A stretch of 64,000 nucleotides of DNA, from NCBI RefSeq assembly GCF_900217905.1, contig NZ_OBMO01000002.1, forward strand, positions 186,922 through 250,921, in the 5' to 3' direction. Positions 1 through 64,000 of the stretch are shown piece after piece. Position numbers and translations under genes: made by a program. The stretch is from Alloalcanivorax xenomutans. Lineage in GTDB: Bacteria > Pseudomonadota > Gammaproteobacteria > Pseudomonadales > Alcanivoracaceae. Below the pieces are notes generated by a model that saw only the letters and a program-made list of their open reading frames with translations, was not told the DNA's origin and ran no database searches. Numbering within the stretch: position 1 is the stretch's first letter; each line of letters begins with the position of its first letter.

Positions 1-285
1 GTTCACCGTATGCAGCACCGCACCGGACCCGGAAACCCCGAAATAAAGTTCCATGTGCCGCCAGGTGTTCCATGCCAGGGTACCGATCCGATCACCGAAT
101 TCGACACCCAGCTCATTCAGGACGTTGGCGACCTGTTTGGCGCGATGGGCGATTTCCCGGTAATTGGTACGATGAATAGGCCCCTCAATGCTGCGCGAGA
201 CAATTTCCTGTTCAGGATGGAAAGTGGCCGCGTGCTCGATAAGCGAGGAAATCAACAGCGGCTTGTCTTGCATCAGACCCTGCAT
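1..285 (-). CDS. Medium/long-chain acyl-CoA ligase, N-terminal part (cut by window edge)
   Basis: The first 95 residues ([20 protein letters not shown]...) match the N-terminus of AMP-forming acyl-CoA ligases of the AlkK/FadD type, which activate fatty acids to acyl-CoA with ATP; family members are about 540 residues, so most of the gene lies outside the window. The start is the ATG at 285, preceded by a strong GGAGG. It lies 98 bases downstream of the thiolase on the same strand, with a small hairpin between them and no copy of the palindrome that marks the other units here, so it is probably co-transcribed with the thiolase. The catalytic motifs are not in view, so substrate range cannot be judged. 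Confidence 0.85.
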
Positions 286-312
286 GGATACCTCCTTTTG
301 TTATTCGTTATG

Positions 313-331
313 CCGTTCGTCCACCGAACGG
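313..331. other. Short perfect inverted repeat between thiolase and ligase
   Basis: A 7-bp perfect stem (CCGTTCG / CGAACGG) with a 5-base loop lies between the thiolase stop and the ligase start. No T-run follows on either strand, so it is more likely a processing or attenuation hairpin than a full terminator. Confidence 0.4.
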
Positions 332-382
332 ACCCCGCAAGCCGGTATGCCCCGGCCCGCGAGGTGATCGGGGCGCCCGGGA

Positions 383-1564
383 TCAGAGGCGCTCGACGAT
401 GGTCACGTTGGCCAGACCGCCACCTTCACACATGGTCTGCAGACCATAGCGTTTGTTGCGCTTTTTCAGAGCATGCAACAGCGTGGTCATCAGCTTGGTG
501 CCGGAGCCGCCAAGCGGGTGCCCCAGGGAAATGGCGCCGCCGTTCACGTTCAGACGGTCGGCGTCGGCGCCCAGCGTTTTCAGCCAGGCCAGAGGTACCG
601 GCGCGAAAGCTTCGTTGACTTCAAAAAGGTCGATGTCATCGATGCTCATGCCCGCTTTCTTCAGTGCCCGCTCGGTGGCCGGAATCGGCGCTTCCAGCAT
701 GATCACCGGATCGTGGCCGATCACGGTCAAATGGTGGATGCGAGCCATGGGCTCCAGTCCCAGGGCTTTCAGACCACGTTCGTTGACCACCATGACGCCG
801 GACGCGCCATCACAGATCTGGCTGGCGGTGGCGGCGGTGATACGCCCGCCTTCTTTCAGCAACTTGACGTTCTGAATGCCTTCCAGGGTAGCGTCGAAAC
901 GAATGCCTTCATCCACGTCGTGGGTTTCGCCGTCACCGGCGCCATCGACACTGCGAACCGGCAGCGGCACGATTTCGTCCTTGAAGTCACCGGCTTCGGT
1001 GGCGCGCTTGGCACGCTCATGGCTGAGCAGGGCAAAGCGATCCAACTCGTCCTTGGCCAGGTCGTACTTCTCGGCCATCATCTCGGCGCCCATGAACTGG
1101 CTGAAATCCGGAATATCCGGGTAGCGTTCCTTCATCGCCGGGCTGAAGTAGTGCCCCAACCCCTGCTGACGCGCCAGAGAAGACGGAGATCCCATGGGGA
1201 CCCGGCTCATGGATTCCACGCCGGCGGCGATAACGATGTCCTGGGTGCCGGACATCACCGCCTGGGCAGCGAAATGCAGCGCCTGCTGAGAAGACCCGCA
1301 CTGACGGTCCACCGAGGTGGCCGGCACCGATTCCGGCAGACGCGAGGCCAGTACCGCGTTGCGGGCCACGTTATTGGATTGTTCACCGGCCTGGCCGACG
1401 CAGCCCATGATCACGTCCTCGATCAGAGCCGGGTCCGCGTCGGCGCGATCCAGCAGGGCATTGAGTACCTGGCCGGCCAGATCGGCGGGGTGCCAGCCGG
1501 AGAGACGGCCGCCGCGACGGCCACCCGCGGTGCGGGCCGCGGCAACGATATAGGCTTCACTCAT
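383..1564 (-). CDS. Acetyl-CoA C-acyltransferase (thiolase)
   Basis: A full-length thiolase of 393 residues, catalysing thiolytic cleavage of 3-ketoacyl-CoA with CoA, the last step of beta-oxidation. The acyl-accepting cysteine is C89 (RQCGSS), the base histidine is H349 in GHPLGGSG, and the second catalytic cysteine is C379 in CEGGG. The start ATG at 1564 has AAGGA upstream. It follows the HSD10-type dehydrogenase on the same strand, but the 117-base gap contains a near-perfect copy of the TCGTC-N6-GACGA palindrome 83 bases upstream of the start, so it probably has its own regulated promoter. Degradative rather than biosynthetic use is inferred from the neighbours. Confidence 0.95.
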   Translation of the reverse strand: MSEAYIVAAARTAGGRRGGRLSGWHPADLAGQVLNALLDRADADPALIEDVIMGCVGQAGEQSNNVARNAVLASRLPESVPATSVDRQCGSSQQALHFAAQAVMSGTQDIVIAAGVESMSRVPMGSPSSLARQQGLGHYFSPAMKERYPDIPDFSQFMGAEMMAEKYDLAKDELDRFALLSHERAKRATEAGDFKDEIVPLPVRSVDGAGDGETHDVDEGIRFDATLEGIQNVKLLKEGGRITAATASQICDGASGVMVVNERGLKALGLEPMARIHHLTVIGHDPVIMLEAPIPATERALKKAGMSIDDIDLFEVNEAFAPVPLAWLKTLGADADRLNVNGGAISLGHPLGGSGTKLMTTLLHALKKRNKRYGLQTMCEGGGLANVTIVERL

Positions 1565-1646
1565 GTTTTGATCCTTCCTGCGGCGTGCCGCCCGACACGG
1601 ACGGCACCGATTGATTGAATTCTCAAAGCGTGACCAGGCGGGAGCA

Positions 1647-1662
1647 CCGTCCGAAGCGACGA
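1647..1662. promoter_or_regulatory. Palindromic operator, site 1 (thiolase)
   Basis: CCGTC-CGAAGC-GACGA, one mismatch from the consensus TCGTC-NNAANN-GACGA seen nine times in this window. It lies 83 bases upstream of the thiolase start. Confidence 0.65.
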
Positions 1663-1681
1663 TTTTCCCGCCCTTGCCGGA

Positions 1682-2464
1682 TCACCGTGGCGCCATGCGG
1701 ATGGCGCCGTCCAGACGCACGCTTTCCCCGTTGAAGTAGCCATTGACGATCATGGTTTCCGCCAACTGGGCGAATTCATCGGGACTGCCCAGCCGTTTCG
1801 GGAACGGTACCGAGGCGGACAGAGACTGTTTCACATTTTCCGGCAAACGGGCCAGCAACGGGGTTTCGAAGATACCCGGCATGATGGTGTTGACACGGAT
1901 GCCCTCGCCCATCAGATCACGGGCCATCGGCAACGTCATGCCCACCAGGGCGGCCTTCGAGGCGGAATAGGCGGTTTGCCCGATCTGGCCATCCTGAGCA
2001 GCCACCGAAGCGGTGTTGATCATTACCCCTCGCTCACCATGCTCCAGCGGATCCAGGGACAGCATGCCCTTGGCCGCCTTGGCGGAGCAGCGGAAAGAGC
2101 CAACCAGGTTGATCTGGACAATGCGATTGAACTGGTCGATCGGATAATGATTGGTGGTGCCGTCCTTCTTGTCCCGGCCAGCGGTCTTGGCGGAGCCTCC
2201 GATGCCGGCGCAGTTCACCAGGATGCGCTCCTGGCCGATGGCGGCGCGGGCCTTTTCGAAGCCTTGATCCACGGACGCGTCATCGGTGACGTCCACCTTG
2301 CAGAACACGCCGCCCAGCTCGGCCGCCAGGGCTTCACCCTGCTCTTCATTGACGTCGAACAGCGCCACACGCACCCCGTGGGCGGCCAGGCGCCGCGCGG
2401 TGGCCGCACCCAGGCCGGAAGCCCCACCGGTAATCACTGCGCTCACGGAAGAATCCAGTTTCAT
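1682..2464 (-). CDS. 3-hydroxyacyl-CoA dehydrogenase, HSD10-type SDR
   Basis: A 260-residue classical short-chain dehydrogenase. The NAD-binding TGGASGLG motif is at residues 12-19, NCAG at about 85 and the catalytic YSASK near 160. The sequence style (KLDSSVSAVITGGASGLG, and MPGIFETPLL near the end) is that of type II 3-hydroxyacyl-CoA dehydrogenases, which oxidise 3-hydroxyacyl-CoA, including 2-methyl-branched ones, to the keto form. The reading frame extends upstream, but the ATG at 2464 is preceded by AAGGA and begins the conserved part. It sits directly upstream of the thiolase, its natural partner. A palindromic operator copy lies 195 bases upstream. Confidence 0.9.
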   Translation of the reverse strand: MKLDSSVSAVITGGASGLGAATARRLAAHGVRVALFDVNEEQGEALAAELGGVFCKVDVTDDASVDQGFEKARAAIGQERILVNCAGIGGSAKTAGRDKKDGTTNHYPIDQFNRIVQINLVGSFRCSAKAAKGMLSLDPLEHGERGVMINTASVAAQDGQIGQTAYSASKAALVGMTLPMARDLMGEGIRVNTIMPGIFETPLLARLPENVKQSLSASVPFPKRLGSPDEFAQLAETMIVNGYFNGESVRLDGAIRMAPR

Positions 2465-3075
2465 AGGAAATCCTTCAATTAACTTATAAAGGGATGGCAG
2501 CGGCGCTGAGGCGGCTCCGAGAACACTGCATCGCAATGACCACTGAAATTCCAGGAAGTATTCAGGCTCTGACGGTGTACGCTCGTTCTCTACTCAAGGC
2601 CGCGGCAAGACCACGCCGCTACTTTTGAAAGGCTAGGAGAGTGCATCGATGCTGGATATCGTCTAAACGGACGAAACAGTGCAAGGCCTTTGATATTTAT
2701 GGAATAAACAGAAATATGGCCCTGGCTTTCCCGTCTGATCCCTGGCGAAAACTGCCGGCTCCGGTTGGCAAAACCTCGCCACTTGACCGGGTTCATTGAC
2801 AACCCCCAGCCACCTCCCTACAAGTAACCGCACTGGCTTGAACATAAGCTCCCACGGCTGTAGTTTTCAGGATACTCTTTGGTAGGTGCGGGAATTGGCA
2901 AGAACCAGCTAGAAGGTAATAGGTACGAGAGAGCGGCAAGATCGGCTCGGGAGCCGCACGACTCTCTACTCATCGCTTCGCGCCTGCATTTTGCCCTGGT
3001 ACTGGCAGCCCAAAAGGCCATAACAACAAGAACCGATGGTTGCATCGGCTCGGTTCACCCCTGAGGTAGGCATCC
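2465..3075. other. Divergent intergenic region, dehydrogenase / LAL regulator
   Basis: 611 bases without a convincing gene. The region separates the leftward beta-oxidation genes from the rightward regulator and carries palindromic operator site 2 at 2659-2674. Both promoters must lie here, but no confident -10/-35 pair could be picked. Short open frames on both strands lack ribosome-binding sites and family resemblance. Confidence 0.7.
2659..2674. promoter_or_regulatory. Palindromic operator, site 2 (dehydrogenase / regulator)
   Basis: TCGTC-TAAACG-GACGA, perfect half-sites. It lies 195 bases upstream of the dehydrogenase and 402 bases upstream of the LAL regulator, so it could control either or both. 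Confidence 0.65.
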
Positions 3076-5808
3076 ATGAAGACGTCGAGCTATCTGCTTT
3101 CCACGAGGACGCTGCTCAACAGCAAGCTGAGTCCGCCCACGTCGCATTCTTCACAGGTTACCCGCACCCGCATCCGTGACTCCGTGGTCGGGGCCAGTGC
3201 CGCCAAGCTGGTGTTGTTCCAGGCGCCAGCGGGCTTCGGTAAATCCACGCTGATGGCGCAATGCCTTGAACGGTTTGAGTCCGAGGGCGTGGCCACAGCC
3301 TGGCTGACCCTGGACGACGCCGACAACGACATCCAACGCTTCCTCTCCTGCGTCGAGGCGGCCATCTCCTCGATGATGGAACTGCCCCGGGAGTCGGAAC
3401 GCGGCCTTCATTCCAGCAAGTCGCCCGGCGACACTGCGTTGGAACTGGTCACCAGTCTGGCCGCCGAACACGCCGCCTTCGCCCTGTTCCTGGATGATTT
3501 CGAACGGATCCATGAGCCCACCGTGCTGGGGCTGGTGCGTGAAATCATCGATCACCTGCCGCACAACTGCCGCCTGGTGATCGGCTCCCGCAGCATGCCG
3601 GAACTGGGCCTGGGCCGGCTGCGTGCGCGTGGGCGGCTGCTGGAAATAGACTCCGAGCTGATGCGCTTTTCCAAGGAGGAAACCCACCAGTTTCTCAATG
3701 GCTGCCGCCAGCTGTCGCTGTCGCTGGACGATCTCGGCCATATCCATGACAAAACCGAAGGCTGGGTGGCGGCGCTCTGGCTCGCTTCCCTGGCGCTGGA
3801 GCACCACCCGGCGCCGGCGGAGTTCATCGCCAGCTTCTCTGGCGAGAATCGGGCCGTGGCCCATTATCTGGCCGAGGATGTGCTCTCCCAGCAACCGCCG
3901 CGGGTGAGAAATTTCCTGCTGCGCACCAGCATCCTGCGCTACATGAGCGTGCCGCTGTGCAATGCCCTATTACCGGACACCGACAGCGAATCGCTGATCA
4001 ATCTGCTCAACGAGGCCAACATTTTTCTGGTGCCGATCGAAGGCCAGGAGCGGTTGTACCGTTATCACAGCCTGTTCGCCGACTTCCTGCGCGCCCAACT
4101 GGAGCAGCACCTGCCCCAGGAAGTCCCGTATCTGCACCGCGCCGCCTCGCACTGGTTCGAGGATCAGCACCGCCCGGTGCCGGCCATTGACCATGCCCTG
4201 GAGGGCAAGGATTATCGCCGCGCTCTGGAGTTACTGTCGGTGCACGGCGAGGAGCTGCTGGCCCAGGGGCGCATGCGTCTGTTGGCGCGCTGGTTCGAGA
4301 CCATCCCGGCGGAGCGTCTGGAAGGCTATCCGCTACTGCAGGCGATTCATGTCTGGGCTCTGTGTTTCACCGCCAGCCCGCGCAAGGCCATGGACCTGCT
4401 GCAGCGCACCGGCCTGGAAAACTCCCGCGATCCGCAAATCCGCCCTCACGTGCTGGCGCTGCGCCCATCGATCCTGGCGATCATGGACGACTTCGAGGAA
4501 GCCTACCGGATCGGCCGCGAAGCCCTGAAGCAACTGCCCAACGGCGACCCTTTCGCCGACACCGCGCTGGTCAATACCGTGGCCAATGCCTATTCGGTGA
4601 TGGGCGAATACCAGGAAGCACGGCAGTTGCTGGACGGCGCCCGCGATGTCCAGGGGGTCTACGAAAGCGCCTTCAATGCCATGTATTCCGAGTCGGTGGA
4701 AGGCATCATCGACTTGCAGGAAGGCCGCCAGCGCCAGGCCGCCGCCCGCTTCCGTCTGGCGGTGGGCATGACCCGGGCGCGCGGCGCCTTTTCCTTCAGC
4801 GGCACCACCGGCAATGCCTGGGCCGGCGTATTGCATGCCAGTGCCGTCTATGAGTCCAATGATCTGCCGCAGGCGGCGCGGCTGCTTAACGTCTATGTGC
4901 CACTGGTGCGCGACATCGGCCTGCCGGATCACATGATCCTTGGCGATGTCATGCTCTCCCGCATCGCCTTCCACGAAGGCGATCTGGATAAAGCCTTCCA
5001 GATTCTGGCCTCCCTGGAGTTGACCGGACACCGGCGCCAACAGCCCCGGGTGGTCGCCACGGCGCGCCTGGAACGGGCCCACCTGATGCTGCTGCAAGGT
5101 GACGAAGAGGCCTCACTGGCTGAGCTGGACCGGGCCGACGATCCGCAAGTATGGGACCGGGTAAAGGGACTGCGGCTGCTCGCCAACGATCTGGAAACCG
5201 CGCAAATCGGCCGGTTACGCTGGGAGAGCCTGGTCGGCGACGCCGGCAGCGCGGTGGAGAAGCTGCGCGAAGCGATCGCGGAAGCGGTGCACGATTCCCG
5301 CCATCGTCGCGCCTGTAAACTGCGCCTGTTCCTGGCAGTGGCGCTGCAACGCAAGGGACAGTTGCGCGGCGCCCTGGAAGAAATGGAGAAGGTGCTCAAG
5401 GAAGCCTGCCGTGAAGGTTATTTCCGCCTGATCCTGGACGAAGGCCCGCGAGTGGGCGCGCTGGTGGTGCATCTGCAGTCCGATACGCTCGAACGCAAAC
5501 AGGATCGCCGCGAGCCGTTGTTCGCCGAGTACCTGCAGCAACTGCTGCAAGGATTCGGCCCCACCGTGTTCAATGCTTATCCGCCAGTGGAAGATGCCCA
5601 GGCACTGCTGCTGCCCGAACCGCTGACGCGCAAGGAAATCCGCGTCCTCAAGCTGCTCGCGGAAGGGCACTCCAACAGTGCCATGGCGGAAAAGCTGTTC
5701 GTTTCAGACAGCACTATCCGCACCCATTTACGCAACATCAACGCCAAGCTCAACGCCAGCAATCGCACCGAAGCGGTGGCCATTGCCCGCAAGGCCGGGG
5801 TGGTTTAG
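3076..5808 (+). CDS. MalT/LAL-type LuxR-family transcriptional regulator
   Basis: A 910-residue STAND-class regulator. An N-terminal NTPase has Walker A APAGFGKST at residues 50-58 and a Walker B-like LFLDDFE near 140. A long helical, TPR-like middle is the usual inducer-sensing arm. A C-terminal LuxR helix-turn-helix covers roughly residues 845-905 (LTRKEIRVLKLLAEG...VSDSTIRTHLRNINAKL). MalT and AlkS, the alkane-pathway activator of Pseudomonas, share this plan and bind DNA as inducer- and ATP-dependent oligomers. ATG 3076 follows GAGG. It is divergent from the dehydrogenase-thiolase-ligase genes and is the only pathway-type regulator inside the island other than Lrp, so it is the first candidate to act at the palindromic operators. 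Inducer unknown; AlkS orthology not claimed. Confidence 0.92.
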   Translation: MKTSSYLLSTRTLLNSKLSPPTSHSSQVTRTRIRDSVVGASAAKLVLFQAPAGFGKSTLMAQCLERFESEGVATAWLTLDDADNDIQRFLSCVEAAISSMMELPRESERGLHSSKSPGDTALELVTSLAAEHAAFALFLDDFERIHEPTVLGLVREIIDHLPHNCRLVIGSRSMPELGLGRLRARGRLLEIDSELMRFSKEETHQFLNGCRQLSLSLDDLGHIHDKTEGWVAALWLASLALEHHPAPAEFIASFSGENRAVAHYLAEDVLSQQPPRVRNFLLRTSILRYMSVPLCNALLPDTDSESLINLLNEANIFLVPIEGQERLYRYHSLFADFLRAQLEQHLPQEVPYLHRAASHWFEDQHRPVPAIDHALEGKDYRRALELLSVHGEELLAQGRMRLLARWFETIPAERLEGYPLLQAIHVWALCFTASPRKAMDLLQRTGLENSRDPQIRPHVLALRPSILAIMDDFEEAYRIGREALKQLPNGDPFADTALVNTVANAYSVMGEYQEARQLLDGARDVQGVYESAFNAMYSESVEGIIDLQEGRQRQAAARFRLAVGMTRARGAFSFSGTTGNAWAGVLHASAVYESNDLPQAARLLNVYVPLVRDIGLPDHMILGDVMLSRIAFHEGDLDKAFQILASLELTGHRRQQPRVVATARLERAHLMLLQGDEEASLAELDRADDPQVWDRVKGLRLLANDLETAQIGRLRWESLVGDAGSAVEKLREAIAEAVHDSRHRRACKLRLFLAVALQRKGQLRGALEEMEKVLKEACREGYFRLILDEGPRVGALVVHLQSDTLERKQDRREPLFAEYLQQLLQGFGPTVFNAYPPVEDAQALLLPEPLTRKEIRVLKLLAEGHSNSAMAEKLFVSDSTIRTHLRNINAKLNASNRTEAVAIARKAGVV

Positions 5809-5882
5809 AAGCCCCGCCGCTGAATCGGGGGCGGAGAGCCACGGGGGTTCCGCAAATTCAGGAGGCTGGACCCTCACCGCTG

Positions 5883-5957
5883 TATTCGCTGGCAAGCCAG
5901 CTTCCCACAGAGAGAGGGCTATAGAGCCACTGTGGGAAGCTGGCTTGCCAGCGAATA
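5883..5957. repeat. REP-like element, perfect 27-bp inverted repeat (copy 1)
   Basis: Left arm 5883-5909 and right arm 5931-5957 are exact reverse complements over 27 bases, with a 21-base loop. The arms start TATTCGCTGGCAAGCCAGC and carry TTCCCACA next to the loop. The layout resembles the REP/BIME palindromes of pseudomonads. It lies between two convergent genes and could act as a transcript end. A second copy with the same architecture is at 11145-11214. Confidence 0.8.
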
Positions 5958-6007
5958 GGCGTTTGCGCGGGCGTGCCCACAACGGTGGGGCAGCAGAGGA
6001 ATGCCGA

Positions 6008-7294
6008 CTACCCCAGGATCAGGAAAGCGCGGAAATCATTCACGTTGGTATGGGTGGGGCCGGTGACCACCAGGCCGTTCAACGCCTGGAAGAAGCCGTA
6101 GGCATCATGATCGGCCAACGCCCGCCGGCCATCCAACTGGCGCGCCCGGGCCTCGGCCATCAAACCCGGGTAGTAGAGCGCGCCGGCGTTGTCCTCGGTA
6201 CCGTCGATGCCATCGGTGTCACAGGCCAGCGCATGAATACCCGGCACATCATCCAGATTCAGCGCCGCCCCGAGCAGAAACTCCGCATTGCGACCACCCC
6301 GCCCCTTGCCGGTCACGGTCACCGTGGTTTCGCCGCCCGATAACAGCACCAGAGGCAATCGCAAACCGCCAAATCCGCCGCCACGCCGGGCCTGATGGGC
6401 CAACTCCGCGTGCAGGGCGCCAAGGTCCCGGGCCTCGCCTTCAATTCGGTCGGACAGCACCGCCGCCGCCACTCCCCGCTCCCGCGCCCGCCGGGCAGCG
6501 GCGCGCAGGCTCAGTGCCGGCGTGGCGATGCAGTTGAGGCGCGTGGACTGAAAACAGGGCGCGCCGGGTTTCGGCGTTTCCGACGCTGGATCCTCCAGAT
6601 GACGGCGTACCGCCCGGGGAATCTCGATACCGTAGCGTTCCAGCAGCGCCAGCGCCTGAGCCGAAGTGGAAGCGTCCGGCACGGTGGGACCGGACGCGAT
6701 GACGCTGGGGTCATCACCAGGCACATCGGAAATCACCAGAGTATGGGACTCGGCGGGCGCCAGCGCCTCGGCCAGGCGTCCCCCCTTGATCGCCGACAGA
6801 TGCTTGCGCACCGTGTTGATCTCGTCGATGGCGGCGCCGCAGCGTAACAGCTCACTGGTGAGCGCCTGCTTGCAGGCCAGGGACAGCCCTTCGGCGGGCA
6901 GACTCAGCAGTGACGAGCCGCCGCCGGAAATCAGGCACAGCACCCGGTCTCCGGGCCCCGCCGCCCGGGCCAGTTCCAGGATACGCCGGGCGGCCCGTTC
7001 TCCGGCCTCGTCCGGCACTGGATGCGCGGCTTCCACCACTTCGATATGGCGGGTGGGCAGACCATGGCCGTAACGGGTCACCACCAGGCCGGTCAGCGGG
7101 CCGGACCAATGCGCTTCCACCGCCCGTGCCATGGCCGCCGCCGCTTTACCGGCACCGAGCACCAGCAACGGACCGCCATCGTCTTCCGGCAACCAGGGCG
7201 GAACACAGTGTTCCGGTTGCGCGGCGAGGACCGCCGCGTCGAACAGTTCACGCAGAAGGCGCCGGGGCGCCTCCGGATCCTGCAATAGGTCCAC
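6008..7294 (-). CDS. Glycerate 2-kinase (MOFRL / GckA-TtuD family)
   Basis: A 428-residue protein of the DUF4147-MOFRL family, ATP-dependent kinases converting D-glycerate to 2-phosphoglycerate (some were first named hydroxypyruvate reductase). The N-terminal LLVLGAGKAAAAMA, central CLISGGGSSLL, VISDVPGDDPSVIASGPT and C-terminal LLSGGETTVTV...GRGGRNAEF and ALACDTDGIDG blocks are all present. The frame opens at GTG 7303, but GAGG is better placed for the GTG at 7294. It lies 36 bases after a crotonase gene and may be the distal cistron of that operon, although glycerate metabolism has no obvious link to acyl-CoA degradation. An REP-like element follows it. Confidence 0.88.
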   Translation of the reverse strand: MDLLQDPEAPRRLLRELFDAAVLAAQPEHCVPPWLPEDDGGPLLVLGAGKAAAAMARAVEAHWSGPLTGLVVTRYGHGLPTRHIEVVEAAHPVPDEAGERAARRILELARAAGPGDRVLCLISGGGSSLLSLPAEGLSLACKQALTSELLRCGAAIDEINTVRKHLSAIKGGRLAEALAPAESHTLVISDVPGDDPSVIASGPTVPDASTSAQALALLERYGIEIPRAVRRHLEDPASETPKPGAPCFQSTRLNCIATPALSLRAAARRARERGVAAAVLSDRIEGEARDLGALHAELAHQARRGGGFGGLRLPLVLLSGGETTVTVTGKGRGGRNAEFLLGAALNLDDVPGIHALACDTDGIDGTEDNAGALYYPGLMAEARARQLDGRRALADHDAYGFFQALNGLVVTGPTHTNVNDFRAFLILG

Positions 7295-7330
7295 CCGTAT
7301 CACCTCACGGGACAGTCATGAAAAGAACGC

Positions 7331-8158
7331 TCAATGCTCCGGATCACGGAACACCGGCGCGCGCTTCTCCATTCTGGCATAAACCGCTTCGACCTGGTTG
7401 GGCTGGCCGATGATCGCATCCTGTTCCACCGATTCCGCCAGCAGCACCCGGGCGGCCTGCTCCTGCGGCATGGCGGATTGATTGAGCAGGCGCTTCATGG
7501 CGCGCACCGCATGGGGGTTGCGGCCGGCGATGTCCCGGGCCATGGCCAGGGCTTCCTCGCGAGGAGACTCGCATACCCGCGTCACCAGTCCCAGGTCCGC
7601 CGCCTCTTCACCATCGAAAATACGGCCGGAATAGCACAGTTCGCGCACCCGATCCGGACGTACCAGCTCGCTGATCAACACCATGCCGGCCATATCCGGC
7701 ACCAGCCCCCACTGAATTTCCATCACCGACCAGCGGGAATCGGCACGGGCCAGACGCAGGTCCGCGCCCAGGGCGACTTGCAGGCCGCCGCCAAAGGCGA
7801 CACCGTGTACCGCGGCAATCACCGGCACCGGCACGTCGCGCCAGACCATGGCGGCGTACTGGGCCAGATTGCTGTCGCCGTGGGTGCGCTCGGCCAGGGT
7901 TTTGCGGCCGCCGACACCGGCGCCGCTGCCTTGCGCCATGCGCGAGAAATTTTCCATGTCCAGCCCGGCGCAAAAGCTCTTGCCCTCACCGCTGAGCACC
8001 ACGGCGCGCAGGCCCTGCCAGGCGGAAAGCCGCTCGGCCATTTCCGCCAGGGCGGCAAACAGCTCGCTGTTCAGCGCATTGTGCTTGTCCGGCCGGTTGA
8101 GGCGCACCTCCACCACCCCGGGCGTCTCGGTTTCGATCACTCGGATCACGTCATTCAT
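7331..8158 (-). CDS. Crotonase-family protein (isomerase/hydratase)
   Basis: A 275-residue crotonase-fold protein acting on acyl-CoA. The start ATG 8158 has GAGGAG upstream; a longer frame exists but lacks a binding site. The oxyanion block HGVAFGGGLQVAL carries Q where enoyl-CoA hydratase has its first catalytic glutamate, while MEIQWGLVPDMAG keeps the second acidic position and an aspartate placed like that of dienoyl-CoA isomerases. This mix suggests double-bond isomerisation rather than plain hydration, but that is inferred from motifs. It sits 28 bases after the SDR and belongs to the operon that starts with the CoA racemase. Confidence 0.85.
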   Translation of the reverse strand: MNDVIRVIETETPGVVEVRLNRPDKHNALNSELFAALAEMAERLSAWQGLRAVVLSGEGKSFCAGLDMENFSRMAQGSGAGVGGRKTLAERTHGDSNLAQYAAMVWRDVPVPVIAAVHGVAFGGGLQVALGADLRLARADSRWSVMEIQWGLVPDMAGMVLISELVRPDRVRELCYSGRIFDGEEAADLGLVTRVCESPREEALAMARDIAGRNPHAVRAMKRLLNQSAMPQEQAARVLLAESVEQDAIIGQPNQVEAVYARMEKRAPVFRDPEH

Positions 8159-8186
8159 GGTTTCTCCTCGGGCCAGACAGCCGCGC

Positions 8187-9071
8187 TCACGAACGCTGCT
8201 GCTTGTCCTTTTCGTTCTGGCGAGTAATGGCATCCCGGGCCTGTTGCCATTCATCATCGCCCCAGGCCGCGAGTTCGGCAAAGTTACCACCGTCCGCCTG
8301 ATAACGCCCGCCGTCGATGGCGATGGTCTGGCCGTTCACATATTCGGAACCCGGCGCCAGCAAATAGGCCGCCAGGTTGGCCAGTTCCGGCATTTTGCCC
8401 GGGCGCCCCATGGGGCACCCGCGCACCTGCACACCGCCCAGCGGTCCCAGCCGCTTGCTCATGCCCTCGGTGGGGAACAGGCCCGGCGCGATGGCGTTGA
8501 AGCGCAACCCCCGGTTACCCCATTCCACCGCCAGCGACTGCGTCATGGCGTGAAGGCCGGCCTTGGACATGGCGGAAGGCACCACGAACGGTGAGCCGTT
8601 CCATACCCAGGTGGTGACAATGGACACCACCGAAGCACTGACGCCTTCCGCCAGCCAACGCTTGCCGCAGGCCTGGGTGACCAGGAAACTGCCGCGAAAC
8701 ACAATACTGGAAATGGCATCGAAGCCGCGGCTGGACAGGTCCTCGGTGCGGCTGATGAAGTTGCCGGCGGCGTTGTTGAGCAATCCGGTCAGGGCGCCGC
8801 CGTCCTTCCAGATGGTGTCGACCATGGCCTCGATGGCGTCGGCGTCACGAATATCACAGGTCACCGGCACCACGGTGCCGCCATGGGCATCCATCAAGGC
8901 TTTCGCGGTCTCTTCCAGGACCGCGCCACGGCGGCCGCAGATATAGACGCGGGCACCGAGAATCAGCAAGGCCTCGGCCATTTCCCTGCCCAGCCCGGTC
9001 CCCCCGCCGGTCACCAGAATGCGGTGTCCCTTAAGCAAATCGGGGCGAAACATCAAATCACTGGCTTGCAC
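8187..9071 (-). CDS. 2,4-dienoyl-CoA reductase-like SDR
   Basis: A 294-residue SDR. NADP-binding TGGGTGLG and NNAAGNF are present. In place of the usual YxxxK it has FVVPSAMSKAGLHAM, the pattern of mitochondrial 2,4-dienoyl-CoA reductase (DECR), where the lysine is retained and the tyrosine comes from elsewhere; RFNAIAPGLFPTEG fits the same family. Such enzymes reduce 2,4-dienoyl-CoA to 3-enoyl-CoA with NADPH, needed for substrates with double bonds at awkward positions. The GTG at 9071 is preferred because GGAGGAAA lies just upstream, inside the last codons and stop of the preceding gene. Third gene of the racemase operon. Confidence 0.85.
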   Translation of the reverse strand: MQASDLMFRPDLLKGHRILVTGGGTGLGREMAEALLILGARVYICGRRGAVLEETAKALMDAHGGTVVPVTCDIRDADAIEAMVDTIWKDGGALTGLLNNAAGNFISRTEDLSSRGFDAISSIVFRGSFLVTQACGKRWLAEGVSASVVSIVTTWVWNGSPFVVPSAMSKAGLHAMTQSLAVEWGNRGLRFNAIAPGLFPTEGMSKRLGPLGGVQVRGCPMGRPGKMPELANLAAYLLAPGSEYVNGQTIAIDGGRYQADGGNFAELAAWGDDEWQQARDAITRQNEKDKQQRS

Positions 9072-9087
9072 GGTTATTTCCTCCGGA

Positions 9088-9876
9088 TCAGGCATACCGG
9101 GGCGGACGTTTTTCCAGAAATGCCGCCACCCCTTCTGCGAAATTGTCGTCTTTCACGCACAGGATCTGATTGCGATCCTCCAGCGCCACCACCGCTTCCA
9201 GGCTGGGCAGATCCACCGCCAGCCCCAGGGCGTCCTTGGTCAAACGCAGGCCCAGCGGCGTGGTGGCGAGCATGTCATCGATCAGCGAACGGGCTTCTTC
9301 CTCAAGTGCCGGCAACTCGTCCACACGACTGGCAAGCCCCAACTGGTGAGCGCGCCCGGCGTCCATGAACCGGCCGGTGAGCAGGTATTCGGCGGCCACC
9401 GAGCTGCCCACCATGCGCGGCAGGAAATAGCTGACGCCGACATCGCAGCCGCCCAGGCCGATGCGAATGAAAGCGGCATTGAAACGGGCATCCGGAGTGA
9501 TCAATCGGATGTCACTGGCCAGCGCCAAGGCGAAACCGCCGCCACTGGCGCTGCCCTGCACCAGGGCAATGATCGGCTGTGGACAGCGGCGCATGTTGAC
9601 CATGATGTCGCGCACTTCACGCTGCCCGTTGAGCGCCTCCTGTACCTGACGTTCGGTGGGCGCGCCGTGTCGCTCCTTCAGATCCAGGCCGGCGCAAAAA
9701 GCGCGGCCGGCACCGCGCAATACCACCACGCGAATCTCATCGCGCTGGTACAGCTCGATGAAGTAATGGTTGAGAGAACGAATTAGTTCACGGCTGAGGG
9801 CGTTCAACCGCTCGGGCCGATTGAGCGTCACCCAGGCGACGCCGTCCCGTTCCTCGATGACCAGGGATTCACTCAT
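9088..9876 (-). CDS. Crotonase-family protein lacking both hydratase glutamates
   Basis: A 262-residue crotonase. ATG 9876 follows GGAGG; an upstream extension of the frame is ignored. The CoA-binding AFCAGLDLK and oxyanion GSASGGGFALAL are clear. Both positions of the hydratase catalytic glutamates are non-acidic (A in GGGFALAL, F in NAAFIRIGLGGCDVG), while the aspartate in GGCDVG is retained. The family is usually annotated enoyl-CoA hydratase/isomerase, but the residues argue against simple hydration. Second gene of the racemase operon, 28 bases after the racemase. Confidence 0.85.
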   Translation of the reverse strand: MSESLVIEERDGVAWVTLNRPERLNALSRELIRSLNHYFIELYQRDEIRVVVLRGAGRAFCAGLDLKERHGAPTERQVQEALNGQREVRDIMVNMRRCPQPIIALVQGSASGGGFALALASDIRLITPDARFNAAFIRIGLGGCDVGVSYFLPRMVGSSVAAEYLLTGRFMDAGRAHQLGLASRVDELPALEEEARSLIDDMLATTPLGLRLTKDALGLAVDLPSLEAVVALEDRNQILCVKDDNFAEGVAAFLEKRPPRYA

Positions 9877-9904
9877 AATGCCTCCGCTCAGAGCCCGCAC
9901 GCTC

Positions 9905-11038
9905 TTAAAGAATGCCGCTTTCCCGCAGACCGGCCTGGCGGGTCTCGTCGATGCCCCAGTCCAACAACACCGCTTCACTGTCCTGCCCACGGGCGGAAGG
10001 GGCCCGTGGCGCCGGTGGCGGAGTACGGCTGAAACGCGGCGCCGGCGCCGGCTGCACCACGCCGTCCACGGTGATGAAGGTGTGGCGGGCACGGTTGTGC
10101 GGGTGTTGCGGCGCTTCCTCCCAGTCCAGCACCGGCGCGAAACAGGCATCGCTGCCTTCCAGACGCTCGCACCAGTAATCCCTGGGCTGGCTGGCGAACA
10201 GCCGGGTCAGTTTGGCCTTCAGAGACGGCCATCGCTGGCGATCGTTCTGCGCTTCGAATTCCGGATCATCGATTTCCGCGCGCTTCAGCAACTCGGCATA
10301 GAACTGCGGCTCAATGGCGCCCACCGCCACGAACTTGCCGTCGGCGCACTGATAGGTGTCGTAGTAAGGCGCGGCGCCATCCAGCAGGTTGGCGCTGCGT
10401 TCGTTACGCCAGGCGCCGGCGGCTTTCATGCCGTACATCATCGCCGAGAGCAGCGCGGCGCCATCGGTCATGGCGGCATCCACCACCTGCCCCTGGCCGG
10501 AAGCGCGGGATTCGTGGACAGCGGCGAGAATACCGAAGGCCAGCATCATGGCGCCGCCACCAAAATCACCGACATAGTTGAGCGGCGGCGGCGGCGGGCC
10601 GTCAGCACGACCGATGCCATGCAGCGCACCGGTCAGCGCGATGTAATTCAGATCGTGGCCGGCGGCGCTGGAGAGCGGACCGAACTGGCCCCACCCGGTC
10701 ATGCGGCCGAATACCAGGGAAGGCCGCCGGCGCAGGCAGACTTCCGGTCCCAGCCCCATTTTTTCCATCACCCCGGGGCGGAAACCCTCGATCAGCACAT
10801 CGGCCTGTTCCACCAGATCCAGTACCAGATCGGCGGCACCGGGCTTCTTCAAATCCAGTGCCAGGGAACGCCGCCCCCGGGCCAGCACATCGAACCGGGC
10901 GGAGCCGGGTTCGCCGCGTCCGGGGCGGTCGATACGGATCACCTCCGCGCCCATGTCCGCGAACATCATCGAGCAAAACGGGCCCGGCCCGATGCCCACC
11001 ATCTCGATGATTTTCAAACCTTTCAGGGGTCCCGACAT
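9905..11038 (-). CDS. Alpha-methylacyl-CoA racemase (CaiB/BaiF family)
   Basis: A 377-residue family III CoA-transferase fold protein. The racemase signature [14 protein letters not shown] contains the catalytic histidine (H128), and [13 protein letters not shown] contains the catalytic aspartate (D158). These racemases invert C2 of 2-methylacyl-CoA so that methyl-branched acids from pristane-, phytane- or sterol-type substrates become the S isomer accepted by acyl-CoA oxidases and dehydrogenases. ATG 11038 follows GAGGA. It is the first gene of an operon racemase-crotonase-SDR-crotonase, with a palindromic operator 68 bases upstream. This gene is the best clue that the island handles branched acids. 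Confidence 0.92.
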
Positions 11039-11105
11039 GCTGTCCTCCTCACCAACCACCATTATCAAAGGACATTCATGGTGCGACTGGTTGAACCGGT
11101 GCGCA

Positions 11106-11121
11106 TCGTCGAAAAGGACGA
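11106..11121. promoter_or_regulatory. Palindromic operator, site 3 (racemase operon)
   Basis: TCGTC-GAAAAG-GACGA with perfect half-sites, 68 bases upstream of the racemase start and just beyond an REP-like element. Confidence 0.7.
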
Positions 11122-11144
11122 CTGATTGGCACGCCGGCACGCCT

Positions 11145-11214
11145 TATTCGCGAGCAAGCTCGCTTCCCACAGGAGCTACGAAGCCGCTGTGGGAAGCGAG
11201 CTTGCTCGCGAATA
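11145..11214. repeat. REP-like element, perfect 27-bp inverted repeat (copy 2)
   Basis: Left arm 11145-11171 and right arm 11188-11214 are exact 27-base reverse complements around a 16-base loop. The arms share the TATTCGC...GCAAGC...TTCCCACA plan of the copy at 5883-5957, but the inner palindrome differs by compensating changes (CTGGCAAGCCAG versus GAGCAAGCTC), so the fold is conserved while the bases vary. The loop contains GCTACGAAGCCGC, also seen near 59764. Confidence 0.8.
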
Positions 11215-11246
11215 GGCGTGTTGCATGTACGTGGAATATCCGGGCT

Positions 11247-12122
11247 TCAACCCTGCACGAGCGACCCCGCCATCGCTTCCCGCATGGCCTCATCAATCTG
11301 AGTGGGCCGCCGCTGTTCGCGGTTCATCAACACCATCACGCTTTCGCAGGCACCGACCAGAACATCGTTGACACGGGCACCGCTGTGTACCCGGAAGGAA
11401 CTGTTGCCGAAACCGGCAATCCCGGTGGCCAGTGAAGCGCTGTGCAGGGGCGCCGGCCAGTCCAGATAGTGGATATCAATGCGGGCCACCAGCAAACCCA
11501 GACCCGGCAGGCGCATGGCATCCAGGGAACTGACCCGGGACTGTTCCAGATAACGGGCGATGGTCAGTTCCCCCAGACGGCGGTCGGTGTCCTGATCGAT
11601 AAAGCGCGGCTCCAGAGGCGTCCGGCACGGGTAGCCCTGATCCGCCTCCGGGCCGGCTTCAAAATCCGGCCAGGGCGCCAGCTCCGGCACCTCTCCGAGC
11701 CGGGCGCTCAAGGTATCGAATAAGGACGCCGGCAGAGGCTGCCATTGACCATCACGCCAGGCGCCCATCAGACAGTCCTGCACGCTGGTGCATTCCCCGT
11801 TCTGGAACAAGGCGATGACGAAACGGCAGCTGTCCTTGTCCACCGCCACCAGTTTCACCGCGCACTGCACGTCGGTGAGGTAGTGGGTTTCTTCAAGAAA
11901 CTGGGTGACGGTACGGCGCGGGCGCAACAGCACCTGATCGGAACACCAGATGCCATCGGCTCCGGATACGTTCATCAGATAACGCAGGCGGCCCTCGGTG
12001 TGGAAACTCTGCACCGCCACATTATTGACGTGCCGCTCCACATCCAGATGGAAAAACAGCGGCGTGATGGTGAACTGAAAATCGTAGGCTTCGGGGTCCC
12101 GTTGCCAGGGTTGTGTTTTCAC
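11247..12122 (-). CDS. Acyl-CoA thioesterase-like double-hotdog protein
   Basis: A 291-residue protein with two hotdog-like halves. The N-terminal half has FHLDVERHVNNVAVQSFHTEGRL, and the second half, RLGELTIARYLEQSRVSSLDAM, repeats the pattern. Such proteins hydrolyse acyl-CoA to free acid and CoA, releasing blocked intermediates or recovering CoA. The start is the GTG at 12122, nine bases after GGAG. It is the last gene of the kinase-DUF6285-dehydrogenase-crotonase operon, 73 bases after the crotonase. Substrate not predictable. Confidence 0.75.
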   Translation of the reverse strand: MKTQPWQRDPEAYDFQFTITPLFFHLDVERHVNNVAVQSFHTEGRLRYLMNVSGADGIWCSDQVLLRPRRTVTQFLEETHYLTDVQCAVKLVAVDKDSCRFVIALFQNGECTSVQDCLMGAWRDGQWQPLPASLFDTLSARLGEVPELAPWPDFEAGPEADQGYPCRTPLEPRFIDQDTDRRLGELTIARYLEQSRVSSLDAMRLPGLGLLVARIDIHYLDWPAPLHSASLATGIAGFGNSSFRVHSGARVNDVLVGACESVMVLMNREQRRPTQIDEAMREAMAGSLVQG

Positions 12123-12195
12123 GTGGTGTGACTCCAACCGGAGAAAGGGATAGAGGAACGATGCCGATCGCGCCGGCATCGTCACCGGCGGTGGA

Positions 12196-12987
12196 TCAAT
12201 CGAAGTTCGGCCTGCGCTTTTCCAGAAAGGCCTGGACGCCTTCCTGGAAGGCATCGCTATCGATCAATCGCTGTTGTCCCTGGGTTTCCAGCTCCATTTG
12301 CTGATCCAGGGTGTTGTGCTGGGCGGCGTCCAGGGCGCGGCGGGCTTCCAGAGCAGCGCCCCGCGGCAAGGCCGCCAGGCGCGTGGCCAGCTCGCGGCTG
12401 GTCTTCTCCAGCGCCTCGTCATCGCAGCAGCCCCAGATCATACCCCAGCGCTCCGCCTGCTCCGAGGGGATGCGCTCTCCCAGCAGGGTGGCCCCCATGG
12501 CACGGGCGGAACCGGCCAGACGCGGCAGGTGCCAGGTAGCGCCCAGGTCCGGCAGGATGCCCAGGGTGGGAATGAACGGAAACAGGAAATAAGCGGAGCG
12601 GGCCGCGACCACCACGTCTCCGGCCAGCGCCAGGCTGGCCCCCGCCCCCGCCGCGGCGCCATTCACCGCGGACACCACCGGTACCCGGCAGCGGCGCAGT
12701 GCCTGAATCAGGGGCACCGAGGTTTCCCGCATCATTCGTGCCACTCGCGTGCCCACCGACTCATCGCTGGCCGGCGCCATGGTGCCCAAATCGGCGCCGG
12801 AGCAGAAGGCACGGCCACTGCCGGTGACAATCAGGGCACGCACACTGTCGTCCTGCTCAATGGCCGCCAGAGCGTGGAGCATTTCCTTTTGCAGTTCCGT
12901 CGCCAGCGCGTTCATGGTTTTCGGGCGGTGCAGGCTCAGCACCGCGATGGCGCCGTCCCGTTGCAGTTGGATCGAGTTGTATTCCAT
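12196..12987 (-). CDS. PaaG-like crotonase (enoyl-CoA isomerase)
   Basis: A 263-residue crotonase. NGAAAGAGASLALAGD followed by IPTLGILPDLGATWHLPRLAG is the PaaG-type arrangement, in which the aspartate of PDLGAT is the catalytic residue for double-bond migration; the two hydratase glutamates are absent. Two in-frame ATGs exist; the one at 12987 has AAGGA at correct spacing. It follows the acyl-CoA dehydrogenase with almost no gap, indicating translational coupling. Confidence 0.85.
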   Translation of the reverse strand: MEYNSIQLQRDGAIAVLSLHRPKTMNALATELQKEMLHALAAIEQDDSVRALIVTGSGRAFCSGADLGTMAPASDESVGTRVARMMRETSVPLIQALRRCRVPVVSAVNGAAAGAGASLALAGDVVVAARSAYFLFPFIPTLGILPDLGATWHLPRLAGSARAMGATLLGERIPSEQAERWGMIWGCCDDEALEKTSRELATRLAALPRGAALEARRALDAAQHNTLDQQMELETQGQQRLIDSDAFQEGVQAFLEKRRPNFD

Positions 12988-12992
12988 AGCCA

Positions 12993-14285
12993 TTATCCTT
13001 GTTCGTCCCGCCAGCGATTCGGCCCCAGATAGCCGAACAGATAAGCGGCGACCTTACGCATCTGGATTTCCTCCGCCCCTTCGGTGATCCGATAGCGGCG
13101 GTGGTGCCGGTAAATATGTTCGAATGGCTTGTGCCGGGAATAGCCCATGCCACCGTGGATCTGCATGGCACGATCCGCCGCCTCACAGCACAGGCGATTG
13201 GCCCAGAAATTACACATCGACACTTTATCGGAAAGTTGCTTCTCCACTTCCACCTTTGGCAACTGATCCATCCGCCAGGCGGTATGGCGAATCAGCAACC
13301 GCAGCATTTCCGCCTGGGTATGCAGTTCCACCATCGGGAATTGAATGCCCTGATTCTTCGCCAGCGCTTCCCCAAACGGTTTGCGGTCGCGAGCATACCG
13401 CACACTTTCCTGAATGCAGAACACCGCCGCGCCGAGACTGGAAGCGGCCTGCCGGATGCGGTTTTCGTGAACGAAATGCTGGGCCAGCGCCAGGCCGTTG
13501 CCCTCTTCGCCGAACAGTGTGTCCGCCGGCACCCAGACATCGGTAAAGCTGATGCGCGGATGGTCGGTGGGCATGTTGAAGGTCCACAGGTACTCCTCCA
13601 CCTTCAACCCTGGCGTGTCCGAGGGCACCAGCAGGGCGGTGATGCCTTTGGCGTCGCCGTCCTTGCCGCTGGTGCGGGCGAATGTCAGGCAGTGGGTGGA
13701 CGTGTGCATGCCGGTGATCCACATTTTCTCGCCGTTGATCAGCCAACCGTCGACGCCGTCCCGCTGTTGCTTCACCGCGCGGGTTTCCATATGGGTGGCG
13801 TCGGAACCGTGATTGGGCTCGGTGAGACCAAAGGAGAGTTTCAGCTCACCGTTGAGCATGCCGTGGATAAAAGTGTCGCTCTGCTCGGCGGTGCCGAAAT
13901 CCCGGAACATCAAGACAAAGGGGTTATTGGCGACGATGGAGTGCTCGTTCTGCAGATCGTTGTGCAGCCCGAGACCTTTTGCCGCCAGATGCTCTCGAAT
14001 AACCGTCATCGCCAGATGGGAACCATCCTGGCCGCCGTATTGTTTCGGCAAAGGGAAACGCCAATGGCCGGCCTTGTCGGCGCGGCGACGGGCTTCCATC
14101 AGCAACGCTTCCCACTCTTCCCTGGGCAGACCGCCATTGTCAAAGTCGGTGCGCGCCCATTCCCGGCGGTGGTCAAAGAACCGAATGTTATCGTCCTGAT
14201 TCTCCAGCGGTTTGATTTCCGCTTCGATGAACGCGTCCAGCTGTTCCAGATAGGCGGTCAATTCCGCCGGCAGATTGAAATCCAT
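12993..14285 (-). CDS. Acyl-CoA dehydrogenase, ACAD11/LvaC-like
   Basis: A 430-residue flavoprotein. FGLTEPNHGSDATHMETRA is the FAD/substrate block, GEKMWITGMHTSTHC follows, and ITEGAEEIQMRKVAAYLF near the C-terminus holds the conserved glutamate region. ATG 14285 follows GGAGG. Its closest relatives in plan are the dehydrogenases that accompany an APH-type kinase. In the levulinate pathway of Pseudomonas putida (LvaC) and in human ACAD10/11, this enzyme converts a 4-phospho-acyl-CoA toward 3-hydroxyacyl-CoA. The upstream DUF6285 and kinase genes are in the same order as lvaA-lvaB-lvaC, which supports that role here. Confidence 0.88.
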   Translation of the reverse strand: MDFNLPAELTAYLEQLDAFIEAEIKPLENQDDNIRFFDHRREWARTDFDNGGLPREEWEALLMEARRRADKAGHWRFPLPKQYGGQDGSHLAMTVIREHLAAKGLGLHNDLQNEHSIVANNPFVLMFRDFGTAEQSDTFIHGMLNGELKLSFGLTEPNHGSDATHMETRAVKQQRDGVDGWLINGEKMWITGMHTSTHCLTFARTSGKDGDAKGITALLVPSDTPGLKVEEYLWTFNMPTDHPRISFTDVWVPADTLFGEEGNGLALAQHFVHENRIRQAASSLGAAVFCIQESVRYARDRKPFGEALAKNQGIQFPMVELHTQAEMLRLLIRHTAWRMDQLPKVEVEKQLSDKVSMCNFWANRLCCEAADRAMQIHGGMGYSRHKPFEHIYRHHRRYRITEGAEEIQMRKVAAYLFGYLGPNRWRDEQG

Positions 14286-14362
14286 CACACCCTCCTTCGT
14301 GGGTTTTGTGGGGTGGGCTCCGTGGAGTGAATCCTGTACCGGCCCGCCACCATCGGCGCGCC

Positions 14363-14734
14363 TCAACGGTCCCGCGCGTTGAGGTAGCCGGAATAACGGG
14401 GCTGATCCACCGCCACCTTGTGCAGGGTGACGAACCAGAGAAAATCGGCCAGCCCCGGGGTATCCAGAGTGAATTCACCGTTGGCGATGCCCTGACAAAG
14501 ACGTTCGGTCAACAGCCGGGTATCGCCGTCCTCACCAAGCAGATCACGCAGCCGTTGCTGCTCCTCCGCGGCGATATTCTCCGGCTGTGTCAGTTGCCGC
14601 TGGACCATATCCACCACATTGGCGGCCACCCGCACCCGGAACGCCAGCCCGTTACTGACCGCCGGCATCACTTCACGGCGCAGGAACTCCGCCACCACGG
14701 CCAGCAGGTCGGGGTCCTTGGGCAAATCTTGCAT
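14363..14734 (-). CDS. DUF6285 (LvaB-like) small protein
   Basis: A 123-residue soluble, helical protein with no catalytic motif. The opening MQDLPKDPDLLAVVAEFLRREVMP and the position between an APH-type phosphotransferase and an acyl-CoA dehydrogenase match DUF6285 proteins. In the P. putida levulinate operon the small LvaB protein is needed for the hydroxyacyl-CoA kinase LvaA to work, so a kinase-partner role is likely. It starts 22 bases after the kinase stop. Confidence 0.8.
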   Translation of the reverse strand: MQDLPKDPDLLAVVAEFLRREVMPAVSNGLAFRVRVAANVVDMVQRQLTQPENIAAEEQQRLRDLLGEDGDTRLLTERLCQGIANGEFTLDTPGLADFLWFVTLHKVAVDQPRYSGYLNARDR

Positions 14735-14756
14735 CGATCGCTCCTCGAACAGGCGC

Positions 14757-15773
14757 TCAGCGCGCCAACAGGGTCAACAGATCTATTTCGGTTTCCGAAG
14801 CACGGCGGCCAATGGCCCCCCGCTCCACGGTGCGGTCGGTACCACTGATGAAGGCCTGGGCCATCTTCTGACAGATCACACCCCACTTGAGAACACCAAA
14901 CACTTCCCAGAACGCCACCCGGCTCGGATCCACCCGGCGACCACTGGCTTCCTGGTAGCCCTGGAACAGCTCCTCGCGGGTGCCGAAGCCCCCCACCGGC
15001 AGAGCACTGTTCCCGAAGCGCCAGGAGTTGACGCATATCCAGCCCAGATCCGCCATCGGATCACCGAGATAGGAAAGCTCCCAATCCAGCACGACACGCA
15101 GGCCGTTGCGATCCACCATCAGATTGCCGTTGCGGAAATCACCGTGAACCAGGCAGGGTTCCGCCGGCTCGGCGGGCAGGTTGTCACGCAGCCACCGGAA
15201 CGCCAGCTCGAATACCGGACGCGGTTCGCCGCAGGCTTGGTAGCGCTGGTAGTAGGTGTCGATCAATTGTTCGGCGGTGCGCTGACGCAGGAACGAAACT
15301 TTGTCCAACGGCACCTGATGAATACCCGCCATCACTTGTCCGCATTGCCGCGCCAGCACCGAGCGGGCATTGCTATAGGCTTCGTCGCGCAGGATCCGTT
15401 GCGGCAGGGTTTCCCCATCGACCCGGCGCATGATGTAGCCCACGCCAAGGTCATCCTCCTCCTTCAACTCGTAACGCACGATGGGAACCGGCACATCGTG
15501 ACGCAGCACTTCCCGCAACAGGCGTGCTTCCTGGTCCATGGTCAGCGTGGTGGAATCGGACCCGTTCATGGGGCTGGCGATTCTCAGAATCAGCGGCTCC
15601 ACATCATCGTCGCCGACCAGATTGAACGACCACATCTGCTGGCTGGCGCCACCGGTCAGACGGGTCAGTTTGTCAATCGCGGCACCGGGTAACAGACGCG
15701 AGGACAACGCCTGCAACGCCTTACCCACGTTTTCCTGGTTTAACTCCATGAGATCCCCATGCTGGCTGCTCAT
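14757..15773 (-). CDS. APH-family hydroxyacyl-CoA kinase (LvaA/ACAD10-like)
   Basis: A 338-residue aminoglycoside-phosphotransferase-fold protein. The catalytic loop LVHGDFRNGNLMV and the metal-binding VLDWELSYLGDPMADLGW are intact. Homologues fused to or next to acyl-CoA dehydrogenases phosphorylate 4-hydroxyacyl-CoA rather than drugs. Starts at 15773 and 15749 are both possible; neither has a strong ribosome site and the shorter (MELNQENVG) begins nearer the conserved region. First gene of a five-gene operon with a palindromic operator 93 bases upstream of the longer start. An antibiotic-resistance function is unlikely in this context. Confidence 0.85.
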   Translation of the reverse strand: MSSQHGDLMELNQENVGKALQALSSRLLPGAAIDKLTRLTGGASQQMWSFNLVGDDDVEPLILRIASPMNGSDSTTLTMDQEARLLREVLRHDVPVPIVRYELKEEDDLGVGYIMRRVDGETLPQRILRDEAYSNARSVLARQCGQVMAGIHQVPLDKVSFLRQRTAEQLIDTYYQRYQACGEPRPVFELAFRWLRDNLPAEPAEPCLVHGDFRNGNLMVDRNGLRVVLDWELSYLGDPMADLGWICVNSWRFGNSALPVGGFGTREELFQGYQEASGRRVDPSRVAFWEVFGVLKWGVICQKMAQAFISGTDRTVERGAIGRRASETEIDLLTLLAR

Positions 15774-15865
15774 TGGGTCCGCGACCCCGGTTCAGCCGCC
15801 ACCGGGACTCAGGCTCCGGCGGCGGAAAGCTTAAAAATTCTAGGAACCCGCCAGCCGGATTAACG

Positions 15866-15881
15866 TCGTCGAATCAGACGA
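15866..15881. promoter_or_regulatory. Palindromic operator, site 4 (kinase operon)
   Basis: TCGTC-GAATCA-GACGA with perfect half-sites, 93 bases upstream of the kinase gene and close to the 3' end of the next crotonase. Confidence 0.7.
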
Positions 15882-15894
15882 TTTGCTGAGTCGC

Positions 15895-16662
15895 TTATTT
15901 CTTCGACTTCGTTTTAAAGGCCTCCACCGCCGCTTTCGATTCCGGGCTGGCGATGCAACGGTGTTGCGCCACCGCTTCCTGCTGGTAGGTTTCCGCGTAG
16001 CTGCTGGTGGCCGCCGCGCGCAGCAATCGCTTGGCTTCCGCGGTGGCCAGCGGGGAGCGTTGCGCCAGTTGGCCGCCCCATTCCAATGCCCGCTCTTCCA
16101 GTTGATCCACCGGCAGAACCTGGTTGGCTATACCCAGTGCCAGGCAACGCTGTGAGTCCAGACTGCCGCCCTCGACAATCAGTTGGAAAGCACGCTGATA
16201 GCCCAGATGCTGATAGAGGAACCAGGTGGCACCGCCATCAGGGACCAGCCCGATGTGGCTGAACGCCATGTAAATCCGGGCTTCCTCCGCCATCAACACC
16301 AGATCGCAGGCCATCAGCACCGCCGCGCCGACGCCGGCGGCGACACCGGGCGCCATGCCGATGACCGGCAGCGGCATGGTGGAGATTTTCTCCAGTAACG
16401 GCCGATAGCCATCCAGCAGGGTCTCAATGACACTCGGCTTGTTCTCCGGCGACTCCATCAAATCAGCGCCGGCGGAAAAGGCACGGCCGGTGGAACCGAG
16501 CACCACCACTTTGACGCGGTCATCCTGCTCCGCCTCGTTGAGGGCGGCCAACAGGGCTTCGCGCAGAGGGATATTGAAGGCGTTGAGGGCGTCCGGGCGG
16601 TTCATCTTGACGATCGCCACGGCCCCGTTCACCCGATAATCGACAAGCGCTTCGCTGGTCAT
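15895..16662 (-). CDS. PaaG-like crotonase
   Basis: A 255-residue crotonase-fold enzyme. GVAAGVGAAVLMACD and SHIGLVPDGGATWFLYQHLG show the PaaG-type aspartate and no hydratase glutamates, so isomerisation of an enoyl-CoA is the likely chemistry. ATG 16662 follows AAGGAG; the much longer frame upstream overlaps the divergent promoter and is not used. It is transcribed leftward from a 163-base divergent region that holds two tandem operator palindromes. Confidence 0.87.
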   Translation of the reverse strand: MTSEALVDYRVNGAVAIVKMNRPDALNAFNIPLREALLAALNEAEQDDRVKVVVLGSTGRAFSAGADLMESPENKPSVIETLLDGYRPLLEKISTMPLPVIGMAPGVAAGVGAAVLMACDLVLMAEEARIYMAFSHIGLVPDGGATWFLYQHLGYQRAFQLIVEGGSLDSQRCLALGIANQVLPVDQLEERALEWGGQLAQRSPLATAEAKRLLRAAATSSYAETYQQEAVAQHRCIASPESKAAVEAFKTKSKK

Positions 16663-16725
16663 GGTGACTCCTTGCAGGCCAATGAGGTGGCTCCGCATGA
16701 TCGTTGGGAACCCCCTCCGTGGGCG

Positions 16726-16741
16726 TCGTCCGAAAAGACGA
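16726..16741. promoter_or_regulatory. Palindromic operator, site 5a (divergent crotonase/SDR)
   Basis: TCGTC-CGAAAA-GACGA with perfect half-sites. Together with site 5b it forms a tandem pair with centres 17 bases apart, between two divergent genes. Confidence 0.72.
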
Positions 16742-16742
16742 T

Positions 16743-16758
16743 TCGTCCTAACCGACGA
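16743..16758. promoter_or_regulatory. Palindromic operator, site 5b (divergent crotonase/SDR)
   Basis: TCGTC-CTAACC-GACGA with perfect half-sites, separated by one base from site 5a and 67 bases from the SDR start at 16826. Confidence 0.72.
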
Positions 16759-16825
16759 TTGCCGCTTTTCACCCGGGTCGTGAATCTGTATCTCCCATGC
16801 ACAGCAGAGCAGAGAAGGCCCAGCC

Positions 16826-17629
16826 ATGAGCGAACAGCCCGTACGTACCGTCCAAGCCCTTTTCGATCTCACCGGCAAAACCGCCCTGGTCACCGGCGGT
16901 TCGCGCGGCCTCGGCCTGCAGATGGCGGAGGCGCTGGGCGAAGCCGGGGCCCGCGTGGCGATCAGTGCGCGCAAGGTCAAGGAACTGGAGGAAGCCGCCG
17001 AGCATCTGCGCCAACGCGGCATCGAAGTGCTGCTGTTGCCGGCTGATCTTTCCCAAGAGGCGCATGTGCTGAACCTGGCGGAACAGGCGGTCAAGGAACT
17101 CGGCCAGGTGGACATCCTGGTCAACAATGCCGGCGCCACCTGGGGCGCTCCGGCGGAGGACTACCCCATGGACGGCTGGGACAAGGTGATGACCCTCAAT
17201 GTGCGCAACCTGTTCCTGCTGACCCGGGAAATCGGCCGCTTGAGCATGATCCCGCGCCGTTACGGCCGCATCGTCAATATCGCCTCCAACGCCGCCCTCG
17301 GCGGCAATCGCGATTTGATGCAGGCGGTGGGCTACAGCACCAGCAAAGGCGCGGTGGTCACCTTCACCCGGGCGCTGGCGGCGGAATGGGGTGCTTACAA
17401 TATTACCGTCAATGCCATCGGCCCGGGGGTGTTCCCGAGCAAAATGTCCCGCTACCTTAGTGAGCGGCACGGCGACGAAGGCTTGGCACGGCGGGTTCCC
17501 CTCAACCGGATTGGTGACGAGGAAGGACTCAAAGGCGTGGCGCTTTTGTTTGCTTCGGACGCCGGCAAGCACACTACCGGCCAGTTTTTGCTGGTGGACG
17601 GCGGCGCTTCCGCGATGATCGCGGGCTGA
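16826..17629 (+). CDS. SDR oxidoreductase (RhlG / gluconate-5-dehydrogenase-like)
   Basis: A 267-residue classical SDR. TGGSRGLG is at about residues 23-30, NNAG near 95, the catalytic serine in NIASNA, and Y-x-x-x-K in VGYSTSKGAV. It has a standard C-terminal LLVDGGASAM ending. GAAGG precedes the ATG. Relatives oxidise or reduce 3-hydroxy/3-keto acyl groups or secondary alcohols. It leads a rightward operon SDR-crotonase-nitroreductase driven from the divergent operator region. The exact substrate is open; a hydroxyacyl-CoA is favoured by context. Confidence 0.85.
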   Translation: MSEQPVRTVQALFDLTGKTALVTGGSRGLGLQMAEALGEAGARVAISARKVKELEEAAEHLRQRGIEVLLLPADLSQEAHVLNLAEQAVKELGQVDILVNNAGATWGAPAEDYPMDGWDKVMTLNVRNLFLLTREIGRLSMIPRRYGRIVNIASNAALGGNRDLMQAVGYSTSKGAVVTFTRALAAEWGAYNITVNAIGPGVFPSKMSRYLSERHGDEGLARRVPLNRIGDEEGLKGVALLFASDAGKHTTGQFLLVDGGASAMIAG

Positions 17630-17677
17630 TCGTCTTTTCTTTATCTCTTACTTTTTATTGAGTACTTGGGAGTCACC

Positions 17678-18559
17678 ATGGAAATTCCTTCCTTCCAAAC
17701 ACTGGAACTGACCGTCGATGATGGTATCGCCACCCTTTATCTCAATCGCCCGGACCGCATGAACGCCTTTACCCGGGAGATGAAGGACGAACTGATCGCC
17801 GCCTTTGATTTCACCGACGCCACTGACGAAGTGCGCGCGGTGATCGTCACCGGCAAGGGCCGCGCCTTCTGCGCCGGCGCGGATCTGGCCTCCGGCGGCG
17901 ACACCTTCGACTACAAGAAGCGCGGCGGCGAAGGCGCCAACCCGGACGACGCTCACCGTGACGGCGGTGGTCAGGTGGCCCTGCGCATCTACCGCAGTCT
18001 CAAGCCGGTGATCGCCGCCGTTAACGGTGCCGCGGTGGGGGTCGGGATTACCATGCAACTGCCCATGGACGTGCGGCTCGCCGCTGAAAACGCCCGTTTT
18101 GGCTTTGTTTTCTCCAAACGGGGCATCGTCAACGAAGCGGCGTCTTCCTGGTTCCTGAGCCGGGTGGTGGGGATTTCCTCGGCGCTGGAATGGTGCTTCA
18201 CCGGCCGGGTTTTCAACGCTCAGGAGGCCAAGGAACGTGGCCTCGTGCGTTCCGTGCATCCCGCTGACGAACTGTACGACGAGGCGGTAAAACTGGCTCG
18301 CGAGTTCGCCGACCAGACCTCCGCCGTCTCCATCGCCGCCATGCGGCAGATGATATGGCGCATGGCCGGGGCTTCCCATCCCATGGAAGCCCACCGCCTG
18401 GACAGTGCGACGATGAAATCCCGGGGCGGTTCCAACGACGTGCGCGAAGGGGTCAATTCCTTCCTGGAGAAACGCCCGGCGCAGTTCCCCGACCGCGTCT
18501 CCACCGACATGCCGGACTGCTTCGAATGGCAGAGCGAACCGCCGTTTAAGGCCATTTAA
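17678..18559 (+). CDS. Crotonase-family protein (ECI-like)
   Basis: A 293-residue crotonase. VNGAAVGVGITMQLPMD and FVFSKRGIVNEAASSWFLSRVVG place a single glutamate where isomerase-type members carry it; the C-terminal extension ending in FEWQSEPPF is typical of this subgroup. ATG 17678 with GGGAG upstream is chosen over an earlier TTG. A clear paralogue lies at 49830-50699, sharing GITM-LPMD, FVFS-RGI and the EPP-containing tail. Second gene of the SDR operon, 13 bases before the nitroreductase. Confidence 0.86.
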   Translation: MEIPSFQTLELTVDDGIATLYLNRPDRMNAFTREMKDELIAAFDFTDATDEVRAVIVTGKGRAFCAGADLASGGDTFDYKKRGGEGANPDDAHRDGGGQVALRIYRSLKPVIAAVNGAAVGVGITMQLPMDVRLAAENARFGFVFSKRGIVNEAASSWFLSRVVGISSALEWCFTGRVFNAQEAKERGLVRSVHPADELYDEAVKLAREFADQTSAVSIAAMRQMIWRMAGASHPMEAHRLDSATMKSRGGSNDVREGVNSFLEKRPAQFPDRVSTDMPDCFEWQSEPPFKAI

Positions 18560-18572
18560 GGAGGGAGGCCCG

Positions 18573-19259
18573 ATGACCGATGCCGCCAAGACCGTCAGTG
18601 AGGCGCTGGAATCCCGGCGCTCGATCCGCGCTTTTCAGGATCGTCCGGTGGACGGCGCCCTGTTGCGCGCCATTCTGGAAAAAGCCAGCCGGGCCCCGTC
18701 CGGAGGCAATTTGCAGCCCTGGCATCTTTATGTGGTGGGGGGCGAGCGCCTGGACCAGTTCAAGGCGATCATGCGTGAGCGCCTGCAAGACTCGCCTGGC
18801 GGGGAAAACAGGGAGTACGACGTCTATCCCCCGAACCTGATCGCCCCCTACCGGGACCGGCGTTTTCAGGTCGGCGAGGACATGTATGGCCTGCTCGGCA
18901 TTCCCCGCGACGACAAGGCGGCACGGTTACGCTGGTTCGCCAACAACTTCCAGTTCTTCGGCGCGCCGGTGGCTCTGTTTTGCTATGTGCACCGCACCAT
19001 GGGGCCGCCGCAATGGTCGGATCTGGGTATGTATCTGCAATCGGTGATGCTACTGCTGCGCGAGGCCGGTCTGGACAGCTGCCCGCAGGAGTGCTGGTCG
19101 CTGTACCCGCAAACCCTGGGTGAATTCCTCCAGGCGCCCGACGAGTGGATGCTGTTCACCGGCATGTCCATTGGTTACCGGGACGAGAACGCGGAAGTGA
19201 ATCAGCTGCGCGCCAAGCGCGCGCCGCTGGATGAGATCGCCGAGTTCCACGGCCTCTGA
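18573..19259 (+). CDS. Nitroreductase-family FMN oxidoreductase
   Basis: A 228-residue nitroreductase-fold protein. ESRRSIRAFQDRPVD and RAPSGGNLQPWHLYVV are the FMN-binding N-terminal motifs, and LDSCPQECW lies in the second half. Family members use NAD(P)H and FMN to reduce nitro groups, quinones or activated double bonds. GGAGGG precedes the ATG. Its place at the end of an acyl-CoA operon suggests an enoate- or flavin-linked step there, but the physiological substrate is unknown. Confidence 0.85.
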   Translation: MTDAAKTVSEALESRRSIRAFQDRPVDGALLRAILEKASRAPSGGNLQPWHLYVVGGERLDQFKAIMRERLQDSPGGENREYDVYPPNLIAPYRDRRFQVGEDMYGLLGIPRDDKAARLRWFANNFQFFGAPVALFCYVHRTMGPPQWSDLGMYLQSVMLLLREAGLDSCPQECWSLYPQTLGEFLQAPDEWMLFTGMSIGYRDENAEVNQLRAKRAPLDEIAEFHGL

Positions 19260-19262
19260 TCA

Positions 19263-19284
19263 GGAGGGGCCCGCGCCCCTCCTT
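19263..19284. terminator. Bidirectional hairpin between nitroreductase and Lrp genes
   Basis: A 7-bp stem (GGAGGGG / CCCCTCC) around CCCGCG lies between two convergent genes; a weak T-containing stretch follows on the + strand. Confidence 0.55.
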
Positions 19285-19288
19285 CCCA

Positions 19289-19780
19289 TCATCCCGCCGC
19301 CCCTGGCAGATGCGCCAGCGACAACCCGGTTTCCCGCTTGACCGTGGAGATGGCGAAGTTACTGCGGATATCCGTGATACCGGGAAGTTTCAGTAAAGTG
19401 CCACGCAAAAACCGCTCATAGGCGGGCAAGTCCGGCACCACCACTTGCAGCAGAAAGTCCGACTCTCCGGAAAGCAGATAACAGGATACCACCTCCGGCA
19501 GATCCGCCACGGCATCGCGGAAGGCGCTGTCCACCTCATCATCGTGCTGCCCTACTTTGATACCGACGAAAACCGTCAACCCCAAACCCACTCCGCCGCG
19601 ATCAAGCTCGGCGTGATAGCCGCGAATGATCCCGCTTTGCTCCAGCAGACGAACCCGGCGCAGGCAGGGTGACGGCGAAAGTCCCACTTCCTCGGACAAC
19701 TGAACGTTGCTCAGCCTGCCGTCCCGTTGCAACGCGGCCAGAATCCGCCGGTCCAGATTGTCCAACTTCACTTCTGGCAT
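19289..19780 (-). CDS. Lrp/AsnC-family regulator
   Basis: A 163-residue protein with the Lrp plan: an N-terminal helix-turn-helix (LDRRILAALQRDGRLSNVQLSEEVGLSPSPCLRRVRLLE) and a C-terminal RAM ligand-binding domain (VFVGIKVGQHDDEVDSAFRDAVADLPEVV...GESDFLLQVVV). AAGGA precedes the ATG at 19780. It is divergent from a LysE-type amino-acid exporter, a standard pairing in which the regulator senses an amino acid and switches on the exporter. A perfect 17-bp palindrome sits 25-41 bases upstream of its start and is the likely binding site. Confidence 0.93.
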   Translation of the reverse strand: MPEVKLDNLDRRILAALQRDGRLSNVQLSEEVGLSPSPCLRRVRLLEQSGIIRGYHAELDRGGVGLGLTVFVGIKVGQHDDEVDSAFRDAVADLPEVVSCYLLSGESDFLLQVVVPDLPAYERFLRGTLLKLPGITDIRSNFAISTVKRETGLSLAHLPGAAG

Positions 19781-19804
19781 AAATGGGTCCTTTCAGGCTC
19801 ATCA

Positions 19805-19821
19805 TTGGCATTATATGCCAA
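19805..19821. promoter_or_regulatory. Perfect palindrome in the Lrp/LysE divergent region
   Basis: TTGGCAT-TAT-ATGCCAA is a perfect 7+3+7 palindrome. Its position between an Lrp gene and its partner exporter suggests an Lrp operator. Confidence 0.65.
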
Positions 19822-19914
19822 CACATAACGCTATCACCCGCCAAAACGCAATCCGACCTGCCGATCCAGGCCGTACTCTTAGCACCATGAAGAGGCAATC
19901 GGAACCCCGCTGGC

Positions 19915-20547
19915 ATGGCTCATCTTGAAACTTTCATTGGCGCCCTGGTGGTCGCTTATCTGGTACCCGGTCCGGACCTGGTTCTGGTGCTGGAGACCGC
20001 CAGTGTCAGGGGACGCGCCCAGGGCCTGGCGACAGCGGCGGGGCTGGCGATGGCCCGTGGGGCTCATGTGGTCATGGCGGCCGCCGGTCTGGCCGCGTTG
20101 CTGAAAACCTCACCTTGGGTATTCGAGCTGGTCCGCTGGATCGGGGTGCTCTATCTGGTCTGGCTCGGCATCAGGATCGGCCGTTCCGCATCCTGGTCAC
20201 TGGAAGATTCAGTGGCGACACCGGGCAGCCCGCCCCGAGCCTATGGCTCGGCGGCCTGGCGCGGCCTGCTGACCAATTTCACCAATCCCAAATCGCTGCT
20301 GTTCTGCTCCGTGTTGCTGCCCCAGTTCATCGACATCGGCAACGGTTCGGTGGCCTCTCAGTTTCTATTGCTGGGCACGATTCTGGTGGGCCTGGGCGTA
20401 CTGTTTGACTTGTTCTATATCGCCGGTGGCCGCGCGCTTGGCCTGTGGATGCAACATCGTCCCTGGGCGCAACGCCTTCAGCGGGGCCTGTTCGCCACCC
20501 TGCTGATCGGCTTCGCCCTGCGCCTGGCCATGAGCCGTCCGTTATGA
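19915..20547 (+). CDS. LysE/RhtB-family amino-acid exporter
   Basis: A 210-residue inner-membrane protein with about six hydrophobic segments. The N-terminal GALVVAYLVPGPDLVLVLETA is the LysE signature (VxPGP), and GLLTNFTNPKSLLFC is the second conserved block. It should export an amino acid or a small analogue. It is divergent from the Lrp gene. Its 3' end overlaps the 3' end of the TRAP small-permease gene by six bases, tail to tail. Confidence 0.9.
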   Translation: MAHLETFIGALVVAYLVPGPDLVLVLETASVRGRAQGLATAAGLAMARGAHVVMAAAGLAALLKTSPWVFELVRWIGVLYLVWLGIRIGRSASWSLEDSVATPGSPPRAYGSAAWRGLLTNFTNPKSLLFCSVLLPQFIDIGNGSVASQFLLLGTILVGLGVLFDLFYIAGGRALGLWMQHRPWAQRLQRGLFATLLIGFALRLAMSRPL

Positions 20548-21054
20548 CTCGCCGTTTCCGGCTGGGCGGCCGGCCAGCGCTTGCCACCACAGCCGCACCA
20601 TCTCCAGCAGCATCAGCGCGAACGCCAGCGGCATCATCAACATCACCGGCCACACTGGCCAGAGCCGGGTACCGATCTGCATCTGCCGGGCGCTTTGCGC
20701 GGCCTCCCAGGCAAATTGCCACAGGTACCAGAGCAATACGGCAAAGATCACGATCTCCACGGTCAGCACCAACACCGCCATCGCTCGCGCCCATCCCGGC
20801 GACATCCTGTCGGCCAGAATATCGAAGCGGGGAAAGGTGCCCTGCCGATGCCCCAGCGGCACCGCCCAGAACACCAACAAGGGAAACAGCATGCGCTCGA
20901 TCATGTTGTAACCACCGGGAATCAGGTCCATTCCCAGCAGATAACGACCGAGCACCCCGATCACCGTGATCATCATGATCAGGAACAGGCAGAGTCCCGC
21001 GCCCACCGAGGCCAGCCCGCCCTCCAATCGATCAATCGCTTTCCAGAACGCCAT
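20542..21054 (-). CDS. dctQ: TRAP transporter small permease DctQ
   Basis: A 170-residue four-helix membrane protein. The N-terminal RLEGGLASVGAGLCLFLIMMITVIGVLGRYL and the later WPVWPVMLMMPLAFALMLLEMV fit DctQ subunits of tripartite ATP-independent periplasmic transporters. ATG 21054 follows GAGGTG; the frame upstream of it overlaps the large permease and is not used. It is the last gene of the operon ligase-dctP-dctM-dctQ; the usual order is P-Q-M, so the placement after the large permease is less common. Confidence 0.88.
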   Translation of the reverse strand: MAFWKAIDRLEGGLASVGAGLCLFLIMMITVIGVLGRYLLGMDLIPGGYNMIERMLFPLLVFWAVPLGHRQGTFPRFDILADRMSPGWARAMAVLVLTVEIVIFAVLLWYLWQFAWEAAQSARQMQIGTRLWPVWPVMLMMPLAFALMLLEMVRLWWQALAGRPAGNGES

Positions 21055-21074
21055 GGCGTCACCTCTCTCGCGGC

Positions 21075-22385
21075 TCAGCGAATTTGCTGTGGCAGCCAGG
21101 TAATCAGGGCGGGATAGCTGATCAGCAGAACGGTCAGCACCACGCCGGCCACCAACGCGAACAGACTGGCGGACCGGAATACCCGCGCCACCGGATAGTT
21201 GCCGGCGCTGGCGGCGGCGAAAGTGGCCAGCCCCACCGGTGGCGTGAGCAGCCCCAATGCGATCATCAGCGAGGCCATCACCCCGAACCACAGCAGGTCG
21301 ATTCCGGCGCTTTGCAGCAGCGGCAGGATGATCGGTACCAGCAACACGATCACCGCCGCCGATTCCAGGAACATGCCACCGAGAAAGAACACCGCCATCA
21401 GAATCGCCGCCACCACATTGGGGTGGCCCAGTATCGGCTCCATCAGCGACAGCAGCTCATTGGGCAAACGGGAAAAGGTGAGGAAACGGGCGAAAATCTT
21501 GGCGCCGAGCACCAGCATCATGAGCGTGGCGGTGACCTTCACCGACTCCGCCAGCGCCTCGAACAATCCGCGCAGGTTAACCCGCCTCATCAGCATCATG
21601 CCCGCCATGGCGGTGAAGGCGCCGAGCGCGCCGGCCTCCGCCACCGTGACCACACCGCCGTAGATACCGCCAAACACGATCATCATCAGCGCCACCACGA
21701 ACAGAAAGGCGGTCATGCTGCGACGAGCCTCCCCGGAGGGCGGCGCCTGTTCCGGCGCCTGGCCGTCCACCGCGCCCTCGCGCAATTCACCGAACAGGCG
21801 CAGGCAGATGATGTAGATGGCGATACACAGCAACCCCGGCCCGATCGCGCCGATGAACAGATGGCCGATGGGCACCGATGCCAGCGAACCATAGATGATC
21901 ATGATCAGACTCGGCGGAATGATCGCGGACAGAGAGCCGGCCACCGCCGACAAGCTCAACGAGAAGCGCCGGGTGTAACCCAGTTTTTCCAGCTCCGGCG
22001 AGGCCAGTGATGCCAGGGAGGCGGAGCTGGCGGCACCGGAGCCCGACACCGCGCCCAGCAACGAGCCGGTGACGATGGTCGCCACCCCCAATGGGAAGCG
22101 CCGATAACCGGACAACCGGTGCCCCACGGCGAACAGGTCCCGTATCACGCCGCCACGCAACAACAACTGCGCCATCAACAGATACAGCGGCACGATGGAC
22201 AGGGAGTAAATCGACGCGGTGTAGAATGTATCGGAACCAAGAATCCCTCCGAGCACGTCCACGCCGACCACCAGCACGATGCCCAACATACCGGCGCCAA
22301 ACAGTACCGTGGCCACGTTCTGGCCAAGCACCAGGAAAGCGGCGAACCAGGCCAGCACTATCCAGATAATCTGCGTATTCGACAT
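21075..22385 (-). CDS. dctM: TRAP transporter large permease DctM
   Basis: A 436-residue polytopic protein with about 11-12 membrane segments. GSLLGAVSGSGAASSASLASLASPE, SAIIPPSLIMIIYGSLASVPIGHLFIGAIGPGL and LGLLTPPVGLATFAAAS are hallmark DctM motifs. Together with DctQ it imports an acid captured by the periplasmic DctP using the sodium gradient. It starts nine bases after the dctP stop and ends 20 bases before dctQ. Confidence 0.93.
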   Translation of the reverse strand: MSNTQIIWIVLAWFAAFLVLGQNVATVLFGAGMLGIVLVVGVDVLGGILGSDTFYTASIYSLSIVPLYLLMAQLLLRGGVIRDLFAVGHRLSGYRRFPLGVATIVTGSLLGAVSGSGAASSASLASLASPELEKLGYTRRFSLSLSAVAGSLSAIIPPSLIMIIYGSLASVPIGHLFIGAIGPGLLCIAIYIICLRLFGELREGAVDGQAPEQAPPSGEARRSMTAFLFVVALMMIVFGGIYGGVVTVAEAGALGAFTAMAGMMLMRRVNLRGLFEALAESVKVTATLMMLVLGAKIFARFLTFSRLPNELLSLMEPILGHPNVVAAILMAVFFLGGMFLESAAVIVLLVPIILPLLQSAGIDLLWFGVMASLMIALGLLTPPVGLATFAAASAGNYPVARVFRSASLFALVAGVVLTVLLISYPALITWLPQQIR

Positions 22386-22394
22386 GGCGCCGGC

Positions 22395-23474
22395 TCAGTC
22401 CTGTTCGAGGTAGTCCGCGGCACTCGGCGGAATGGTCCCGCCCTGCTCCTCAATCAGCTCCGCCCACAGGCGCGCGGTGGCCTTGCCCGGATGCCCGGCC
22501 TCCTCCATCTGTTCGATCCAGCGAATCCAGGTACGGCTGGCGGCATCCTGCAAATGCCCGGCCATGTCGTCGGACAGCTCGTTCAGTTCCACGAAGGTGG
22601 CGCCCGCCTTCTGGGTCCTGGCTCTCACTGCTTCCTCCTGCCTATCGATATGGGCGGCGTTATCCAGGGCGATCTGACGGGCCGCCCGGTCCCAGGTGGC
22701 GCGCTGTTGTTCGGTCAATCCGTTCCAGGTCTGGTCGGTGACCGCCAGGTAGCTTTCCCAATGTCCCATGGAAATGCCGGTGATGGTGTACTTGAGCAGG
22801 TCCTCGAACGAGTACGACGGCCAATCCGCCACCGACAGGATGGTGCCAATCACCGTCTTGCGGGACAGCGCCTCGTAGGAGTCGGCGCTGGTCATGGTCA
22901 CCGGCGTCGCGCCCAGTTCCTGCAGCAGTATGGTGTGCAGCGCGGAACCGGCACGGATCGGCGCGCCTTCCAGGTCGTCCGGAGAATCCAGCACCCTGCC
23001 GATGGTGGACAACGAATACGCGGAAGTGGCCCCCAGGGGCCAGCCACGCAGCCCCTTGCTGGCCAACTCGTACTGGTAAAAGGTCTTGCCGTCCGCCAGT
23101 TCCCGGTCGGAGTCCATCAGCGTCTGAAGCGCCTTGGTGACCATCACCGAAGTGGTATTCAGAGTTGGTAGCTGGGTCACGTCGGACAGCGGAAAACTGC
23201 CTTCATGGTAGGGTGCCAGCAGCGGCGCGGCCACGGAAATGGTGCCGGTCTTCAGCGCATCCCATTCCCGCCCCGGTGTCACCAGGGAACCGGAATAGAA
23301 ACGCACGAAGGAAAGGTCCGTTTCCTTTTCCATGGCGTCCACGAACGGGTCCATGTGCTGGCCGACCCAGAAGTGCTGCTGCCCCATACCGGCGGAAATT
23401 CTCAAAGGCGCGGCGGCGGACACCGCCGTCATCACCGTGAGTGTCATAACCAGAAGCAAACGTACCACGCGCAT
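22395..23474 (-). CDS. dctP: TRAP transporter substrate-binding protein DctP
   Basis: A 359-residue periplasmic protein with a signal peptide (MRVVRLLLVMTLTVMTAVSAAA). The body shows DctP features: FYSGSLVTPGREWDALKTGTISVA, the substrate-carboxylate region GAPIRAGSALHTILLQELGATPVTMTSADSYEALSRKTVIG, and a long helical C-terminus. GGAGG precedes the ATG. TRAP receptors bind organic acids through an arginine; the neighbouring CoA ligase and the shared operator imply an acid fed into the beta-oxidation island. Substrate unknown. Confidence 0.9.
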   Translation of the reverse strand: MRVVRLLLVMTLTVMTAVSAAAPLRISAGMGQQHFWVGQHMDPFVDAMEKETDLSFVRFYSGSLVTPGREWDALKTGTISVAAPLLAPYHEGSFPLSDVTQLPTLNTTSVMVTKALQTLMDSDRELADGKTFYQYELASKGLRGWPLGATSAYSLSTIGRVLDSPDDLEGAPIRAGSALHTILLQELGATPVTMTSADSYEALSRKTVIGTILSVADWPSYSFEDLLKYTITGISMGHWESYLAVTDQTWNGLTEQQRATWDRAARQIALDNAAHIDRQEEAVRARTQKAGATFVELNELSDDMAGHLQDAASRTWIRWIEQMEEAGHPGKATARLWAELIEEQGGTIPPSAADYLEQD

Positions 23475-23568
23475 AAAGATGTCCTCCCCGGCAACGCAAC
23501 CGGCTTATCCGTGCTGATGTTGGGAGCGCAGGAACCATCCCGCGGCGGTTGCGGTGAACCGCCGCGGC

Positions 23569-25182
23569 CTAGCCGGACGCTGTTTGGGTTTCGCTGATAC
23601 GGAGCCGTAACTGCGCCTTCAACACCTTGCCATTGGCGTTACGAGGCAGCGGCTCTTCAAGAAAGTCGATGAAATCAGGGATTTTGTAATCGGCCAGATG
23701 TTCGGCGCAGTAAGCCTTGAGACGGGCGGCGCTGAGCCCGGGGTCGTCGCTGACCACGAACAGTTGGATTTTCTCTCCCAGCACCGGATCAGGCCGGGCC
23801 ACCGCGGCACACTCGATCACGCCGTCGAGCCCCTGCAGCAATCCTTCCAGTTCGGCGCTGTAAATGTTGTAGCCGGCACGGTTGATCATGTCCTTTTTAC
23901 GGTCCAGCACCCGCACGTAGCCGTTTTCGTCCACCGAACCGATGTCTCCGGAACGCCAGTAGCCGCCGGCGAATTCGGCACGATCCGCCTCCGCGTTGTT
24001 CCAATATCCCGGCGTCACCATGGGGCCGGCGATCCATAACTCGCCGGCCTCGCCCGGTGGCCGTTCGCGGCCATTGGAGTCCATCACCTTGATGTCACCG
24101 CAGGTGACCACCCGGCCGACACTGTCGGCATGCCGGGCCGCCTCACCCAACGGCAGAATAGTAGCCGGTGAACAGGTCTCGGTGGCCCCGTAGGCGTTGA
24201 CCAACTGCAGGTTCGGCAACCGTTCCGCCAATCTCTCGATGGTGGCCTCCGGCATGGGCGCGCCACCGAAGCCACCGAGCCGCCAGGCGGACAAGTCATA
24301 TTGACCGAAGTCCGCTCGCAGCAGACAAAGGTTATACATGGCGGGCACCATCACCGTATGCGTGATCCGCTCCCGACCGGCCAGAGCCAGGAAACGCTGG
24401 GCGTCGAATTCCCGCTGAATCACCACGCAGCCCCCCACGTGGAACAGGGTCAGAATCACCGCCACCACACCGGTCACATGACTCGCCGGCACCACCAGCA
24501 ACGAGCGCTCGTTTTCACCCAGCGCCATGGACTGTTCAAAATGCAGCAGGCTGTGCAGCAGGTTCAGGTGGGTCAGGCGCACGCCCTTTGGGCGTCCGGT
24601 GGTGCCCGAGGTGTACAGCAGGATGGCGGTATCATCTTCTTGAGGGGTGGGCAGAGGCAGGCGCGGGGCGCCTTCCTTCAGCAGCGCCTCGAACGGCTCG
24701 GCGCCGGCGACCTCATCACCCACCGCGAAGCGGAACGCCAGCGCCGGCAAGGTTTCCCGGCCGCTGACTTTATCGCTCTGAACTTCATCATGAATCAGCA
24801 CCTTGGCCTGGCAGTGATACAGGATATAAGCCAGCCCGGATTTGGATTCGCGGATGTTGACCGGCACCACTATGGCACCGAGCCGCAGCGCCCCCAGCAA
24901 CGCCAGCACGAACTCGTTGCTGTTGGCCATCAGCAAGGCGATCCGGTCACCGGCCTCCACGCCGCGCCGCGCCAGCTGGGCCGCGATATGTTGTATGCGC
25001 CGGTTGGCCTCCCGATAGGTCAGCCGCTGACCATCACAGACCAGACACTCATTGTCCGGCGCCCGGCTCACTGCACGGCGAAAGGAGGCCAAAAGATTGG
25101 CCGGTCTGGTGGCGTAGCAACGCACCAGGCGATCGCCAAAGTGATACTCATGGCGAACGGCGAAGGGGACCTTGTCTCCCAT
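23569..25182 (-). CDS. AMP-forming acyl-CoA ligase
   Basis: A 537-residue ANL-superfamily ligase. The P-loop YTSGTTGRPKG is at residues 190-200, followed by YGATETC near 330, YWRSGDIG near 425, the hinge RKKDMINRAGYNIYSAELE near 450, and the catalytic lysine in NANGKVLK near the C-terminus, so it should be active. ATG 25182 has GGAGAG upstream; the longer start at 25230 has none. A palindromic operator lies 76 bases upstream. The three TRAP genes follow it, so the imported acid is probably its substrate. Chain length or ring preference cannot be read from sequence. Confidence 0.92.
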   Translation of the reverse strand: MGDKVPFAVRHEYHFGDRLVRCYATRPANLLASFRRAVSRAPDNECLVCDGQRLTYREANRRIQHIAAQLARRGVEAGDRIALLMANSNEFVLALLGALRLGAIVVPVNIRESKSGLAYILYHCQAKVLIHDEVQSDKVSGRETLPALAFRFAVGDEVAGAEPFEALLKEGAPRLPLPTPQEDDTAILLYTSGTTGRPKGVRLTHLNLLHSLLHFEQSMALGENERSLLVVPASHVTGVVAVILTLFHVGGCVVIQREFDAQRFLALAGRERITHTVMVPAMYNLCLLRADFGQYDLSAWRLGGFGGAPMPEATIERLAERLPNLQLVNAYGATETCSPATILPLGEAARHADSVGRVVTCGDIKVMDSNGRERPPGEAGELWIAGPMVTPGYWNNAEADRAEFAGGYWRSGDIGSVDENGYVRVLDRKKDMINRAGYNIYSAELEGLLQGLDGVIECAAVARPDPVLGEKIQLFVVSDDPGLSAARLKAYCAEHLADYKIPDFIDFLEEPLPRNANGKVLKAQLRLRISETQTASG

Positions 25183-25257
25183 ATAGATCTCTCCGGAACT
25201 GCCGGGTCCATGTTGTTCTTCTCTTTCCATTGTTAGGGGGTGACCCCGGAAGACTCG

Positions 25258-25273
25258 TCGTCCGAAGCGACGA
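25258..25273. promoter_or_regulatory. Palindromic operator, site 6 (ligase-TRAP operon)
   Basis: TCGTC-CGAAGC-GACGA with perfect half-sites, followed by TTTGCCCC, 76 bases upstream of the ligase start. The core is identical to that of site 1. Confidence 0.72.
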
Positions 25274-25758
25274 TTTGCCCCTCGGGCGGGGAATCTATCC
25301 TCTTTTCGGAGGTCTTCTTAAAGTGTGCGCGCTTACTTACACGTCCTCTTGTTTTATTTTGAAATAGTTCTTATCGGTATGGACGATTTTTTCTTCCATT
25401 AAATATGTTAAGGACTGCCATAATCGCTCAATTTACGATCAATTTCCTGATCGAATGACATATTTGGAAATTGTTTTCGTCGCCAGAACCTCTTCTCATT
25501 TCTCTTTTTCCGTGATCGTTTCCAGCCAGTGAACACCCGCTCGCGACGAAGGCCGGCGCAGCCGGCAAACGGCGCAAAACACTTCATGTCATGGCGGATC
25601 GCATGCAACTCATTGTTTTGGAAGAATTATTCACATGGCCATGCGACTTAAGGAGGGGTTCGCCAATCCCCCGAAAGCCGCTTACCATCGGCATATCGCC
25701 CTTCTTCACGCGCGGGGGAAAAGCGCGAAGGCAAGGGGCTTCGGGCGCTCCAGGCATT

Positions 25759-25774
25759 TCGTCGAAACCGACGA
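25759..25774. promoter_or_regulatory. Palindromic operator, site 7 (porin 1)
   Basis: TCGTC-GAAACC-GACGA with perfect half-sites, 229 bases upstream of porin 1. The flank TTGTTACCGTT is shared with site 8. Confidence 0.7.
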
Positions 25775-25899
25775 TTGTTACCGTTCGGTCACAGAGACAA
25801 CCATATCGTCGACAGGGAGTACGCCCGTTCCCCATTAAAGGCCTGCGAAACGGGTATACTTGCACGTCTTCTAGGGTGCCTCCGGGATGGAGGTCCTCT

Positions 25900-25926
25900 C
25901 TCGGGAGAAACTGCCTTCGGAAGGGC
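25900..25926 (+). promoter_or_regulatory. Shared porin leader block (copy 1)
   Basis: A 27-base stretch starting CTCGGGAGAAACTGCC is identical to 27964-27990 upstream of porin 2. It contains the small self-complementary core CCTTCGGAAGG and lies 77 bases before the ATG, so it is probably in the 5' untranslated RNA. Confidence 0.5.
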
Positions 25927-26003
25927 GAAGGGAGGCACAGGGGCATAATTCAAAACAGCGGCCCCTCTATCAATAAACTTCGAAGAACACAGGACGAATA
26001 ACA

Positions 26004-27377
26004 ATGGCACTTAAGTGGACCAGCAATCACGAAGGGGGTCAGGCCAGCCCTGCCCGTTCCCAACTCCGCACCAGCATTAAAGCCGCCGCTATCGGCTCGG
26101 CCATCGGCCTCGGCACCTTGATGTCGGCTCCGGCCATGGCATTGAAAACCGATTTCGGCATGGAATATCGTGCTACCGCCTTCGCGGTGCAATCTGACGC
26201 CTTCGATGGCGGCCCCGGCACCTCCGAGACGGACAACGGCATTGGCCACCTGATTCGGGTCAAAGCCAACTTCCTCGACGAAGACACCGGAATCTCCGTC
26301 TACACCAGCGTGGAACTGGCGGGCGACCGCTGGACCGGTGACGACCGCAAATACGGCACTACCAACGACCAGGGCTTCAATACCACCAGCCGCGGCGATA
26401 ATGTGCGCCTGGATCTGGGTTATGTGCAGATTCCGGTCGGCCACACCATCTTCCGCGTGGGCCGGCAGGCCACCAGTTACAACAACTGCTTCCTGACGTG
26501 TGACGACCGCCGTGACCGGGTGCTGATGATTCAGCCCCTGAATAAGACCACCACCATGGTGCTGGGCTACGACCGCCGTGCCGACACCACCACGTTCGCC
26601 AACCAGGACAATGGTGACATGGCTTTGTTGGGTGTTACCGGCAAACTGAGCGACAACTGGAATGCCGGCCTGCTGTATGTCAAGTGGATGGACAACTACG
26701 ACGGCACCGTGGCGTACACTCCAACCCCCTACGTACTGAACGGCGTCAACCTGGTATCCGGTTATGTGTCCGGCGGCCTCGGCGACTTGGCTACCGCCAC
26801 CCTGGGTTTCAACTACTTTGCCGACGGCAAGGTGGAAGGCGCGGTGGACGAGCAGTACTTCACCGATCAGTCTCCGTCCGGTTACTTCCGCCTGGAAGGT
26901 GACGCTGGCCCAATGAACTGGGGCGTACAGTACGTGACCGCTCGTGACGGCGGCTTGATCGCACCGGGCTTCGACACCTATTCCAGCCTGATCAACAGCA
27001 ATCCGGACGCCACCCAAAGTGCCACCAGCATGTACCGCATGGGCGGCACGCTGGGTGTGAAGGATTACGACGAGGATCTGGTGATCGGCAAACTGACCTG
27101 GAACGTTACCGACAAGTTCGCCGTTACCGGCGCCGTGGGTCAACTGTCCGTGGACAACGCGCTGACCGATACCGATGACGACAGCATGGTCTACGACCTG
27201 CAGTTCGCCTACCAGGTCAACAAAGCACTGCGCACCTGGTTGTCCGTGGGCATGCTGGAGGAAAATAAGGCAGGAACCTTGTCCGGCAACGGCTTGATCG
27301 GCTCTCTGGCGGGAATGAACACCTTCGCCGACGACGACGTGAAGGCAGCCAGCCTGAACATGACCGTGAACTTCTGA
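26004..27377 (+). CDS. Outer-membrane porin-like beta-barrel protein 1
   Basis: A 457-residue exported protein. An unusually long N-region (about 26 residues) precedes the hydrophobic signal AAAIGSAIGLGTLMSAPAMA, with cleavage expected before LKTDFGMEYRA. The mature part consists of alternating amphipathic strands rich in Y, G and D and ends in the terminal phenylalanine (SLNMTVNF) recognised by the BAM complex. It should form an outer-membrane channel; no closer family was recognised. The ATG at 26004 is conserved in porin 2, supporting the long signal. It is preceded by an operator of the acyl-CoA island, so uptake of the island's substrate is inferred. A strong terminator follows. Confidence 0.85.
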   Translation: MALKWTSNHEGGQASPARSQLRTSIKAAAIGSAIGLGTLMSAPAMALKTDFGMEYRATAFAVQSDAFDGGPGTSETDNGIGHLIRVKANFLDEDTGISVYTSVELAGDRWTGDDRKYGTTNDQGFNTTSRGDNVRLDLGYVQIPVGHTIFRVGRQATSYNNCFLTCDDRRDRVLMIQPLNKTTTMVLGYDRRADTTTFANQDNGDMALLGVTGKLSDNWNAGLLYVKWMDNYDGTVAYTPTPYVLNGVNLVSGYVSGGLGDLATATLGFNYFADGKVEGAVDEQYFTDQSPSGYFRLEGDAGPMNWGVQYVTARDGGLIAPGFDTYSSLINSNPDATQSATSMYRMGGTLGVKDYDEDLVIGKLTWNVTDKFAVTGAVGQLSVDNALTDTDDDSMVYDLQFAYQVNKALRTWLSVGMLEENKAGTLSGNGLIGSLAGMNTFADDDVKAASLNMTVNF

Positions 27378-27402
27378 TTGTTTGCTGAATCAGTAACCCT
27401 CC

Positions 27403-27436
27403 GGAAAGGGGCGGCCCAAGCCGCCCCTTTCCTTTT
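27403..27436 (+). terminator. Rho-independent terminator after porin 1
   Basis: A perfect 13-bp stem (GGAAAGGGGCGGC at 27403-27415, complement at 27420-27432) with a CCAA loop, followed by TTTT. Confidence 0.9.
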
Positions 27437-27837
27437 GTCCTCTCCCTACCCACCCTGATATTGTCCCCCACCGCAGATAACCTCAGAGGCTCTCTCGGCT
27501 TCCGCTCGCCGCCGTCGCCCGAGAGTCAACAATGCCCTCCACGCCAAATCCCGACATCTCTCAGCCGCTTTCCATGGGGGATGCCCGTGTGTCAGCACAC
27601 GATCAAGCCTCACCGGAAAAGATGAATCCCCCAGCCCCGATCACGCCCAAAACATCCCTCTCCATGCCATTATTATTTAATTCAACCCGGTTTATATATT
27701 CATGCATTTCCCTTTTTATTTTTATATTAATAGAACAATCGTCCCACACTTTAAATAATGATTTTATTAACCCGTAACTCAGTCCTTTTAAATCGATTTA
27801 AGATTAGAAACATTCTCACCAGTATAAATTTCACATC

Positions 27838-27853
27838 TCGTCGGAAACGACGA
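27838..27853. promoter_or_regulatory. Palindromic operator, site 8 (porin 2)
   Basis: TCGTC-GGAAAC-GACGA with perfect half-sites, followed by TTGTTACCGTT exactly as at site 7, 262 bases upstream of porin 2. Confidence 0.7.
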
Positions 27854-27963
27854 TTGTTACCGTTTCTCCATGAAGGGAAAGATAAGCTGACCGGGGCGTA
27901 TTAATACGCTTATGCAGAAATACACTCCGGCAATTAAGGGCCTTCCTGAATAAGGCTGGCTCA

Positions 27964-27990
27964 CTCGGGAGAAACTGCCTTCGGAAGGGC
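27964..27990 (+). promoter_or_regulatory. Shared porin leader block (copy 2)
   Basis: Identical over 27 bases to 25900-25926. The stretch AATAAACTTCGAA just before both porin start codons is also shared, so the leaders descend from one duplicated unit. Confidence 0.5.
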
Positions 27991-28115
27991 ACGCGAGGGA
28001 CATCGGGGATTGGCACACGGGTACAAATCAACACCGGGTGTGGTCGCCATGGCGCATCGGCGCCGTCCGAAGTTCCCATATACCAATAAACTTCGAACAA
28101 TAAAGGGCAACAACA

Positions 28116-29501
28116 ATGGCATTTAAGTGGACCGATAAACAAAACACACCGCTGACCACCAGCACCCCTTCAAATCAACTCCGCAACAGTATTAAAGCCG
28201 CCGCGATCGGCTCCGCCATCGGCCTCGGCACTCTGATGTCGTCCTCCGCCATGGCACTGAAAACCGATTTCGGCATGGAGTATCGCGCCACCGCGTTCGG
28301 CGTCACTTCCGACGCGTTCGACTCCACCAATCCCGGCACCTCCGACACGGATACCGGCTTCGGCCATCTGATCCGGGTCAAAGCCAACTTCCTGGATGAG
28401 GACACCGGTATCTCCGTCTACACCAGCGTGGAACTGGCCGGTGACCGCTGGGTGGGTGACAACCACGGTGCCGCCTCACCCGCCAATGACCAGGCTTTCA
28501 ACACCGGCAGTCGCGGCGACAATGTGCGCCTGGATCTCGGCTATGTGCAGATTCCGGTGGGTCACACCATCTTCCGCGTGGGCCGTCAGGCCACCAGTTA
28601 CAACAACTGCTTCCTGGTGTGTGATGACCGCCGAGACCGGGTATTGATGATTCAACCGCTGAGCAAGAAAACCACGCTGGTGGCACTCTACGATCGCCGC
28701 CAGGACGCCGCGCCGTTCGCCAACCAGGACAACGGCGACATGACCACCCTGGGTATCACCAGCAAAATCACGGATAACGTGAATGCCGGGCTGGTCTACG
28801 TGCAGTGGATGAACAACTACGAGGGCAGCATCGCCTATCCCGGCGCGGCCACGCCCTATGTCCTGTCCAACGTTACCCTCTTCTCGGGCTATGTCAGCGG
28901 CGGCCTCGGCGATGTCGCCAAAGCTACCGTGGGCTTCAACTATTTCACCAACGGCAACGTGGAAGGCGCCGCCGACGACCAGTACTTCACCGATGACGCC
29001 CCCTCGGCGTATCTGCGCCTTGAAGGCGATGCCGGCGTGGTGGGCTGGGGCCTTCAGTACATCATGTCCAAGGACGGCGGTTTGATCTCCCCCGGCTTCG
29101 ACACCTACTCCAGCCTGATCAACAACAATCCCGATTCCACCCAAAGCCCCACCAGCATGTATCGCATGGGTGGCACGCTTGGGGTCAAAGGCTACGATGA
29201 GGAAGTGATCGCCGGTAAGCTGACCTGGAACCTCACCGACAAGTTCGCCGTTACCGGCGCCGTGGGTCAACTGTCCGTTGACAACCCGACCATCAACGCC
29301 GATGACGACAGCATGTTCTACGACCTGCAGTTCAGCTATCAGGTCAACAAGACTCTGAGAACCTGGCTGTCCGTGGGTATGCTGGAAGAAAACGAAGCCG
29401 GCATGTTGTCCAGCAACGGCCTGGTCGGTCCTCTGCCGTCAGCGGCTTTCGCCGATGACGATGTGAAGGCCGCCAGCCTGAATATGACCGTCAACTTCTA
29501 A
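28116..29501 (+). CDS. Outer-membrane porin-like beta-barrel protein 2
   Basis: A 461-residue paralogue of porin 1, alike over nearly the whole length. It has the same long-N-region signal peptide (SIKAAAIGSAIGLGTLMSSSAMA), the same LKTDFGMEYRATAF start of the mature protein, the same NNCF...CDDRRDRVLMIQPL segment with a paired cysteine, and the same terminal SLNMTVNF. Differences cluster in short loop-like stretches (residues about 60-75, 105-120 and 210-225). It has its own operator and leader. The pair is a tandem duplication that kept its regulation and varied its loops, which suggests different substrate ranges or exposure to phage. Confidence 0.85.
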   Translation: MAFKWTDKQNTPLTTSTPSNQLRNSIKAAAIGSAIGLGTLMSSSAMALKTDFGMEYRATAFGVTSDAFDSTNPGTSDTDTGFGHLIRVKANFLDEDTGISVYTSVELAGDRWVGDNHGAASPANDQAFNTGSRGDNVRLDLGYVQIPVGHTIFRVGRQATSYNNCFLVCDDRRDRVLMIQPLSKKTTLVALYDRRQDAAPFANQDNGDMTTLGITSKITDNVNAGLVYVQWMNNYEGSIAYPGAATPYVLSNVTLFSGYVSGGLGDVAKATVGFNYFTNGNVEGAADDQYFTDDAPSAYLRLEGDAGVVGWGLQYIMSKDGGLISPGFDTYSSLINNNPDSTQSPTSMYRMGGTLGVKGYDEEVIAGKLTWNLTDKFAVTGAVGQLSVDNPTINADDDSMFYDLQFSYQVNKTLRTWLSVGMLEENEAGMLSSNGLVGPLPSAAFADDDVKAASLNMTVNF

Positions 29502-29520
29502 GCTCCCAGTTCCGTGTGGT

Positions 29521-29547
29521 GAGGGCAGTCCAGGATGGACCGCCCTC
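29521..29547 (+). terminator. Hairpin after porin 2
   Basis: GAGGGC-A-GTCC pairs with GGAC-C-GCCCTC around a 5-base loop, 20 bases after the porin stop. No T-run follows; a second 7-bp palindrome (GAATCCA-CT-TGGATTC) lies at 29552-29567. Termination or mRNA-end protection is possible. Confidence 0.5.
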
Positions 29548-29788
29548 CGTGGAATCCACTTGGATTCACTGCACCATACCGCGCGGCATGAGGGTCCCTT
29601 CGCCCTGTTGTCCGCCTCTCGTCGCGTCACCCGCGGATCGTGCCATTTCCGCTGGTACGCGGCGCTTTTTCATGTGGGCCGGAGAGCCTGACACTGGACA
29701 CTCCCTCTTCAGTTGCGCAAACTCCAAGAGACGTCCGGGCCGGCCTGCTCCGACCCGCCCCCTCAATGCGGTAGAAACGGAAACATCC

Positions 29789-30649
29789 ATGAATAACAGC
29801 CCCCGTCGAGCCCTGCTTGGCCTCCTGGCGGCCGCCTTTGTCAGCGGTTGCGCCAGCCAGAACCTGGACACTGAAAACGCACTGGAAATGGTCGACTCTC
29901 CGGCCGAACTCAATACGCCCAAACCGGAATGGAAGACGCCATTCTGGGAGCGTGGCGCCAGTGACCAGGGTGCCGTCACCGCATTCCAACGTCGCGACGA
30001 ACCCCTCAATAATGTCGGCGTGCTGGTACAGGGTCAGCTCGGCAATGCCGATGCCTTCTGGAGCACGCTCACCGAAGGCGCTCCGGAACACGGTTTCGTG
30101 ATCGTCCCCACCGGCACCCTGCGTGACGCCCTGAGCAATACCCAGGGTTGTGGCAATGCCCCGCTGCAAAGCGAAAGCTGCCTGGACGGTTTGACCACCT
30201 ATCCAGGTGTTCGTCTGTTGGTGGAAGTGGTTCCTGCCGGCCAGAATCAACTACAGGTTTCCCTGCGCGATACTACCCGTGAAGGCGTCTCCACGGTGAC
30301 CCTGGGCACGGACAGCAACGGCGGCGCCAACGCACTGCTGGATGAGCTGGCGGCCCGCGCCGACAGCGCCCGCTGGTCGGTACGCGCTTTCGACGGTGGT
30401 GACGGCCATGTCTATATCCCCGCCGGCCGCCGCAACGGGCTGGCATTGGGCACTGAACTGGAAGTGCGGCAGCCGGGACAGGCGATCCAGGCGCCGTCCG
30501 GTCAGGTGATCGGTTGGCGCCCCGGCGCCGTCGCCGGCAAGGTGAAGGTGACGCAGTGGGTTGGCGAAGGTCTGGCCGTGGTCGAGACCACTTCGGGCAG
30601 CGCTCCCAGTCCCAGTGACTGGCTCACCCTGCCCCGCAAGAAAAACTGA
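29789..30649 (+). CDS. Predicted outer-membrane lipoprotein of unknown function
   Basis: A 286-residue protein whose ATG at 29789 starts a lipoprotein signal (MNNSPRRALLGLLAAAFVSGC) with lipobox VSGC. The frame is open upstream to 29516, but that part lacks any signal. The mature protein is mixed alpha/beta with no recognised enzyme motif; the C-terminal region (HVYIPAGRRNGLALGTELEVRQPG...GKVKVTQWVGEGLAVVE) resembles small beta-barrel domains of envelope proteins that follow a GL-x-x-GxxL pattern. It follows the two porins, so a role in envelope assembly or uptake is possible but unproven. Confidence 0.75.
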   Translation: MNNSPRRALLGLLAAAFVSGCASQNLDTENALEMVDSPAELNTPKPEWKTPFWERGASDQGAVTAFQRRDEPLNNVGVLVQGQLGNADAFWSTLTEGAPEHGFVIVPTGTLRDALSNTQGCGNAPLQSESCLDGLTTYPGVRLLVEVVPAGQNQLQVSLRDTTREGVSTVTLGTDSNGGANALLDELAARADSARWSVRAFDGGDGHVYIPAGRRNGLALGTELEVRQPGQAIQAPSGQVIGWRPGAVAGKVKVTQWVGEGLAVVETTSGSAPSPSDWLTLPRKKN

Positions 30650-30664
30650 TCCAGACGGAAACCA

Positions 30665-30700
30665 GGATCGCGACCTTCTTCACAAGGGCCGCGATCCTTT
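30665..30700 (+). terminator. Terminator after the lipoprotein gene
   Basis: GGATCGCG pairs with CGCGATCC, with an inner CCTT/AAGG stem, followed by TTTCTC. Confidence 0.7.
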
Positions 30701-30715
30701 CTCCCATTCCGCGCC

Positions 30716-32344
30716 TCAACGCCGCTTCATACGATACAGACCACCCTTGCGGTCGGCACTGAAGTAGAGATCCCCGTTGGCGGCTTCCACCACATCATTG
30801 AAGACGCCAGTGGGCGGCAGGCCCTGAAGCTGGGGCAACCCCACCGGCAGTTCCTCCGCCAGCACGCGCTGGTCGCCCCGGACCGGGTCCACTTCCAACA
30901 GACGGCGCTTGCCCACTTCCATCACCAGCAGCTTGCCATCCCGGGTCAGATCGATGCCTTCCGGCAAGACCAGGTCATCGCGGATCAGACGGCGGGACCA
31001 GTCATCGGTATCGAACGCCCACAGATTGCCGCCGGCATCGGCCACATACAGCGCCGAGCCGTCTTTGTTCAGGGACAAGCCGGCCGGTCCTTCCAGGTCC
31101 TCAACCACCACATCCCTTTTCTTGCCTTCCTCGCCGGACACCCGCACCAGATTGCCACTGGCCAGCTCCGCCACCAGCAGGCTACCGTCGTTAAGACGGA
31201 CCACATCGTGCGGCGCCTTGAACTCATGCAGGGAGCGCTTCAATTCACCGCTGTGCCGATCGAATTCCTGCACCACGCTGGCGGCCCAGCTGGCGGTGAC
31301 CACGGTGTCCTGATCCGCCCAGATGTTCATCGGGTACTCCAGGTCAGAGCCCCACACCCGCGCCAACTCGTGCACCTTACCTTCGCCCACCGCATAGCGA
31401 CGCAAGGCGAATACATCGGCAATGTAGATGTCATCACCGACCACCGACAGCCCCGCCGGCGCGGCCAGATCCGAACGCACCAGGGTGCGGATCTGGCCGC
31501 TTTCCGGGTCCACTTCCTGAATCGAGTTATCCGCCATGTTGGAGACGTAGATACGTTTGCGCTTGTGATCCACGGCCAGGTTGTCCAGGGCCGGCTGTAA
31601 CGTCGCCACCGTGGTTTTGGCGCCACTGTCCACATCCACCCGCACCAGCTCGCCGGTTTTGGTATCCACCACGTAGAGCCGCCCTTCGGCATCGAAGTTC
31701 ACCGCCGCCGGCACCTGAAAATCCCGCGCCACGGTTTCCATCTTGCCGCTGTCCACGTCCACGCGGACCACTTTGCCCTTGAACCACAATGGCCCGTACA
31801 ACTTGCCGTCGGCGCCGAATTCGAAACCATTGAGGCCGCCCATGTCTTCCTTGATCTTACGGACCGGCGCTTCACCCTGGCGGTCGATTTCATAGAGCGC
31901 ATCCCCCATGAACACCTGGGTCGCGAACAGCCGGCCTTCCTGGTTATAGGCCAGGGAGTTGATGCCGGGCAGGCCAAGAGCGGCGTCACGCACTTCGCCA
32001 TCGGCATCGCGAATGCGCAGAATACCGCTGAGGTAAGAGGTCCAGGCCATTTCGCCGTCAGGCCCGAAGGCGACGTCATCGGCCATGCCCTCATCCGGCC
32101 CTTCAAACACCGTCACCCTACCGCTGTTGATGTCCACGCGATTAAGCGATTGCCCCACCACACTGCCGGCATACAAGCGTCCTTCCGCGTCCACGCCCAG
32201 TCCGTGCACACCGAGATACGGCAGGGGCCCCACCACGGCCCTGGGCGCATCGTAGCGCGCCTCCTCGGCCTGAACGGCAGCCCCGAATGACAAACACAAC
32301 GCCAGCGTCATCCAGCGCCATTGAGTGCGGGGTCGACAATACAT
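30716..32344 (-). CDS. Exported SMP-30/NHL-type beta-propeller protein
   Basis: A 542-residue protein with a signal peptide (MYCRPRTQWRWMTLALCLSFGAAVQA) followed by about eleven repeats of the form GLxxDxxGRLYVxD...G.I.RVD, as in SMP-30/gluconolactonase and NHL propellers. The start is the ATG at 32344, with GGAG upstream. Such periplasmic propellers are lactonases, or sensors and scaffolds; clear metal-ligand positions could not be fixed by eye. A lactonase would fit a 4-hydroxyacid (gamma-lactone) pathway but is speculative. It is convergent with the lipoprotein gene. Confidence 0.8.
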   Translation of the reverse strand: MYCRPRTQWRWMTLALCLSFGAAVQAEEARYDAPRAVVGPLPYLGVHGLGVDAEGRLYAGSVVGQSLNRVDINSGRVTVFEGPDEGMADDVAFGPDGEMAWTSYLSGILRIRDADGEVRDAALGLPGINSLAYNQEGRLFATQVFMGDALYEIDRQGEAPVRKIKEDMGGLNGFEFGADGKLYGPLWFKGKVVRVDVDSGKMETVARDFQVPAAVNFDAEGRLYVVDTKTGELVRVDVDSGAKTTVATLQPALDNLAVDHKRKRIYVSNMADNSIQEVDPESGQIRTLVRSDLAAPAGLSVVGDDIYIADVFALRRYAVGEGKVHELARVWGSDLEYPMNIWADQDTVVTASWAASVVQEFDRHSGELKRSLHEFKAPHDVVRLNDGSLLVAELASGNLVRVSGEEGKKRDVVVEDLEGPAGLSLNKDGSALYVADAGGNLWAFDTDDWSRRLIRDDLVLPEGIDLTRDGKLLVMEVGKRRLLEVDPVRGDQRVLAEELPVGLPQLQGLPPTGVFNDVVEAANGDLYFSADRKGGLYRMKRR

Positions 32345-32414
32345 ACAACTCTCCATTCCGTGTCCTGGTCATACCGGCACTTCGCCGGACAAAGTGGCAG
32401 ATTAGCAGGCCGGG

Positions 32415-33098
32415 CTATTTCAGGCGATCCAGCCAGCGTTGGCCGCGATTGGAGGCCAGTCCATCGGCCCAGCGGGTGGTTTCCGGCAGACGGTAGCGGG
32501 TGATACAGGCCATCACCCACTCCAACGCGGTGGCCAGGGAAAGACGATGGCCCGGCGAGATGAACAACGGTTTCACCCCTTGCCGGGTTCGCAGTACCGC
32601 GCCGATCACCTCATCGCCATCACGTAGAGGCACCCAGGCACCGCGCCGGTCCGGCACCGGGTCATGAGTACCGACCAGCCGGCTTTTCGCCACGCCGATA
32701 CTGGGCAGACCGGTCAGCACACCAAGGTGGGAGGCCACCCCCAGACGACGCGGGTGGGCGATACCCTGACCGTCACACAGTAAAAGATCCGGCGTGACCT
32801 TCAGCGACGCCAGCGCCCGCAGGACCACGGGGCATTCGCGGAAGGACAACAAACCGGGCACATAAGGGAAAGAAACCGGCAGGCGCGCCAGGGCATGGTC
32901 CACGGGCTCCAGGGTAGCGGCGTCCAGTACCACCACCGCGGCACGGGCAGTGTGCTTGTTCTCGAAACCCACATCCACGCCGGCCACGGTACGCACCACG
33001 GGAAGCTGGTCCTCGGTGATCACGGCGGTGGCGGTTTTCCGCTGCAAGGCGATGGCATCCCGGGGCGTCAAACCCGCCCACTCCTGTTCCAGACTCAT
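32415..33098 (-). CDS. nfi: Endonuclease V (deoxyinosine repair)
   Basis: A 227-residue protein, close to the 223 residues of E. coli Nfi. The three metal-binding acids are visible: D42 in AGVDVGFE, E88 in LSFRECP and D109 in [21 protein letters not shown] and [10 protein letters not shown] follow. It nicks DNA one base 3' of deoxyinosine. The start at 33098 (MSLEQEWAG) is preferred; a longer start at 33122 has no binding site. It stands alone between the propeller and the PepSY operon. Confidence 0.93.
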
Positions 33099-33177
33099 CC
33101 GCTTTCGATCCTCGCTCGCCATCGACAGAGGAGGCAGGATGCGCCAGACCCGGCGATGATGCCAGAGCCGGTTTGTA

Positions 33178-34734
33178 TCAGGAGCTGGCCAGCTCCGCCT
33201 CACTGGCCGGAGCCGGTGGGGCGGGCACCCACAGCGGATGTGGCCCGGCCCGGCGCAAGCGCCGCACCCGCAGCCACTCCACCGCCGCCAGGCTGGCCGC
33301 CACCGCCCACAAGGCGGTGTTGACCAGATGGATGTGGGGCTCACGCCAGGAAGCGAACCCTTCCAGCCCGCCTTGTACCAAAGGAACCAGCAGGTACAGC
33401 GCGATACAGCCGCGCAGTCCCCACCGGCACATGGCCAGTGGCGCCGCCCGCAGGGCAAGCAGCAGGGTCAGCAGCAGCACCGCCAGGAAAGCTCCCTTTT
33501 CCGACCAGGCCACGGCACCGGCCCATGGTGAATGGCTGACCACCTTGTTGGCGAGGCAACTCACCGCGAGCCCCGCCATCACGCCAAAAGTCACCCCCAG
33601 CGTCACCCGCAGCATGATGATGGCGGACCGGCTCGGCCCCTGGCGGTCGGTGCGCCGTTCGGCCCACATCACATTGCCGGAAAAGAACAACAGGCACCCC
33701 AACAGACCGAGAACGAAGTACAGGCTACGCACCAGCAATCCGCCATAGTCGCCGAAATGCAGGGAGTACACTGGTGACAAAGCGGCATGGTTGAACGGCC
33801 GGTTGCCGGGGCTGGTGACGGTCAGGGTGCGGGCGTCATCACCGGCCAGCACCACATGGGCGTGATGGGCGATCCACCCGGGCACGGACCCGGCCACATC
33901 CACCACCGCATTACGGTCCCCGTACTGCTGGAGCTCGATCCAATCCACCCGCAAATCCGGCAACTCGGCGCGGGCGGCGGCCACGTAGGCCTCCACGCCA
34001 GCCATCGCCACCGATTCACCACTGGCCTGCGGTGTTGGCCAGGCCTCGGTGGCGTCGGTGATGGCCCCCTGCAATTGCGGCCCGAACACGAGGGTGCCGG
34101 CCACCAGCGCCAGCAGCGCGAAACAGCCCATGGCCGCACCGGTAATGGCAAAGATGGCGTGGAACGGAAAGCTGATGACGCCGACCAGATTATGCAGGTT
34201 TTTCCAGTAACGCCGCAGGTTGCCTTGATGGCGCAGAGCAAAGAATTCCTTTTTCAGTTTCGGCCAGTGGATCACCAGCCCGCCAATCAGCGCTGCGCCA
34301 TACAGCACCGAGATAATACCCATCAGATAAAGGCCGACCACTGGCAGCGCCAGTTTGTAATGCAGCTCATTGATGAACTCGGCCAGCTCCGAGCGCGGCT
34401 TTTTGACTCGTTCGCCGGCGGCATTGAAATCGCTGGCATGGTCGAATTGCCATTCCTGGTCGGCGTCCTGCCACAGGGCCACCGGGTCGTCCCCCGGCAC
34501 CAGATACATCAGTTTGGCCGCCTCCGGCGTGACCGCCAGCACCTGGTCCAGCAATGCCTGGAGGTCGCCCTCACCGCCGTCGCTTTCGGCGACATAAGGC
34601 TCCTGCCAGTGATGCAGCTCCTCATGGAACATGTTCAGAGCGCCGGCGAAAAACGCCACGAACAGCGCCAGACCGGCCAGCATGCCCAGCCAACCGTGCA
34701 GATCAATGTGTTTGCGCAGGGTATCCGCTTTCAT
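33178..34734 (-). CDS. PepSY-associated membrane protein (iron-uptake type)
   Basis: A 518-residue inner-membrane protein. An N-terminal helix ([33 protein letters not shown]), PepSY-type periplasmic segments and paired helices with histidines ([54 protein letters not shown]) match the PepSY_TM family. These are found with TonB receptors and are thought to reduce ferric siderophores in the periplasm. ATG 34734 overlaps the end of the upstream small gene by four bases. It is the third gene of a Fur-box-led operon. Confidence 0.85.
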
Positions 34735-34988
34735 GCCGCCGCCCCATAGAGTCCGGTGGTTTGCAGCACTATCCAGGCGACGCCGTTGGCGGCCACCAGC
34801 CAGACTGCGGTGCGCCAGTGGCTGGCGGGCAACGCGGCCAAGGTGATCAGTGCCGACCACAGGACCACGGACAGCAGCAAATACAGCACCAGCCACTGCC
34901 GCCAGTCCACCGGCAATATCGCCGCCAGCAGGCCGCACAGCATCAAAGCCAGCGGCAGCCCCAGCACGGTTCCAAGCAGCGCCCTCAT
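34731..34988 (-). CDS. Small membrane protein of the PepSY operon
   Basis: An 85-residue protein with two to three hydrophobic helices (LLGTVLGLPLALMLCGLLAAI; WLVLYLLLSVVLWSALITLAAL; VWLVAANGVAWIVL). It overlaps the genes on both sides by four bases, indicating coupled translation. Its size and place between a PepSY protein and another small membrane protein are those of the DUF3649/DUF3325 companions of siderophore-uptake operons; the precise family is a guess. Confidence 0.7.
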   Translation of the reverse strand: MRALLGTVLGLPLALMLCGLLAAILPVDWRQWLVLYLLLSVVLWSALITLAALPASHWRTAVWLVAANGVAWIVLQTTGLYGAAA

Positions 34989-35263
34989 GATCGGGATCGC
35001 CCCTGAGCCCGGTAACCGTCCACCAGATGGCCCACTATCATCGGCAGCACCATGCCTCCCAGGGCAAACACCCACAAACCGGTAAACAGGCCCACACCGA
35101 CGCCCCAGTGCGCGGCCCAGCCCGCCAGGCCACCGACGATCATCAATAACCCACCGAAGCGGGCCGCCGGTGGCAAAGGCAAAGCCAGCAGCCGCTGCTG
35201 CCGATCAGAGAAATAAAGCAAGGCGGCGCCCAGCAGGGTCACCACCACCAGAAGTAGCGTCAT
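34985..35263 (-). CDS. Small membrane protein, DUF3325-like, first gene of the Fur operon
   Basis: A 92-residue protein with three hydrophobic segments (LLLVVVTLLGAALLYFS; GGLLMIVGGLAGWAAHW; GLFTGLWVFALGGMVLPMIVG). It resembles DUF3325 companions of PepSY proteins. No ribosome-binding site precedes the ATG, and the Fur-type box lies only 22 bases upstream, so the transcript may have a very short or absent leader. Confidence 0.65.
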   Translation of the reverse strand: MTLLLVVVTLLGAALLYFSDRQQRLLALPLPPAARFGGLLMIVGGLAGWAAHWGVGVGLFTGLWVFALGGMVLPMIVGHLVDGYRAQGRSRS

Positions 35264-35285
35264 GAGGAAAGAGGCAACAAATTAT

Positions 35286-35304
35286 GATAACGATTCGCAT
35301 TTAT
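35286..35304 (-). promoter_or_regulatory. Fur box
   Basis: GATAACGATTCGCATTTAT matches the Fur pattern GATAATGAGAATCATTATC in the GATAA, GA and CATT blocks. It is immediately upstream of the PepSY operon, so iron-repressed expression is expected. Confidence 0.75.
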
Positions 35305-35361
35305 AACCCCACGGGCCGGACAGGGTCAAGGCGGGCGAGCCGCAAGCGGGACGGGTTCAGG

Positions 35362-35910
35362 CTACCCGGACAGCGAACGCATGATACGTTGGGCCGTGCT
35401 GATGGCTTGCGGGTCGAGACGGTTCCAATCCACCGAGTCCCGATCGGGCACCCACACATCGGTGAACGCGGCGGCATCCGCCACCGCCATCTCCGGCGAC
35501 AGCAGCGGTACCCGCAACCATTGCCCGCTCAAGCCGCCGGCTTGAGACACTTCCCGAAGCCACTCAACGGGCCGCCGGTGCAGGCGTACGGATGAAAACA
35601 CACAACCGTCGGTTTCCTCGGAGACCGCGCAGTCGAGCCGGGCATCCCGTTCACGGCTGACCTGATGCCGCCATAACGCCGAGCCACCGATGATCACCAG
35701 GGAGGGAAAGGCCAATCGCAAGGCGGTGGCCAGATGCTCGTCGGCCAGAACCTCACCAACCGCGCAACGGACAAACACCGGCCTCGGCGGCGCCACCTGC
35801 CGCACCCGGCCGCTCTCCAGCCAGCGCAATACCAGCGCCATCGCCTCTTCGTCGCTGCTGCCGCTTTGCTTGATGTCGGCCAGAGTAAATACCGGACCCG
35901 TTTCGATCAT
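35362..35910 (-). CDS. Unrecognised protein with AbiEi-like N-terminal pattern
   Basis: A 182-residue soluble protein. The N-terminus (GPVFTLADIKQSGSSDEEAMALVLRWLESGRVRQVAPP) reads like a winged helix, and LRLAFPSLVIIGGSALWRHQV resembles the segment that follows the winged helix in AbiEi antitoxins. The match is weak and no nucleotidyltransferase toxin motif is seen in the neighbour, so no toxin-antitoxin call is made. Its ATG overlaps the stop of the upstream gene (ATGA), so the two form a coupled pair. Confidence 0.6.
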   Translation of the reverse strand: MIETGPVFTLADIKQSGSSDEEAMALVLRWLESGRVRQVAPPRPVFVRCAVGEVLADEHLATALRLAFPSLVIIGGSALWRHQVSRERDARLDCAVSEETDGCVFSSVRLHRRPVEWLREVSQAGGLSGQWLRVPLLSPEMAVADAAAFTDVWVPDRDSVDWNRLDPQAISTAQRIMRSLSG

Positions 35911-36503
35911 TGGCGCACCGTGAACACGGACTCTTCACGAAATCCCAGCCAGTGGCGGACGCGCAGCGCTGGACTGATCACCGAGCAAACCAGGGTAACG
36001 CCCGCGGGGTGCCGGGCCAGCAAAGCCCTCATGGAGGTCAACAGTTGAACGCGTTGCTCCATTTCGTCAATGACGGCAATACGGTTCGTCAACGGATGGC
36101 GGGACTGTGCCAGGCGCAGCGTCAGCAGCCGTCCCTGGTATTCCTCCTGCAGGGCGGCATACGCCCGCTCCACCACACTGAAGGCACTGAGACGTTGCAC
36201 CCCTCTTGACCCCAGCCCGCTGCGACCGCTATTCGTCGCGCCCCGTTCAAGGGTGGTACGGCGGGCCCCATGGCTCAGCCAGCGCCACCACCAGGGCCGC
36301 CGGCGGGATTCACTCAGGTACAGTGCCCAGGCCCGCAACCGCCGAATGTCACGCCGCAGTTCCCTGGCGCGGGCATGCCGGTTGCGCACCATGGAACGGG
36401 ACACCGCCAGATACTCCTGCAAGGCTTGCACACGCCCCTGAATCGCGCACAGGGCGAGGTCGACGGGGTAATCCCCGGCATCGATCTGTTCCTGGCATCC
36501 CAT
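35907..36503 (-). CDS. Unrecognised basic helical protein
   Basis: A 198-residue, arginine-rich, mostly helical protein (QGRVQALQEYLAVSRSMVRNRHARARELRRDIRRLRAW, then EYQGRLLTLRLAQSRH), with a tryptophan cluster RRPWWWRWL near residue 70. No family was recognised. It may contact nucleic acid or membrane by its charge. It is the first gene of a two-gene operon with 35362-35910, translationally coupled to it. Confidence 0.6.
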   Translation of the reverse strand: MGCQEQIDAGDYPVDLALCAIQGRVQALQEYLAVSRSMVRNRHARARELRRDIRRLRAWALYLSESRRRPWWWRWLSHGARRTTLERGATNSGRSGLGSRGVQRLSAFSVVERAYAALQEEYQGRLLTLRLAQSRHPLTNRIAVIDEMEQRVQLLTSMRALLARHPAGVTLVCSVISPALRVRHWLGFREESVFTVRQ

Positions 36504-36718
36504 GGGTCCACCTCACACTGGGGAAAACGGAGCGCGGTTTCCCGGTCACTCACAATCACGGCAACCGGGTTGTAACTCTAGTCAGTTCGACCGGAGTCAC
36601 CAAAGAGGGAAACAGTGCCGTTTGCGTGAATGGATGTAGCCGATTGTATCGGTTGGGCATGACACCCGCGGCGGCGGGAAAAGAAGATCGCCGACGGCGC
36701 GGGCGCCGCCGGAAAATC

Positions 36719-36745
36719 AACACGCCACCGGGGGAGCGGCGTGTT
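36719..36745 (-). terminator. Terminator after the small lipoprotein gene
   Basis: An 8-bp stem AACACGCC / GGCGTGTT with an 11-base loop. On the minus strand it follows the small lipoprotein gene and is succeeded by GATTTT. Confidence 0.6.
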
Positions 36746-36765
36746 TTCAGACTGCAACGAAAAGA

Positions 36766-37074
36766 TCAGTTTTGGTTTTCGCCGGTAACCGCGTCTTTAA
36801 CGTTTTCACCGGTTTCCTTGGTTTTTTCCCAGGCATCCTCACCAGCCTGCTTGGTCTTATCCAGGGCTTCCTTACTGGCTTCCTTGGTATCCTGCCAGGT
36901 TTCGTCAGCGCTCTCGCCTGCTTTTTCCATAGGCCCTTCGTTGGTCATATCGTCCACGGCCTGATCCACTTTTTCACCCGCTTTCTCCATCGGGCCTTCC
37001 TGTTGATCACAGGCAGCCAGCCCCAGCAGGGCACCAAACAACACAACGACAAAACCTTTACTGAACGTACGCAT
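36766..37074 (-). CDS. Small lipoprotein with LEA-like charged repeats
   Basis: A 102-residue protein. The signal MRTFSKGFVVVLFGALLGLAAC ends in lipobox LAAC. The mature part is an acidic-basic helical repeat with GPMEKAGE occurring twice, followed by SKEALDKTKQAGEDAWEKTKETGENVKDAV, like LEA/YtxH-type stress proteins. ATG 37074 follows AAGGAG. It is likely an envelope or desiccation/osmotic stress protein, inferred only from composition. Monocistronic, with its own terminator. Confidence 0.75.
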   Translation of the reverse strand: MRTFSKGFVVVLFGALLGLAACDQQEGPMEKAGEKVDQAVDDMTNEGPMEKAGESADETWQDTKEASKEALDKTKQAGEDAWEKTKETGENVKDAVTGENQN

Positions 37075-37187
37075 AATTGCTCCTTGCACGTATCCATGAA
37101 CGTTGCAGCAAATCTAGGCTTTTCCCCGTTTTATGTCAGCTACATGTCCGGCGTTTTCCTGGGATTTTACGAATATCCATGATGATT

Positions 37188-38219
37188 TTACGAAACGGTA
37201 TAACGGGTGGCAGGCAACAAATTGAGCATTTTATGGACTATATATATCACCGTCAGCGCCACCACCACCGCCACGGTAATGGAACTGAATCGGTATAGCG
37301 TCTGATAAATCGCGTCCTGCTGCGGTAATAAATACTGCCCAAAAATCACCGCGATGGTGGTCGCCCCGGCAAACCCCACGCCGCTGACGCCTTCCCTGAC
37401 ATGCCGCCGGGCAAAAAACATCAGCGCCACCCAGTAAAGCGGGCCGACCAGCAGCCAGTTTGAATACCAATCGTATAACAGCAGTTGAATCAGCAACGCG
37501 GCATTGCAACCCAGCAGCACGCCCACCGCCCGTGCACGACCGTACTGCAGCGCCCCGGCATAGGTCATCGGGAACAACATCAACAAGGTGGTGACCTGAG
37601 CGGACAGCGAATCGCGCAAGTCAAAAATCTGGAAGACCAGGAAACTGACGGTGGCGACCGTCGACCCCAGCAACACCTGGTGCCGCAACTGCTCCGGGCT
37701 CTTTTGCGGTGGCGAGGGCGGCGCGGCGGCCAGCTTCGGCGGAAACAGACCGCACAGTAGCCAGGCCACCGCCACCGTCAACAGTGAGGCCGCCACATTG
37801 GCCTTGGCCATGCCGCCGAAGTCCATGTCCGGATAGCTGGCGAAATGGAACAGCACGCTGGAGGAGACCAGGCCATTGGCGCCAAACAGGAAAAAGCGCC
37901 CGCTGGCCATGCAATAGAAACGAATGGCGAACAGCGACCAGGCCAGAGGGGTCATCAATAGCGGCTGGTCACCGAACATGCCGGCCAGCACATAGACCTC
38001 CACCACGTTGACCAGCGACGCCGCCACGAACTGCAGGCTGGCATGGGTACTGAATCGCGGCACCATGCCCAGCAGCAGCACCGGGTAAACGCAGAAAAAC
38101 AGGCCGGTACTCCACTGAGTCAGGTGGGCGAAGCCGAACCCGATCAGGGAACCCAGGCTGATACGCAGGCATTGCCGGAATTGATCCTGGGTCAGGCTGA
38201 GAGCGTCATGTGCCGCCAT
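37188..38219 (-). CDS. DUF2955 / FUSC-like inner-membrane efflux protein
   Basis: A 343-residue polytopic protein with two sets of about five helices separated by a hydrophilic proline-rich linker (AAAPPSPPQKSPEQ), as in DUF2955 and AaeB-type aromatic-acid exporters. It starts 11 bases after the stop of the membrane-fusion gene at 38231-39304 and should form with it a two-part pump lacking a dedicated outer-membrane channel. Substrate unknown; AaeAB pumps export aromatic carboxylates. Confidence 0.8.
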   Translation of the reverse strand: MAAHDALSLTQDQFRQCLRISLGSLIGFGFAHLTQWSTGLFFCVYPVLLLGMVPRFSTHASLQFVAASLVNVVEVYVLAGMFGDQPLLMTPLAWSLFAIRFYCMASGRFFLFGANGLVSSSVLFHFASYPDMDFGGMAKANVAASLLTVAVAWLLCGLFPPKLAAAPPSPPQKSPEQLRHQVLLGSTVATVSFLVFQIFDLRDSLSAQVTTLLMLFPMTYAGALQYGRARAVGVLLGCNAALLIQLLLYDWYSNWLLVGPLYWVALMFFARRHVREGVSGVGFAGATTIAVIFGQYLLPQQDAIYQTLYRFSSITVAVVVALTVIYIVHKMLNLLPATRYTVS

Positions 38220-38230
38220 ACCAGCCCCGC

Positions 38231-39304
38231 TCAGTACAGGTAGTGCAGCAGGGAGAGCATGCGGATCTGCAGCCAGCCGAAGCCGTGACTGAGCCACGCC
38301 AGTCCATCCCGTGGATAAAGCTGCACGGTGGTACGCGCGCCGACCCGCAACGGCAGATTTTCCTCACTGTCTTCCAGTACCAGCCGCACCCGTACCCTTT
38401 GCGCGTCACGCACCCAGCGGTCGGTATTTTCCACTTGAGCCAGTTGGCCGTCCGGCACGCCCTGGCCATCGCGAACCCCTTTGCCCATGGATTGCACCCG
38501 GGCCTCGAATACCCGTCCGGGCCAGGCATCGAAAACGATTTCGGCACGATCACCGGGGTGCACGTCCCGCAGGCTCTTTTCGCGGAAATCCGCCGCTACC
38601 CAGACCGGCGCATCGGCGATCAGGCTGACCAGAGGCTCACGGGCATTGGCGTAGGTCCCCGACTCCAGCTGCAGATTGTCCACCACCCCGGCCACCGGCG
38701 CGGTGATGCGGGTTCGCGACCAATCCAGGCGCGCCTTTTCCAGCTCGTTCATGGCCTGGGCCAGGGCCAGATTGTGTTCCTTGTCCTCGCCCAGACGGGT
38801 TTCCAGGCTGCGGATGGCGGCCCGGGCCGACTCCAGTTCGGACTCGGCGTTATCCACCGCCAGCTCACCCTGTTCCCATTCCTGGCGCGACACCGCCCCG
38901 CCCTCGAACAGGTTCTTCAGCCGCTGGCGCTGCCGTCGCGCCTCCTCCAGCGTCGCCCGGGCGCTGGTCTCACGGGCACGGGCGCCGGCCAGGTCCGCCA
39001 ATAATACGGCGTTATCCTGCCCGGCCTCCGCCACCCGTAGTTCCGCGCCATCCATGATCAGCCGGTAATCCTGCTCCGCCACGGTGAACAGCAGGTCCCC
39101 CTGATTCACGTGATCGCCGTTGGTCACCGCCACACCGGTCACCTCTCCGGCCACCTGCGGCGCCACCTGCACCACATAACGCTGCACTCTCGACAAAGTG
39201 GTCAAAGGCGCATGCAGGTCCATCCAGACCACATAAGTGAATACCAGGGCGAACACCACCAGGGCACGGCGCACCCAGCGGCTGAACTGCTGTTCAGGGG
39301 TCAT
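38231..39304 (-). CDS. HlyD/EmrA-family membrane fusion protein
   Basis: A 357-residue protein: one N-terminal membrane helix (ALVVFALVFTYVVWMDL), a lipoyl half (QVAPQVAGEVTGVAVTNGDHVNQGDLLFTV), a long coiled-coil hairpin (about residues 80-180, rich in A, E, R), the second lipoyl half (ITAPVAGVVDNLQLESGTYA) and a beta-barrel domain. ATG 39304 follows GGAG. It is the periplasmic adaptor for the DUF2955 protein encoded downstream. Confidence 0.9.
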   Translation of the reverse strand: MTPEQQFSRWVRRALVVFALVFTYVVWMDLHAPLTTLSRVQRYVVQVAPQVAGEVTGVAVTNGDHVNQGDLLFTVAEQDYRLIMDGAELRVAEAGQDNAVLLADLAGARARETSARATLEEARRQRQRLKNLFEGGAVSRQEWEQGELAVDNAESELESARAAIRSLETRLGEDKEHNLALAQAMNELEKARLDWSRTRITAPVAGVVDNLQLESGTYANAREPLVSLIADAPVWVAADFREKSLRDVHPGDRAEIVFDAWPGRVFEARVQSMGKGVRDGQGVPDGQLAQVENTDRWVRDAQRVRVRLVLEDSEENLPLRVGARTTVQLYPRDGLAWLSHGFGWLQIRMLSLLHYLY

Positions 39305-39434
39305 CGAAGGCTCCGTTGGACAGGGAGGCCGCGCATTGTATAGCAATAGGGATGGCCATCGTGACCGCGCGGTCACACATGTGCGCTGGGAGCCCCGCGG
39401 CGCCCTTGCTATGCTTCCTGGCGGAGGACCAGGA

Positions 39435-40526
39435 ATGAAGCGCATTGGACGGCAGCTGGGCGGCCTGACCCAGTTGATCACCGCCATGGGGAGTGAAATC
39501 ACCCAGGTGGTACAAGACATGCACGGCGCCATCGCCAATCCGCTGGGCTGGCGCGGTGCCGACTATGTGCCGGCGCCGCGGATCTACGGGGCGGTGCGCC
39601 TGGGCCTGCGCCACGCCGGAGAAGTCGCCGCCCTTGGCGCCCTGGCCGCGGATCCCTATCGCCGGGTCAGTTATCTCGATCTGCAAAGTGTCCTCAATGG
39701 CATCTTCGGCCAGTTGCTCAGCGCCCAGCGCAGCCATTACGCCCTGCCCATGACGCTGCATCCGCCACGGCCGCAGCCGGAGCGCGACGCACTGGTCTTG
39801 TATCTGCACGGCCTGTGCATGAATGAAAGCTGCTGGCAACACACCGCGCAGCAACGCTTCAACCGGCGCCTCGAAAGTGTCTTCAATGCGGATATCGCCT
39901 ATCTGCGCTACAACACCGGCCGCCATATTTCCGACAACGGTGCCCGCCTGTCCCGGCTGCTTGAACACACGCCCCTGCCGCCACGGCTGATCCTGATCGG
40001 ACACAGCATGGGCGGCCTGCTCGCCCGCAGCGCCGTGCACCATGCCCGCCAGCATGGCCACCGCTGGGTCGAACGGGTATCGCACCTGGCTTGCCTCGGT
40101 TCGCCCCATCAGGGGGCTCTGCTGGAGCAGGTGGGTAACCAGGCCAACCGGCTACTGGCGGTCACCCCCTATTCCCGCCCGCTGATGCGGCTGGGCAATT
40201 TGCGCTCCGACGGTATCCGCGATTTGCGCTTCGGCTATGTGGTCGAGGAACAGTGGCAAGGTTTGCCGGAAGACGCGCCCCGCCCACGCAGCAAAGTGCC
40301 GCTGGACGACCACATCCAGCATCTGTTTCTGGCCGGCACCCTGAGTGAACACCGTACTCCGGAGCCGCTGGGCGACTGGCTGGTGGGGGTCGACAGCGCT
40401 CTCGCCCGCCGCCTCTACCCGGACGCGCCACAACTGACCCGGGCTCTGTTCCACGGCATGGGCCACATGGCCATGCTCTCCGATGCCCGCACCTACCGTG
40501 CCCTGGGCGACTGGCTGGCACTGTGA
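39435..40526 (+). CDS. Alpha/beta-hydrolase, lipase/PGAP1-like
   Basis: A 363-residue hydrolase. LYLHGLCMNESCW supplies the oxyanion HG, LILIGHSMGGLLARSAV contains the nucleophile serine (GHSMGG), and a late GMGHMAML is a plausible catalytic histidine. ATG 39435 follows GGAGG; the frame extends upstream without a better start. The head-group is typical of triacylglycerol lipases or esterases that lack a signal peptide. Its stop overlaps the start of the methyltransferase gene by four bases. Confidence 0.83.
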   Translation: MKRIGRQLGGLTQLITAMGSEITQVVQDMHGAIANPLGWRGADYVPAPRIYGAVRLGLRHAGEVAALGALAADPYRRVSYLDLQSVLNGIFGQLLSAQRSHYALPMTLHPPRPQPERDALVLYLHGLCMNESCWQHTAQQRFNRRLESVFNADIAYLRYNTGRHISDNGARLSRLLEHTPLPPRLILIGHSMGGLLARSAVHHARQHGHRWVERVSHLACLGSPHQGALLEQVGNQANRLLAVTPYSRPLMRLGNLRSDGIRDLRFGYVVEEQWQGLPEDAPRPRSKVPLDDHIQHLFLAGTLSEHRTPEPLGDWLVGVDSALARRLYPDAPQLTRALFHGMGHMAMLSDARTYRALGDWLAL

Positions 40527-41164
40527 AGGTAACCTGCCGCCTGTGCCGGGCCAGCGATACCCGGCTCTTCGCCAATGTGGAAGGCCGCGATTATTGGCGC
40601 TGCTCCCGTTGCCAACTGACTTTTCTGGATCAGGGCCAGTTGCCCGATCGGGATCAGGAGAAAGCCCAGTACGATCTGCACCAGAACGACCCTGGAGACG
40701 CCGGCTATCGCCGCTTTCTAGATCAGGTGGCGGCACCGCTGACCGAACAGCTGCCGGCTGGCGCCAACGGGCTGGATTACGGCTGCGGCCCCGGGCCGGC
40801 GTTGGCACACTTGATGCGCGAACGCGGTTTTGCCATGGCTCTGTATGACCCGCTATATCATCCTGAGGCGGACGTGCTGACACGGCAATATGACTTCGTC
40901 ACTTGCACCGAGGTGATCGAGCATTTGCACTGGCCCCACCGTGAGTGGACCCGCTTTGCCCAATTGGTGCGCCCCGGCGGCTGGCTCGGCCTGATGACCC
41001 GCTGGCTCACCGACGACGCTCACTTTCCACGCTGGCACTACCGTCGTGATCCAACCCACGTTTGTTTCTGGAAACCGGAGACTTTCGCCTGGCTGGCGCG
41101 GCGGGACGGTTGGCGAGTGGTGTACGCGGAGAACCCGGCGGTGATCTTGCAGCGGTTGGATTGA
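40523..41164 (+). CDS. SAM-dependent methyltransferase with zinc-ribbon N-terminus
   Basis: A 213-residue protein. A short Cys4 motif (CRLCRASD...YWRCSRCQ) precedes a class I methyltransferase with motif I LDYGCGPGPALAHLM and the acidic-loop region VTCTEVIEHLHWP. The start is a GTG that overlaps the lipase stop (GTGA). This CxxC-plus-methyltransferase form is common in proteins of unknown substrate; a lipid or small acid is possible next to a lipase. Confidence 0.83.
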   Translation: MKVTCRLCRASDTRLFANVEGRDYWRCSRCQLTFLDQGQLPDRDQEKAQYDLHQNDPGDAGYRRFLDQVAAPLTEQLPAGANGLDYGCGPGPALAHLMRERGFAMALYDPLYHPEADVLTRQYDFVTCTEVIEHLHWPHREWTRFAQLVRPGGWLGLMTRWLTDDAHFPRWHYRRDPTHVCFWKPETFAWLARRDGWRVVYAENPAVILQRLD

Positions 41165-41165
41165 A

Positions 41166-41187
41166 GCCGGACGCCTAAGCGTCCGGC
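41166..41187. terminator. Bidirectional terminator hairpin
   Basis: A perfect 9-bp stem GCCGGACGC / GCGTCCGGC with a CTAA loop between the convergent methyltransferase and YceI genes; T-runs are weak. Confidence 0.6.
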
Positions 41188-41196
41188 CTCTGACGA

Positions 41197-41793
41197 TTAC
41201 TGCCGCACACCTTCCACGGAGATGATGATTTCCACCGTTTCCGAGGCCGGTCCCAGGTTTGTGGTGATGCCGAAGTCCGCCAGTTTCAAGGTGGTGGACG
41301 CCTCCAGCCCCATACGGTAGCCGCCCCAGGGATCATCGCCGTAGCCGATCAATTTGGCATCCAGAGTGACCGGCTTGGTGACACCGTGCAGCGTGAAATC
41401 ACCGGTGATCCGGGCGCTGTCATCGCCGGTTTTTTCGATCCCGGTGCTCTTGAAGGTGGCGGTCGGATACTTGCTCACGTCGAGGAAATCAGCACTGCGC
41501 AGATGCTTGTCACGCTCAGCGTGGTTACTGTCCAGACTGGCCGTTTGAATAGTGGCTTCCACGGTGCTGTTTTCCGGATTGTCGGCATCCACGGTGAAAG
41601 CGCCATCGAAATCGTTGAAGCGGCCATACAACCAGCTGTAACCCAGATGGGAAATCTTGAACATGATGAACTGGTGCTGCCCTTCGGTATCGAAGTGGTA
41701 GGTCCCAGCGGGCTTATCGGCGGCCAAAGCCGCGGAGCTCAGCATCAACGCCGACATCAAAGCCAGCACGGGAGCGGTGAACAGCTTGAACAT
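41197..41793 (-). CDS. YceI-family periplasmic lipid-binding protein
   Basis: A 198-residue protein with a signal peptide ([24 protein letters not shown]). The mature part begins [35 protein letters not shown], the YceI signature, and continues [21 protein letters not shown] and [14 protein letters not shown]. YceI proteins form lipocalin-like barrels that hold polyisoprenoid or quinone-like lipids. It directly follows a cytochrome b561 gene, a common pairing. Confidence 0.93.
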
Positions 41794-41810
41794 GGGTCGT
41801 TCTCCTTGGA

Positions 41811-42383
41811 TTAACGATGGGATGATGGCCGGCGGGGAGCCAGCCCGAAAATACGGCGCAAGGTATCGTCGCGATCGATGAAGTGGTGCTTGAGCGCCGC
41901 CAGCGCATGCAGCGCGGCCAGTACGATCACCGCCCAGGTCGCCCAGTAATGCACGGCTCCGGCAAGATCCTCGAGACCACTGCGGCGACCGGTCAATGAC
42001 GGCATCGAGAACCAGTTGAACACCTGGATCGGCGCGCCATCGGCGGTACTGATCAGATAACCGCTGACCATCGCCACCAACAACAGCAAATACAGTGCCC
42101 AATGAGCCAGTCTGGCACCGGCTTTCTCCCAGGCGCGGTGTTGTTCGGGCGCCGCTGGCGGCGGCGACAGCACCCGCCAGATCAGCCGCACCAGCACCAC
42201 CGCCAACAGCAGCAGTCCAATACTGCGATGCCAGTGCGGCGCGCTGCGATACCACGGGTGGTAATAATCCAGTTCCACCATGTACAGCCCAAGGCCGAAC
42301 AAGGCGAACACCACCAAGGCCACCAGCCAATGCAACCCCACGGTGACGGCACCGTAACGCTGATCATCGTTGCGCCATTTCAT
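41811..42383 (-). CDS. Cytochrome b561-type membrane protein
   Basis: A 190-residue four-helix membrane protein. Haem-ligand histidines are visible in [48 protein letters not shown] and [23 protein letters not shown], the bacterial b561 pattern. It should move electrons between quinol and a periplasmic acceptor. ATG 42383 is 17 bases before the YceI gene at its other end, so the two are an operon. Confidence 0.92.
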
Positions 42384-42585
42384 TCTCGATCCCCGGGCCT
42401 CTTCACTGATTTCCAATAGCCGAGCCGAAACGCGGACAGACACATCCCGCTTAACTGCCGGATATCTTGGCCCAGAAAATGGGCCGACAGGAATCCAATC
42501 AATGACGCATTTGCATCAGAAATTTAGATTGGTGTGACGTTGGCCCGCCGGAACCTGCCCGGCGAGAGCATTGACAGGAGAGAAA

Positions 42586-42687
42586 TCACCCGGCCACCAC
42601 CATGGCGATGAACAAGGCGATCAGGGCGAGGGAAATAATGATTGCCAGACGTTTGAGAGTTCCGGCTCCCCGGTTAGACCAATCCAT
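42586..42687 (-). CDS. 33-residue single-helix membrane protein
   Basis: An open frame of 34 codons with an excellent ribosome site (GGAGGAGC) six bases before the ATG. The peptide is MDWSNRGAGTLKRL followed by a single hydrophobic helix, AIIISLALIALFIAMVVAG. The charge layout (positive N-terminal side, hydrophobic C-terminal helix) is that of small regulatory membrane proteins. No family name can be assigned. It stands alone between cytochrome b561 and the acetyltransferase. Confidence 0.65.
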   Translation of the reverse strand: MDWSNRGAGTLKRLAIIISLALIALFIAMVVAG

Positions 42688-42773
42688 AGCGGCTCCTCCG
42701 TTGCCACCAGGACTATAGACAGCCACGGGCCACGGGCGCGAGAAGGACGTCCTACACCTGGGAAGTTTTACAT

Positions 42774-43370
42774 TTATTCCGGGGCATCACGCAACCAGAA
42801 CTGCATGGTTTTCCGTGTTTCTTCCTGCTCTCCCAGATCGCGCCAGCAAAAGCCGGTGGTCAATCCCGCCGCCGGACGGTACCCGCGGCCGCGCCAGAAC
42901 GATTCCAGGCCGGTGTATCCTCGCGGCTGGCGAGGGTCATCCGTGGCCCGAACCACGCTACAGAAGGCAGTGGTGGAGAAGCCGAAATCACTGGCGTACA
43001 ACTCACGCAAATCGAAAAAGCGATGGCCGATCCCCTGGCCTCGATATTCAGGCAACAGCACCGACTCACCGAAATAATAGACCTGCTCCGGCGAGGGCCC
43101 CCGTTGCTGGAACGGCACCAGAAATTCCTCGTCCGCGTCTTCCAGCGGCAACGCCGACGCCACACCCACTACCCGGTTGTATTCCAGCGCCAACACGAAC
43201 AGGCTGCGGTCGGACCTCGCATAGCGATCCAGATAACGGCGCTCATAGTCCGGATCCCCATCGTAGAGATAGGGGTAATCGCGAAACACCCGGATGCGTA
43301 ATCCGGCCAACTCATCCAACCAGGGTTCCACGGCGATCCCGCTCACCGGACGAATTTCCACACTGGACAT
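42774..43370 (-). CDS. GNAT-family N-acetyltransferase
   Basis: A 198-residue protein. ESVLLPEYRGQGIGHRFFDLRELYA contains the acetyl-CoA binding motif A (R-G-Q-G-I-G), and FWRGRGYRPA is the motif B region. GGAG precedes the ATG. Substrate unknown. Monocistronic. Confidence 0.87.
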   Translation of the reverse strand: MSSVEIRPVSGIAVEPWLDELAGLRIRVFRDYPYLYDGDPDYERRYLDRYARSDRSLFVLALEYNRVVGVASALPLEDADEEFLVPFQQRGPSPEQVYYFGESVLLPEYRGQGIGHRFFDLRELYASDFGFSTTAFCSVVRATDDPRQPRGYTGLESFWRGRGYRPAAGLTTGFCWRDLGEQEETRKTMQFWLRDAPE

Positions 43371-43484
43371 ACTGCTGATCTCCTGACTGCTGCCGTCGAT
43401 GCTAGATCACCAGGGCCGCTCCGGCCAGTGGCGACATGCGGAACAAACAGGACTTCTTATCCAGCGGAACATCGCTTCAGGCAG

Positions 43485-44291
43485 TCAGGTCTCCAGTTCC
43501 ACGGCGAAGCGACGGCGCATCAGCCGATGATAAAGGTCCGGCGCCAGCCGCCACAGCAGGCTGGCCAACAGTGTGAAACGATCTGGGAACAGGCGTTTTT
43601 CACCCCGCTCAAAGGCATCCATAACGCGCTCCGCCATCCACCCGGCGCTACGCACCCTGCCCACCGAGGAGCGGGCATGAGCGGCGGGTTTGCCGTCGAA
43701 ACCCAGGGCATTGCTTTCGATCGGCGTGGCCAGGAAGCTGGGGTACACCATCAGCACACCGACGCCCTGATCCGCCACTTCGCCACGCAATACCTCGAAG
43801 AACTGCGCCAGCGCGGCCTTGGCGCTGCAATAACCGGCCCGCCCCAGCACCGGCATCCAGCCGGCCATGGAGCCAATATTGATCACGCAGCCACCACTGT
43901 CTCGCAGCAACGGCAGGCACCCCAGAGTCAGGGCTACCGGCGCCTCCCAGTCCACCGCCATGACCTGGCGAAAGACCCTCAGTTCGGTGCGCGCCGCCAA
44001 CGAACGATGGGTAATACCGGCGTTGTTGATCAGCACATCCAGGCGCCCCCGGGCCGCGATCCGCTCAATCAAACAATCGCGCTCCGGGCCGTCGGTGAGG
44101 TCCAGGGCGAAATGCGTCACCCGCGACGGATCCATGGCGGCCAGTTGCTCACTTTTGTTGGCGAGCGCCATGGCGTCGCGGTCCACCAGAATAAGCCGGT
44201 GGCCACGCTGGAAAGCCGCTTGGGCCAGAGCCCAGCCCAGGCCGGAGGCGGCGCCGGTAATCAACGTGGTAGTCGCGGTGTTATCGGTCAT
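43485..44291 (-). CDS. SDR oxidoreductase
   Basis: A 268-residue classical SDR with TGAASGLG near residue 12, NNAGITH, serine in NIGSMAG and Y-x-x-x-K in AGYCSAKAALAQF. The C-terminal segment (RFTLLASLLWRLAPDLYHRLMRRRF) is longer and more basic than usual and may lie on the membrane. The gene overlaps the end of the epimerase gene by four bases and is the last of the FMO-BASS-epimerase-SDR operon. Confidence 0.87.
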   Translation of the reverse strand: MTDNTATTTLITGAASGLGWALAQAAFQRGHRLILVDRDAMALANKSEQLAAMDPSRVTHFALDLTDGPERDCLIERIAARGRLDVLINNAGITHRSLAARTELRVFRQVMAVDWEAPVALTLGCLPLLRDSGGCVINIGSMAGWMPVLGRAGYCSAKAALAQFFEVLRGEVADQGVGVLMVYPSFLATPIESNALGFDGKPAAHARSSVGRVRSAGWMAERVMDAFERGEKRLFPDRFTLLASLLWRLAPDLYHRLMRRRFAVELET

Positions 44292-45223
44292 AGCTGCCCC
44301 CGGGCACGGGCCCGTTCAGCGAAAAAGCGGAACGTCTGCTCGGAGGTTTTTTGCGGGTAATAACCGAACTCCTCCTTCAAACGGCGATTGCCAAGCACCG
44401 GCCGGTAACGCAGAAAATTGATTTTCTCCGGCGCATGGACGGTAAGCCCCAGCCGGTGCCCCAACCACAGTACCGCGCGCAACACACCCGCGGGCAGGAC
44501 CAACAGCGGCTTGTCCAGTATCGAAGCCACTTGCCGCACCGTGAGAGCACCGTCGCCGGCCAGGTTGTAGATCCCTTCGGCGCCGGTTTCCACGCCGCGG
44601 GCAATGGCGCCCACCACGTCCTGATCCCAGACGAACACGAACGGCGAATCGGAACCGGCGATGGCGAGAATCCGCTTGCGCTCGAACAGGGCGGTGATCT
44701 GATTGCGGGTGCTTTCCCCCAGCACCGTACCCGGCCGCAGAATCAGTTGCCGTAAGTCCGGATGGCGATGGCGATAACCCGCCAGCATTTCTTCCACCAA
44801 ACGTTTGTGATCGGAGTAAGCGAACTCCGGATTGCCACGCAGCGGGTCCTGCTCATCCAGCCAGGCCGGATTGTCCGGATGGTAGCCGTAGGCGGCGCCG
44901 GAACTGGTGACGATAAGTTGGGTGACGCCGGCGATCAGACAGGCATCGAGCACATTGCGGGTGCCGTTAACATCGATGTCGTGGTCACGCGCTCGATTGC
45001 CGGAATCCTCCAGTACCGCCGCCAGGTGCACCACGGTATCGATGCGCCACTCCCGCATCAGCTCCGCCAGAGCCGGATCACGGATGTCGCCCTGCCGGCA
45101 CTCGAATGGCAAATCCGCCGGTACCCGCACATCCAGCCCCAGCACGGTGTGCCCGGCGGCCAGCCGCTCGCCAAGCAGGCGGCCGATGTAACCGCCGGCT
45201 CCAGTGATCAGCACCCGGCTCAT
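44288..45223 (-). CDS. NAD-dependent epimerase/dehydratase
   Basis: A 311-residue extended SDR. GAGGYIGRLLGERL binds NAD, TSSGAAYGY and YSDHK supply the serine and Y-x-x-x-K, and LRPGTVLG follows. ATG 45223 follows GGGAGG and overlaps the transporter stop. In this operon it might act on a sterol- or terpenoid-like alcohol rather than a sugar, since the co-operonic genes are an FMO, an acid/sterol transporter and an SDR; this is inference. Confidence 0.86.
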   Translation of the reverse strand: MSRVLITGAGGYIGRLLGERLAAGHTVLGLDVRVPADLPFECRQGDIRDPALAELMREWRIDTVVHLAAVLEDSGNRARDHDIDVNGTRNVLDACLIAGVTQLIVTSSGAAYGYHPDNPAWLDEQDPLRGNPEFAYSDHKRLVEEMLAGYRHRHPDLRQLILRPGTVLGESTRNQITALFERKRILAIAGSDSPFVFVWDQDVVGAIARGVETGAEGIYNLAGDGALTVRQVASILDKPLLVLPAGVLRAVLWLGHRLGLTVHAPEKINFLRYRPVLGNRRLKEEFGYYPQKTSEQTFRFFAERARARGQL

Positions 45224-46137
45224 GATGCCTCCCACCCGGATCGCGCGGGTTCGGTACCACGCGACCAGATCAACGCCAGAATCAAGCCGCTGACCAGGTG
45301 CCATACTCCCCAGAAACCGGCGATCAGAATCATGCCCGCCGCCTGCGGGAAGAACGTGAACAGGATCGCCAGCCCCAGCCCGGAGTTCTGAATACCCACT
45401 TCCAGGGTCACCGCCCGCCGGTCGGCCCGATCGAGCCGCATCATCATGCCGGCGCAGGCCCCCAACGCCAGTGCCAGGGTATTCTGCCCAATCACCAGAG
45501 CGACAATGCGGTGGGCGTTTTGCAGGAACACATCCAGGTTCTTGGCGAAAGCCAGACCGACAAAGGCCAGTAACACCAGCAAGGTGAACACACGCATGGG
45601 TTTCTGCGCCCTGACCGCGAAACGTGGAAAATGGCGGCCGGTCAGCATACCCAGCAGCAGCGGTACCGCCAGGACCAGAACCACCAGCATCAGGATGTTC
45701 CAGGGGTTCAAGGCGATCTCGGTGACCAGATCACGGGTGTGGGGATTGAGCCAGCCATAAAAGGCGAAATTGAGCGGTGTGAGTATCGTGGCCGCCAGGC
45801 TGGACACCGCGGTCATGCTCACCGACACCGCCACATTGGCCCGCGCCAGCCAGGTCATGATGTTGGAAAAGGTGCCCCCCGGACAGGACGCCACCAGAAT
45901 CATGCCCAACGCCAGCCCCGGTTCCACATCCAGCACCCAGGTCACCACGCAGGTCAAGGCCGGCAACAAAAGGAACTGCGCCAGCAGCCCCGCCGCTGGC
46001 GCCTGGGGCATGCGCAGCACACGGCGAAAATCCTCCACGCGCAGGGAAAGAGACACACCGAACATCATCAACGCGAGAATCACGTTGAGCACGATCAGAT
46101 TGCCGGTGCTGAAATCAATCGGGGAATCAGGGCCCAT
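45220..46137 (-). CDS. Bile acid:sodium symporter (BASS) family transporter
   Basis: A 305-residue protein with nine to ten hydrophobic segments. LALMMFGVSLSLRVEDFRRVLRMP, SCPGGTFSNIMTWLARANVAVSVSMTAVSS and TLEVGIQNSGLGLAI are the BASS family core motifs, including the unwound-helix sodium site. Relatives carry sulfated or carboxylated steroids, keto acids or pantoate with sodium. GGGAG precedes the ATG. Second gene of the operon begun by the flavin monooxygenase. Confidence 0.92.
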   Translation of the reverse strand: MGPDSPIDFSTGNLIVLNVILALMMFGVSLSLRVEDFRRVLRMPQAPAAGLLAQFLLLPALTCVVTWVLDVEPGLALGMILVASCPGGTFSNIMTWLARANVAVSVSMTAVSSLAATILTPLNFAFYGWLNPHTRDLVTEIALNPWNILMLVVLVLAVPLLLGMLTGRHFPRFAVRAQKPMRVFTLLVLLAFVGLAFAKNLDVFLQNAHRIVALVIGQNTLALALGACAGMMMRLDRADRRAVTLEVGIQNSGLGLAILFTFFPQAAGMILIAGFWGVWHLVSGLILALIWSRGTEPARSGWEAS

Positions 46138-46152
46138 GAAACGGTCTCCCGG

Positions 46153-47433
46153 TTATTGCAGCGCCTGGCGCCGTTTGGCCAGCTCGGCCCGATAACTGTC
46201 CTTGTGCACGTAATAGGCCATGCGCGACAGCTTCAGATAGTGATAACCGCCATCCAGGCTCTGCCCGGCGCGCTCGCGCTTCAAGCGGGCCAGCTCCCGC
46301 GCCGCCGGATGCCCCTCGGCGCGACGCTTCAAATACAGCGCCACCAGCTCCGCCTGCTCGTTGCGCCCCTCCCAACCCAGGCCGGCGGCCTCGATCATGC
46401 CCATCATGAACAGGTTGTCGTAGTGTGGATGGAACAGGTTCAGATAAAGGCTCGGCGCGGCGCCACGCCAGTTGAGGAGCGCGCTGTCGATGAACGGATA
46501 ATCCAGCTTGTAGCCGGTGGCCAGAAGAATCAGGTCGTATTCGGCCTGGGCCCCGTCCGTGAACGTGACGGTGCGGCCGTGCATGCCGGCGATGTCGGAA
46601 CGCGGCGTGATATCGCCATGGCCCAGGTGATGAAGCACCAGGGAGTTGACCACCGGATGGGCTTCGTACAGGCGATAATCCGGGTCCGGCAGGCCGTAGT
46701 CGCTGGGCCGGCCGATGATCATGCGAATCAGCCAGGCATCCAACCGCTGTTTGAGGCGGCGCGGCAATTTGAGCTTGCCGCCGATGGCGTCGGACGGCCG
46801 ACCGCCAATGAATTTGGGCAGGAAGTAATAGCCCCGGCGCACCGACAGATCCACGCGTTTCGCTTGGTGTACCGCATCCACCGCCATGTCGCAGGCGGAA
46901 TTGCCACAGCCGACGATCAACACGCGTTTGTCCTTGAACAGCACAGGATCGCGGTAATCGCATGCGTGCAGCAGTTCACCTTCGAATTGCCCGGGCAGCG
47001 TCGGCCGGTTAGGGGTGTGCAAGGTGCCACTGGCGATCAGCACACCATCGAAGTAGCGGCTGTCTTGGTTGCCGTCTTTTTCCGCCGTCACCCGCCAACC
47101 CTCACCCTCCGGCGTCACCGAGACCACCCGGGTACCGAACCGGTAGTGCCGGTACAAGTCGAAGTGGCGGGCGTAATCCTGGAAATACTGCTTCAGTTCG
47201 GCGTGGTGAGGATAGGTGGCCACCCGCTCATCCATGGGGAATTCGCGGAACTCCGTCATCCGCTTGGAGGAAATCAGATGGGCGGTCTCGTACATGGTGC
47301 TGTGCGGGTTGTCGATGTCCCACAAACCGCCCACGTCGTTGTTCAATTCATAGCCGACGAAGGGCAAACCCTGTTTACTGAGGTTTCTGGCCGAGGCCAG
47401 GCCCATCGGTCCGGCACCGATCACTGCGTACAT
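46153..47433 (-). CDS. Flavin-containing monooxygenase
   Basis: A 426-residue FMO. The FAD motif GAGPMG is at residues 6-11, the FMO fingerprint FEGELLHACDY (F-x-G-x-x-x-H-x-x-x-Y) is near 155, and the second NADPH motif VGCGNSACDMA follows. The final Y of the fingerprint points to an FMO rather than a Baeyer-Villiger enzyme, which has W there. It inserts one oxygen atom into a soft nucleophile or carbonyl substrate with NADPH. AAGGA precedes the ATG. Divergent from an AraC-type regulator and first gene of a four-gene operon. Confidence 0.9.
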   Translation of the reverse strand: MYAVIGAGPMGLASARNLSKQGLPFVGYELNNDVGGLWDIDNPHSTMYETAHLISSKRMTEFREFPMDERVATYPHHAELKQYFQDYARHFDLYRHYRFGTRVVSVTPEGEGWRVTAEKDGNQDSRYFDGVLIASGTLHTPNRPTLPGQFEGELLHACDYRDPVLFKDKRVLIVGCGNSACDMAVDAVHQAKRVDLSVRRGYYFLPKFIGGRPSDAIGGKLKLPRRLKQRLDAWLIRMIIGRPSDYGLPDPDYRLYEAHPVVNSLVLHHLGHGDITPRSDIAGMHGRTVTFTDGAQAEYDLILLATGYKLDYPFIDSALLNWRGAAPSLYLNLFHPHYDNLFMMGMIEAAGLGWEGRNEQAELVALYLKRRAEGHPAARELARLKRERAGQSLDGGYHYLKLSRMAYYVHKDSYRAELAKRRQALQ

Positions 47434-47534
47434 GAATACCTGTCCTTTTTGTTATTGTTTTCAGGCTAATCCTACCGAGGCGGCCGGGCATGGCTGATTC
47501 GCGACCCGGCCCCGGTTAATTCAGGACTTCGCTC

Positions 47535-48509
47535 ATGAACCACAGTCCCACGGTGACGGTGCACTTCTCCCAAGCCATCCTGCAGGCGGCACAACGCCTG
47601 GGGCTGCGTCTGCCCGATGATCTGGTGGCGGAGATGGAAGCCCGGGAGCGGGTGGATCTGGACAGCCAGGACCGCCTCTGGGAAGCGTTCTGTCGGGCCG
47701 CCGCCGATCCACTGGTGGGCGTGGACCTGGGGCTGGCCCTGCAGGTGGGGCACCTGGATACCGCCGGCATGATCCTGATGAGTTGCGAAACCCTGGGCGA
47801 GGCGGTGGCGTCACTGCTCGACTACCACCCCATTGTCGGAGAGGGCGGCACCTTTCATTTTCAGGCGGTCACGGCCCACCGCTGCGAGCTGCGCTACCAG
47901 CCGCTTTACCATACTCGCCAGGCCACCCGGGTGGAGGCGGTGATGGCGAGCACGCTGAATCTGACCCGCTGGAGCACCGGCGATGCCTTCCGGCCGGCCT
48001 GTCTGACGGTGTGCCACGCTCCCCAGAGCGACCCCGCACGCTACCATGACAGGCTGGAGGTGCCGGTGCACTTCAACGCCGATCACAACGCTCTGGTATT
48101 CGACGCCGAGCAGCTGGGACTGCCGCTGATTCACGCCAACCCGGCCCTGTGCCGACATCTGCGCGGCCTCGCCGATGACGTGCTGGCGCGCCTGGAAAAT
48201 CCGTCCCTGGGTGCCCGGGTCAGCGCTCTGATCCGCGATCATCCGCACTGGGGCAAGGAACGTATCGCCGGGCAACTGGGTATGAGCGGGCGCCATCTGA
48301 TCCGCAAGCTGGCCGATGAAGGCACCGGCTTCAAGCTGTTGCGCGACACCCTGCTGCGGGAACGGGCGGAGCAGGCGCTGGCCGACGGCGAGCGCGCCGG
48401 CCGGATCGCCGAGGAATTGGGATTCTCCGACGAAAGCGCCTTCGTCAAGGCGTTCAAACGCTGGACCGGCAGCACGCCGGCCCGGTTCCGCGCGGAACGC
48501 GGTGACTAA
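47535..48509 (+). CDS. AraC-family regulator of the FMO operon
   Basis: A 324-residue regulator. The N-terminal half (Arabinose_bd/OruR type, with DPLVGVDLGLALQVGHLDTAGMILMSCETLGEAV) should bind the inducer. The C-terminal double helix-turn-helix covers about residues 225-320 (GKERIAGQLGMSGRHLIRKLADEGTGF...GRIAEELGFSDESAFVKAFKRWTGSTPARFR). AGGA precedes the ATG. It is divergent from the FMO gene across 101 bases and probably controls it. The 3' end overlaps the MetY gene by four bases, convergent. Confidence 0.92.
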   Translation: MNHSPTVTVHFSQAILQAAQRLGLRLPDDLVAEMEARERVDLDSQDRLWEAFCRAAADPLVGVDLGLALQVGHLDTAGMILMSCETLGEAVASLLDYHPIVGEGGTFHFQAVTAHRCELRYQPLYHTRQATRVEAVMASTLNLTRWSTGDAFRPACLTVCHAPQSDPARYHDRLEVPVHFNADHNALVFDAEQLGLPLIHANPALCRHLRGLADDVLARLENPSLGARVSALIRDHPHWGKERIAGQLGMSGRHLIRKLADEGTGFKLLRDTLLRERAEQALADGERAGRIAEELGFSDESAFVKAFKRWTGSTPARFRAERGD

Positions 48510-49777
48510 ACGGCGTCCAGGGCCTGCTCGATATCGGCGAGAATATCGTCCACGTGCTCGATACCAATGGACAGACGCACCAGATCGGCGCTCACGCCGG
48601 CGGTCTTCAGTTCGTCGTCATTAAGCTGCCGGTGCGTGGTGGTGGCGGGGTGGCAGGCCAGACTCTTGGCGTCACCGATATTCACCAGACGCTTGATCAT
48701 TTGCAGCGCATCAATGAAGCGCGCGCCGGCTTCGCGGCCGCCCTTGATACCAAAACTGAGAATCGCCGACGGCAAGCCGCCATCCATGTAACGCTTGGCC
48801 AGCTCCGCGTCACGGTCACCTTCCAGCCCGGCATAGTTGACCCACTCCACTTTGTCGTGGGCTTTCAGGTAACGGGCCACCTTGATGGCATTCTCGCAAT
48901 GACGCTCCATGCGCAGATTCAGCGTCTCGATACCCTGCAGAATCAGGAAGGCGTTCATCGGCGACAGCGCCGCGCCCATGTTACGCAACGGCACCACCCG
49001 GGCGCGGGCGATAAACGCCGCCGGGCCCATGGCCTCGGTGTAAATCACCCCGTGATAGCTGGGATCCGGCTCGTTGAACTGCGGGAAGCGGGCGTTGCCC
49101 TGCCAGGGGAAATTACCGGAATCGACGATGATCCCACCCACGGTGGTGCCATGACCGCCCATGTATTTGGTCAGGGAATGCACCACGATGTCCGCGCCAT
49201 GCTCGAACGGCCGGCACAACGCCGGAGACGCCACGGTGTTGTCGACGATCAGCGGTACGCCGGCATCATGGGCCACTTTGGCGAGCGCGGCCAGGTCCAC
49301 GATATTGCCCGCCGGATTACCGATGGATTCACAGAATACCGCCTTGGTGTTGTCATCGATGGCGGCGGCCATGGCCTGCACATCACGGCCATCCGCCATG
49401 CGGACTTCGATGCCCATGGTCGGCAGAGTGTGGGCGAACAGATTATAGGTACCGCCGTACAGCTGGCTGACGGAAACGATATTGTCGCCGGCACGGGCGA
49501 GGGTCTGCACCGCCGCGGTAATGGCGGCCATGCCTGAGGCCATGGCGAGCGCACCGATGCCACCTTCCAGTTGCGCCACGCGCTCTTCCAGCACGCCATT
49601 GGTGGGGTTCATGATGCGTGAATAAATATTGCCCGGCACTTTCAAGTCAAACAGGTCGGCACCGTGCTGGGTGTTGTCGAAGTAGTAGCTGGTGGTCTGG
49701 TAAATCGGCACCGCCACGGAATGGGTTTCCGGGTCACCGGCGAAGCCACCGTGAATGGCTATGGTTTCTCGTTTCAT
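48506..49777 (-). CDS. metY: O-acetylhomoserine sulfhydrylase (MetY type)
   Basis: A 423-residue PLP enzyme of the Cys/Met metabolism family. HSLTKYMGGHGT carries the PLP lysine (K204), and SRIMNPTNGVLEERVAQLEGG and ESIGNPAGNIVDLAALA are conserved. It makes homocysteine (or methionine with methanethiol) from O-acetylhomoserine and sulfide. The length and the GHGTTVGGIIVDSG stretch fit MetY better than cystathionine gamma-synthase. GGGAAGAG precedes the ATG. Monocistronic by spacing. Confidence 0.9.
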   Translation of the reverse strand: MKRETIAIHGGFAGDPETHSVAVPIYQTTSYYFDNTQHGADLFDLKVPGNIYSRIMNPTNGVLEERVAQLEGGIGALAMASGMAAITAAVQTLARAGDNIVSVSQLYGGTYNLFAHTLPTMGIEVRMADGRDVQAMAAAIDDNTKAVFCESIGNPAGNIVDLAALAKVAHDAGVPLIVDNTVASPALCRPFEHGADIVVHSLTKYMGGHGTTVGGIIVDSGNFPWQGNARFPQFNEPDPSYHGVIYTEAMGPAAFIARARVVPLRNMGAALSPMNAFLILQGIETLNLRMERHCENAIKVARYLKAHDKVEWVNYAGLEGDRDAELAKRYMDGGLPSAILSFGIKGGREAGARFIDALQMIKRLVNIGDAKSLACHPATTTHRQLNDDELKTAGVSADLVRLSIGIEHVDDILADIEQALDAV

Positions 49778-49829
49778 TGTTCTCTTCCCTAGTCCTTCAA
49801 ACGGTTTAAAAAGGCAAGCGCCCTCGCGC

Positions 49830-50699
49830 TTACCGCAAAGGAGGTTCCGGCCAGAAATCGAACTGGGCTGGAACCGAATTCAGGTCGGTGTCGAACACCG
49901 GGTCGCGTTTTTCCAGGAAAGCCTTGAAGCCGTCCTTGCCGTCCCAGTATTCACTGGACCGGTAAATCAGACGCGACTCCACCGCGTGGGCCTGCATCGG
50001 ATGATCGAAGTTAGGGTTGCGCCACAACATCTGTTTGGCCAGCGCCACCGATACCGGTGAACTCTTGGCGATCAGCTTGCGGGCCAGACCATAGGCCGCT
50101 TCAAGCACTTCGTCACGGGGGTGAACACTGCGGAACAAACCGGCGTTCAGACCTTCCTCGGCAAGGAAGATATCACCGCTGTAGACCCATTCGAACGCCT
50201 GTTGCATGCCCACCAGCCGGGGCAGGAACCAGGTGGAACAGGCTTCCGGAGTAATCCCCCGCTGGCTGAAGACGAAGCCGATCTTGGCGCCTTCCGCCAC
50301 CACCCGAAAGTCCATCGGCAAGGTCATGGTGATGCCGACGCCGACGGCGGCGCCATTGATGGCGGCGATCACCGGCTTGCGGCATTCGAAAATGGCCAAT
50401 GACACCTCACCACCGGAGTCGCGTATGACTTCCAGCGGCGGTTCTTCACTGTCGGCACGGTCATAACCAAACAGGTTGCCGCCGTCCTCCGGTTCCATCT
50501 CCATACCCGCGCAGAACACGCGGCCGGAACCGGTAACCACCACCGCTCGCACCCGGTTATCCTTGCTGGCCTCGCCGAAAGCGTGCACCAGCTCGTCCTT
50601 CATGCGCAGAGTAAAGGCATTGAGACGATCGGGACGATTCAAAGTCACGGTGAGGATGCCATCCTCCGCCAACGCGGTATGGATGTGTTGGTACTCCAT
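49830..50699 (-). CDS. Crotonase-family protein, paralogue of the one at 17678
   Basis: A 289-residue crotonase. INGAAVGVGITMTLPMDFR and FVFSQRGITPEACSTWFLPRLVG match the island copy at 17678-18559, as does the tail ending QFDFWPEPPLR. AAGGAG precedes ATG 50699. Enoyl-CoA isomerase-like chemistry is expected. Unlike the island genes it has no TCGTC-N6-GACGA site upstream. An AraC-type regulator begins upstream on the same strand. Confidence 0.87.
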   Translation of the reverse strand: MEYQHIHTALAEDGILTVTLNRPDRLNAFTLRMKDELVHAFGEASKDNRVRAVVVTGSGRVFCAGMEMEPEDGGNLFGYDRADSEEPPLEVIRDSGGEVSLAIFECRKPVIAAINGAAVGVGITMTLPMDFRVVAEGAKIGFVFSQRGITPEACSTWFLPRLVGMQQAFEWVYSGDIFLAEEGLNAGLFRSVHPRDEVLEAAYGLARKLIAKSSPVSVALAKQMLWRNPNFDHPMQAHAVESRLIYRSSEYWDGKDGFKAFLEKRDPVFDTDLNSVPAQFDFWPEPPLR

Positions 50700-50761
50700 A
50701 AGCTGCTCCTTGTTATTGAGCCGGCGCCAACAAACCGCCGGGACGGCCGCCAAAAAGGCCG

Positions 50762-51493
50762 TCAGAGACAATCCAGGTGCACTACCTGGACCGGAAAGGC
50801 TCTAGCATAACGGGAAGGCAGCGCGTCGAACATGGCGCGGAGGGTACGATTGAGGTGGGGTTGATCGTAGAAGCCGGCGGCGCCGGCCAATTCGGCGAAG
50901 CTCATGCCGTCGCGCCATAGCCTCAGCGCGCGCTGGCATTTGAGATGCAGTTGGAAGCGTTTCAGCGACACACCGACCTGCTCACGGAACAGATGCCGGA
51001 AGCGGGATTCGGACAGCCCGGCCGCCGATGCCAGGCGGGCGCCGTCCAGATCTTCCCGGCGCAGGGCCTGGCAGGCCGCGGCGATACGCGGATCCAGCGG
51101 TGGCGCGGCGGCCCGCAGACGCTCACGCAAGGCTCTCACGGCCTCTACCCCGGACTGCTCCCTGAGACCCGCCAAGGCCTCCCGAAAGCCCGGCAGACGC
51201 GACTCCGGCAAGGCGCCGCCCGGCCCCTGTACCGGCAGGCCGCGCCAGGCGCCGTCATCGGGATCCAGATGCAGTACCGCCACCGGGCCAGGGCTTTCCA
51301 GGGCCTGTTCCACGTCCGGTGCCACCCAGACCAGCGGCGAACCCACCCAGTGCCCGGCGATCTGCACGCGCAGCGGCCCTTCCAGCCCCACCAGCAATGA
51401 GGCGGCCACATGGCGATGGGGACGATTACGCAGAGAGGAGGCCAGCATCAGCCAGCCTCCCTGCCAGATAAACAGCGGCGATAACGGCGTCAC
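50762..51493 (-). CDS. AraC-family regulator
   Basis: A 243-residue regulator with a short cupin-like sensor half (HRHVAASLLVGLEGPLRVQIAG...APDVEQALES) and a C-terminal AraC helix-turn-helix (ARLASAAGLSESRFRHLFREQVGVSLKRFQLHLKCQRALRLW). The frame starts at GTG 51493; an ATG at 51448 is an alternative. It precedes the crotonase gene on the same strand with a 62-base gap, so it may regulate or be co-transcribed with it. Confidence 0.85.
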   Translation of the reverse strand: MTPLSPLFIWQGGWLMLASSLRNRPHRHVAASLLVGLEGPLRVQIAGHWVGSPLVWVAPDVEQALESPGPVAVLHLDPDDGAWRGLPVQGPGGALPESRLPGFREALAGLREQSGVEAVRALRERLRAAAPPLDPRIAAACQALRREDLDGARLASAAGLSESRFRHLFREQVGVSLKRFQLHLKCQRALRLWRDGMSFAELAGAAGFYDQPHLNRTLRAMFDALPSRYARAFPVQVVHLDCL

Positions 51494-51510
51494 GGCACTC
51501 GCGCGGCCCG

Positions 51511-52011
51511 TCAGGAAGGGCGGCCGTGCCCCGGAGTGCGGCTCAGACCGAGTTTATGCATCAGCTCCAGACTGACGAAAATCGGCCCCACCAGCAGAAA
51601 GATCAGATCGTCGAAGAACGACGGCTTCTTGCCTTCCACTTTATGCCCCCAGGCTTGACCGGCCCAGGCCAGCACCCACACCAGCAGCGCCGTCCAGCCC
51701 AGTGGCAAACCGCTGCGATCGATGCCGGTGACCACCGCGATCGACACCGCCAGCCAGCCCAGCATCAACAACGATACGCCCATGGACAGGCGCAGGTAGA
51801 ACGGCATGCACAACACCGCCAGTATCGAACCGCCGTTGACCCAATAGGCGGCGGCGCCCTCCAGGCCAAGCCAGCGGCCCACCGGAATCAACCAGAACAG
51901 GCCCAGTGTGGAAATGAAAATCAGCGGCACACAGACGATGTGCACCCACTGGTTCACCGGATTACGGTGGCTCTCACCGTAGTCGCTCAAAAAGGTATTT
52001 AAATCACGCAT
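51511..52011 (-). CDS. Mpo1-like (DUF962) membrane protein
   Basis: A 166-residue protein with four hydrophobic segments. The N-terminal FLSDYGESHRNPVNQWVHIVCVPLIFISTLGLFW, with H at about 15 and 24, is the Mpo1/YGL010w signature. Yeast Mpo1 is an iron-dependent dioxygenase that shortens 2-hydroxy fatty acids by one carbon (alpha-oxidation). GGAGG precedes the ATG. A role in branched or hydroxy fatty acid breakdown would suit this genome but is inferred from the family only. Confidence 0.88.
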   Translation of the reverse strand: MRDLNTFLSDYGESHRNPVNQWVHIVCVPLIFISTLGLFWLIPVGRWLGLEGAAAYWVNGGSILAVLCMPFYLRLSMGVSLLMLGWLAVSIAVVTGIDRSGLPLGWTALLVWVLAWAGQAWGHKVEGKKPSFFDDLIFLLVGPIFVSLELMHKLGLSRTPGHGRPS

Positions 52012-52113
52012 GACTTCCGCCTCCCTGTTGTTGTTATGCCATGGCCGGCACGACTTTATTGACGACAGATTAGCCCGTGCCCGCCTCCGGGAATTGTATG
52101 GAATGGCTGAGTC

Positions 52114-52518
52114 TCAGCCACCGCGCCGGCTGTCGCGCAGGGCCCGCAACACGTGACCGCGGGTCAGTAAACCGATCAGCCGGCGCTTCTCGTCCACCAC
52201 CGGATAGATTTTCGGCTTCTGTTTGAGCATCAGCTCCGCCAGATCCACCAACGATTCCTCCACGTCCACGGTGAGCGGATCACCGTGCATCACCTGCTCC
52301 ACACGCACCGCGCCTTCACTGTGATAGCTGGAAACCAGCAGTTGCCGCAGGCAATCCTGCTCCGACACGAAGCCGATGACACGGGTTTCGTTATCCACCA
52401 CCGGCAAACCGGTGATGCGGTATTGCAGCAGCGTGTCCACCACCAGGGTGAGGTCCATATCGGCCGGGATGGACATGGGATGCTTGATCATCACGTCTTT
52501 CACCAACAGACCCGCCAT
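52114..52518 (-). CDS. CBS-domain pair protein
   Basis: A 134-residue protein made of two CBS domains (VKDVMIKHPMSIPADMDLTLVVDTLLQYRITGLPVVD...VIGFVSEQDCL; VEQVMHGDPLTVDVEESLVDLAELMLKQKPKIYPVVDEKRRLIGLLTRGHVLRAL). CBS pairs bind adenine nucleotides and report energy or ionic strength. ATG 52518 follows GGGAGAAG. It is divergent from the membrane ATPase-MscS pair, 243 bases away, so it could belong to that system as a sensor; this is inference. Confidence 0.9.
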   Translation of the reverse strand: MAGLLVKDVMIKHPMSIPADMDLTLVVDTLLQYRITGLPVVDNETRVIGFVSEQDCLRQLLVSSYHSEGAVRVEQVMHGDPLTVDVEESLVDLAELMLKQKPKIYPVVDEKRRLIGLLTRGHVLRALRDSRRGG

Positions 52519-52761
52519 AATGCTTCTCCCTACATCGCGATACTGCAAAAGCCTTCACAGGGCCCTTTCCCAACCCTTTTCGGGGTAGCCGCCATGGACG
52601 GTGGCCATAAAAATCGTCCTTGTTTCGACTATAGCACCCCGGCCAGCCGAGTGAAGCGCAAGAGCCGGTCTTAGGGCTCTTACGGATGACGCCCCTCCCC
52701 CGGCTCCCTACAATGGGTCGAACCCGTCGAAGGACAGGGCGGACAGGGACAAGGAGACACT

Positions 52762-55461
52762 ATGGGGCTTCGCTGGTTTATGTCGATGGCCGGGCTGCTG
52801 CTGGCTTTCGCCGGCCAGGCCAACGCGGCCACCGAAACCACCTGCGCCCGGGAACAACGGCAGTTGGAGCAATGGGAACAGCAAACCGTCAGCATGGATC
52901 GGCAGGTGGAGCCCCTGCAGCGTTTGCTGGACGGAACGCCCATTGCTCCGGACACGTTGAATCAGGCGCTTGGCGCACCGGCGGACGCCGCCAACCGGCC
53001 TCCGCCCGGCCCCATTACGCCACCCTCGCTGAGCTGCGAACAATTGGAGGAGAGCCTCAATCAGGCGGTTACCGAACGCCGTGGCGTCCGCGCCCTGCTT
53101 GATGACCAACGCGACCAATGGTTTTCCCTGTCCCGTCAGGAACGCGCCGCCGCATTGGCGTTGCTTGAGGAATACCAGTCCCTGACGGCCCTGGAAACCG
53201 ATCCGCTGGTCCCCTCCGGGCCATTGCGTGATCATCTCACCGCGCTGATCGCCCTGCTCCCGCCCTTGCGCAACCAACCGGCCAACGCGGCCCGCCAGCT
53301 CGACGTTCTCTGGCCGCCGCCGGTGGCGGACATCCAGGCGGATATCCCCGCCCCGCAACGTCTGGCGCTATGGCGTCACCACTATGAAACCCGGCGGCAA
53401 CAATTGGCGCTGCGCTCGGGGCTGTGGCAGCGCCAGGGCGTGCTGCGACTGTGGCTCAGCTACGCGCCGGCGGAGTGGCTCCCGCTGCTCGGCCTGGAGG
53501 CACGGATGACCGTCGACCGCCTCCATCAGGGTTTGGCGCAGACCTACCGGGAATGGACTCTGAACCGGGAGATACGCCATTACACCCCGCTGGTCAGCAA
53601 TGCTCTGGCGGTGATACTCGGTCTCGCCATCCTGGCGCTGGTGATGAAACTGGGCCGGCGCGGCCGCCGTGCCCTGCTTCGCCTGCATGAGCGTCTGGTT
53701 TCCCGGGCTGGCCAGAAGCGCTGGCTGTGGAACGCCAGCCGGCTGCTCAGCGGCATCGCGCCCCTGGTGCCCTGGCTGCTGCTCTGGCTGGTGATCCATC
53801 TGCTGGCACCGTTGCTCGATTCCCCGTCCACCCAGGTGGTGCGCTGGCTGTTGCCACTGGCACGCCTGTATGTGCTGTTCGGTCTGCTGTGGTTATTCGG
53901 GGAATGGCTGGTGTTCCGGGTTTGCCAGAGCGCCCACAGCTATCTCAACGATGCCCAGATCACCGAGGCCAGCGCTCTGGCCCGCCGTCAGGCACTGTGG
54001 ATGATGCTGCCGTGGGCGCTATGGTTCGCGGTGGACCGGCTGATTGGCCAATCTCTTATCGGTTTGCTCTGCACGGTGCTGGTGGGAGTGTGTCTTTATA
54101 TCGCCACCGGCCGGCTGCTGGCGTTCCGCCGTGATGATTATCTGCTGTGTTTACAGAATATTCTGCCATCGGTCCTGGATCCGGTGGCGGAGCGCCTGCT
54201 CAAGGGCCTGCGTTTTGGCTGGACCGCACCGGTGCTGTTACCGGTGGCGCTGGTGAATTTTCTGTTTCATTACCTGGACATGCTGCTCGGTGAACTGGAT
54301 TGGTACCTGCGCCTCAAGGCGCGCTGGTTCCGGTTACGCACCAAAGGGGTCGGAGAGGATGAGGAGCCGGTTCGGGAAGACACCAGCGAGGCCGGAAAGG
54401 AATATCAAAAGTGGTTCGCCAATCAGTTGCCGGACGACCAGGAAACCCCGTTTATCGACACCGGCCTGCTCAATGCGATGATCAAGGCGGTGGAGCAATG
54501 GCATTCTGAAAGCGTGGAAGAAAACGCTTTGCTGGTGACCGGCGAAAAGGGCAGTGGTAAAAGCATGGCCATGCGCAAGCTGGTCAGCAAAATGGAAAAA
54601 GAACAACCGGACCTGCGCCTGGTGACGGTATCGGTGCCGCCGCGCACGGTGACACCGGAAGCGGTGACCTCGATGATCGCCGACGCTCTCGGCGAATCCC
54701 TGGACGAAGGCCCCGCCAGCCTGGTAAAGAACGACGAGCAGCGCCCGCCCACCCTGCTGATCCTGGACGAAACGCAAAACTGCTTCCTCGCCCGTATCGG
54801 CGGGCTGGAAGGCTGGCAGACCTTGCTCACGCTCACCAACGCCCGTCTGGATAACCTGTTCTGGCTGGTATTGATCAACAACCAGAGCTGGTCCTATCTC
54901 TCCAATGTGTTCGGCCGTGACTACCAGTTCCGCCGGGTCATCAAGGTGAAACGCTGGGATCAAAGCGAGATCCGCTCACTGATCCTGTCACGCCACCACC
55001 TCAGCAAGCAGAAGCTGCGCTACGATGATCTGCTGCTGTCCTCGCGGGGTCCGGAGGCCGGCAATATGCGCAATGCGGAACAGCGCTATTTCAGTTTGCT
55101 GTGGGACGCCTGTGGCGGCAACCCGATGGTCGCGCTGAAACTGTGGCTGACATCGATCAAGGTCACCCCCCGGCAGGTGCTGGTGGGCCTGCCGGCACAG
55201 CCTTCGTCGGCACTGGCCGCCGGCCAGTCCGGCGATTCCCTGATGTTCGTCTACGCCGCCATCGTCAGCCATGAGAATCTGTCCGGCGATGAAATCGTCG
55301 CTGTCACCGATCTCTCCGAGAATGTAGTGCGTTCCGCGCTCAAGGCAGGCCAGGACGCCGGGTTCATCTATAAGGGGGAAGACAGCCGCTACCGGGTGGT
55401 GCCGATGTGGTATCGCACCGTGATCAATCAACTGAACAGGAAGAATCTGCTCCATGAATGA
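52762..55461 (+). CDS. Membrane-anchored AAA-type ATPase with periplasmic domain and winged helix
   Basis: An 899-residue protein unlike standard families. In order: a signal sequence (residues 1-22); a periplasmic, coiled-coil-rich region to about 265 with two cysteines (C28, C92); about six membrane segments between 279 and 506; a cytoplasmic ExeA-like AAA domain with Walker A GEKGSGKS (594-601) and Walker B LLILDE (665-670); and a C-terminal winged helix (about 840-890, ENVVRSALKAGQDAGFIYKGEDSRYRVV). The periplasmic plus membrane plan resembles the N-terminal part of large MscS channels such as MscK, but the pore domain is missing. It is encoded instead by the next gene, which overlaps by eight bases. 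A nucleotide-driven partner of that channel is proposed. AAGGAG precedes the ATG. Confidence 0.8.
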   Translation: MGLRWFMSMAGLLLAFAGQANAATETTCAREQRQLEQWEQQTVSMDRQVEPLQRLLDGTPIAPDTLNQALGAPADAANRPPPGPITPPSLSCEQLEESLNQAVTERRGVRALLDDQRDQWFSLSRQERAAALALLEEYQSLTALETDPLVPSGPLRDHLTALIALLPPLRNQPANAARQLDVLWPPPVADIQADIPAPQRLALWRHHYETRRQQLALRSGLWQRQGVLRLWLSYAPAEWLPLLGLEARMTVDRLHQGLAQTYREWTLNREIRHYTPLVSNALAVILGLAILALVMKLGRRGRRALLRLHERLVSRAGQKRWLWNASRLLSGIAPLVPWLLLWLVIHLLAPLLDSPSTQVVRWLLPLARLYVLFGLLWLFGEWLVFRVCQSAHSYLNDAQITEASALARRQALWMMLPWALWFAVDRLIGQSLIGLLCTVLVGVCLYIATGRLLAFRRDDYLLCLQNILPSVLDPVAERLLKGLRFGWTAPVLLPVALVNFLFHYLDMLLGELDWYLRLKARWFRLRTKGVGEDEEPVREDTSEAGKEYQKWFANQLPDDQETPFIDTGLLNAMIKAVEQWHSESVEENALLVTGEKGSGKSMAMRKLVSKMEKEQPDLRLVTVSVPPRTVTPEAVTSMIADALGESLDEGPASLVKNDEQRPPTLLILDETQNCFLARIGGLEGWQTLLTLTNARLDNLFWLVLINNQSWSYLSNVFGRDYQFRRVIKVKRWDQSEIRSLILSRHHLSKQKLRYDDLLLSSRGPEAGNMRNAEQRYFSLLWDACGGNPMVALKLWLTSIKVTPRQVLVGLPAQPSSALAAGQSGDSLMFVYAAIVSHENLSGDEIVAVTDLSENVVRSALKAGQDAGFIYKGEDSRYRVVPMWYRTVINQLNRKNLLHE

Positions 55462-56272
55462 GAACGGCGACATTGTCAGCGACCTGGCGGTGGTGATCGA
55501 CCTGTTCAACGCCTACGCCATACTGCTGCTGATTCTCGGCGGGCTGTTTCTGTGGGCGCTCAATTGGGGGCTGAACCGGCTCGGCCATTCCCTGATGGAA
55601 CGGTTGCCCAGCCGCCGCTTCCTGATTCTCCAGTTCATCACGCTGGTCAGCTTTCTGATTTACACGCTCGGTACCGGCGCCCTCATCCTCGGCGTTCTGA
55701 ACCCGCCCAGGGAGTTCATTCTGGCCGCCGCCGGTTCCTTGGCGGTGGCGCTGGGTTTCGCTCTCAAGGATGTGGTGGCATCGCTGGTGGCCGGACTGCT
55801 GCTGTTGTTCGACCGGCCATTTCAAGTGGGCGACCGGGTGCAGTTCGGCGATACCTACGGCGAGATCGTGGCCATAGGTTTGCGCGCGGTGCGGCTGCAG
55901 ACCCTGGACGACAATCTGGTCACCATCCCCAACTCCCTGTTCATTACCGACGCCGTCGCCTCCGGCAATGCCGGCGCCCTGGATATGATGGTGGTGTCGG
56001 ACTTTCATGTCGCCCTGGACGCGGATCTGGAGCAGATTGAAGCGCTGATTCGCGAAGTGGTGGTCACCAGCCGCTACGCTTATCTGAAAAAACCGGTGAC
56101 CTTCGCCATCGAAGAAGTGGAAATCGGCAATGCCCTGGCGATCCGTTTCCGCACCAAGGCGTATGTCCTGGACGTGCGCTACGAGACCGCCTTCCGCAGC
56201 GACGTGGTGGTGCGCGTCACCACGTTGCTCAAGGAGCGCGGGATTCCCCGCCCGCGCATCCTGCGTGGCTGA
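55454..56272 (+). CDS. MscS-type mechanosensitive channel
   Basis: A 272-residue channel, near the length of E. coli MscS. Two membrane segments (about 17-40 and 58-82) precede the pore helix REFILAAAGSLAVALGFALKDVVASLVAGLLLLF (about 86-119), then the beta domain DRPFQVGDRVQFGDTYGEIVAIGLRAVRLQTLDDNLVTIPNS and a cytoplasmic cage domain. AGGAAG precedes the ATG, which lies inside the end of the ATPase gene, so translation is coupled. Small MscS proteins normally stand alone; obligate pairing with a membrane ATPase is unusual and suggests gating or assembly by that partner. Confidence 0.93.
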   Translation: MNENGDIVSDLAVVIDLFNAYAILLLILGGLFLWALNWGLNRLGHSLMERLPSRRFLILQFITLVSFLIYTLGTGALILGVLNPPREFILAAAGSLAVALGFALKDVVASLVAGLLLLFDRPFQVGDRVQFGDTYGEIVAIGLRAVRLQTLDDNLVTIPNSLFITDAVASGNAGALDMMVVSDFHVALDADLEQIEALIREVVVTSRYAYLKKPVTFAIEEVEIGNALAIRFRTKAYVLDVRYETAFRSDVVVRVTTLLKERGIPRPRILRG

Positions 56273-56360
56273 CGGTAAGGTGGTTGACGTGAATTGCACT
56301 TGCCGGTCAGCGGGACAAACCGACAATGGGAGCCAGTCTGTTCCCGGAACCGTCCCGACC

Positions 56361-57353
56361 ATGCTCATCGATGCCACCATGTCCCGCCAGAACTTCCATC
56401 ATGTGGTAGCGGCCCTGGATGCACGCGTGCCTGGCGGGAGGCTGGATCAGGCGCTCAACGAGTACCATTTGGAACGCTGTACCGAAGCGGAGCGGATCAA
56501 TCATTGGCGTTGCGCCGATCTGACCGCCCGGCTTGCCGATCAGCAGGGCGATCCGGCACTGCTGGCCCGGGGGTTTCAGGCGCTGGAACAACAGCGCCGG
56601 CTGTTCCCCGGCCTGTCGCCGATCCCCGGCGACATTCTGGACCGGGTCAACCAGTACCAGCGCTACCTGTGCCTGCATTCGGAGCTTGGTGATTACCGTC
56701 TGCGGATCGGCGCCGAGGAAAGCAGCCTGCAGCTGTTCCGCCGCCCCGGCTTCGAGAGTTACGACGGCCAGGCCCTGGCATTGCTGTATTCCACCTGCCG
56801 CCTGTTGGAACGCGGCGGCCCCTTGCGCATACGGCGCGTGACTCTGCGCGCCCGCCATGGCGAACGGGGCCGCCGGGATCTGGAAGCGCTGCTGGGCGTA
56901 CCGGTCAGTTGCGGGGAAGAGCAGGACGGCGTGGTCTTCAGCAACGCCCACCTGCTGCAACCTTCCGCCACGGCCGGCAGTCTCGACGCCCTTGGCCAGC
57001 GTGAGCGGCAACTGCGGCGCATGCAACCCGGCCTCGGTTGGAGCGACTCGGTGCGCGGCCTGCTGCCGACCGTGGTGGGGCTGCCGGGCAAGCCGCTGGC
57101 GCTGTGCGCCTCGCTACTGGCGGTGAGCGAACGCACCCTGCAACGGCGAGTGGAAGCGGAGGGGCAGGATTTCCGCTCCCTCCTCAGTGACAGCCGCCGG
57201 CAACTGGCGCTGACACTGATGCCCTGGCGCGATCTCACCACCGAGCAACTGGCGGTGCGGCTCGGTTACAGTCAGACAGCGCAGTTTTATCGCGCCTTCC
57301 GCGACTGGTTCGGTGAATCACCGGGCCGCAAACGCGTGGCCATGTACGGTTGA
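56361..57353 (+). CDS. AraC-family regulator
   Basis: A 330-residue regulator of the Arabinose_bd type with a C-terminal helix-turn-helix (LALCASLLAVSERTLQRRVEAEGQDFRSLLSDSRRQLAL...TTEQLAVRLGYSQTAQFYRAFRDWFGESPGRKR). The reading frame is open back to 56130 inside the MscS gene, but ATG 56361 begins the recognisable protein and has GGAA upstream. It precedes a serine hydrolase gene on the same strand and is its likely regulator. Confidence 0.86.
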   Translation: MLIDATMSRQNFHHVVAALDARVPGGRLDQALNEYHLERCTEAERINHWRCADLTARLADQQGDPALLARGFQALEQQRRLFPGLSPIPGDILDRVNQYQRYLCLHSELGDYRLRIGAEESSLQLFRRPGFESYDGQALALLYSTCRLLERGGPLRIRRVTLRARHGERGRRDLEALLGVPVSCGEEQDGVVFSNAHLLQPSATAGSLDALGQRERQLRRMQPGLGWSDSVRGLLPTVVGLPGKPLALCASLLAVSERTLQRRVEAEGQDFRSLLSDSRRQLALTLMPWRDLTTEQLAVRLGYSQTAQFYRAFRDWFGESPGRKRVAMYG

Positions 57354-57407
57354 GTGATCCTGTTCACCCCGGGAGCCAATAAGGATTAAAACCATCGGGA
57401 GAACACC

Positions 57408-58706
57408 ATGTTACAAAGCCTCCGTTACGGCTTGGCGGCCACGGCCCTGTTGATCACCAGCCAGAGCCATGCCGACACACCTCAACTGCCGCCACCGGAA
57501 AGCACCTCTTTGTCCAAACTGCAACTGATGCAGGGCTTCCCTCCACCGCCGGACAAGCTGGTCACCCAGGCTAATTTCAACCGTTTCCCCAATGGCCGCT
57601 GGGCACTGCATCACATGCGCGAACTGCAACCCTCACGGGGCATCGCCCGCGATCCGCTGGCGGATGTGGCAAAGTTGAAGTACAAGGACCGCGGTCTGGG
57701 CGATCTCCGTTTCGACGACGGCAGCGGCCAGACCACCACCGTTTCCGAATGGCTTCGCGACACCTATACCGACGCTTTCATCGTACTGCACAAGGGACGG
57801 GTGGTGTACGAGACCTACGCCGATGGCATGGATGATCAGGATCAGCACATCCTGTGGTCCGTTACCAAATCAGTCACCGGCTTGCTGGCCGCCGACATGA
57901 TTCAACGTGGCGAGCTGGACCCGGACGCCACCGTGGCCCATTACGTGCCGGAACTGAAAGACAGTGCCTGGGGTGACGCCACCGTACAACAGGTACTGGA
58001 TATGACCGCCGCGGTGCGTTACCGCGAGGACTACAAGGACTTCACCTCCGACGTTTACCGCTACGCCTTCTCTTCCGGCATTCTGCCAAAACCGAAAAAC
58101 TATCAGGGTCCGGCTTCCCTTTATGAATTTCTCGCCAGCCTGACGGAGAAGAGCGGCGAGCACGGTAAGCAGTTCACCTACCAGACGGTGCAGTCGGAAG
58201 TGGTGGCCTGGATCATCAGCAAGGCCTCCGGGCGGGACTACACCGACCTGCTGTCCGAACGTATCTGGAGCAAGCTGGGCGCCGAACGGGATGCCTATGT
58301 TCTGGTGGATCCCCACGGCACACCGCTGGCCGGCGGCGGCATGAACGCTACTTTGCGCGACCTCGCCCGCTTCGCCGAAATGGTGCGCCGCAAAGGCCAT
58401 TACAATGGTGAGCAGATGGTCAGCAAGGCCGCCATCGAGGACATCTTCAAAGGTGGCGAGCGATCCAAATTCGAAGGCGGTGGTCTGGATTTCCGTCGGG
58501 GGCAGTCCTACCACAATCAGTGGTATCAGACCCACAACGACCATGGCGCCTTACAGGCCGCCGGCATCCATGGCCAGATGATTCATATCGATCCGCAAGC
58601 GGAACTGGTGGTGGTGAAGTTCTCTTCTCACCCGGTGGCCAGCTCCAGCTTTACCTATACCTCCACCACGGCGGCCCTCGACGCCATCACCGAAGCTCTG
58701 CAATAA
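57408..58706 (+). CDS. Exported serine hydrolase, class C beta-lactamase fold
   Basis: A 432-residue protein with an N-terminal signal (LAATALLITSQSHA). The catalytic S-x-x-K is SVTK at residues 151-154 (ILWSVTKSVTGLLAADMI), and GGMNATLRDLARFAEMV and QAAGIHGQMIHIDP are the later conserved blocks. Relatives include esterases, 6-aminohexanoate-dimer hydrolases and peptidases; an antibiotic lactamase is less likely. A strong terminator follows. Confidence 0.88.
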   Translation: MLQSLRYGLAATALLITSQSHADTPQLPPPESTSLSKLQLMQGFPPPPDKLVTQANFNRFPNGRWALHHMRELQPSRGIARDPLADVAKLKYKDRGLGDLRFDDGSGQTTTVSEWLRDTYTDAFIVLHKGRVVYETYADGMDDQDQHILWSVTKSVTGLLAADMIQRGELDPDATVAHYVPELKDSAWGDATVQQVLDMTAAVRYREDYKDFTSDVYRYAFSSGILPKPKNYQGPASLYEFLASLTEKSGEHGKQFTYQTVQSEVVAWIISKASGRDYTDLLSERIWSKLGAERDAYVLVDPHGTPLAGGGMNATLRDLARFAEMVRRKGHYNGEQMVSKAAIEDIFKGGERSKFEGGGLDFRRGQSYHNQWYQTHNDHGALQAAGIHGQMIHIDPQAELVVVKFSSHPVASSSFTYTSTTAALDAITEALQ

Positions 58707-58714
58707 CGACGATG

Positions 58715-58743
58715 GCCGGCGGCAACTCCGCCGGCTATTTTTT
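58715..58743 (+). terminator. Rho-independent terminator after the serine hydrolase
   Basis: An 8-bp stem GCCGGCGG / CCGCCGGC with a 5-base loop, followed by TATTTTTT. It also lies at the 3' end of the convergent PF10118 gene. Confidence 0.88.
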
Positions 58744-58746
58744 GCT

Positions 58747-59610
58747 TTAGCCGACGCCCTGAAGCTCCGGACGATCAAGCATCCGAGACAGCTTTTTCAG
58801 CGCCTGTTCACGTACCGCGCGGCTGTCCTTTTTTTCCGGATGGAAAGATGGCTTGTAATACGCCACATAGGACCGTCCGAGGCGCCGGAGCCAACCCGGC
58901 CGGCCGAACAACCAGTTCAGCCCGTTCCCCACGGAACGAAGATCCCGTTTATCGTCCATACCCTGACGCAACTGGATATAGTGAAAAATGGTGAAGCCGA
59001 TGAATTCCACCGTGGTCAGCGCCATTTCCGAAGTGCGAATCCAGTAGCTGCCGACCTGATCCGCGTATACGTCGTAGGCCACCGCCTTATGCTCACTTTC
59101 CTCCACTGCGTGCCATAGCCAAAGAGGCAGCATGCGTTCGTCCATGCCTTCGAGAAACTCCGGGTTTTCCAGAATCAGCTCCGCCAGCATGGCGGTGAAA
59201 TGTTCCAACGCGCAGGTCTTGGCCAATTGCCGCTCCGGAGACAGATTCTTGGCGATCCACTTCATGCCATTGTGCACGAAGTCATGCACCTTGCGGGTCG
59301 GCACACCCTTTTCTTCCATGAAGTCATTGAACGCTTCGTGCTCCTTGCCGTGGTGCGCCTCCTGGCCGATAAATCCCTTCACTCGCTCACGCAGATCCGG
59401 ATCGGAGATTTGCTTTTGATAGTGGCGCACGGCGCGGACGAAGAAACGCTCGCCCTCAGGGAAGGTGCAGGACAAGGCCGTCAGCAGCATGGTTTTGAAC
59501 TGATCGTCGGCGAACCAGTAGCGCGACATGGACGGATCGAACTCGAAATCCATGCGGCGCGGCTGGATGTCGCTGGCATTGGTCCGCATGGCGGTCATTT
59601 TGGTGTTCAT
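58747..59610 (-). CDS. PF10118 metal-dependent hydrolase-like (diiron fold) protein
   Basis: A 287-residue helical protein. Conserved acids and histidines sit in the ferritin-like pattern FPEGERFFVRAVRHY, FIGQEAHHGKEHEAFN, LEHFTAMLAELIL and HAVEESEHKAVAYDVY, as in PF10118 proteins. The family is labelled metal-dependent hydrolase, but the E/EAxxH/ExxH spacing suggests a diiron site and possibly oxygen chemistry. GGGAG precedes the ATG. Physiological role not established; common in lipid-degrading bacteria. Confidence 0.87.
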   Translation of the reverse strand: MNTKMTAMRTNASDIQPRRMDFEFDPSMSRYWFADDQFKTMLLTALSCTFPEGERFFVRAVRHYQKQISDPDLRERVKGFIGQEAHHGKEHEAFNDFMEEKGVPTRKVHDFVHNGMKWIAKNLSPERQLAKTCALEHFTAMLAELILENPEFLEGMDERMLPLWLWHAVEESEHKAVAYDVYADQVGSYWIRTSEMALTTVEFIGFTIFHYIQLRQGMDDKRDLRSVGNGLNWLFGRPGWLRRLGRSYVAYYKPSFHPEKKDSRAVREQALKKLSRMLDRPELQGVG

Positions 59611-59763
59611 GCCCGGTCTCCCGATGAACTTCTCGAATGGCCTTCACTATGCGATCACGGCGATTCGGCACGCCAGTGCCGCTTGTGCCATTTTGCCCTG
59701 CCCGGAATGCCAAAAACGGCCTGGCGGACGCCGGGCGCCAGCCGATCAGGGTCCATGAGCGGT

Positions 59764-59793
59764 GCTACGAAGCCCCTACAGCGGCTCCGTAGC
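59764..59793. repeat. Degenerate REP-related palindrome
   Basis: A 30-base imperfect palindrome bounded by GCTACGAAGCC and GGCTCCGTAGC. Its complement, GCTACGGAGCCGCTGTAGGG, closely matches the loop and right-arm junction of the REP-like element at 11145-11214 (GCTACGAAGCCGCTGTGGG). Confidence 0.5.
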
Positions 59794-59843
59794 CCTTTCG
59801 GTAGGAAACGGTTTCAGACTGATAAGTGAATGAGGCTCACCAC

Positions 59844-59869
59844 AAAAAAAGGCCGGCGGGGAGCCGGCC
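59844..59869 (-). terminator. Rho-independent terminator of the peroxiredoxin gene
   Basis: On the minus strand a 7-bp stem GGCCGGC / GCCGGCC with a 5-base loop is followed by seven T residues. Confidence 0.9.
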
Positions 59870-59946
59870 GAGGAAGGGGAAGTCACTTGGGGAAAACAGT
59901 GGGCGCGCGTCCTTGTGCGCCGCTACCCGGTGAGCGCGGGTAAGGG

Positions 59947-60690
59947 TCAGGAAACGGCGGCCGCCAGCCACTGTTCCAATTCATCGGCGCCGCCAATACG
60001 TTCGCCTTCAATATAGACCTGCGGGGTGGTACCGGCGCCGGTCACCGCCGCCAGGGTGCTGTAGCTGAGGCCACGGCTGCCCAGCTCGATTTCCTCAAAG
60101 CTGTAACCCGCCTCTCGCAGCGCGTTCTTGGCGCGGGCACAGTGTGGGCAACCCGGTTTGCTGAATACCGTCACCCGCTTGGGCAACGCCGCCTCGCCAT
60201 TGATATAACCCAGCATGGTGTCGGCGTCGGAGACTTCGAACGGGTCACCGGGCTGGTCCGGCTCGATGAACATCTTGTCGATCACGCCGTCCTTCACCAG
60301 CATCGAGTAACGCCAGCTGCGGGAACCGAAACCCAGCTCCTTCTTGCCCACCAGCATGCCCATCTTCTCGGTGAACTCGGCGTTGCCATCGGGAATAAAG
60401 CGAATGTTCTCCGCTGCCTGGTCGCCGGCCCAGGCGTCCATGACAAAGGCGTCGTTAACGGACAGGCACAGAATGTCGTCCACGCCATTGCTTTTGAACA
60501 CCGGCGCCAGCTCGTTGTAGCGCGGCAGGTGAGTGGAGGAGCAGGTCGGCGTGAAAGCCCCCGGCAACGCGAATACCACCACCGTCTTGCCCTGGAACAG
60601 GTCCGTGGTGGTCACGTCCCGCCATTCATTGCCTTCCCGGGTGCGGAAGGTGACTTCCGGAACACGCTGGCCTTCCCGATTGCTCAACAT
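59947..60690 (-). CDS. Peroxiredoxin-5/glutaredoxin fusion protein
   Basis: A 247-residue hybrid. The N-terminal Prx5 domain has its peroxidatic cysteine at C50 ([18 protein letters not shown]); the C-terminal glutaredoxin domain has CPHC ([19 protein letters not shown]) and [14 protein letters not shown]. It reduces hydroperoxides using glutathione, with both steps in one chain. The ATG at 60690 is preferred over GTG 60696 because of GGAG spacing. An OxyR-type site lies about 76-112 bases upstream, and a strong terminator follows, so it is a single-gene peroxide-response unit. Confidence 0.95.
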
Positions 60691-60765
60691 GGACACTCTC
60701 CTCGTCTTTCATTCATTACGTCTCTGATAGACAAGGAGCATAAAGACAGAGTCTTAATTAATAAA

Positions 60766-60802
60766 AACGTTTGCCTCTATTTTTGCCATAGCCCTTAACT
60801 AT
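60766..60802 (-). promoter_or_regulatory. OxyR binding site
   Basis: On the minus strand the sequence reads ATAG-N7-CTAT-N7-ATAG-N7-CGTT. The OxyR consensus is ATAG-N7-CTAT-N7-ATAG-N7-CTAT, so three of four tetramers are perfect with exact spacing. It lies directly upstream of the peroxiredoxin-glutaredoxin gene. Confidence 0.85.
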
Positions 60803-60820
60803 GCGAACACGACTGGCTGG

Positions 60821-62242
60821 CTATTCGCCGGGTTCAGGGCGGGCTATACGCTGGATCACCGGGTCATCCAGGTCCCAGCCGCCGCCTATGGCGGCGGCCA
60901 GTTCCGCCGCTGCCTGCAATTGCTGGCTGGTGATGTCCAGGCGTGAGCGGCGCGCTTCCAGGGTGAGATTCTGCGCCGTGGCCACCTCCAGGAAAGACAC
61001 CATGCCGGCACGGTAGCGGTTGGTGATGACGCTTTCATTCTGTTCCGCCAAGGCCAGCAGCTCATCCTGCTGTTCCGCTTTCTCGCGAAGAATTTGCATC
61101 GTCGCCAGGGCGTCTTCCACATCGCGCAGACTGTCCAGGACGGTCTGTCTGTAGTTCGCCACCTGCTCATCGTACTGGGCCACCGCGATATCGCGGGTGG
61201 CGCGCCGGCGGCCACCATCGAACAATGTCAGCGCCAGTGACGGCCCCACCGACCAGATTCGTTGCGGCGCATCGAACAAGCCCGAGAAGGTGTCATCCTG
61301 CAAAGCGCCATAGGCGCTCAAGGTAAGATCCGGCAACCAGGCGGTCTGGGCCACGCCGATCAGCGCATTGGCCTGGGCCACGCCCCGTTCCGCCACCACC
61401 ACATCCGGGCGGCGCGCGATCAACACCGATGGCAGGGCCGCCGGCAGTGCCGGCAACAACGGCAGATCATCGGTGGCGGCGATGCTGAACGACACCGGCG
61501 CCACGCCCAACAAGGCCGCCAGCGCATTTTCTTCCTGGGCTCGTTGTTGTTGCAGATCATAGAGCTGCGTGCGCAGAGACTGGCGCTGGGTTTCCGCCTG
61601 GATCACATCGGACCGGGACACGATACCGGCGTTGTACTGATTGCGAGTCAACTCCGCCGAGCGATCGTATGCCGCCATGGTCAGTTCGAGAATATCGCGC
61701 TGGCGATCCAGCGCGCGTACCCGAACATAGCCCTGCACCACCGCTACCTGCAGGGTCAGTCGGGCAGCGGCGATGTCGGCGGCGCTGGCGGCCAGACCAG
61801 CACGCTCCGCTTCCACCTGGCGCCGCACCCGCCCCCAAAGATCCGGCGCCCAGCTGATATCCAGACGGCCACTGAACAAGTTGCCGGGATCGGTATCGCT
61901 GCCGCCGCTACGAGTACCGTTCACGGACGCGTCCAGTCGCGGGCTGTACTCACCACGGGCCAGACGCCACTGCGCCTCGGCGGCGCGGAAACGGGCTTCC
62001 GCCTGGGCCAGGGTTTGGCTGGCCTGATCCGCGCGCCGGATCAGATCGGTCAGCACCGGATCGTCAAACGCTTCCCACCAGGTACCCTGGGCCACCCAGG
62101 GTTGCTCCGGCATGGTTCGCCAGCCATCCTGGTATTGGAATCGCGCCGGAATGGCACTCTCCGGCGTGCGATAGTCCGGTCCCAGGGTGCAGCCGGCAAG
62201 GGCCAGCAAGCACAACAGGGAAGTGGCGGATAGACGCATCAT
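60821..62242 (-). CDS. RND efflux outer-membrane lipoprotein (NodT/OprM family)
   Basis: A 473-residue TolC-type channel. The signal MMRLSATSLLCLLALAGC ends in lipobox LAGC, followed by TLGPDYRTP, the family hallmark. It has two internally repeated halves of helices (QTLAQAEARFRAAEAQWRLARGEYSPRLDAS; NALIGVAQTAWLPDLTLSAYGAL). ATG 62242 is preceded by GAGG. It begins 16 bases after the inner-membrane pump gene and completes an RND system whose adaptor gene must lie beyond the window. Confidence 0.93.
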   Translation of the reverse strand: MMRLSATSLLCLLALAGCTLGPDYRTPESAIPARFQYQDGWRTMPEQPWVAQGTWWEAFDDPVLTDLIRRADQASQTLAQAEARFRAAEAQWRLARGEYSPRLDASVNGTRSGGSDTDPGNLFSGRLDISWAPDLWGRVRRQVEAERAGLAASAADIAAARLTLQVAVVQGYVRVRALDRQRDILELTMAAYDRSAELTRNQYNAGIVSRSDVIQAETQRQSLRTQLYDLQQQRAQEENALAALLGVAPVSFSIAATDDLPLLPALPAALPSVLIARRPDVVVAERGVAQANALIGVAQTAWLPDLTLSAYGALQDDTFSGLFDAPQRIWSVGPSLALTLFDGGRRRATRDIAVAQYDEQVANYRQTVLDSLRDVEDALATMQILREKAEQQDELLALAEQNESVITNRYRAGMVSFLEVATAQNLTLEARRSRLDITSQQLQAAAELAAAIGGGWDLDDPVIQRIARPEPGE

Positions 62243-62258
62243 TACAGGCCTCTTCTCT

Positions 62259-64000
62259 TCATACCGACTCCAGAGGGTTATCACCTGACCGGCGGCGCAG
62301 GGTGCGCTGGCGCAATGTTTCCAGATACAGATAGATCACCGGCGTGGTGTACAGCGTCAACAGCTGACTGAACGCCAAACCGCCGATGATGGTAATCCCG
62401 AGCGGCTGGCGCAGCTCTGATCCTTCGCCGAGTCCCAGTACCAGCGGCACCGCGCCGAGCAGACCGGCCAGGTTGGTCATCAGAATCGGCCGTAATCGCA
62501 ACAACGCCGCCTGACGGATCGCCGCCAGCGGGGCCAGGCCATCCCGACGCTGCGCTTCCAGGGCAAAGTCGATCATCAGAATGGCGTTCTTCATCACGAT
62601 GCCGATCAGCAGGAACAATCCCAACAGCGCGATCAGGCTGAATGGCGTATCACTGATACGCAGCGCCAACAAAGCGCCAATACCGGCGGAAGGCAAAGTG
62701 GAAAGAATGGTAAGCGGGTGCAGGGTGCTTTCGTACAGCATGCCCAACACCATGTACACCGCCAGCAGTACCGACAGAATGAGCAGAGGCTGACTGAGGT
62801 TGCCTTCGAAATTGGGCCGGTCGGAACCCGGCCCGGCATACACGCTCGGCGGCAGCATAATGTCGTTGAGCGCCTTCTGGATCGCTTCTTCCGCCTGTAT
62901 CGGCGTGACCCCGGGGGCCAGCGCATACCCTATCCCCGTGGCGGCGAACTGAGAGTCGTGGCGAATGCGGTCGTTGGTCAGTCCGTATTCCCAGGTCGCG
63001 AAGGTGGACAGCGGCACGCGCGCGCCATCGTCGGTCAACACTTCCAGTTGCTCCAGTACCGAAGGTTGTTCGGTGTAGCGCGGCAATAACTCCATCACCA
63101 CCCGGTACTGGTTCAATTCATCGTAGAGCGTGGCCACCTGCCGCTGGGAAAAGGAGTTGTTCAACACCGACGCCACCGTCGCCATGTCGACCCCGTGCAC
63201 CCGCGCCGCTTCGCGATCAATATCCAGTACCACCTGTTGCGCTTCCTCGTCACCGGCGGAGTCCACGTCCACCAGTTCCGGCAGTTTCTGCATCGCTTCC
63301 GATGCCTTGCGTGACCAGATATCCAGCAACTCCAGGGAATCCGAACGCAACACCAACTCATAATCACTGCGACTGAACCCTCCCGATAGCCGGATATCCT
63401 GATCCACCATCAGAAACATCATGCCACCGGGAACATGAGGCGCCTTGGCCCGCAGCCGGTTGACCACCTCTTGAGCCGACACCCCCCGTTCCGCCAGCGG
63501 CTTGAGGTTGATGGTGAGCTGGGCATTGGTGATACCGCCATCGCCACCGCTGGTGCCGGTAACGTCCTGCACCGCCGGATCGTCCATGATCAATTGCCGG
63601 AACACTTCGATCTTCGGCTGCATCAACTGGAATGAAAAACCGTCGTCACCGCGGACGAAGCCGCGAATTTGTCCGGTGTCCTGCGGCGGTAGCGTGGTTT
63701 TCGGGATCGCCACATACAGCCACACATTGACCGCCACCACCGCCAGCAAGGTAAGCAGGGTAATCAGCCGATGACGCAACGCCCAGTCCAGACTGGCGGC
63801 ATAGGCGTGTTGCAGGGAATGGAACGCGGCCTCACTGCGCCGGGCCAGGGCCGAGGGCGCGCCGGTGGCTTTTCCCCGCAACCAAAGCGCGCACAGGCTG
63901 GGAGTCAGGGTTAGCGAGACCAACAGGGAAATCAGCATCGCCGCCGCCAGGGTAATGGAGAACTCGCGGAACAAACGCTCGACAATGCCGCCCATGAACA
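62259..64000 (-). CDS. RND-family efflux pump inner-membrane subunit (HAE1/MdtBC-like), C-terminal part
   Basis: At least 580 residues of an AcrB-class transporter that continues past the window end. FREFSITLAAAMLISLLVSLTLTPSLCALWL is the centre-of-protein helix region, PPQDTGQIRGFVRGDDGFSFQLMQ the second porter domain, and FLLIGIVMKNAILMIDFALEAQRRDGLAPLAAIRQAALLRLRPILMT the late helix block. The pattern is closer to MdtB/MdtC/MuxC pumps than to AcrB. It exports drugs, bile-salt-like detergents or solvents by proton exchange. No 5' end is in view; the methionine at 63995 is internal. Confidence 0.93.
   Translation of the reverse strand, partial: FMGGIVERLFREFSITLAAAMLISLLVSLTLTPSLCALWLRGKATGAPSALARRSEAAFHSLQHAYAASLDWALRHRLITLLTLLAVVAVNVWLYVAIPKTTLPPQDTGQIRGFVRGDDGFSFQLMQPKIEVFRQLIMDDPAVQDVTGTSGGDGGITNAQLTINLKPLAERGVSAQEVVNRLRAKAPHVPGGMMFLMVDQDIRLSGGFSRSDYELVLRSDSLELLDIWSRKASEAMQKLPELVDVDSAGDEEAQQVVLDIDREAARVHGVDMATVASVLNNSFSQRQVATLYDELNQYRVVMELLPRYTEQPSVLEQLEVLTDDGARVPLSTFATWEYGLTNDRIRHDSQFAATGIGYALAPGVTPIQAEEAIQKALNDIMLPPSVYAGPGSDRPNFEGNLSQPLLILSVLLAVYMVLGMLYESTLHPLTILSTLPSAGIGALLALRISDTPFSLIALLGLFLLIGIVMKNAILMIDFALEAQRRDGLAPLAAIRQAALLRLRPILMTNLAGLLGAVPLVLGLGEGSELRQPLGITIIGGLAFSQLLTLYTTPVIYLYLETLRQRTLRRRSGDNPLESV

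Follow-up and report, generated by a model that had tools for sequence, protein, structure and literature searches.

MscS is a model for the sensing of membrane force and is generally regarded as a homo-heptamer complete in itself. MscK and MscM (YjeP) combine an MscS unit with a signal peptide, a helical N-terminal region and additional membrane helices, all within one polypeptide. In E. coli MscS, as described in one report (PMC4440785), residues 266-286 form a beta-barrel, and the channel lacking them has a slightly higher threshold, inactivates and does not recover.

The window analysed here, a stretch of 64,000 nucleotides from Alloalcanivorax xenomutans, contains an MscS gene that is arranged differently (Table 1). 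An earlier note on this DNA had described a membrane AAA protein of 899 residues whose gene overlaps that of an MscS channel by eight bases, and the open reading frames, Pfam matches and an AlphaFold2 model confirm this description. Among the matches listed in open-access PMC literature, we found no account of a paired MscS and AAA+ protein. We propose, at a probability of roughly 60%, that the pair codes for an MscS channel of two parts, in which a minimal MscS pore is joined by a dedicated AAA+ auxiliary subunit capping or clamping the cytoplasmic cage. The partner would thus probably sit at the channel's inner end.

Table 1. Features of the gene pair, in window coordinates.
Feature	Position	Strand	Basis
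AAA+ partner protein of MscS channel, 899 aa	52762..55461	+	ORF; relatives upstream of MscS
Likely signal peptide, residues 1-22	52762..52827	+	sequence; family-averaged hydropathy peak 6-24
Helical N-terminal domain, residues 23-270	52828..53571	+	AlphaFold2 model
Six hydrophobic helices, residues 277-502	53590..54267	+	family-averaged hydropathy, AlphaFold2 model
AAA+ domain, residues 540-817, ORC/Cdc6/TnsC-like	54379..55212	+	Pfam AAA_22, fold search
Walker A GEKGSGKS, residues 594-601	54541..54564	+	sequence, intact
Walker B LLILDE, residues 665-670	54754..54771	+	sequence, intact
C-terminal winged helix, residues 825-893	55234..55440	+	AlphaFold2 model
8-bp gene overlap, ATGAATGA	55454..55461	+	sequence
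Minimal MscS channel, 272 aa, three hydrophobic segments	55454..56272	+	Pfam, hydropathy
Short channel C-terminus without beta-barrel motif, residues 260-272	56231..56269	+	motif comparison

The smaller protein resembles MscS in its beta-domain, which lies far above the Pfam cut-off (MS_channel_2nd, PF00924, residues 106-168; 73.5 bits against 20.2), and in the hydropathy peaks ahead of it (6-41, 51-69, 86-109). The larger protein carries no MscS domain by Pfam scan, a PDB sequence search with it gave zero matches, and it matches Pfam AAA_22 at residues 587-705 (43.3 bits, cut-off 27). Its AlphaFold2 model (mean pLDDT 88.1, pTM 0.60) has long helices in its N-terminal region, a further six within residues 275-509 and an AAA+ fold that starts at about residue 540 and is followed by the winged helix, six residues after which the protein stops. 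When the model was used in a fold search, 7jgr_G was recovered for the AAA+ part (Z 16.4, rmsd 3.6 over 248 residues), and the predicted combination of AAA+ fold and winged helix resembles ORC/Cdc6 and TnsC generally (Z about 14-16), from which the partner of the window's branch differs in being membrane-anchored and paired with a channel. The winged-helix part matches TrmB weakly (16.2 bits, below the cut-off of 25.6). Hydropathy gives six hydrophobic helices from the family average and five peaks from the single sequence. Given that a cleaved signal peptide and six crossings would place the AAA+ domain outside the cell, an odd number of crossings or a re-entrant helix would be required.

The association of the two genes extends well beyond the window. 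Starting from the ATPase, an MscS gene was found directly downstream of its relatives in 61 of 61 genomes and in 4 of 4 plasmid records, whereas none of 37 control loci with generic AAA matches only (a subset of the weak matches, namely those with loci) was paired with MscS; this difference argues for an association beyond chance. In the window's family both genes occur in 35 of 46 genomes and neither in 11, one of which belongs to the window's own genus, such that presence and absence agree in all 46. The earlier proposal of a dedicated membrane AAA+ partner for an MscS channel is supported by this concordance, as well as by the neighbourhood survey, in which homologues usually found without MscS would have spoken against it and all 65 ATPase-side relatives were paired. 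The order of the genes, partner first and channel second, is constant, and the 8-bp overlap is conserved in 30/30 family loci and in 2/7 class loci. When 369 genomes of the class were searched with the channel, 25 MscS matches were obtained, and the 16 top-scoring ones all had a relative of the partner upstream; the nine unpaired matches include six in long MscK-type frames that continue beyond the locus sequence examined, which stops short of the region upstream of those genes.

These counts depend on how individual cases were scored. With the window ATPase (P0001) alone as query, matches were obtained in 9/369 class genomes, six of them MscS-paired, and the three weakest (G055, G075 and G203; E 2.7e-4 to 8.7e-4) were unpaired. 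The weak ATPase match of G398 (E 2.8e-4) was scored as lacking the ATPase, and L118 (G337) was kept as paired despite a disturbed reading frame that includes the channel end and a partner score of E 1.3e-4. A contig end truncates the channel gene in G410, the partner gene is broken in G365 and in Halomonas sp. PA16-9, and one channel of the paired clade, L119 in genome G239, has no partner. Profile A1 includes L008-L010, which were added after MscS had been seen adjoining, and excludes L011 and L013; profile A2 was made from partners found in the channel search, and therefore only the 5 of 7 matching genomes that are not in A2 were counted. G363, a weak match (E 2.3e-6) outside the controls, proved to be a paired member of a subfamily of partners of about 400 residues (subfamily 2). 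Since no more than 4 or 5 candidates from each genome were scored in the profile searches, absences there are to be read as soft.

No other gene accompanies the pair with comparable regularity. Across 21 neighbourhoods, for which three genes overlooked by the gene caller were added from other searches, only the ATPase and MscS are present in all, and every other gene cluster occurs in at most four. A divergent CBS gene does lie beside the pair in the window (Pfam), as the earlier note had reported; its cluster recurs in 2/21 neighbourhoods, the window's included, and we therefore rejected it as a third part of the module.

In a tree of the channels, the paired sequences form one clade (37 paired rows and one unpaired, 100/100); the tree was rooted at the midpoint, and the tree program issued a warning on the long row L120, which meets the paired clade. 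Six residues, R55, Y135, D153, N172, G174 and R254, are common to 37/37 paired channels and occur in at most 4/31 others. A C-terminal beta-barrel motif, defined post hoc after the sequences had been viewed and recognised as a sequence motif only, is present in 0/37 paired channels compared to 26/31 others, and an earlier, narrower pattern gave 0/37 and 21/31, respectively. The barrel, which closes the cage in E. coli MscS, is not known to be common to the whole MscS family. A few paired channels carry longer tails of up to 56 residues. The paired channels thus depart from MscS in three respects: an obligate-looking AAA+ partner gene, clade-specific residues and the lack of the C-terminal barrel motif.

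These features bear on an alternative in which the two proteins share their expression and both serve osmotic stress without touching each other. The evidence for the pair consists of neighbourhood and joint presence only, and one member of the clade lacks the partner, both of which would fit shared expression; the strict pairing in Gammaproteobacteria and Alphaproteobacteria, the missing third widely conserved gene and the clade-specific changes in the channel would not, and we consider this explanation improbable.

The same tree speaks to the earlier suggestion that the locus is an MscK-like channel split in two, with the AAA+ protein as its N-terminal half and an ATPase inserted. The layout is indeed alike, with a signal peptide, an N-terminal helical region, membrane helices and a separate MscS unit, and the closest solved sequence to the channel is that of MscK (7uw5, E 2.3e-17). 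However, the paired clade does not include the MscK-type channels, and when the N-terminal half of the partner was compared with 12 MscK-type N-termini by profile (hhalign), no similarity was detected (probability 7.6%). MscS_porin (PF12795) scores 14.7 bits in the 899-residue protein, far below the cut-off of 34.4, and is absent among the 25 families best matched by 41 members. Soluble relatives of the partner exist that lack the membrane and N-terminal half, and the N-terminal helical domain is also missing from relatives of roughly 650-690 residues. Among the 50 fold matches listed, all of which cover the AAA+ part only, there are no MscK chains. In contrast to the single polypeptide of MscK and MscM, the window system consists of two overlapping genes and includes an AAA+ domain. 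On the profile comparison, the Pfam score and the MscS tree, we rejected the split-channel origin, which is hardly tenable.

The nucleotide site of the partner varies strongly among its relatives. The Walker A lysine is kept in 28 and lost in 13 of 41; Walker B retains its Asp in 40/41 and its Glu in 21/41. In subfamily 2, for which the AAA+ fold was also recovered, a P-loop is present in 0/11 members. ATP use is consequently not general, and the idea of an ATP-controlled system, as originally put forward, was rejected for the family as a whole because catalytic residues are recurrently lost; it stands as a possibility for the window protein, whose motifs are intact. Two partners of about 400 residues that were scanned against Pfam had no family above cut-off, and genome annotation alone would therefore miss their link to the channel.

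AAA+ proteins often act as chaperones, which raises the possibility that the partner is an assembly factor that folds, inserts or assembles the MscS heptamer and stands outside the working channel. That the partner gene always precedes the channel gene would agree with such a role. Repeated loss of catalytic residues would be odd for an ATP-driven chaperone, however, and the fold is closest to ORC/Cdc6/TnsC; we regard an assembly factor as unlikely.

The frequent loss of the ATP site also distinguishes the partners from ORC/Cdc6 and TnsC, and from the STAND and NACHT NTPases, which they recall in the order of NTPase and winged helix and in a NACHT match barely over threshold (27.1 bits, cut-off 26.7). 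By this likeness, the partner could be a STAND-like sensor with the channel as its effector, for instance in anti-phage defence. Yet the protein ends after the winged helix and carries no sensor repeats, and the pair is kept in 35 of the 46 family genomes. PADLOC matches are weak and cover partial AAA only (best E 0.0029 for P0001 and 1.5e-4 for L146), with nothing for P0002 and L117 at E 0.01, and P0001 has no match in the phage collection. On the weak PADLOC matches and the lack of phage-collection matches for P0001, a defence module was rejected, and a STAND-like sensor is very improbable.

Returning to the two-part channel, we infer physical contact between the proteins and envisage the following arrangement. 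The MscS pore is probably heptameric, and the AAA+ subunit would be produced immediately ahead of it through translational coupling. Its AAA+ and winged-helix part most likely docks below the cytoplasmic cage of MscS, at the place where other channels have the beta-barrel, and docking at this site would give the partner control over channel inactivation and recovery. In the window's branch, where a membrane anchor is combined with an intact ATP site, the subunit could use the binding or hydrolysis of ATP to reset or adjust the channel, and in branches with a dead ATP site the subunit may serve as a fixed cap or clamp. A more elaborate form of this arrangement, which we find tentative and on balance doubtful, would replace the cage floor by an AAA+ ring, perhaps in register with the sevenfold symmetry of the channel; ATP-competent rings would reset the inactivated channel on binding or hydrolysing ATP, and elsewhere a pseudo-ATPase cap would fix its inactivation behaviour.

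A clade of MscS channels with an AAA+ partner and without the usual cage-floor motif would offer a natural setting in which inactivation and recovery can be studied. The natural series of partners, from an intact ATP site to none, allows the role of ATP to be tested directly, and if the partner does use ATP, the release of turgor would be coupled to the energy state of the cell.

The ATPase and MscS channel genes that the earlier note had picked out were both recovered as open reading frames, and the channel gene starts inside the 3' end of the ATPase gene (ATGAATGA), giving an overlap of 8 bases. The pair belongs to a real two-gene system that is conserved across relatives. The source genome (4.35 Mb, 47 contigs) carries a single ATPase copy and four MscS-domain matches, including one within a 1116-aa frame; the ATPase is 98% identical to that of Alloalcanivorax balearicus MACL04, another gammaproteobacterial member of the Alcanivoracaceae. 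Read at its greatest length, the open reading frame that follows overlaps the MscS gene, its true start probably lying further downstream, and its C-terminal end appears by eye to hold an AraC-like helix-turn-helix.

Features at and around the gene pair (positions in the window)
Feature	Position	Strand	Length	Pfam match
Divergent two-CBS-domain protein	52114-52518	-		PF00571, 92.0 bits
AAA+ ATPase	52762-55461	+	899 aa	AAA_22, 43.3 bits (cut-off 27)
MscS channel	55454-56272	+	272 aa	MS_channel_2nd, 73.5 bits (cut-off 20.2)
Next open reading frame	56130-57353	+		

Whether the ATPase is always accompanied by MscS, as the earlier note had asked, was addressed from both sides. The ATPase query matched 36 of the 46 Alcanivoracaceae genomes, and in 35 of these the E-value was 4.7e-146 or lower. 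MscS lies directly behind on the same strand, with the identical 8-bp overlap, in 30/30 family loci examined, and adjacency was judged from coordinates in five further genomes (G406, G407, G408, G410 and G411). Beyond the family, pairing was seen in 7/7 additional strong-match genomes of the Gammaproteobacteria and, across the Pseudomonadota, in 14/14 genomes found with the ATPase profile A1 and 5/5 found with A2, a profile built from partners reached through the channel search and counted only in genomes outside its own build. All four plasmid records were also paired: Novosphingobium pentaromativorans US6-1 (annotated 'AAA family ATPase' and 'mechanosensitive ion channel family protein', 2-bp gap), Caulobacter sp. 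NIBR2454 (4-bp overlap), Novosphingobium sp. PP1Y and Halomonas sp. PA16-9. In total, 65 of 65 genomes and plasmid records were paired, against none of 37 control loci with weak generic AAA matches only (L011, L013, L053-L074, L090-L102; four had little or no downstream sequence); neither these counts nor those of presence and absence are independent of shared descent.

Searching 369 class genomes with the channel returned 25 matches reaching E 1e-20, in 23 genomes. The best 16 have an ATPase relative directly upstream, and the other nine comprise three small channels lacking one and six domains within long MscK-type frames. Within the family, paired-type channels (E 2e-34 or better) occur in exactly the 35 ATPase-bearing genomes; both genes are absent from the other 11 (G391, which belongs to the window's own genus, G398-G405, G412 and G413), and other MscS genes are found in all 46, these 11 included. 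The ATPase and MscS are also the sole genes recurring throughout 21 loci (the window and 20 others), any other gene cluster being present in at most four; a simple gene caller skipped three genes, MscS in both L137 and L151 and the ATPase in L155, all of which other searches had located. The CBS-pair gene does stand divergently beside the pair, as first noted, but its cluster is common to only one other locus (L151) of the 21, and the gene is therefore probably unrelated.

A tree of 68 MscS domains places the 37 paired channels and one unpaired channel, L119, together on one side of a branch supported at 100/100. Because L119 is nested within a subgroup of this clade, it appears to have lost its partner secondarily; the best match to the partner across its genome reached just 12 bits, so this channel may work alone. 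Six residues (R55, Y135, D153, N172, G174 and R254) are identical in 37/37 paired rows and occur in at most 4/31 others. A C-terminal [FY][PS][QKTR] motif, picked after the fact, is absent from the paired channels and from L119 and present in 26/31 others. The last residues of E. coli MscS form a beta-barrel beneath the cage; according to PMC4440785, removal of residues 266-286 slightly raises the opening threshold and leaves inactivation normal, and recovery fails. Taken together, the missing motif and this phenotype suggest that the AAA+ partner might stand in for the barrel. A second MscS gene lies directly 3' of the paired channel in L149 and in Caulobacter sp. NIBR2454 (L190), and L149 also has a third MscS-like gene. 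The partner gene, a pseudo-ATPase, is interrupted in G365 (L129/L135) and Halomonas sp. PA16-9 (L192) with the MscS frame behind it still open, possibly an ongoing loss.

The AlphaFold2 model of the window AAA+ protein (mean pLDDT 88.1, pTM 0.60) defines the domains, not their mutual placement. From about residue 540 it resembles ORC/Cdc6 (Z 16.4, rmsd 3.6 over 248 residues) and TnsC (Z 15.2, rmsd 4.7 over 262). The proposal of an MscK-like channel split in two was not supported, since profile comparison of the N-terminal half with 12 MscK-type N-termini found no detectable similarity (probability 7.6%). Family-averaged hydropathy shows six hydrophobic helices; six crossings after a cleaved signal peptide would place the AAA+ region outside, so probably either one helix is re-entrant or the chain crosses the membrane an odd number of times.

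Partners vary in size and in what is attached to the AAA+ core. The largest (about 780-1094 aa) have both an N-terminal region and membrane helices, those of about 650-690 aa lack that region, and the smallest (about 390-430 aa) consist of the AAA+ and winged-helix parts alone; all share the AAA+ fold, the winged helix and a downstream MscS gene. The two membrane-bound types resemble one another in the N-terminal half (probability 75.6% over 300 columns in profile comparison). A third kind of attachment is seen in the 791-aa partner of L008/L139, which has a long N-terminal part and no hydrophobic helices. The two ~400-aa partners scanned (from L111-L118) gave no Pfam family above cut-off; the profile of this second subfamily matches the window's own (probability 99.6%, E 1.3e-23, 303 columns), and a predicted model of one (mean pLDDT 79.8) resembles AAA+ proteins, namely RuvB (Foldseek E 1.2e-05) and NSF (Z 10.6, rmsd 3.9 over 196 residues).

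ATP control, also suggested earlier, could apply to the window protein, whose Walker motifs are intact, but does not extend to all partners. Of 41 rows of the main, window-type subfamily, 28 retain the Walker A lysine and 13 have it replaced, by eight different residues in all; glycines 597 and 599 are present in 41/41, the Walker B aspartate in 40/41 and the glutamate in 21/41. When overlaid on the MscS tree, these replacements suggest at least four branches in which the lysine disappeared, and a P-loop was kept in 0/11 second-subfamily partners.

Among the matches listed in the open-access PMC literature, no description of an AAA+ protein paired with an MscS channel was found. The two proteins probably work as physical partners (probability about 0.85). 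A location at the floor of the channel cage is a tentative suggestion, and ATP-driven resetting of the channel seems unlikely. The mechanism should be restated: the AAA+ protein would be a dedicated, putative auxiliary subunit of one MscS clade rather than half of a split MscK, and any ATP dependence would be confined to partners with intact Walker motifs, such as the window protein.
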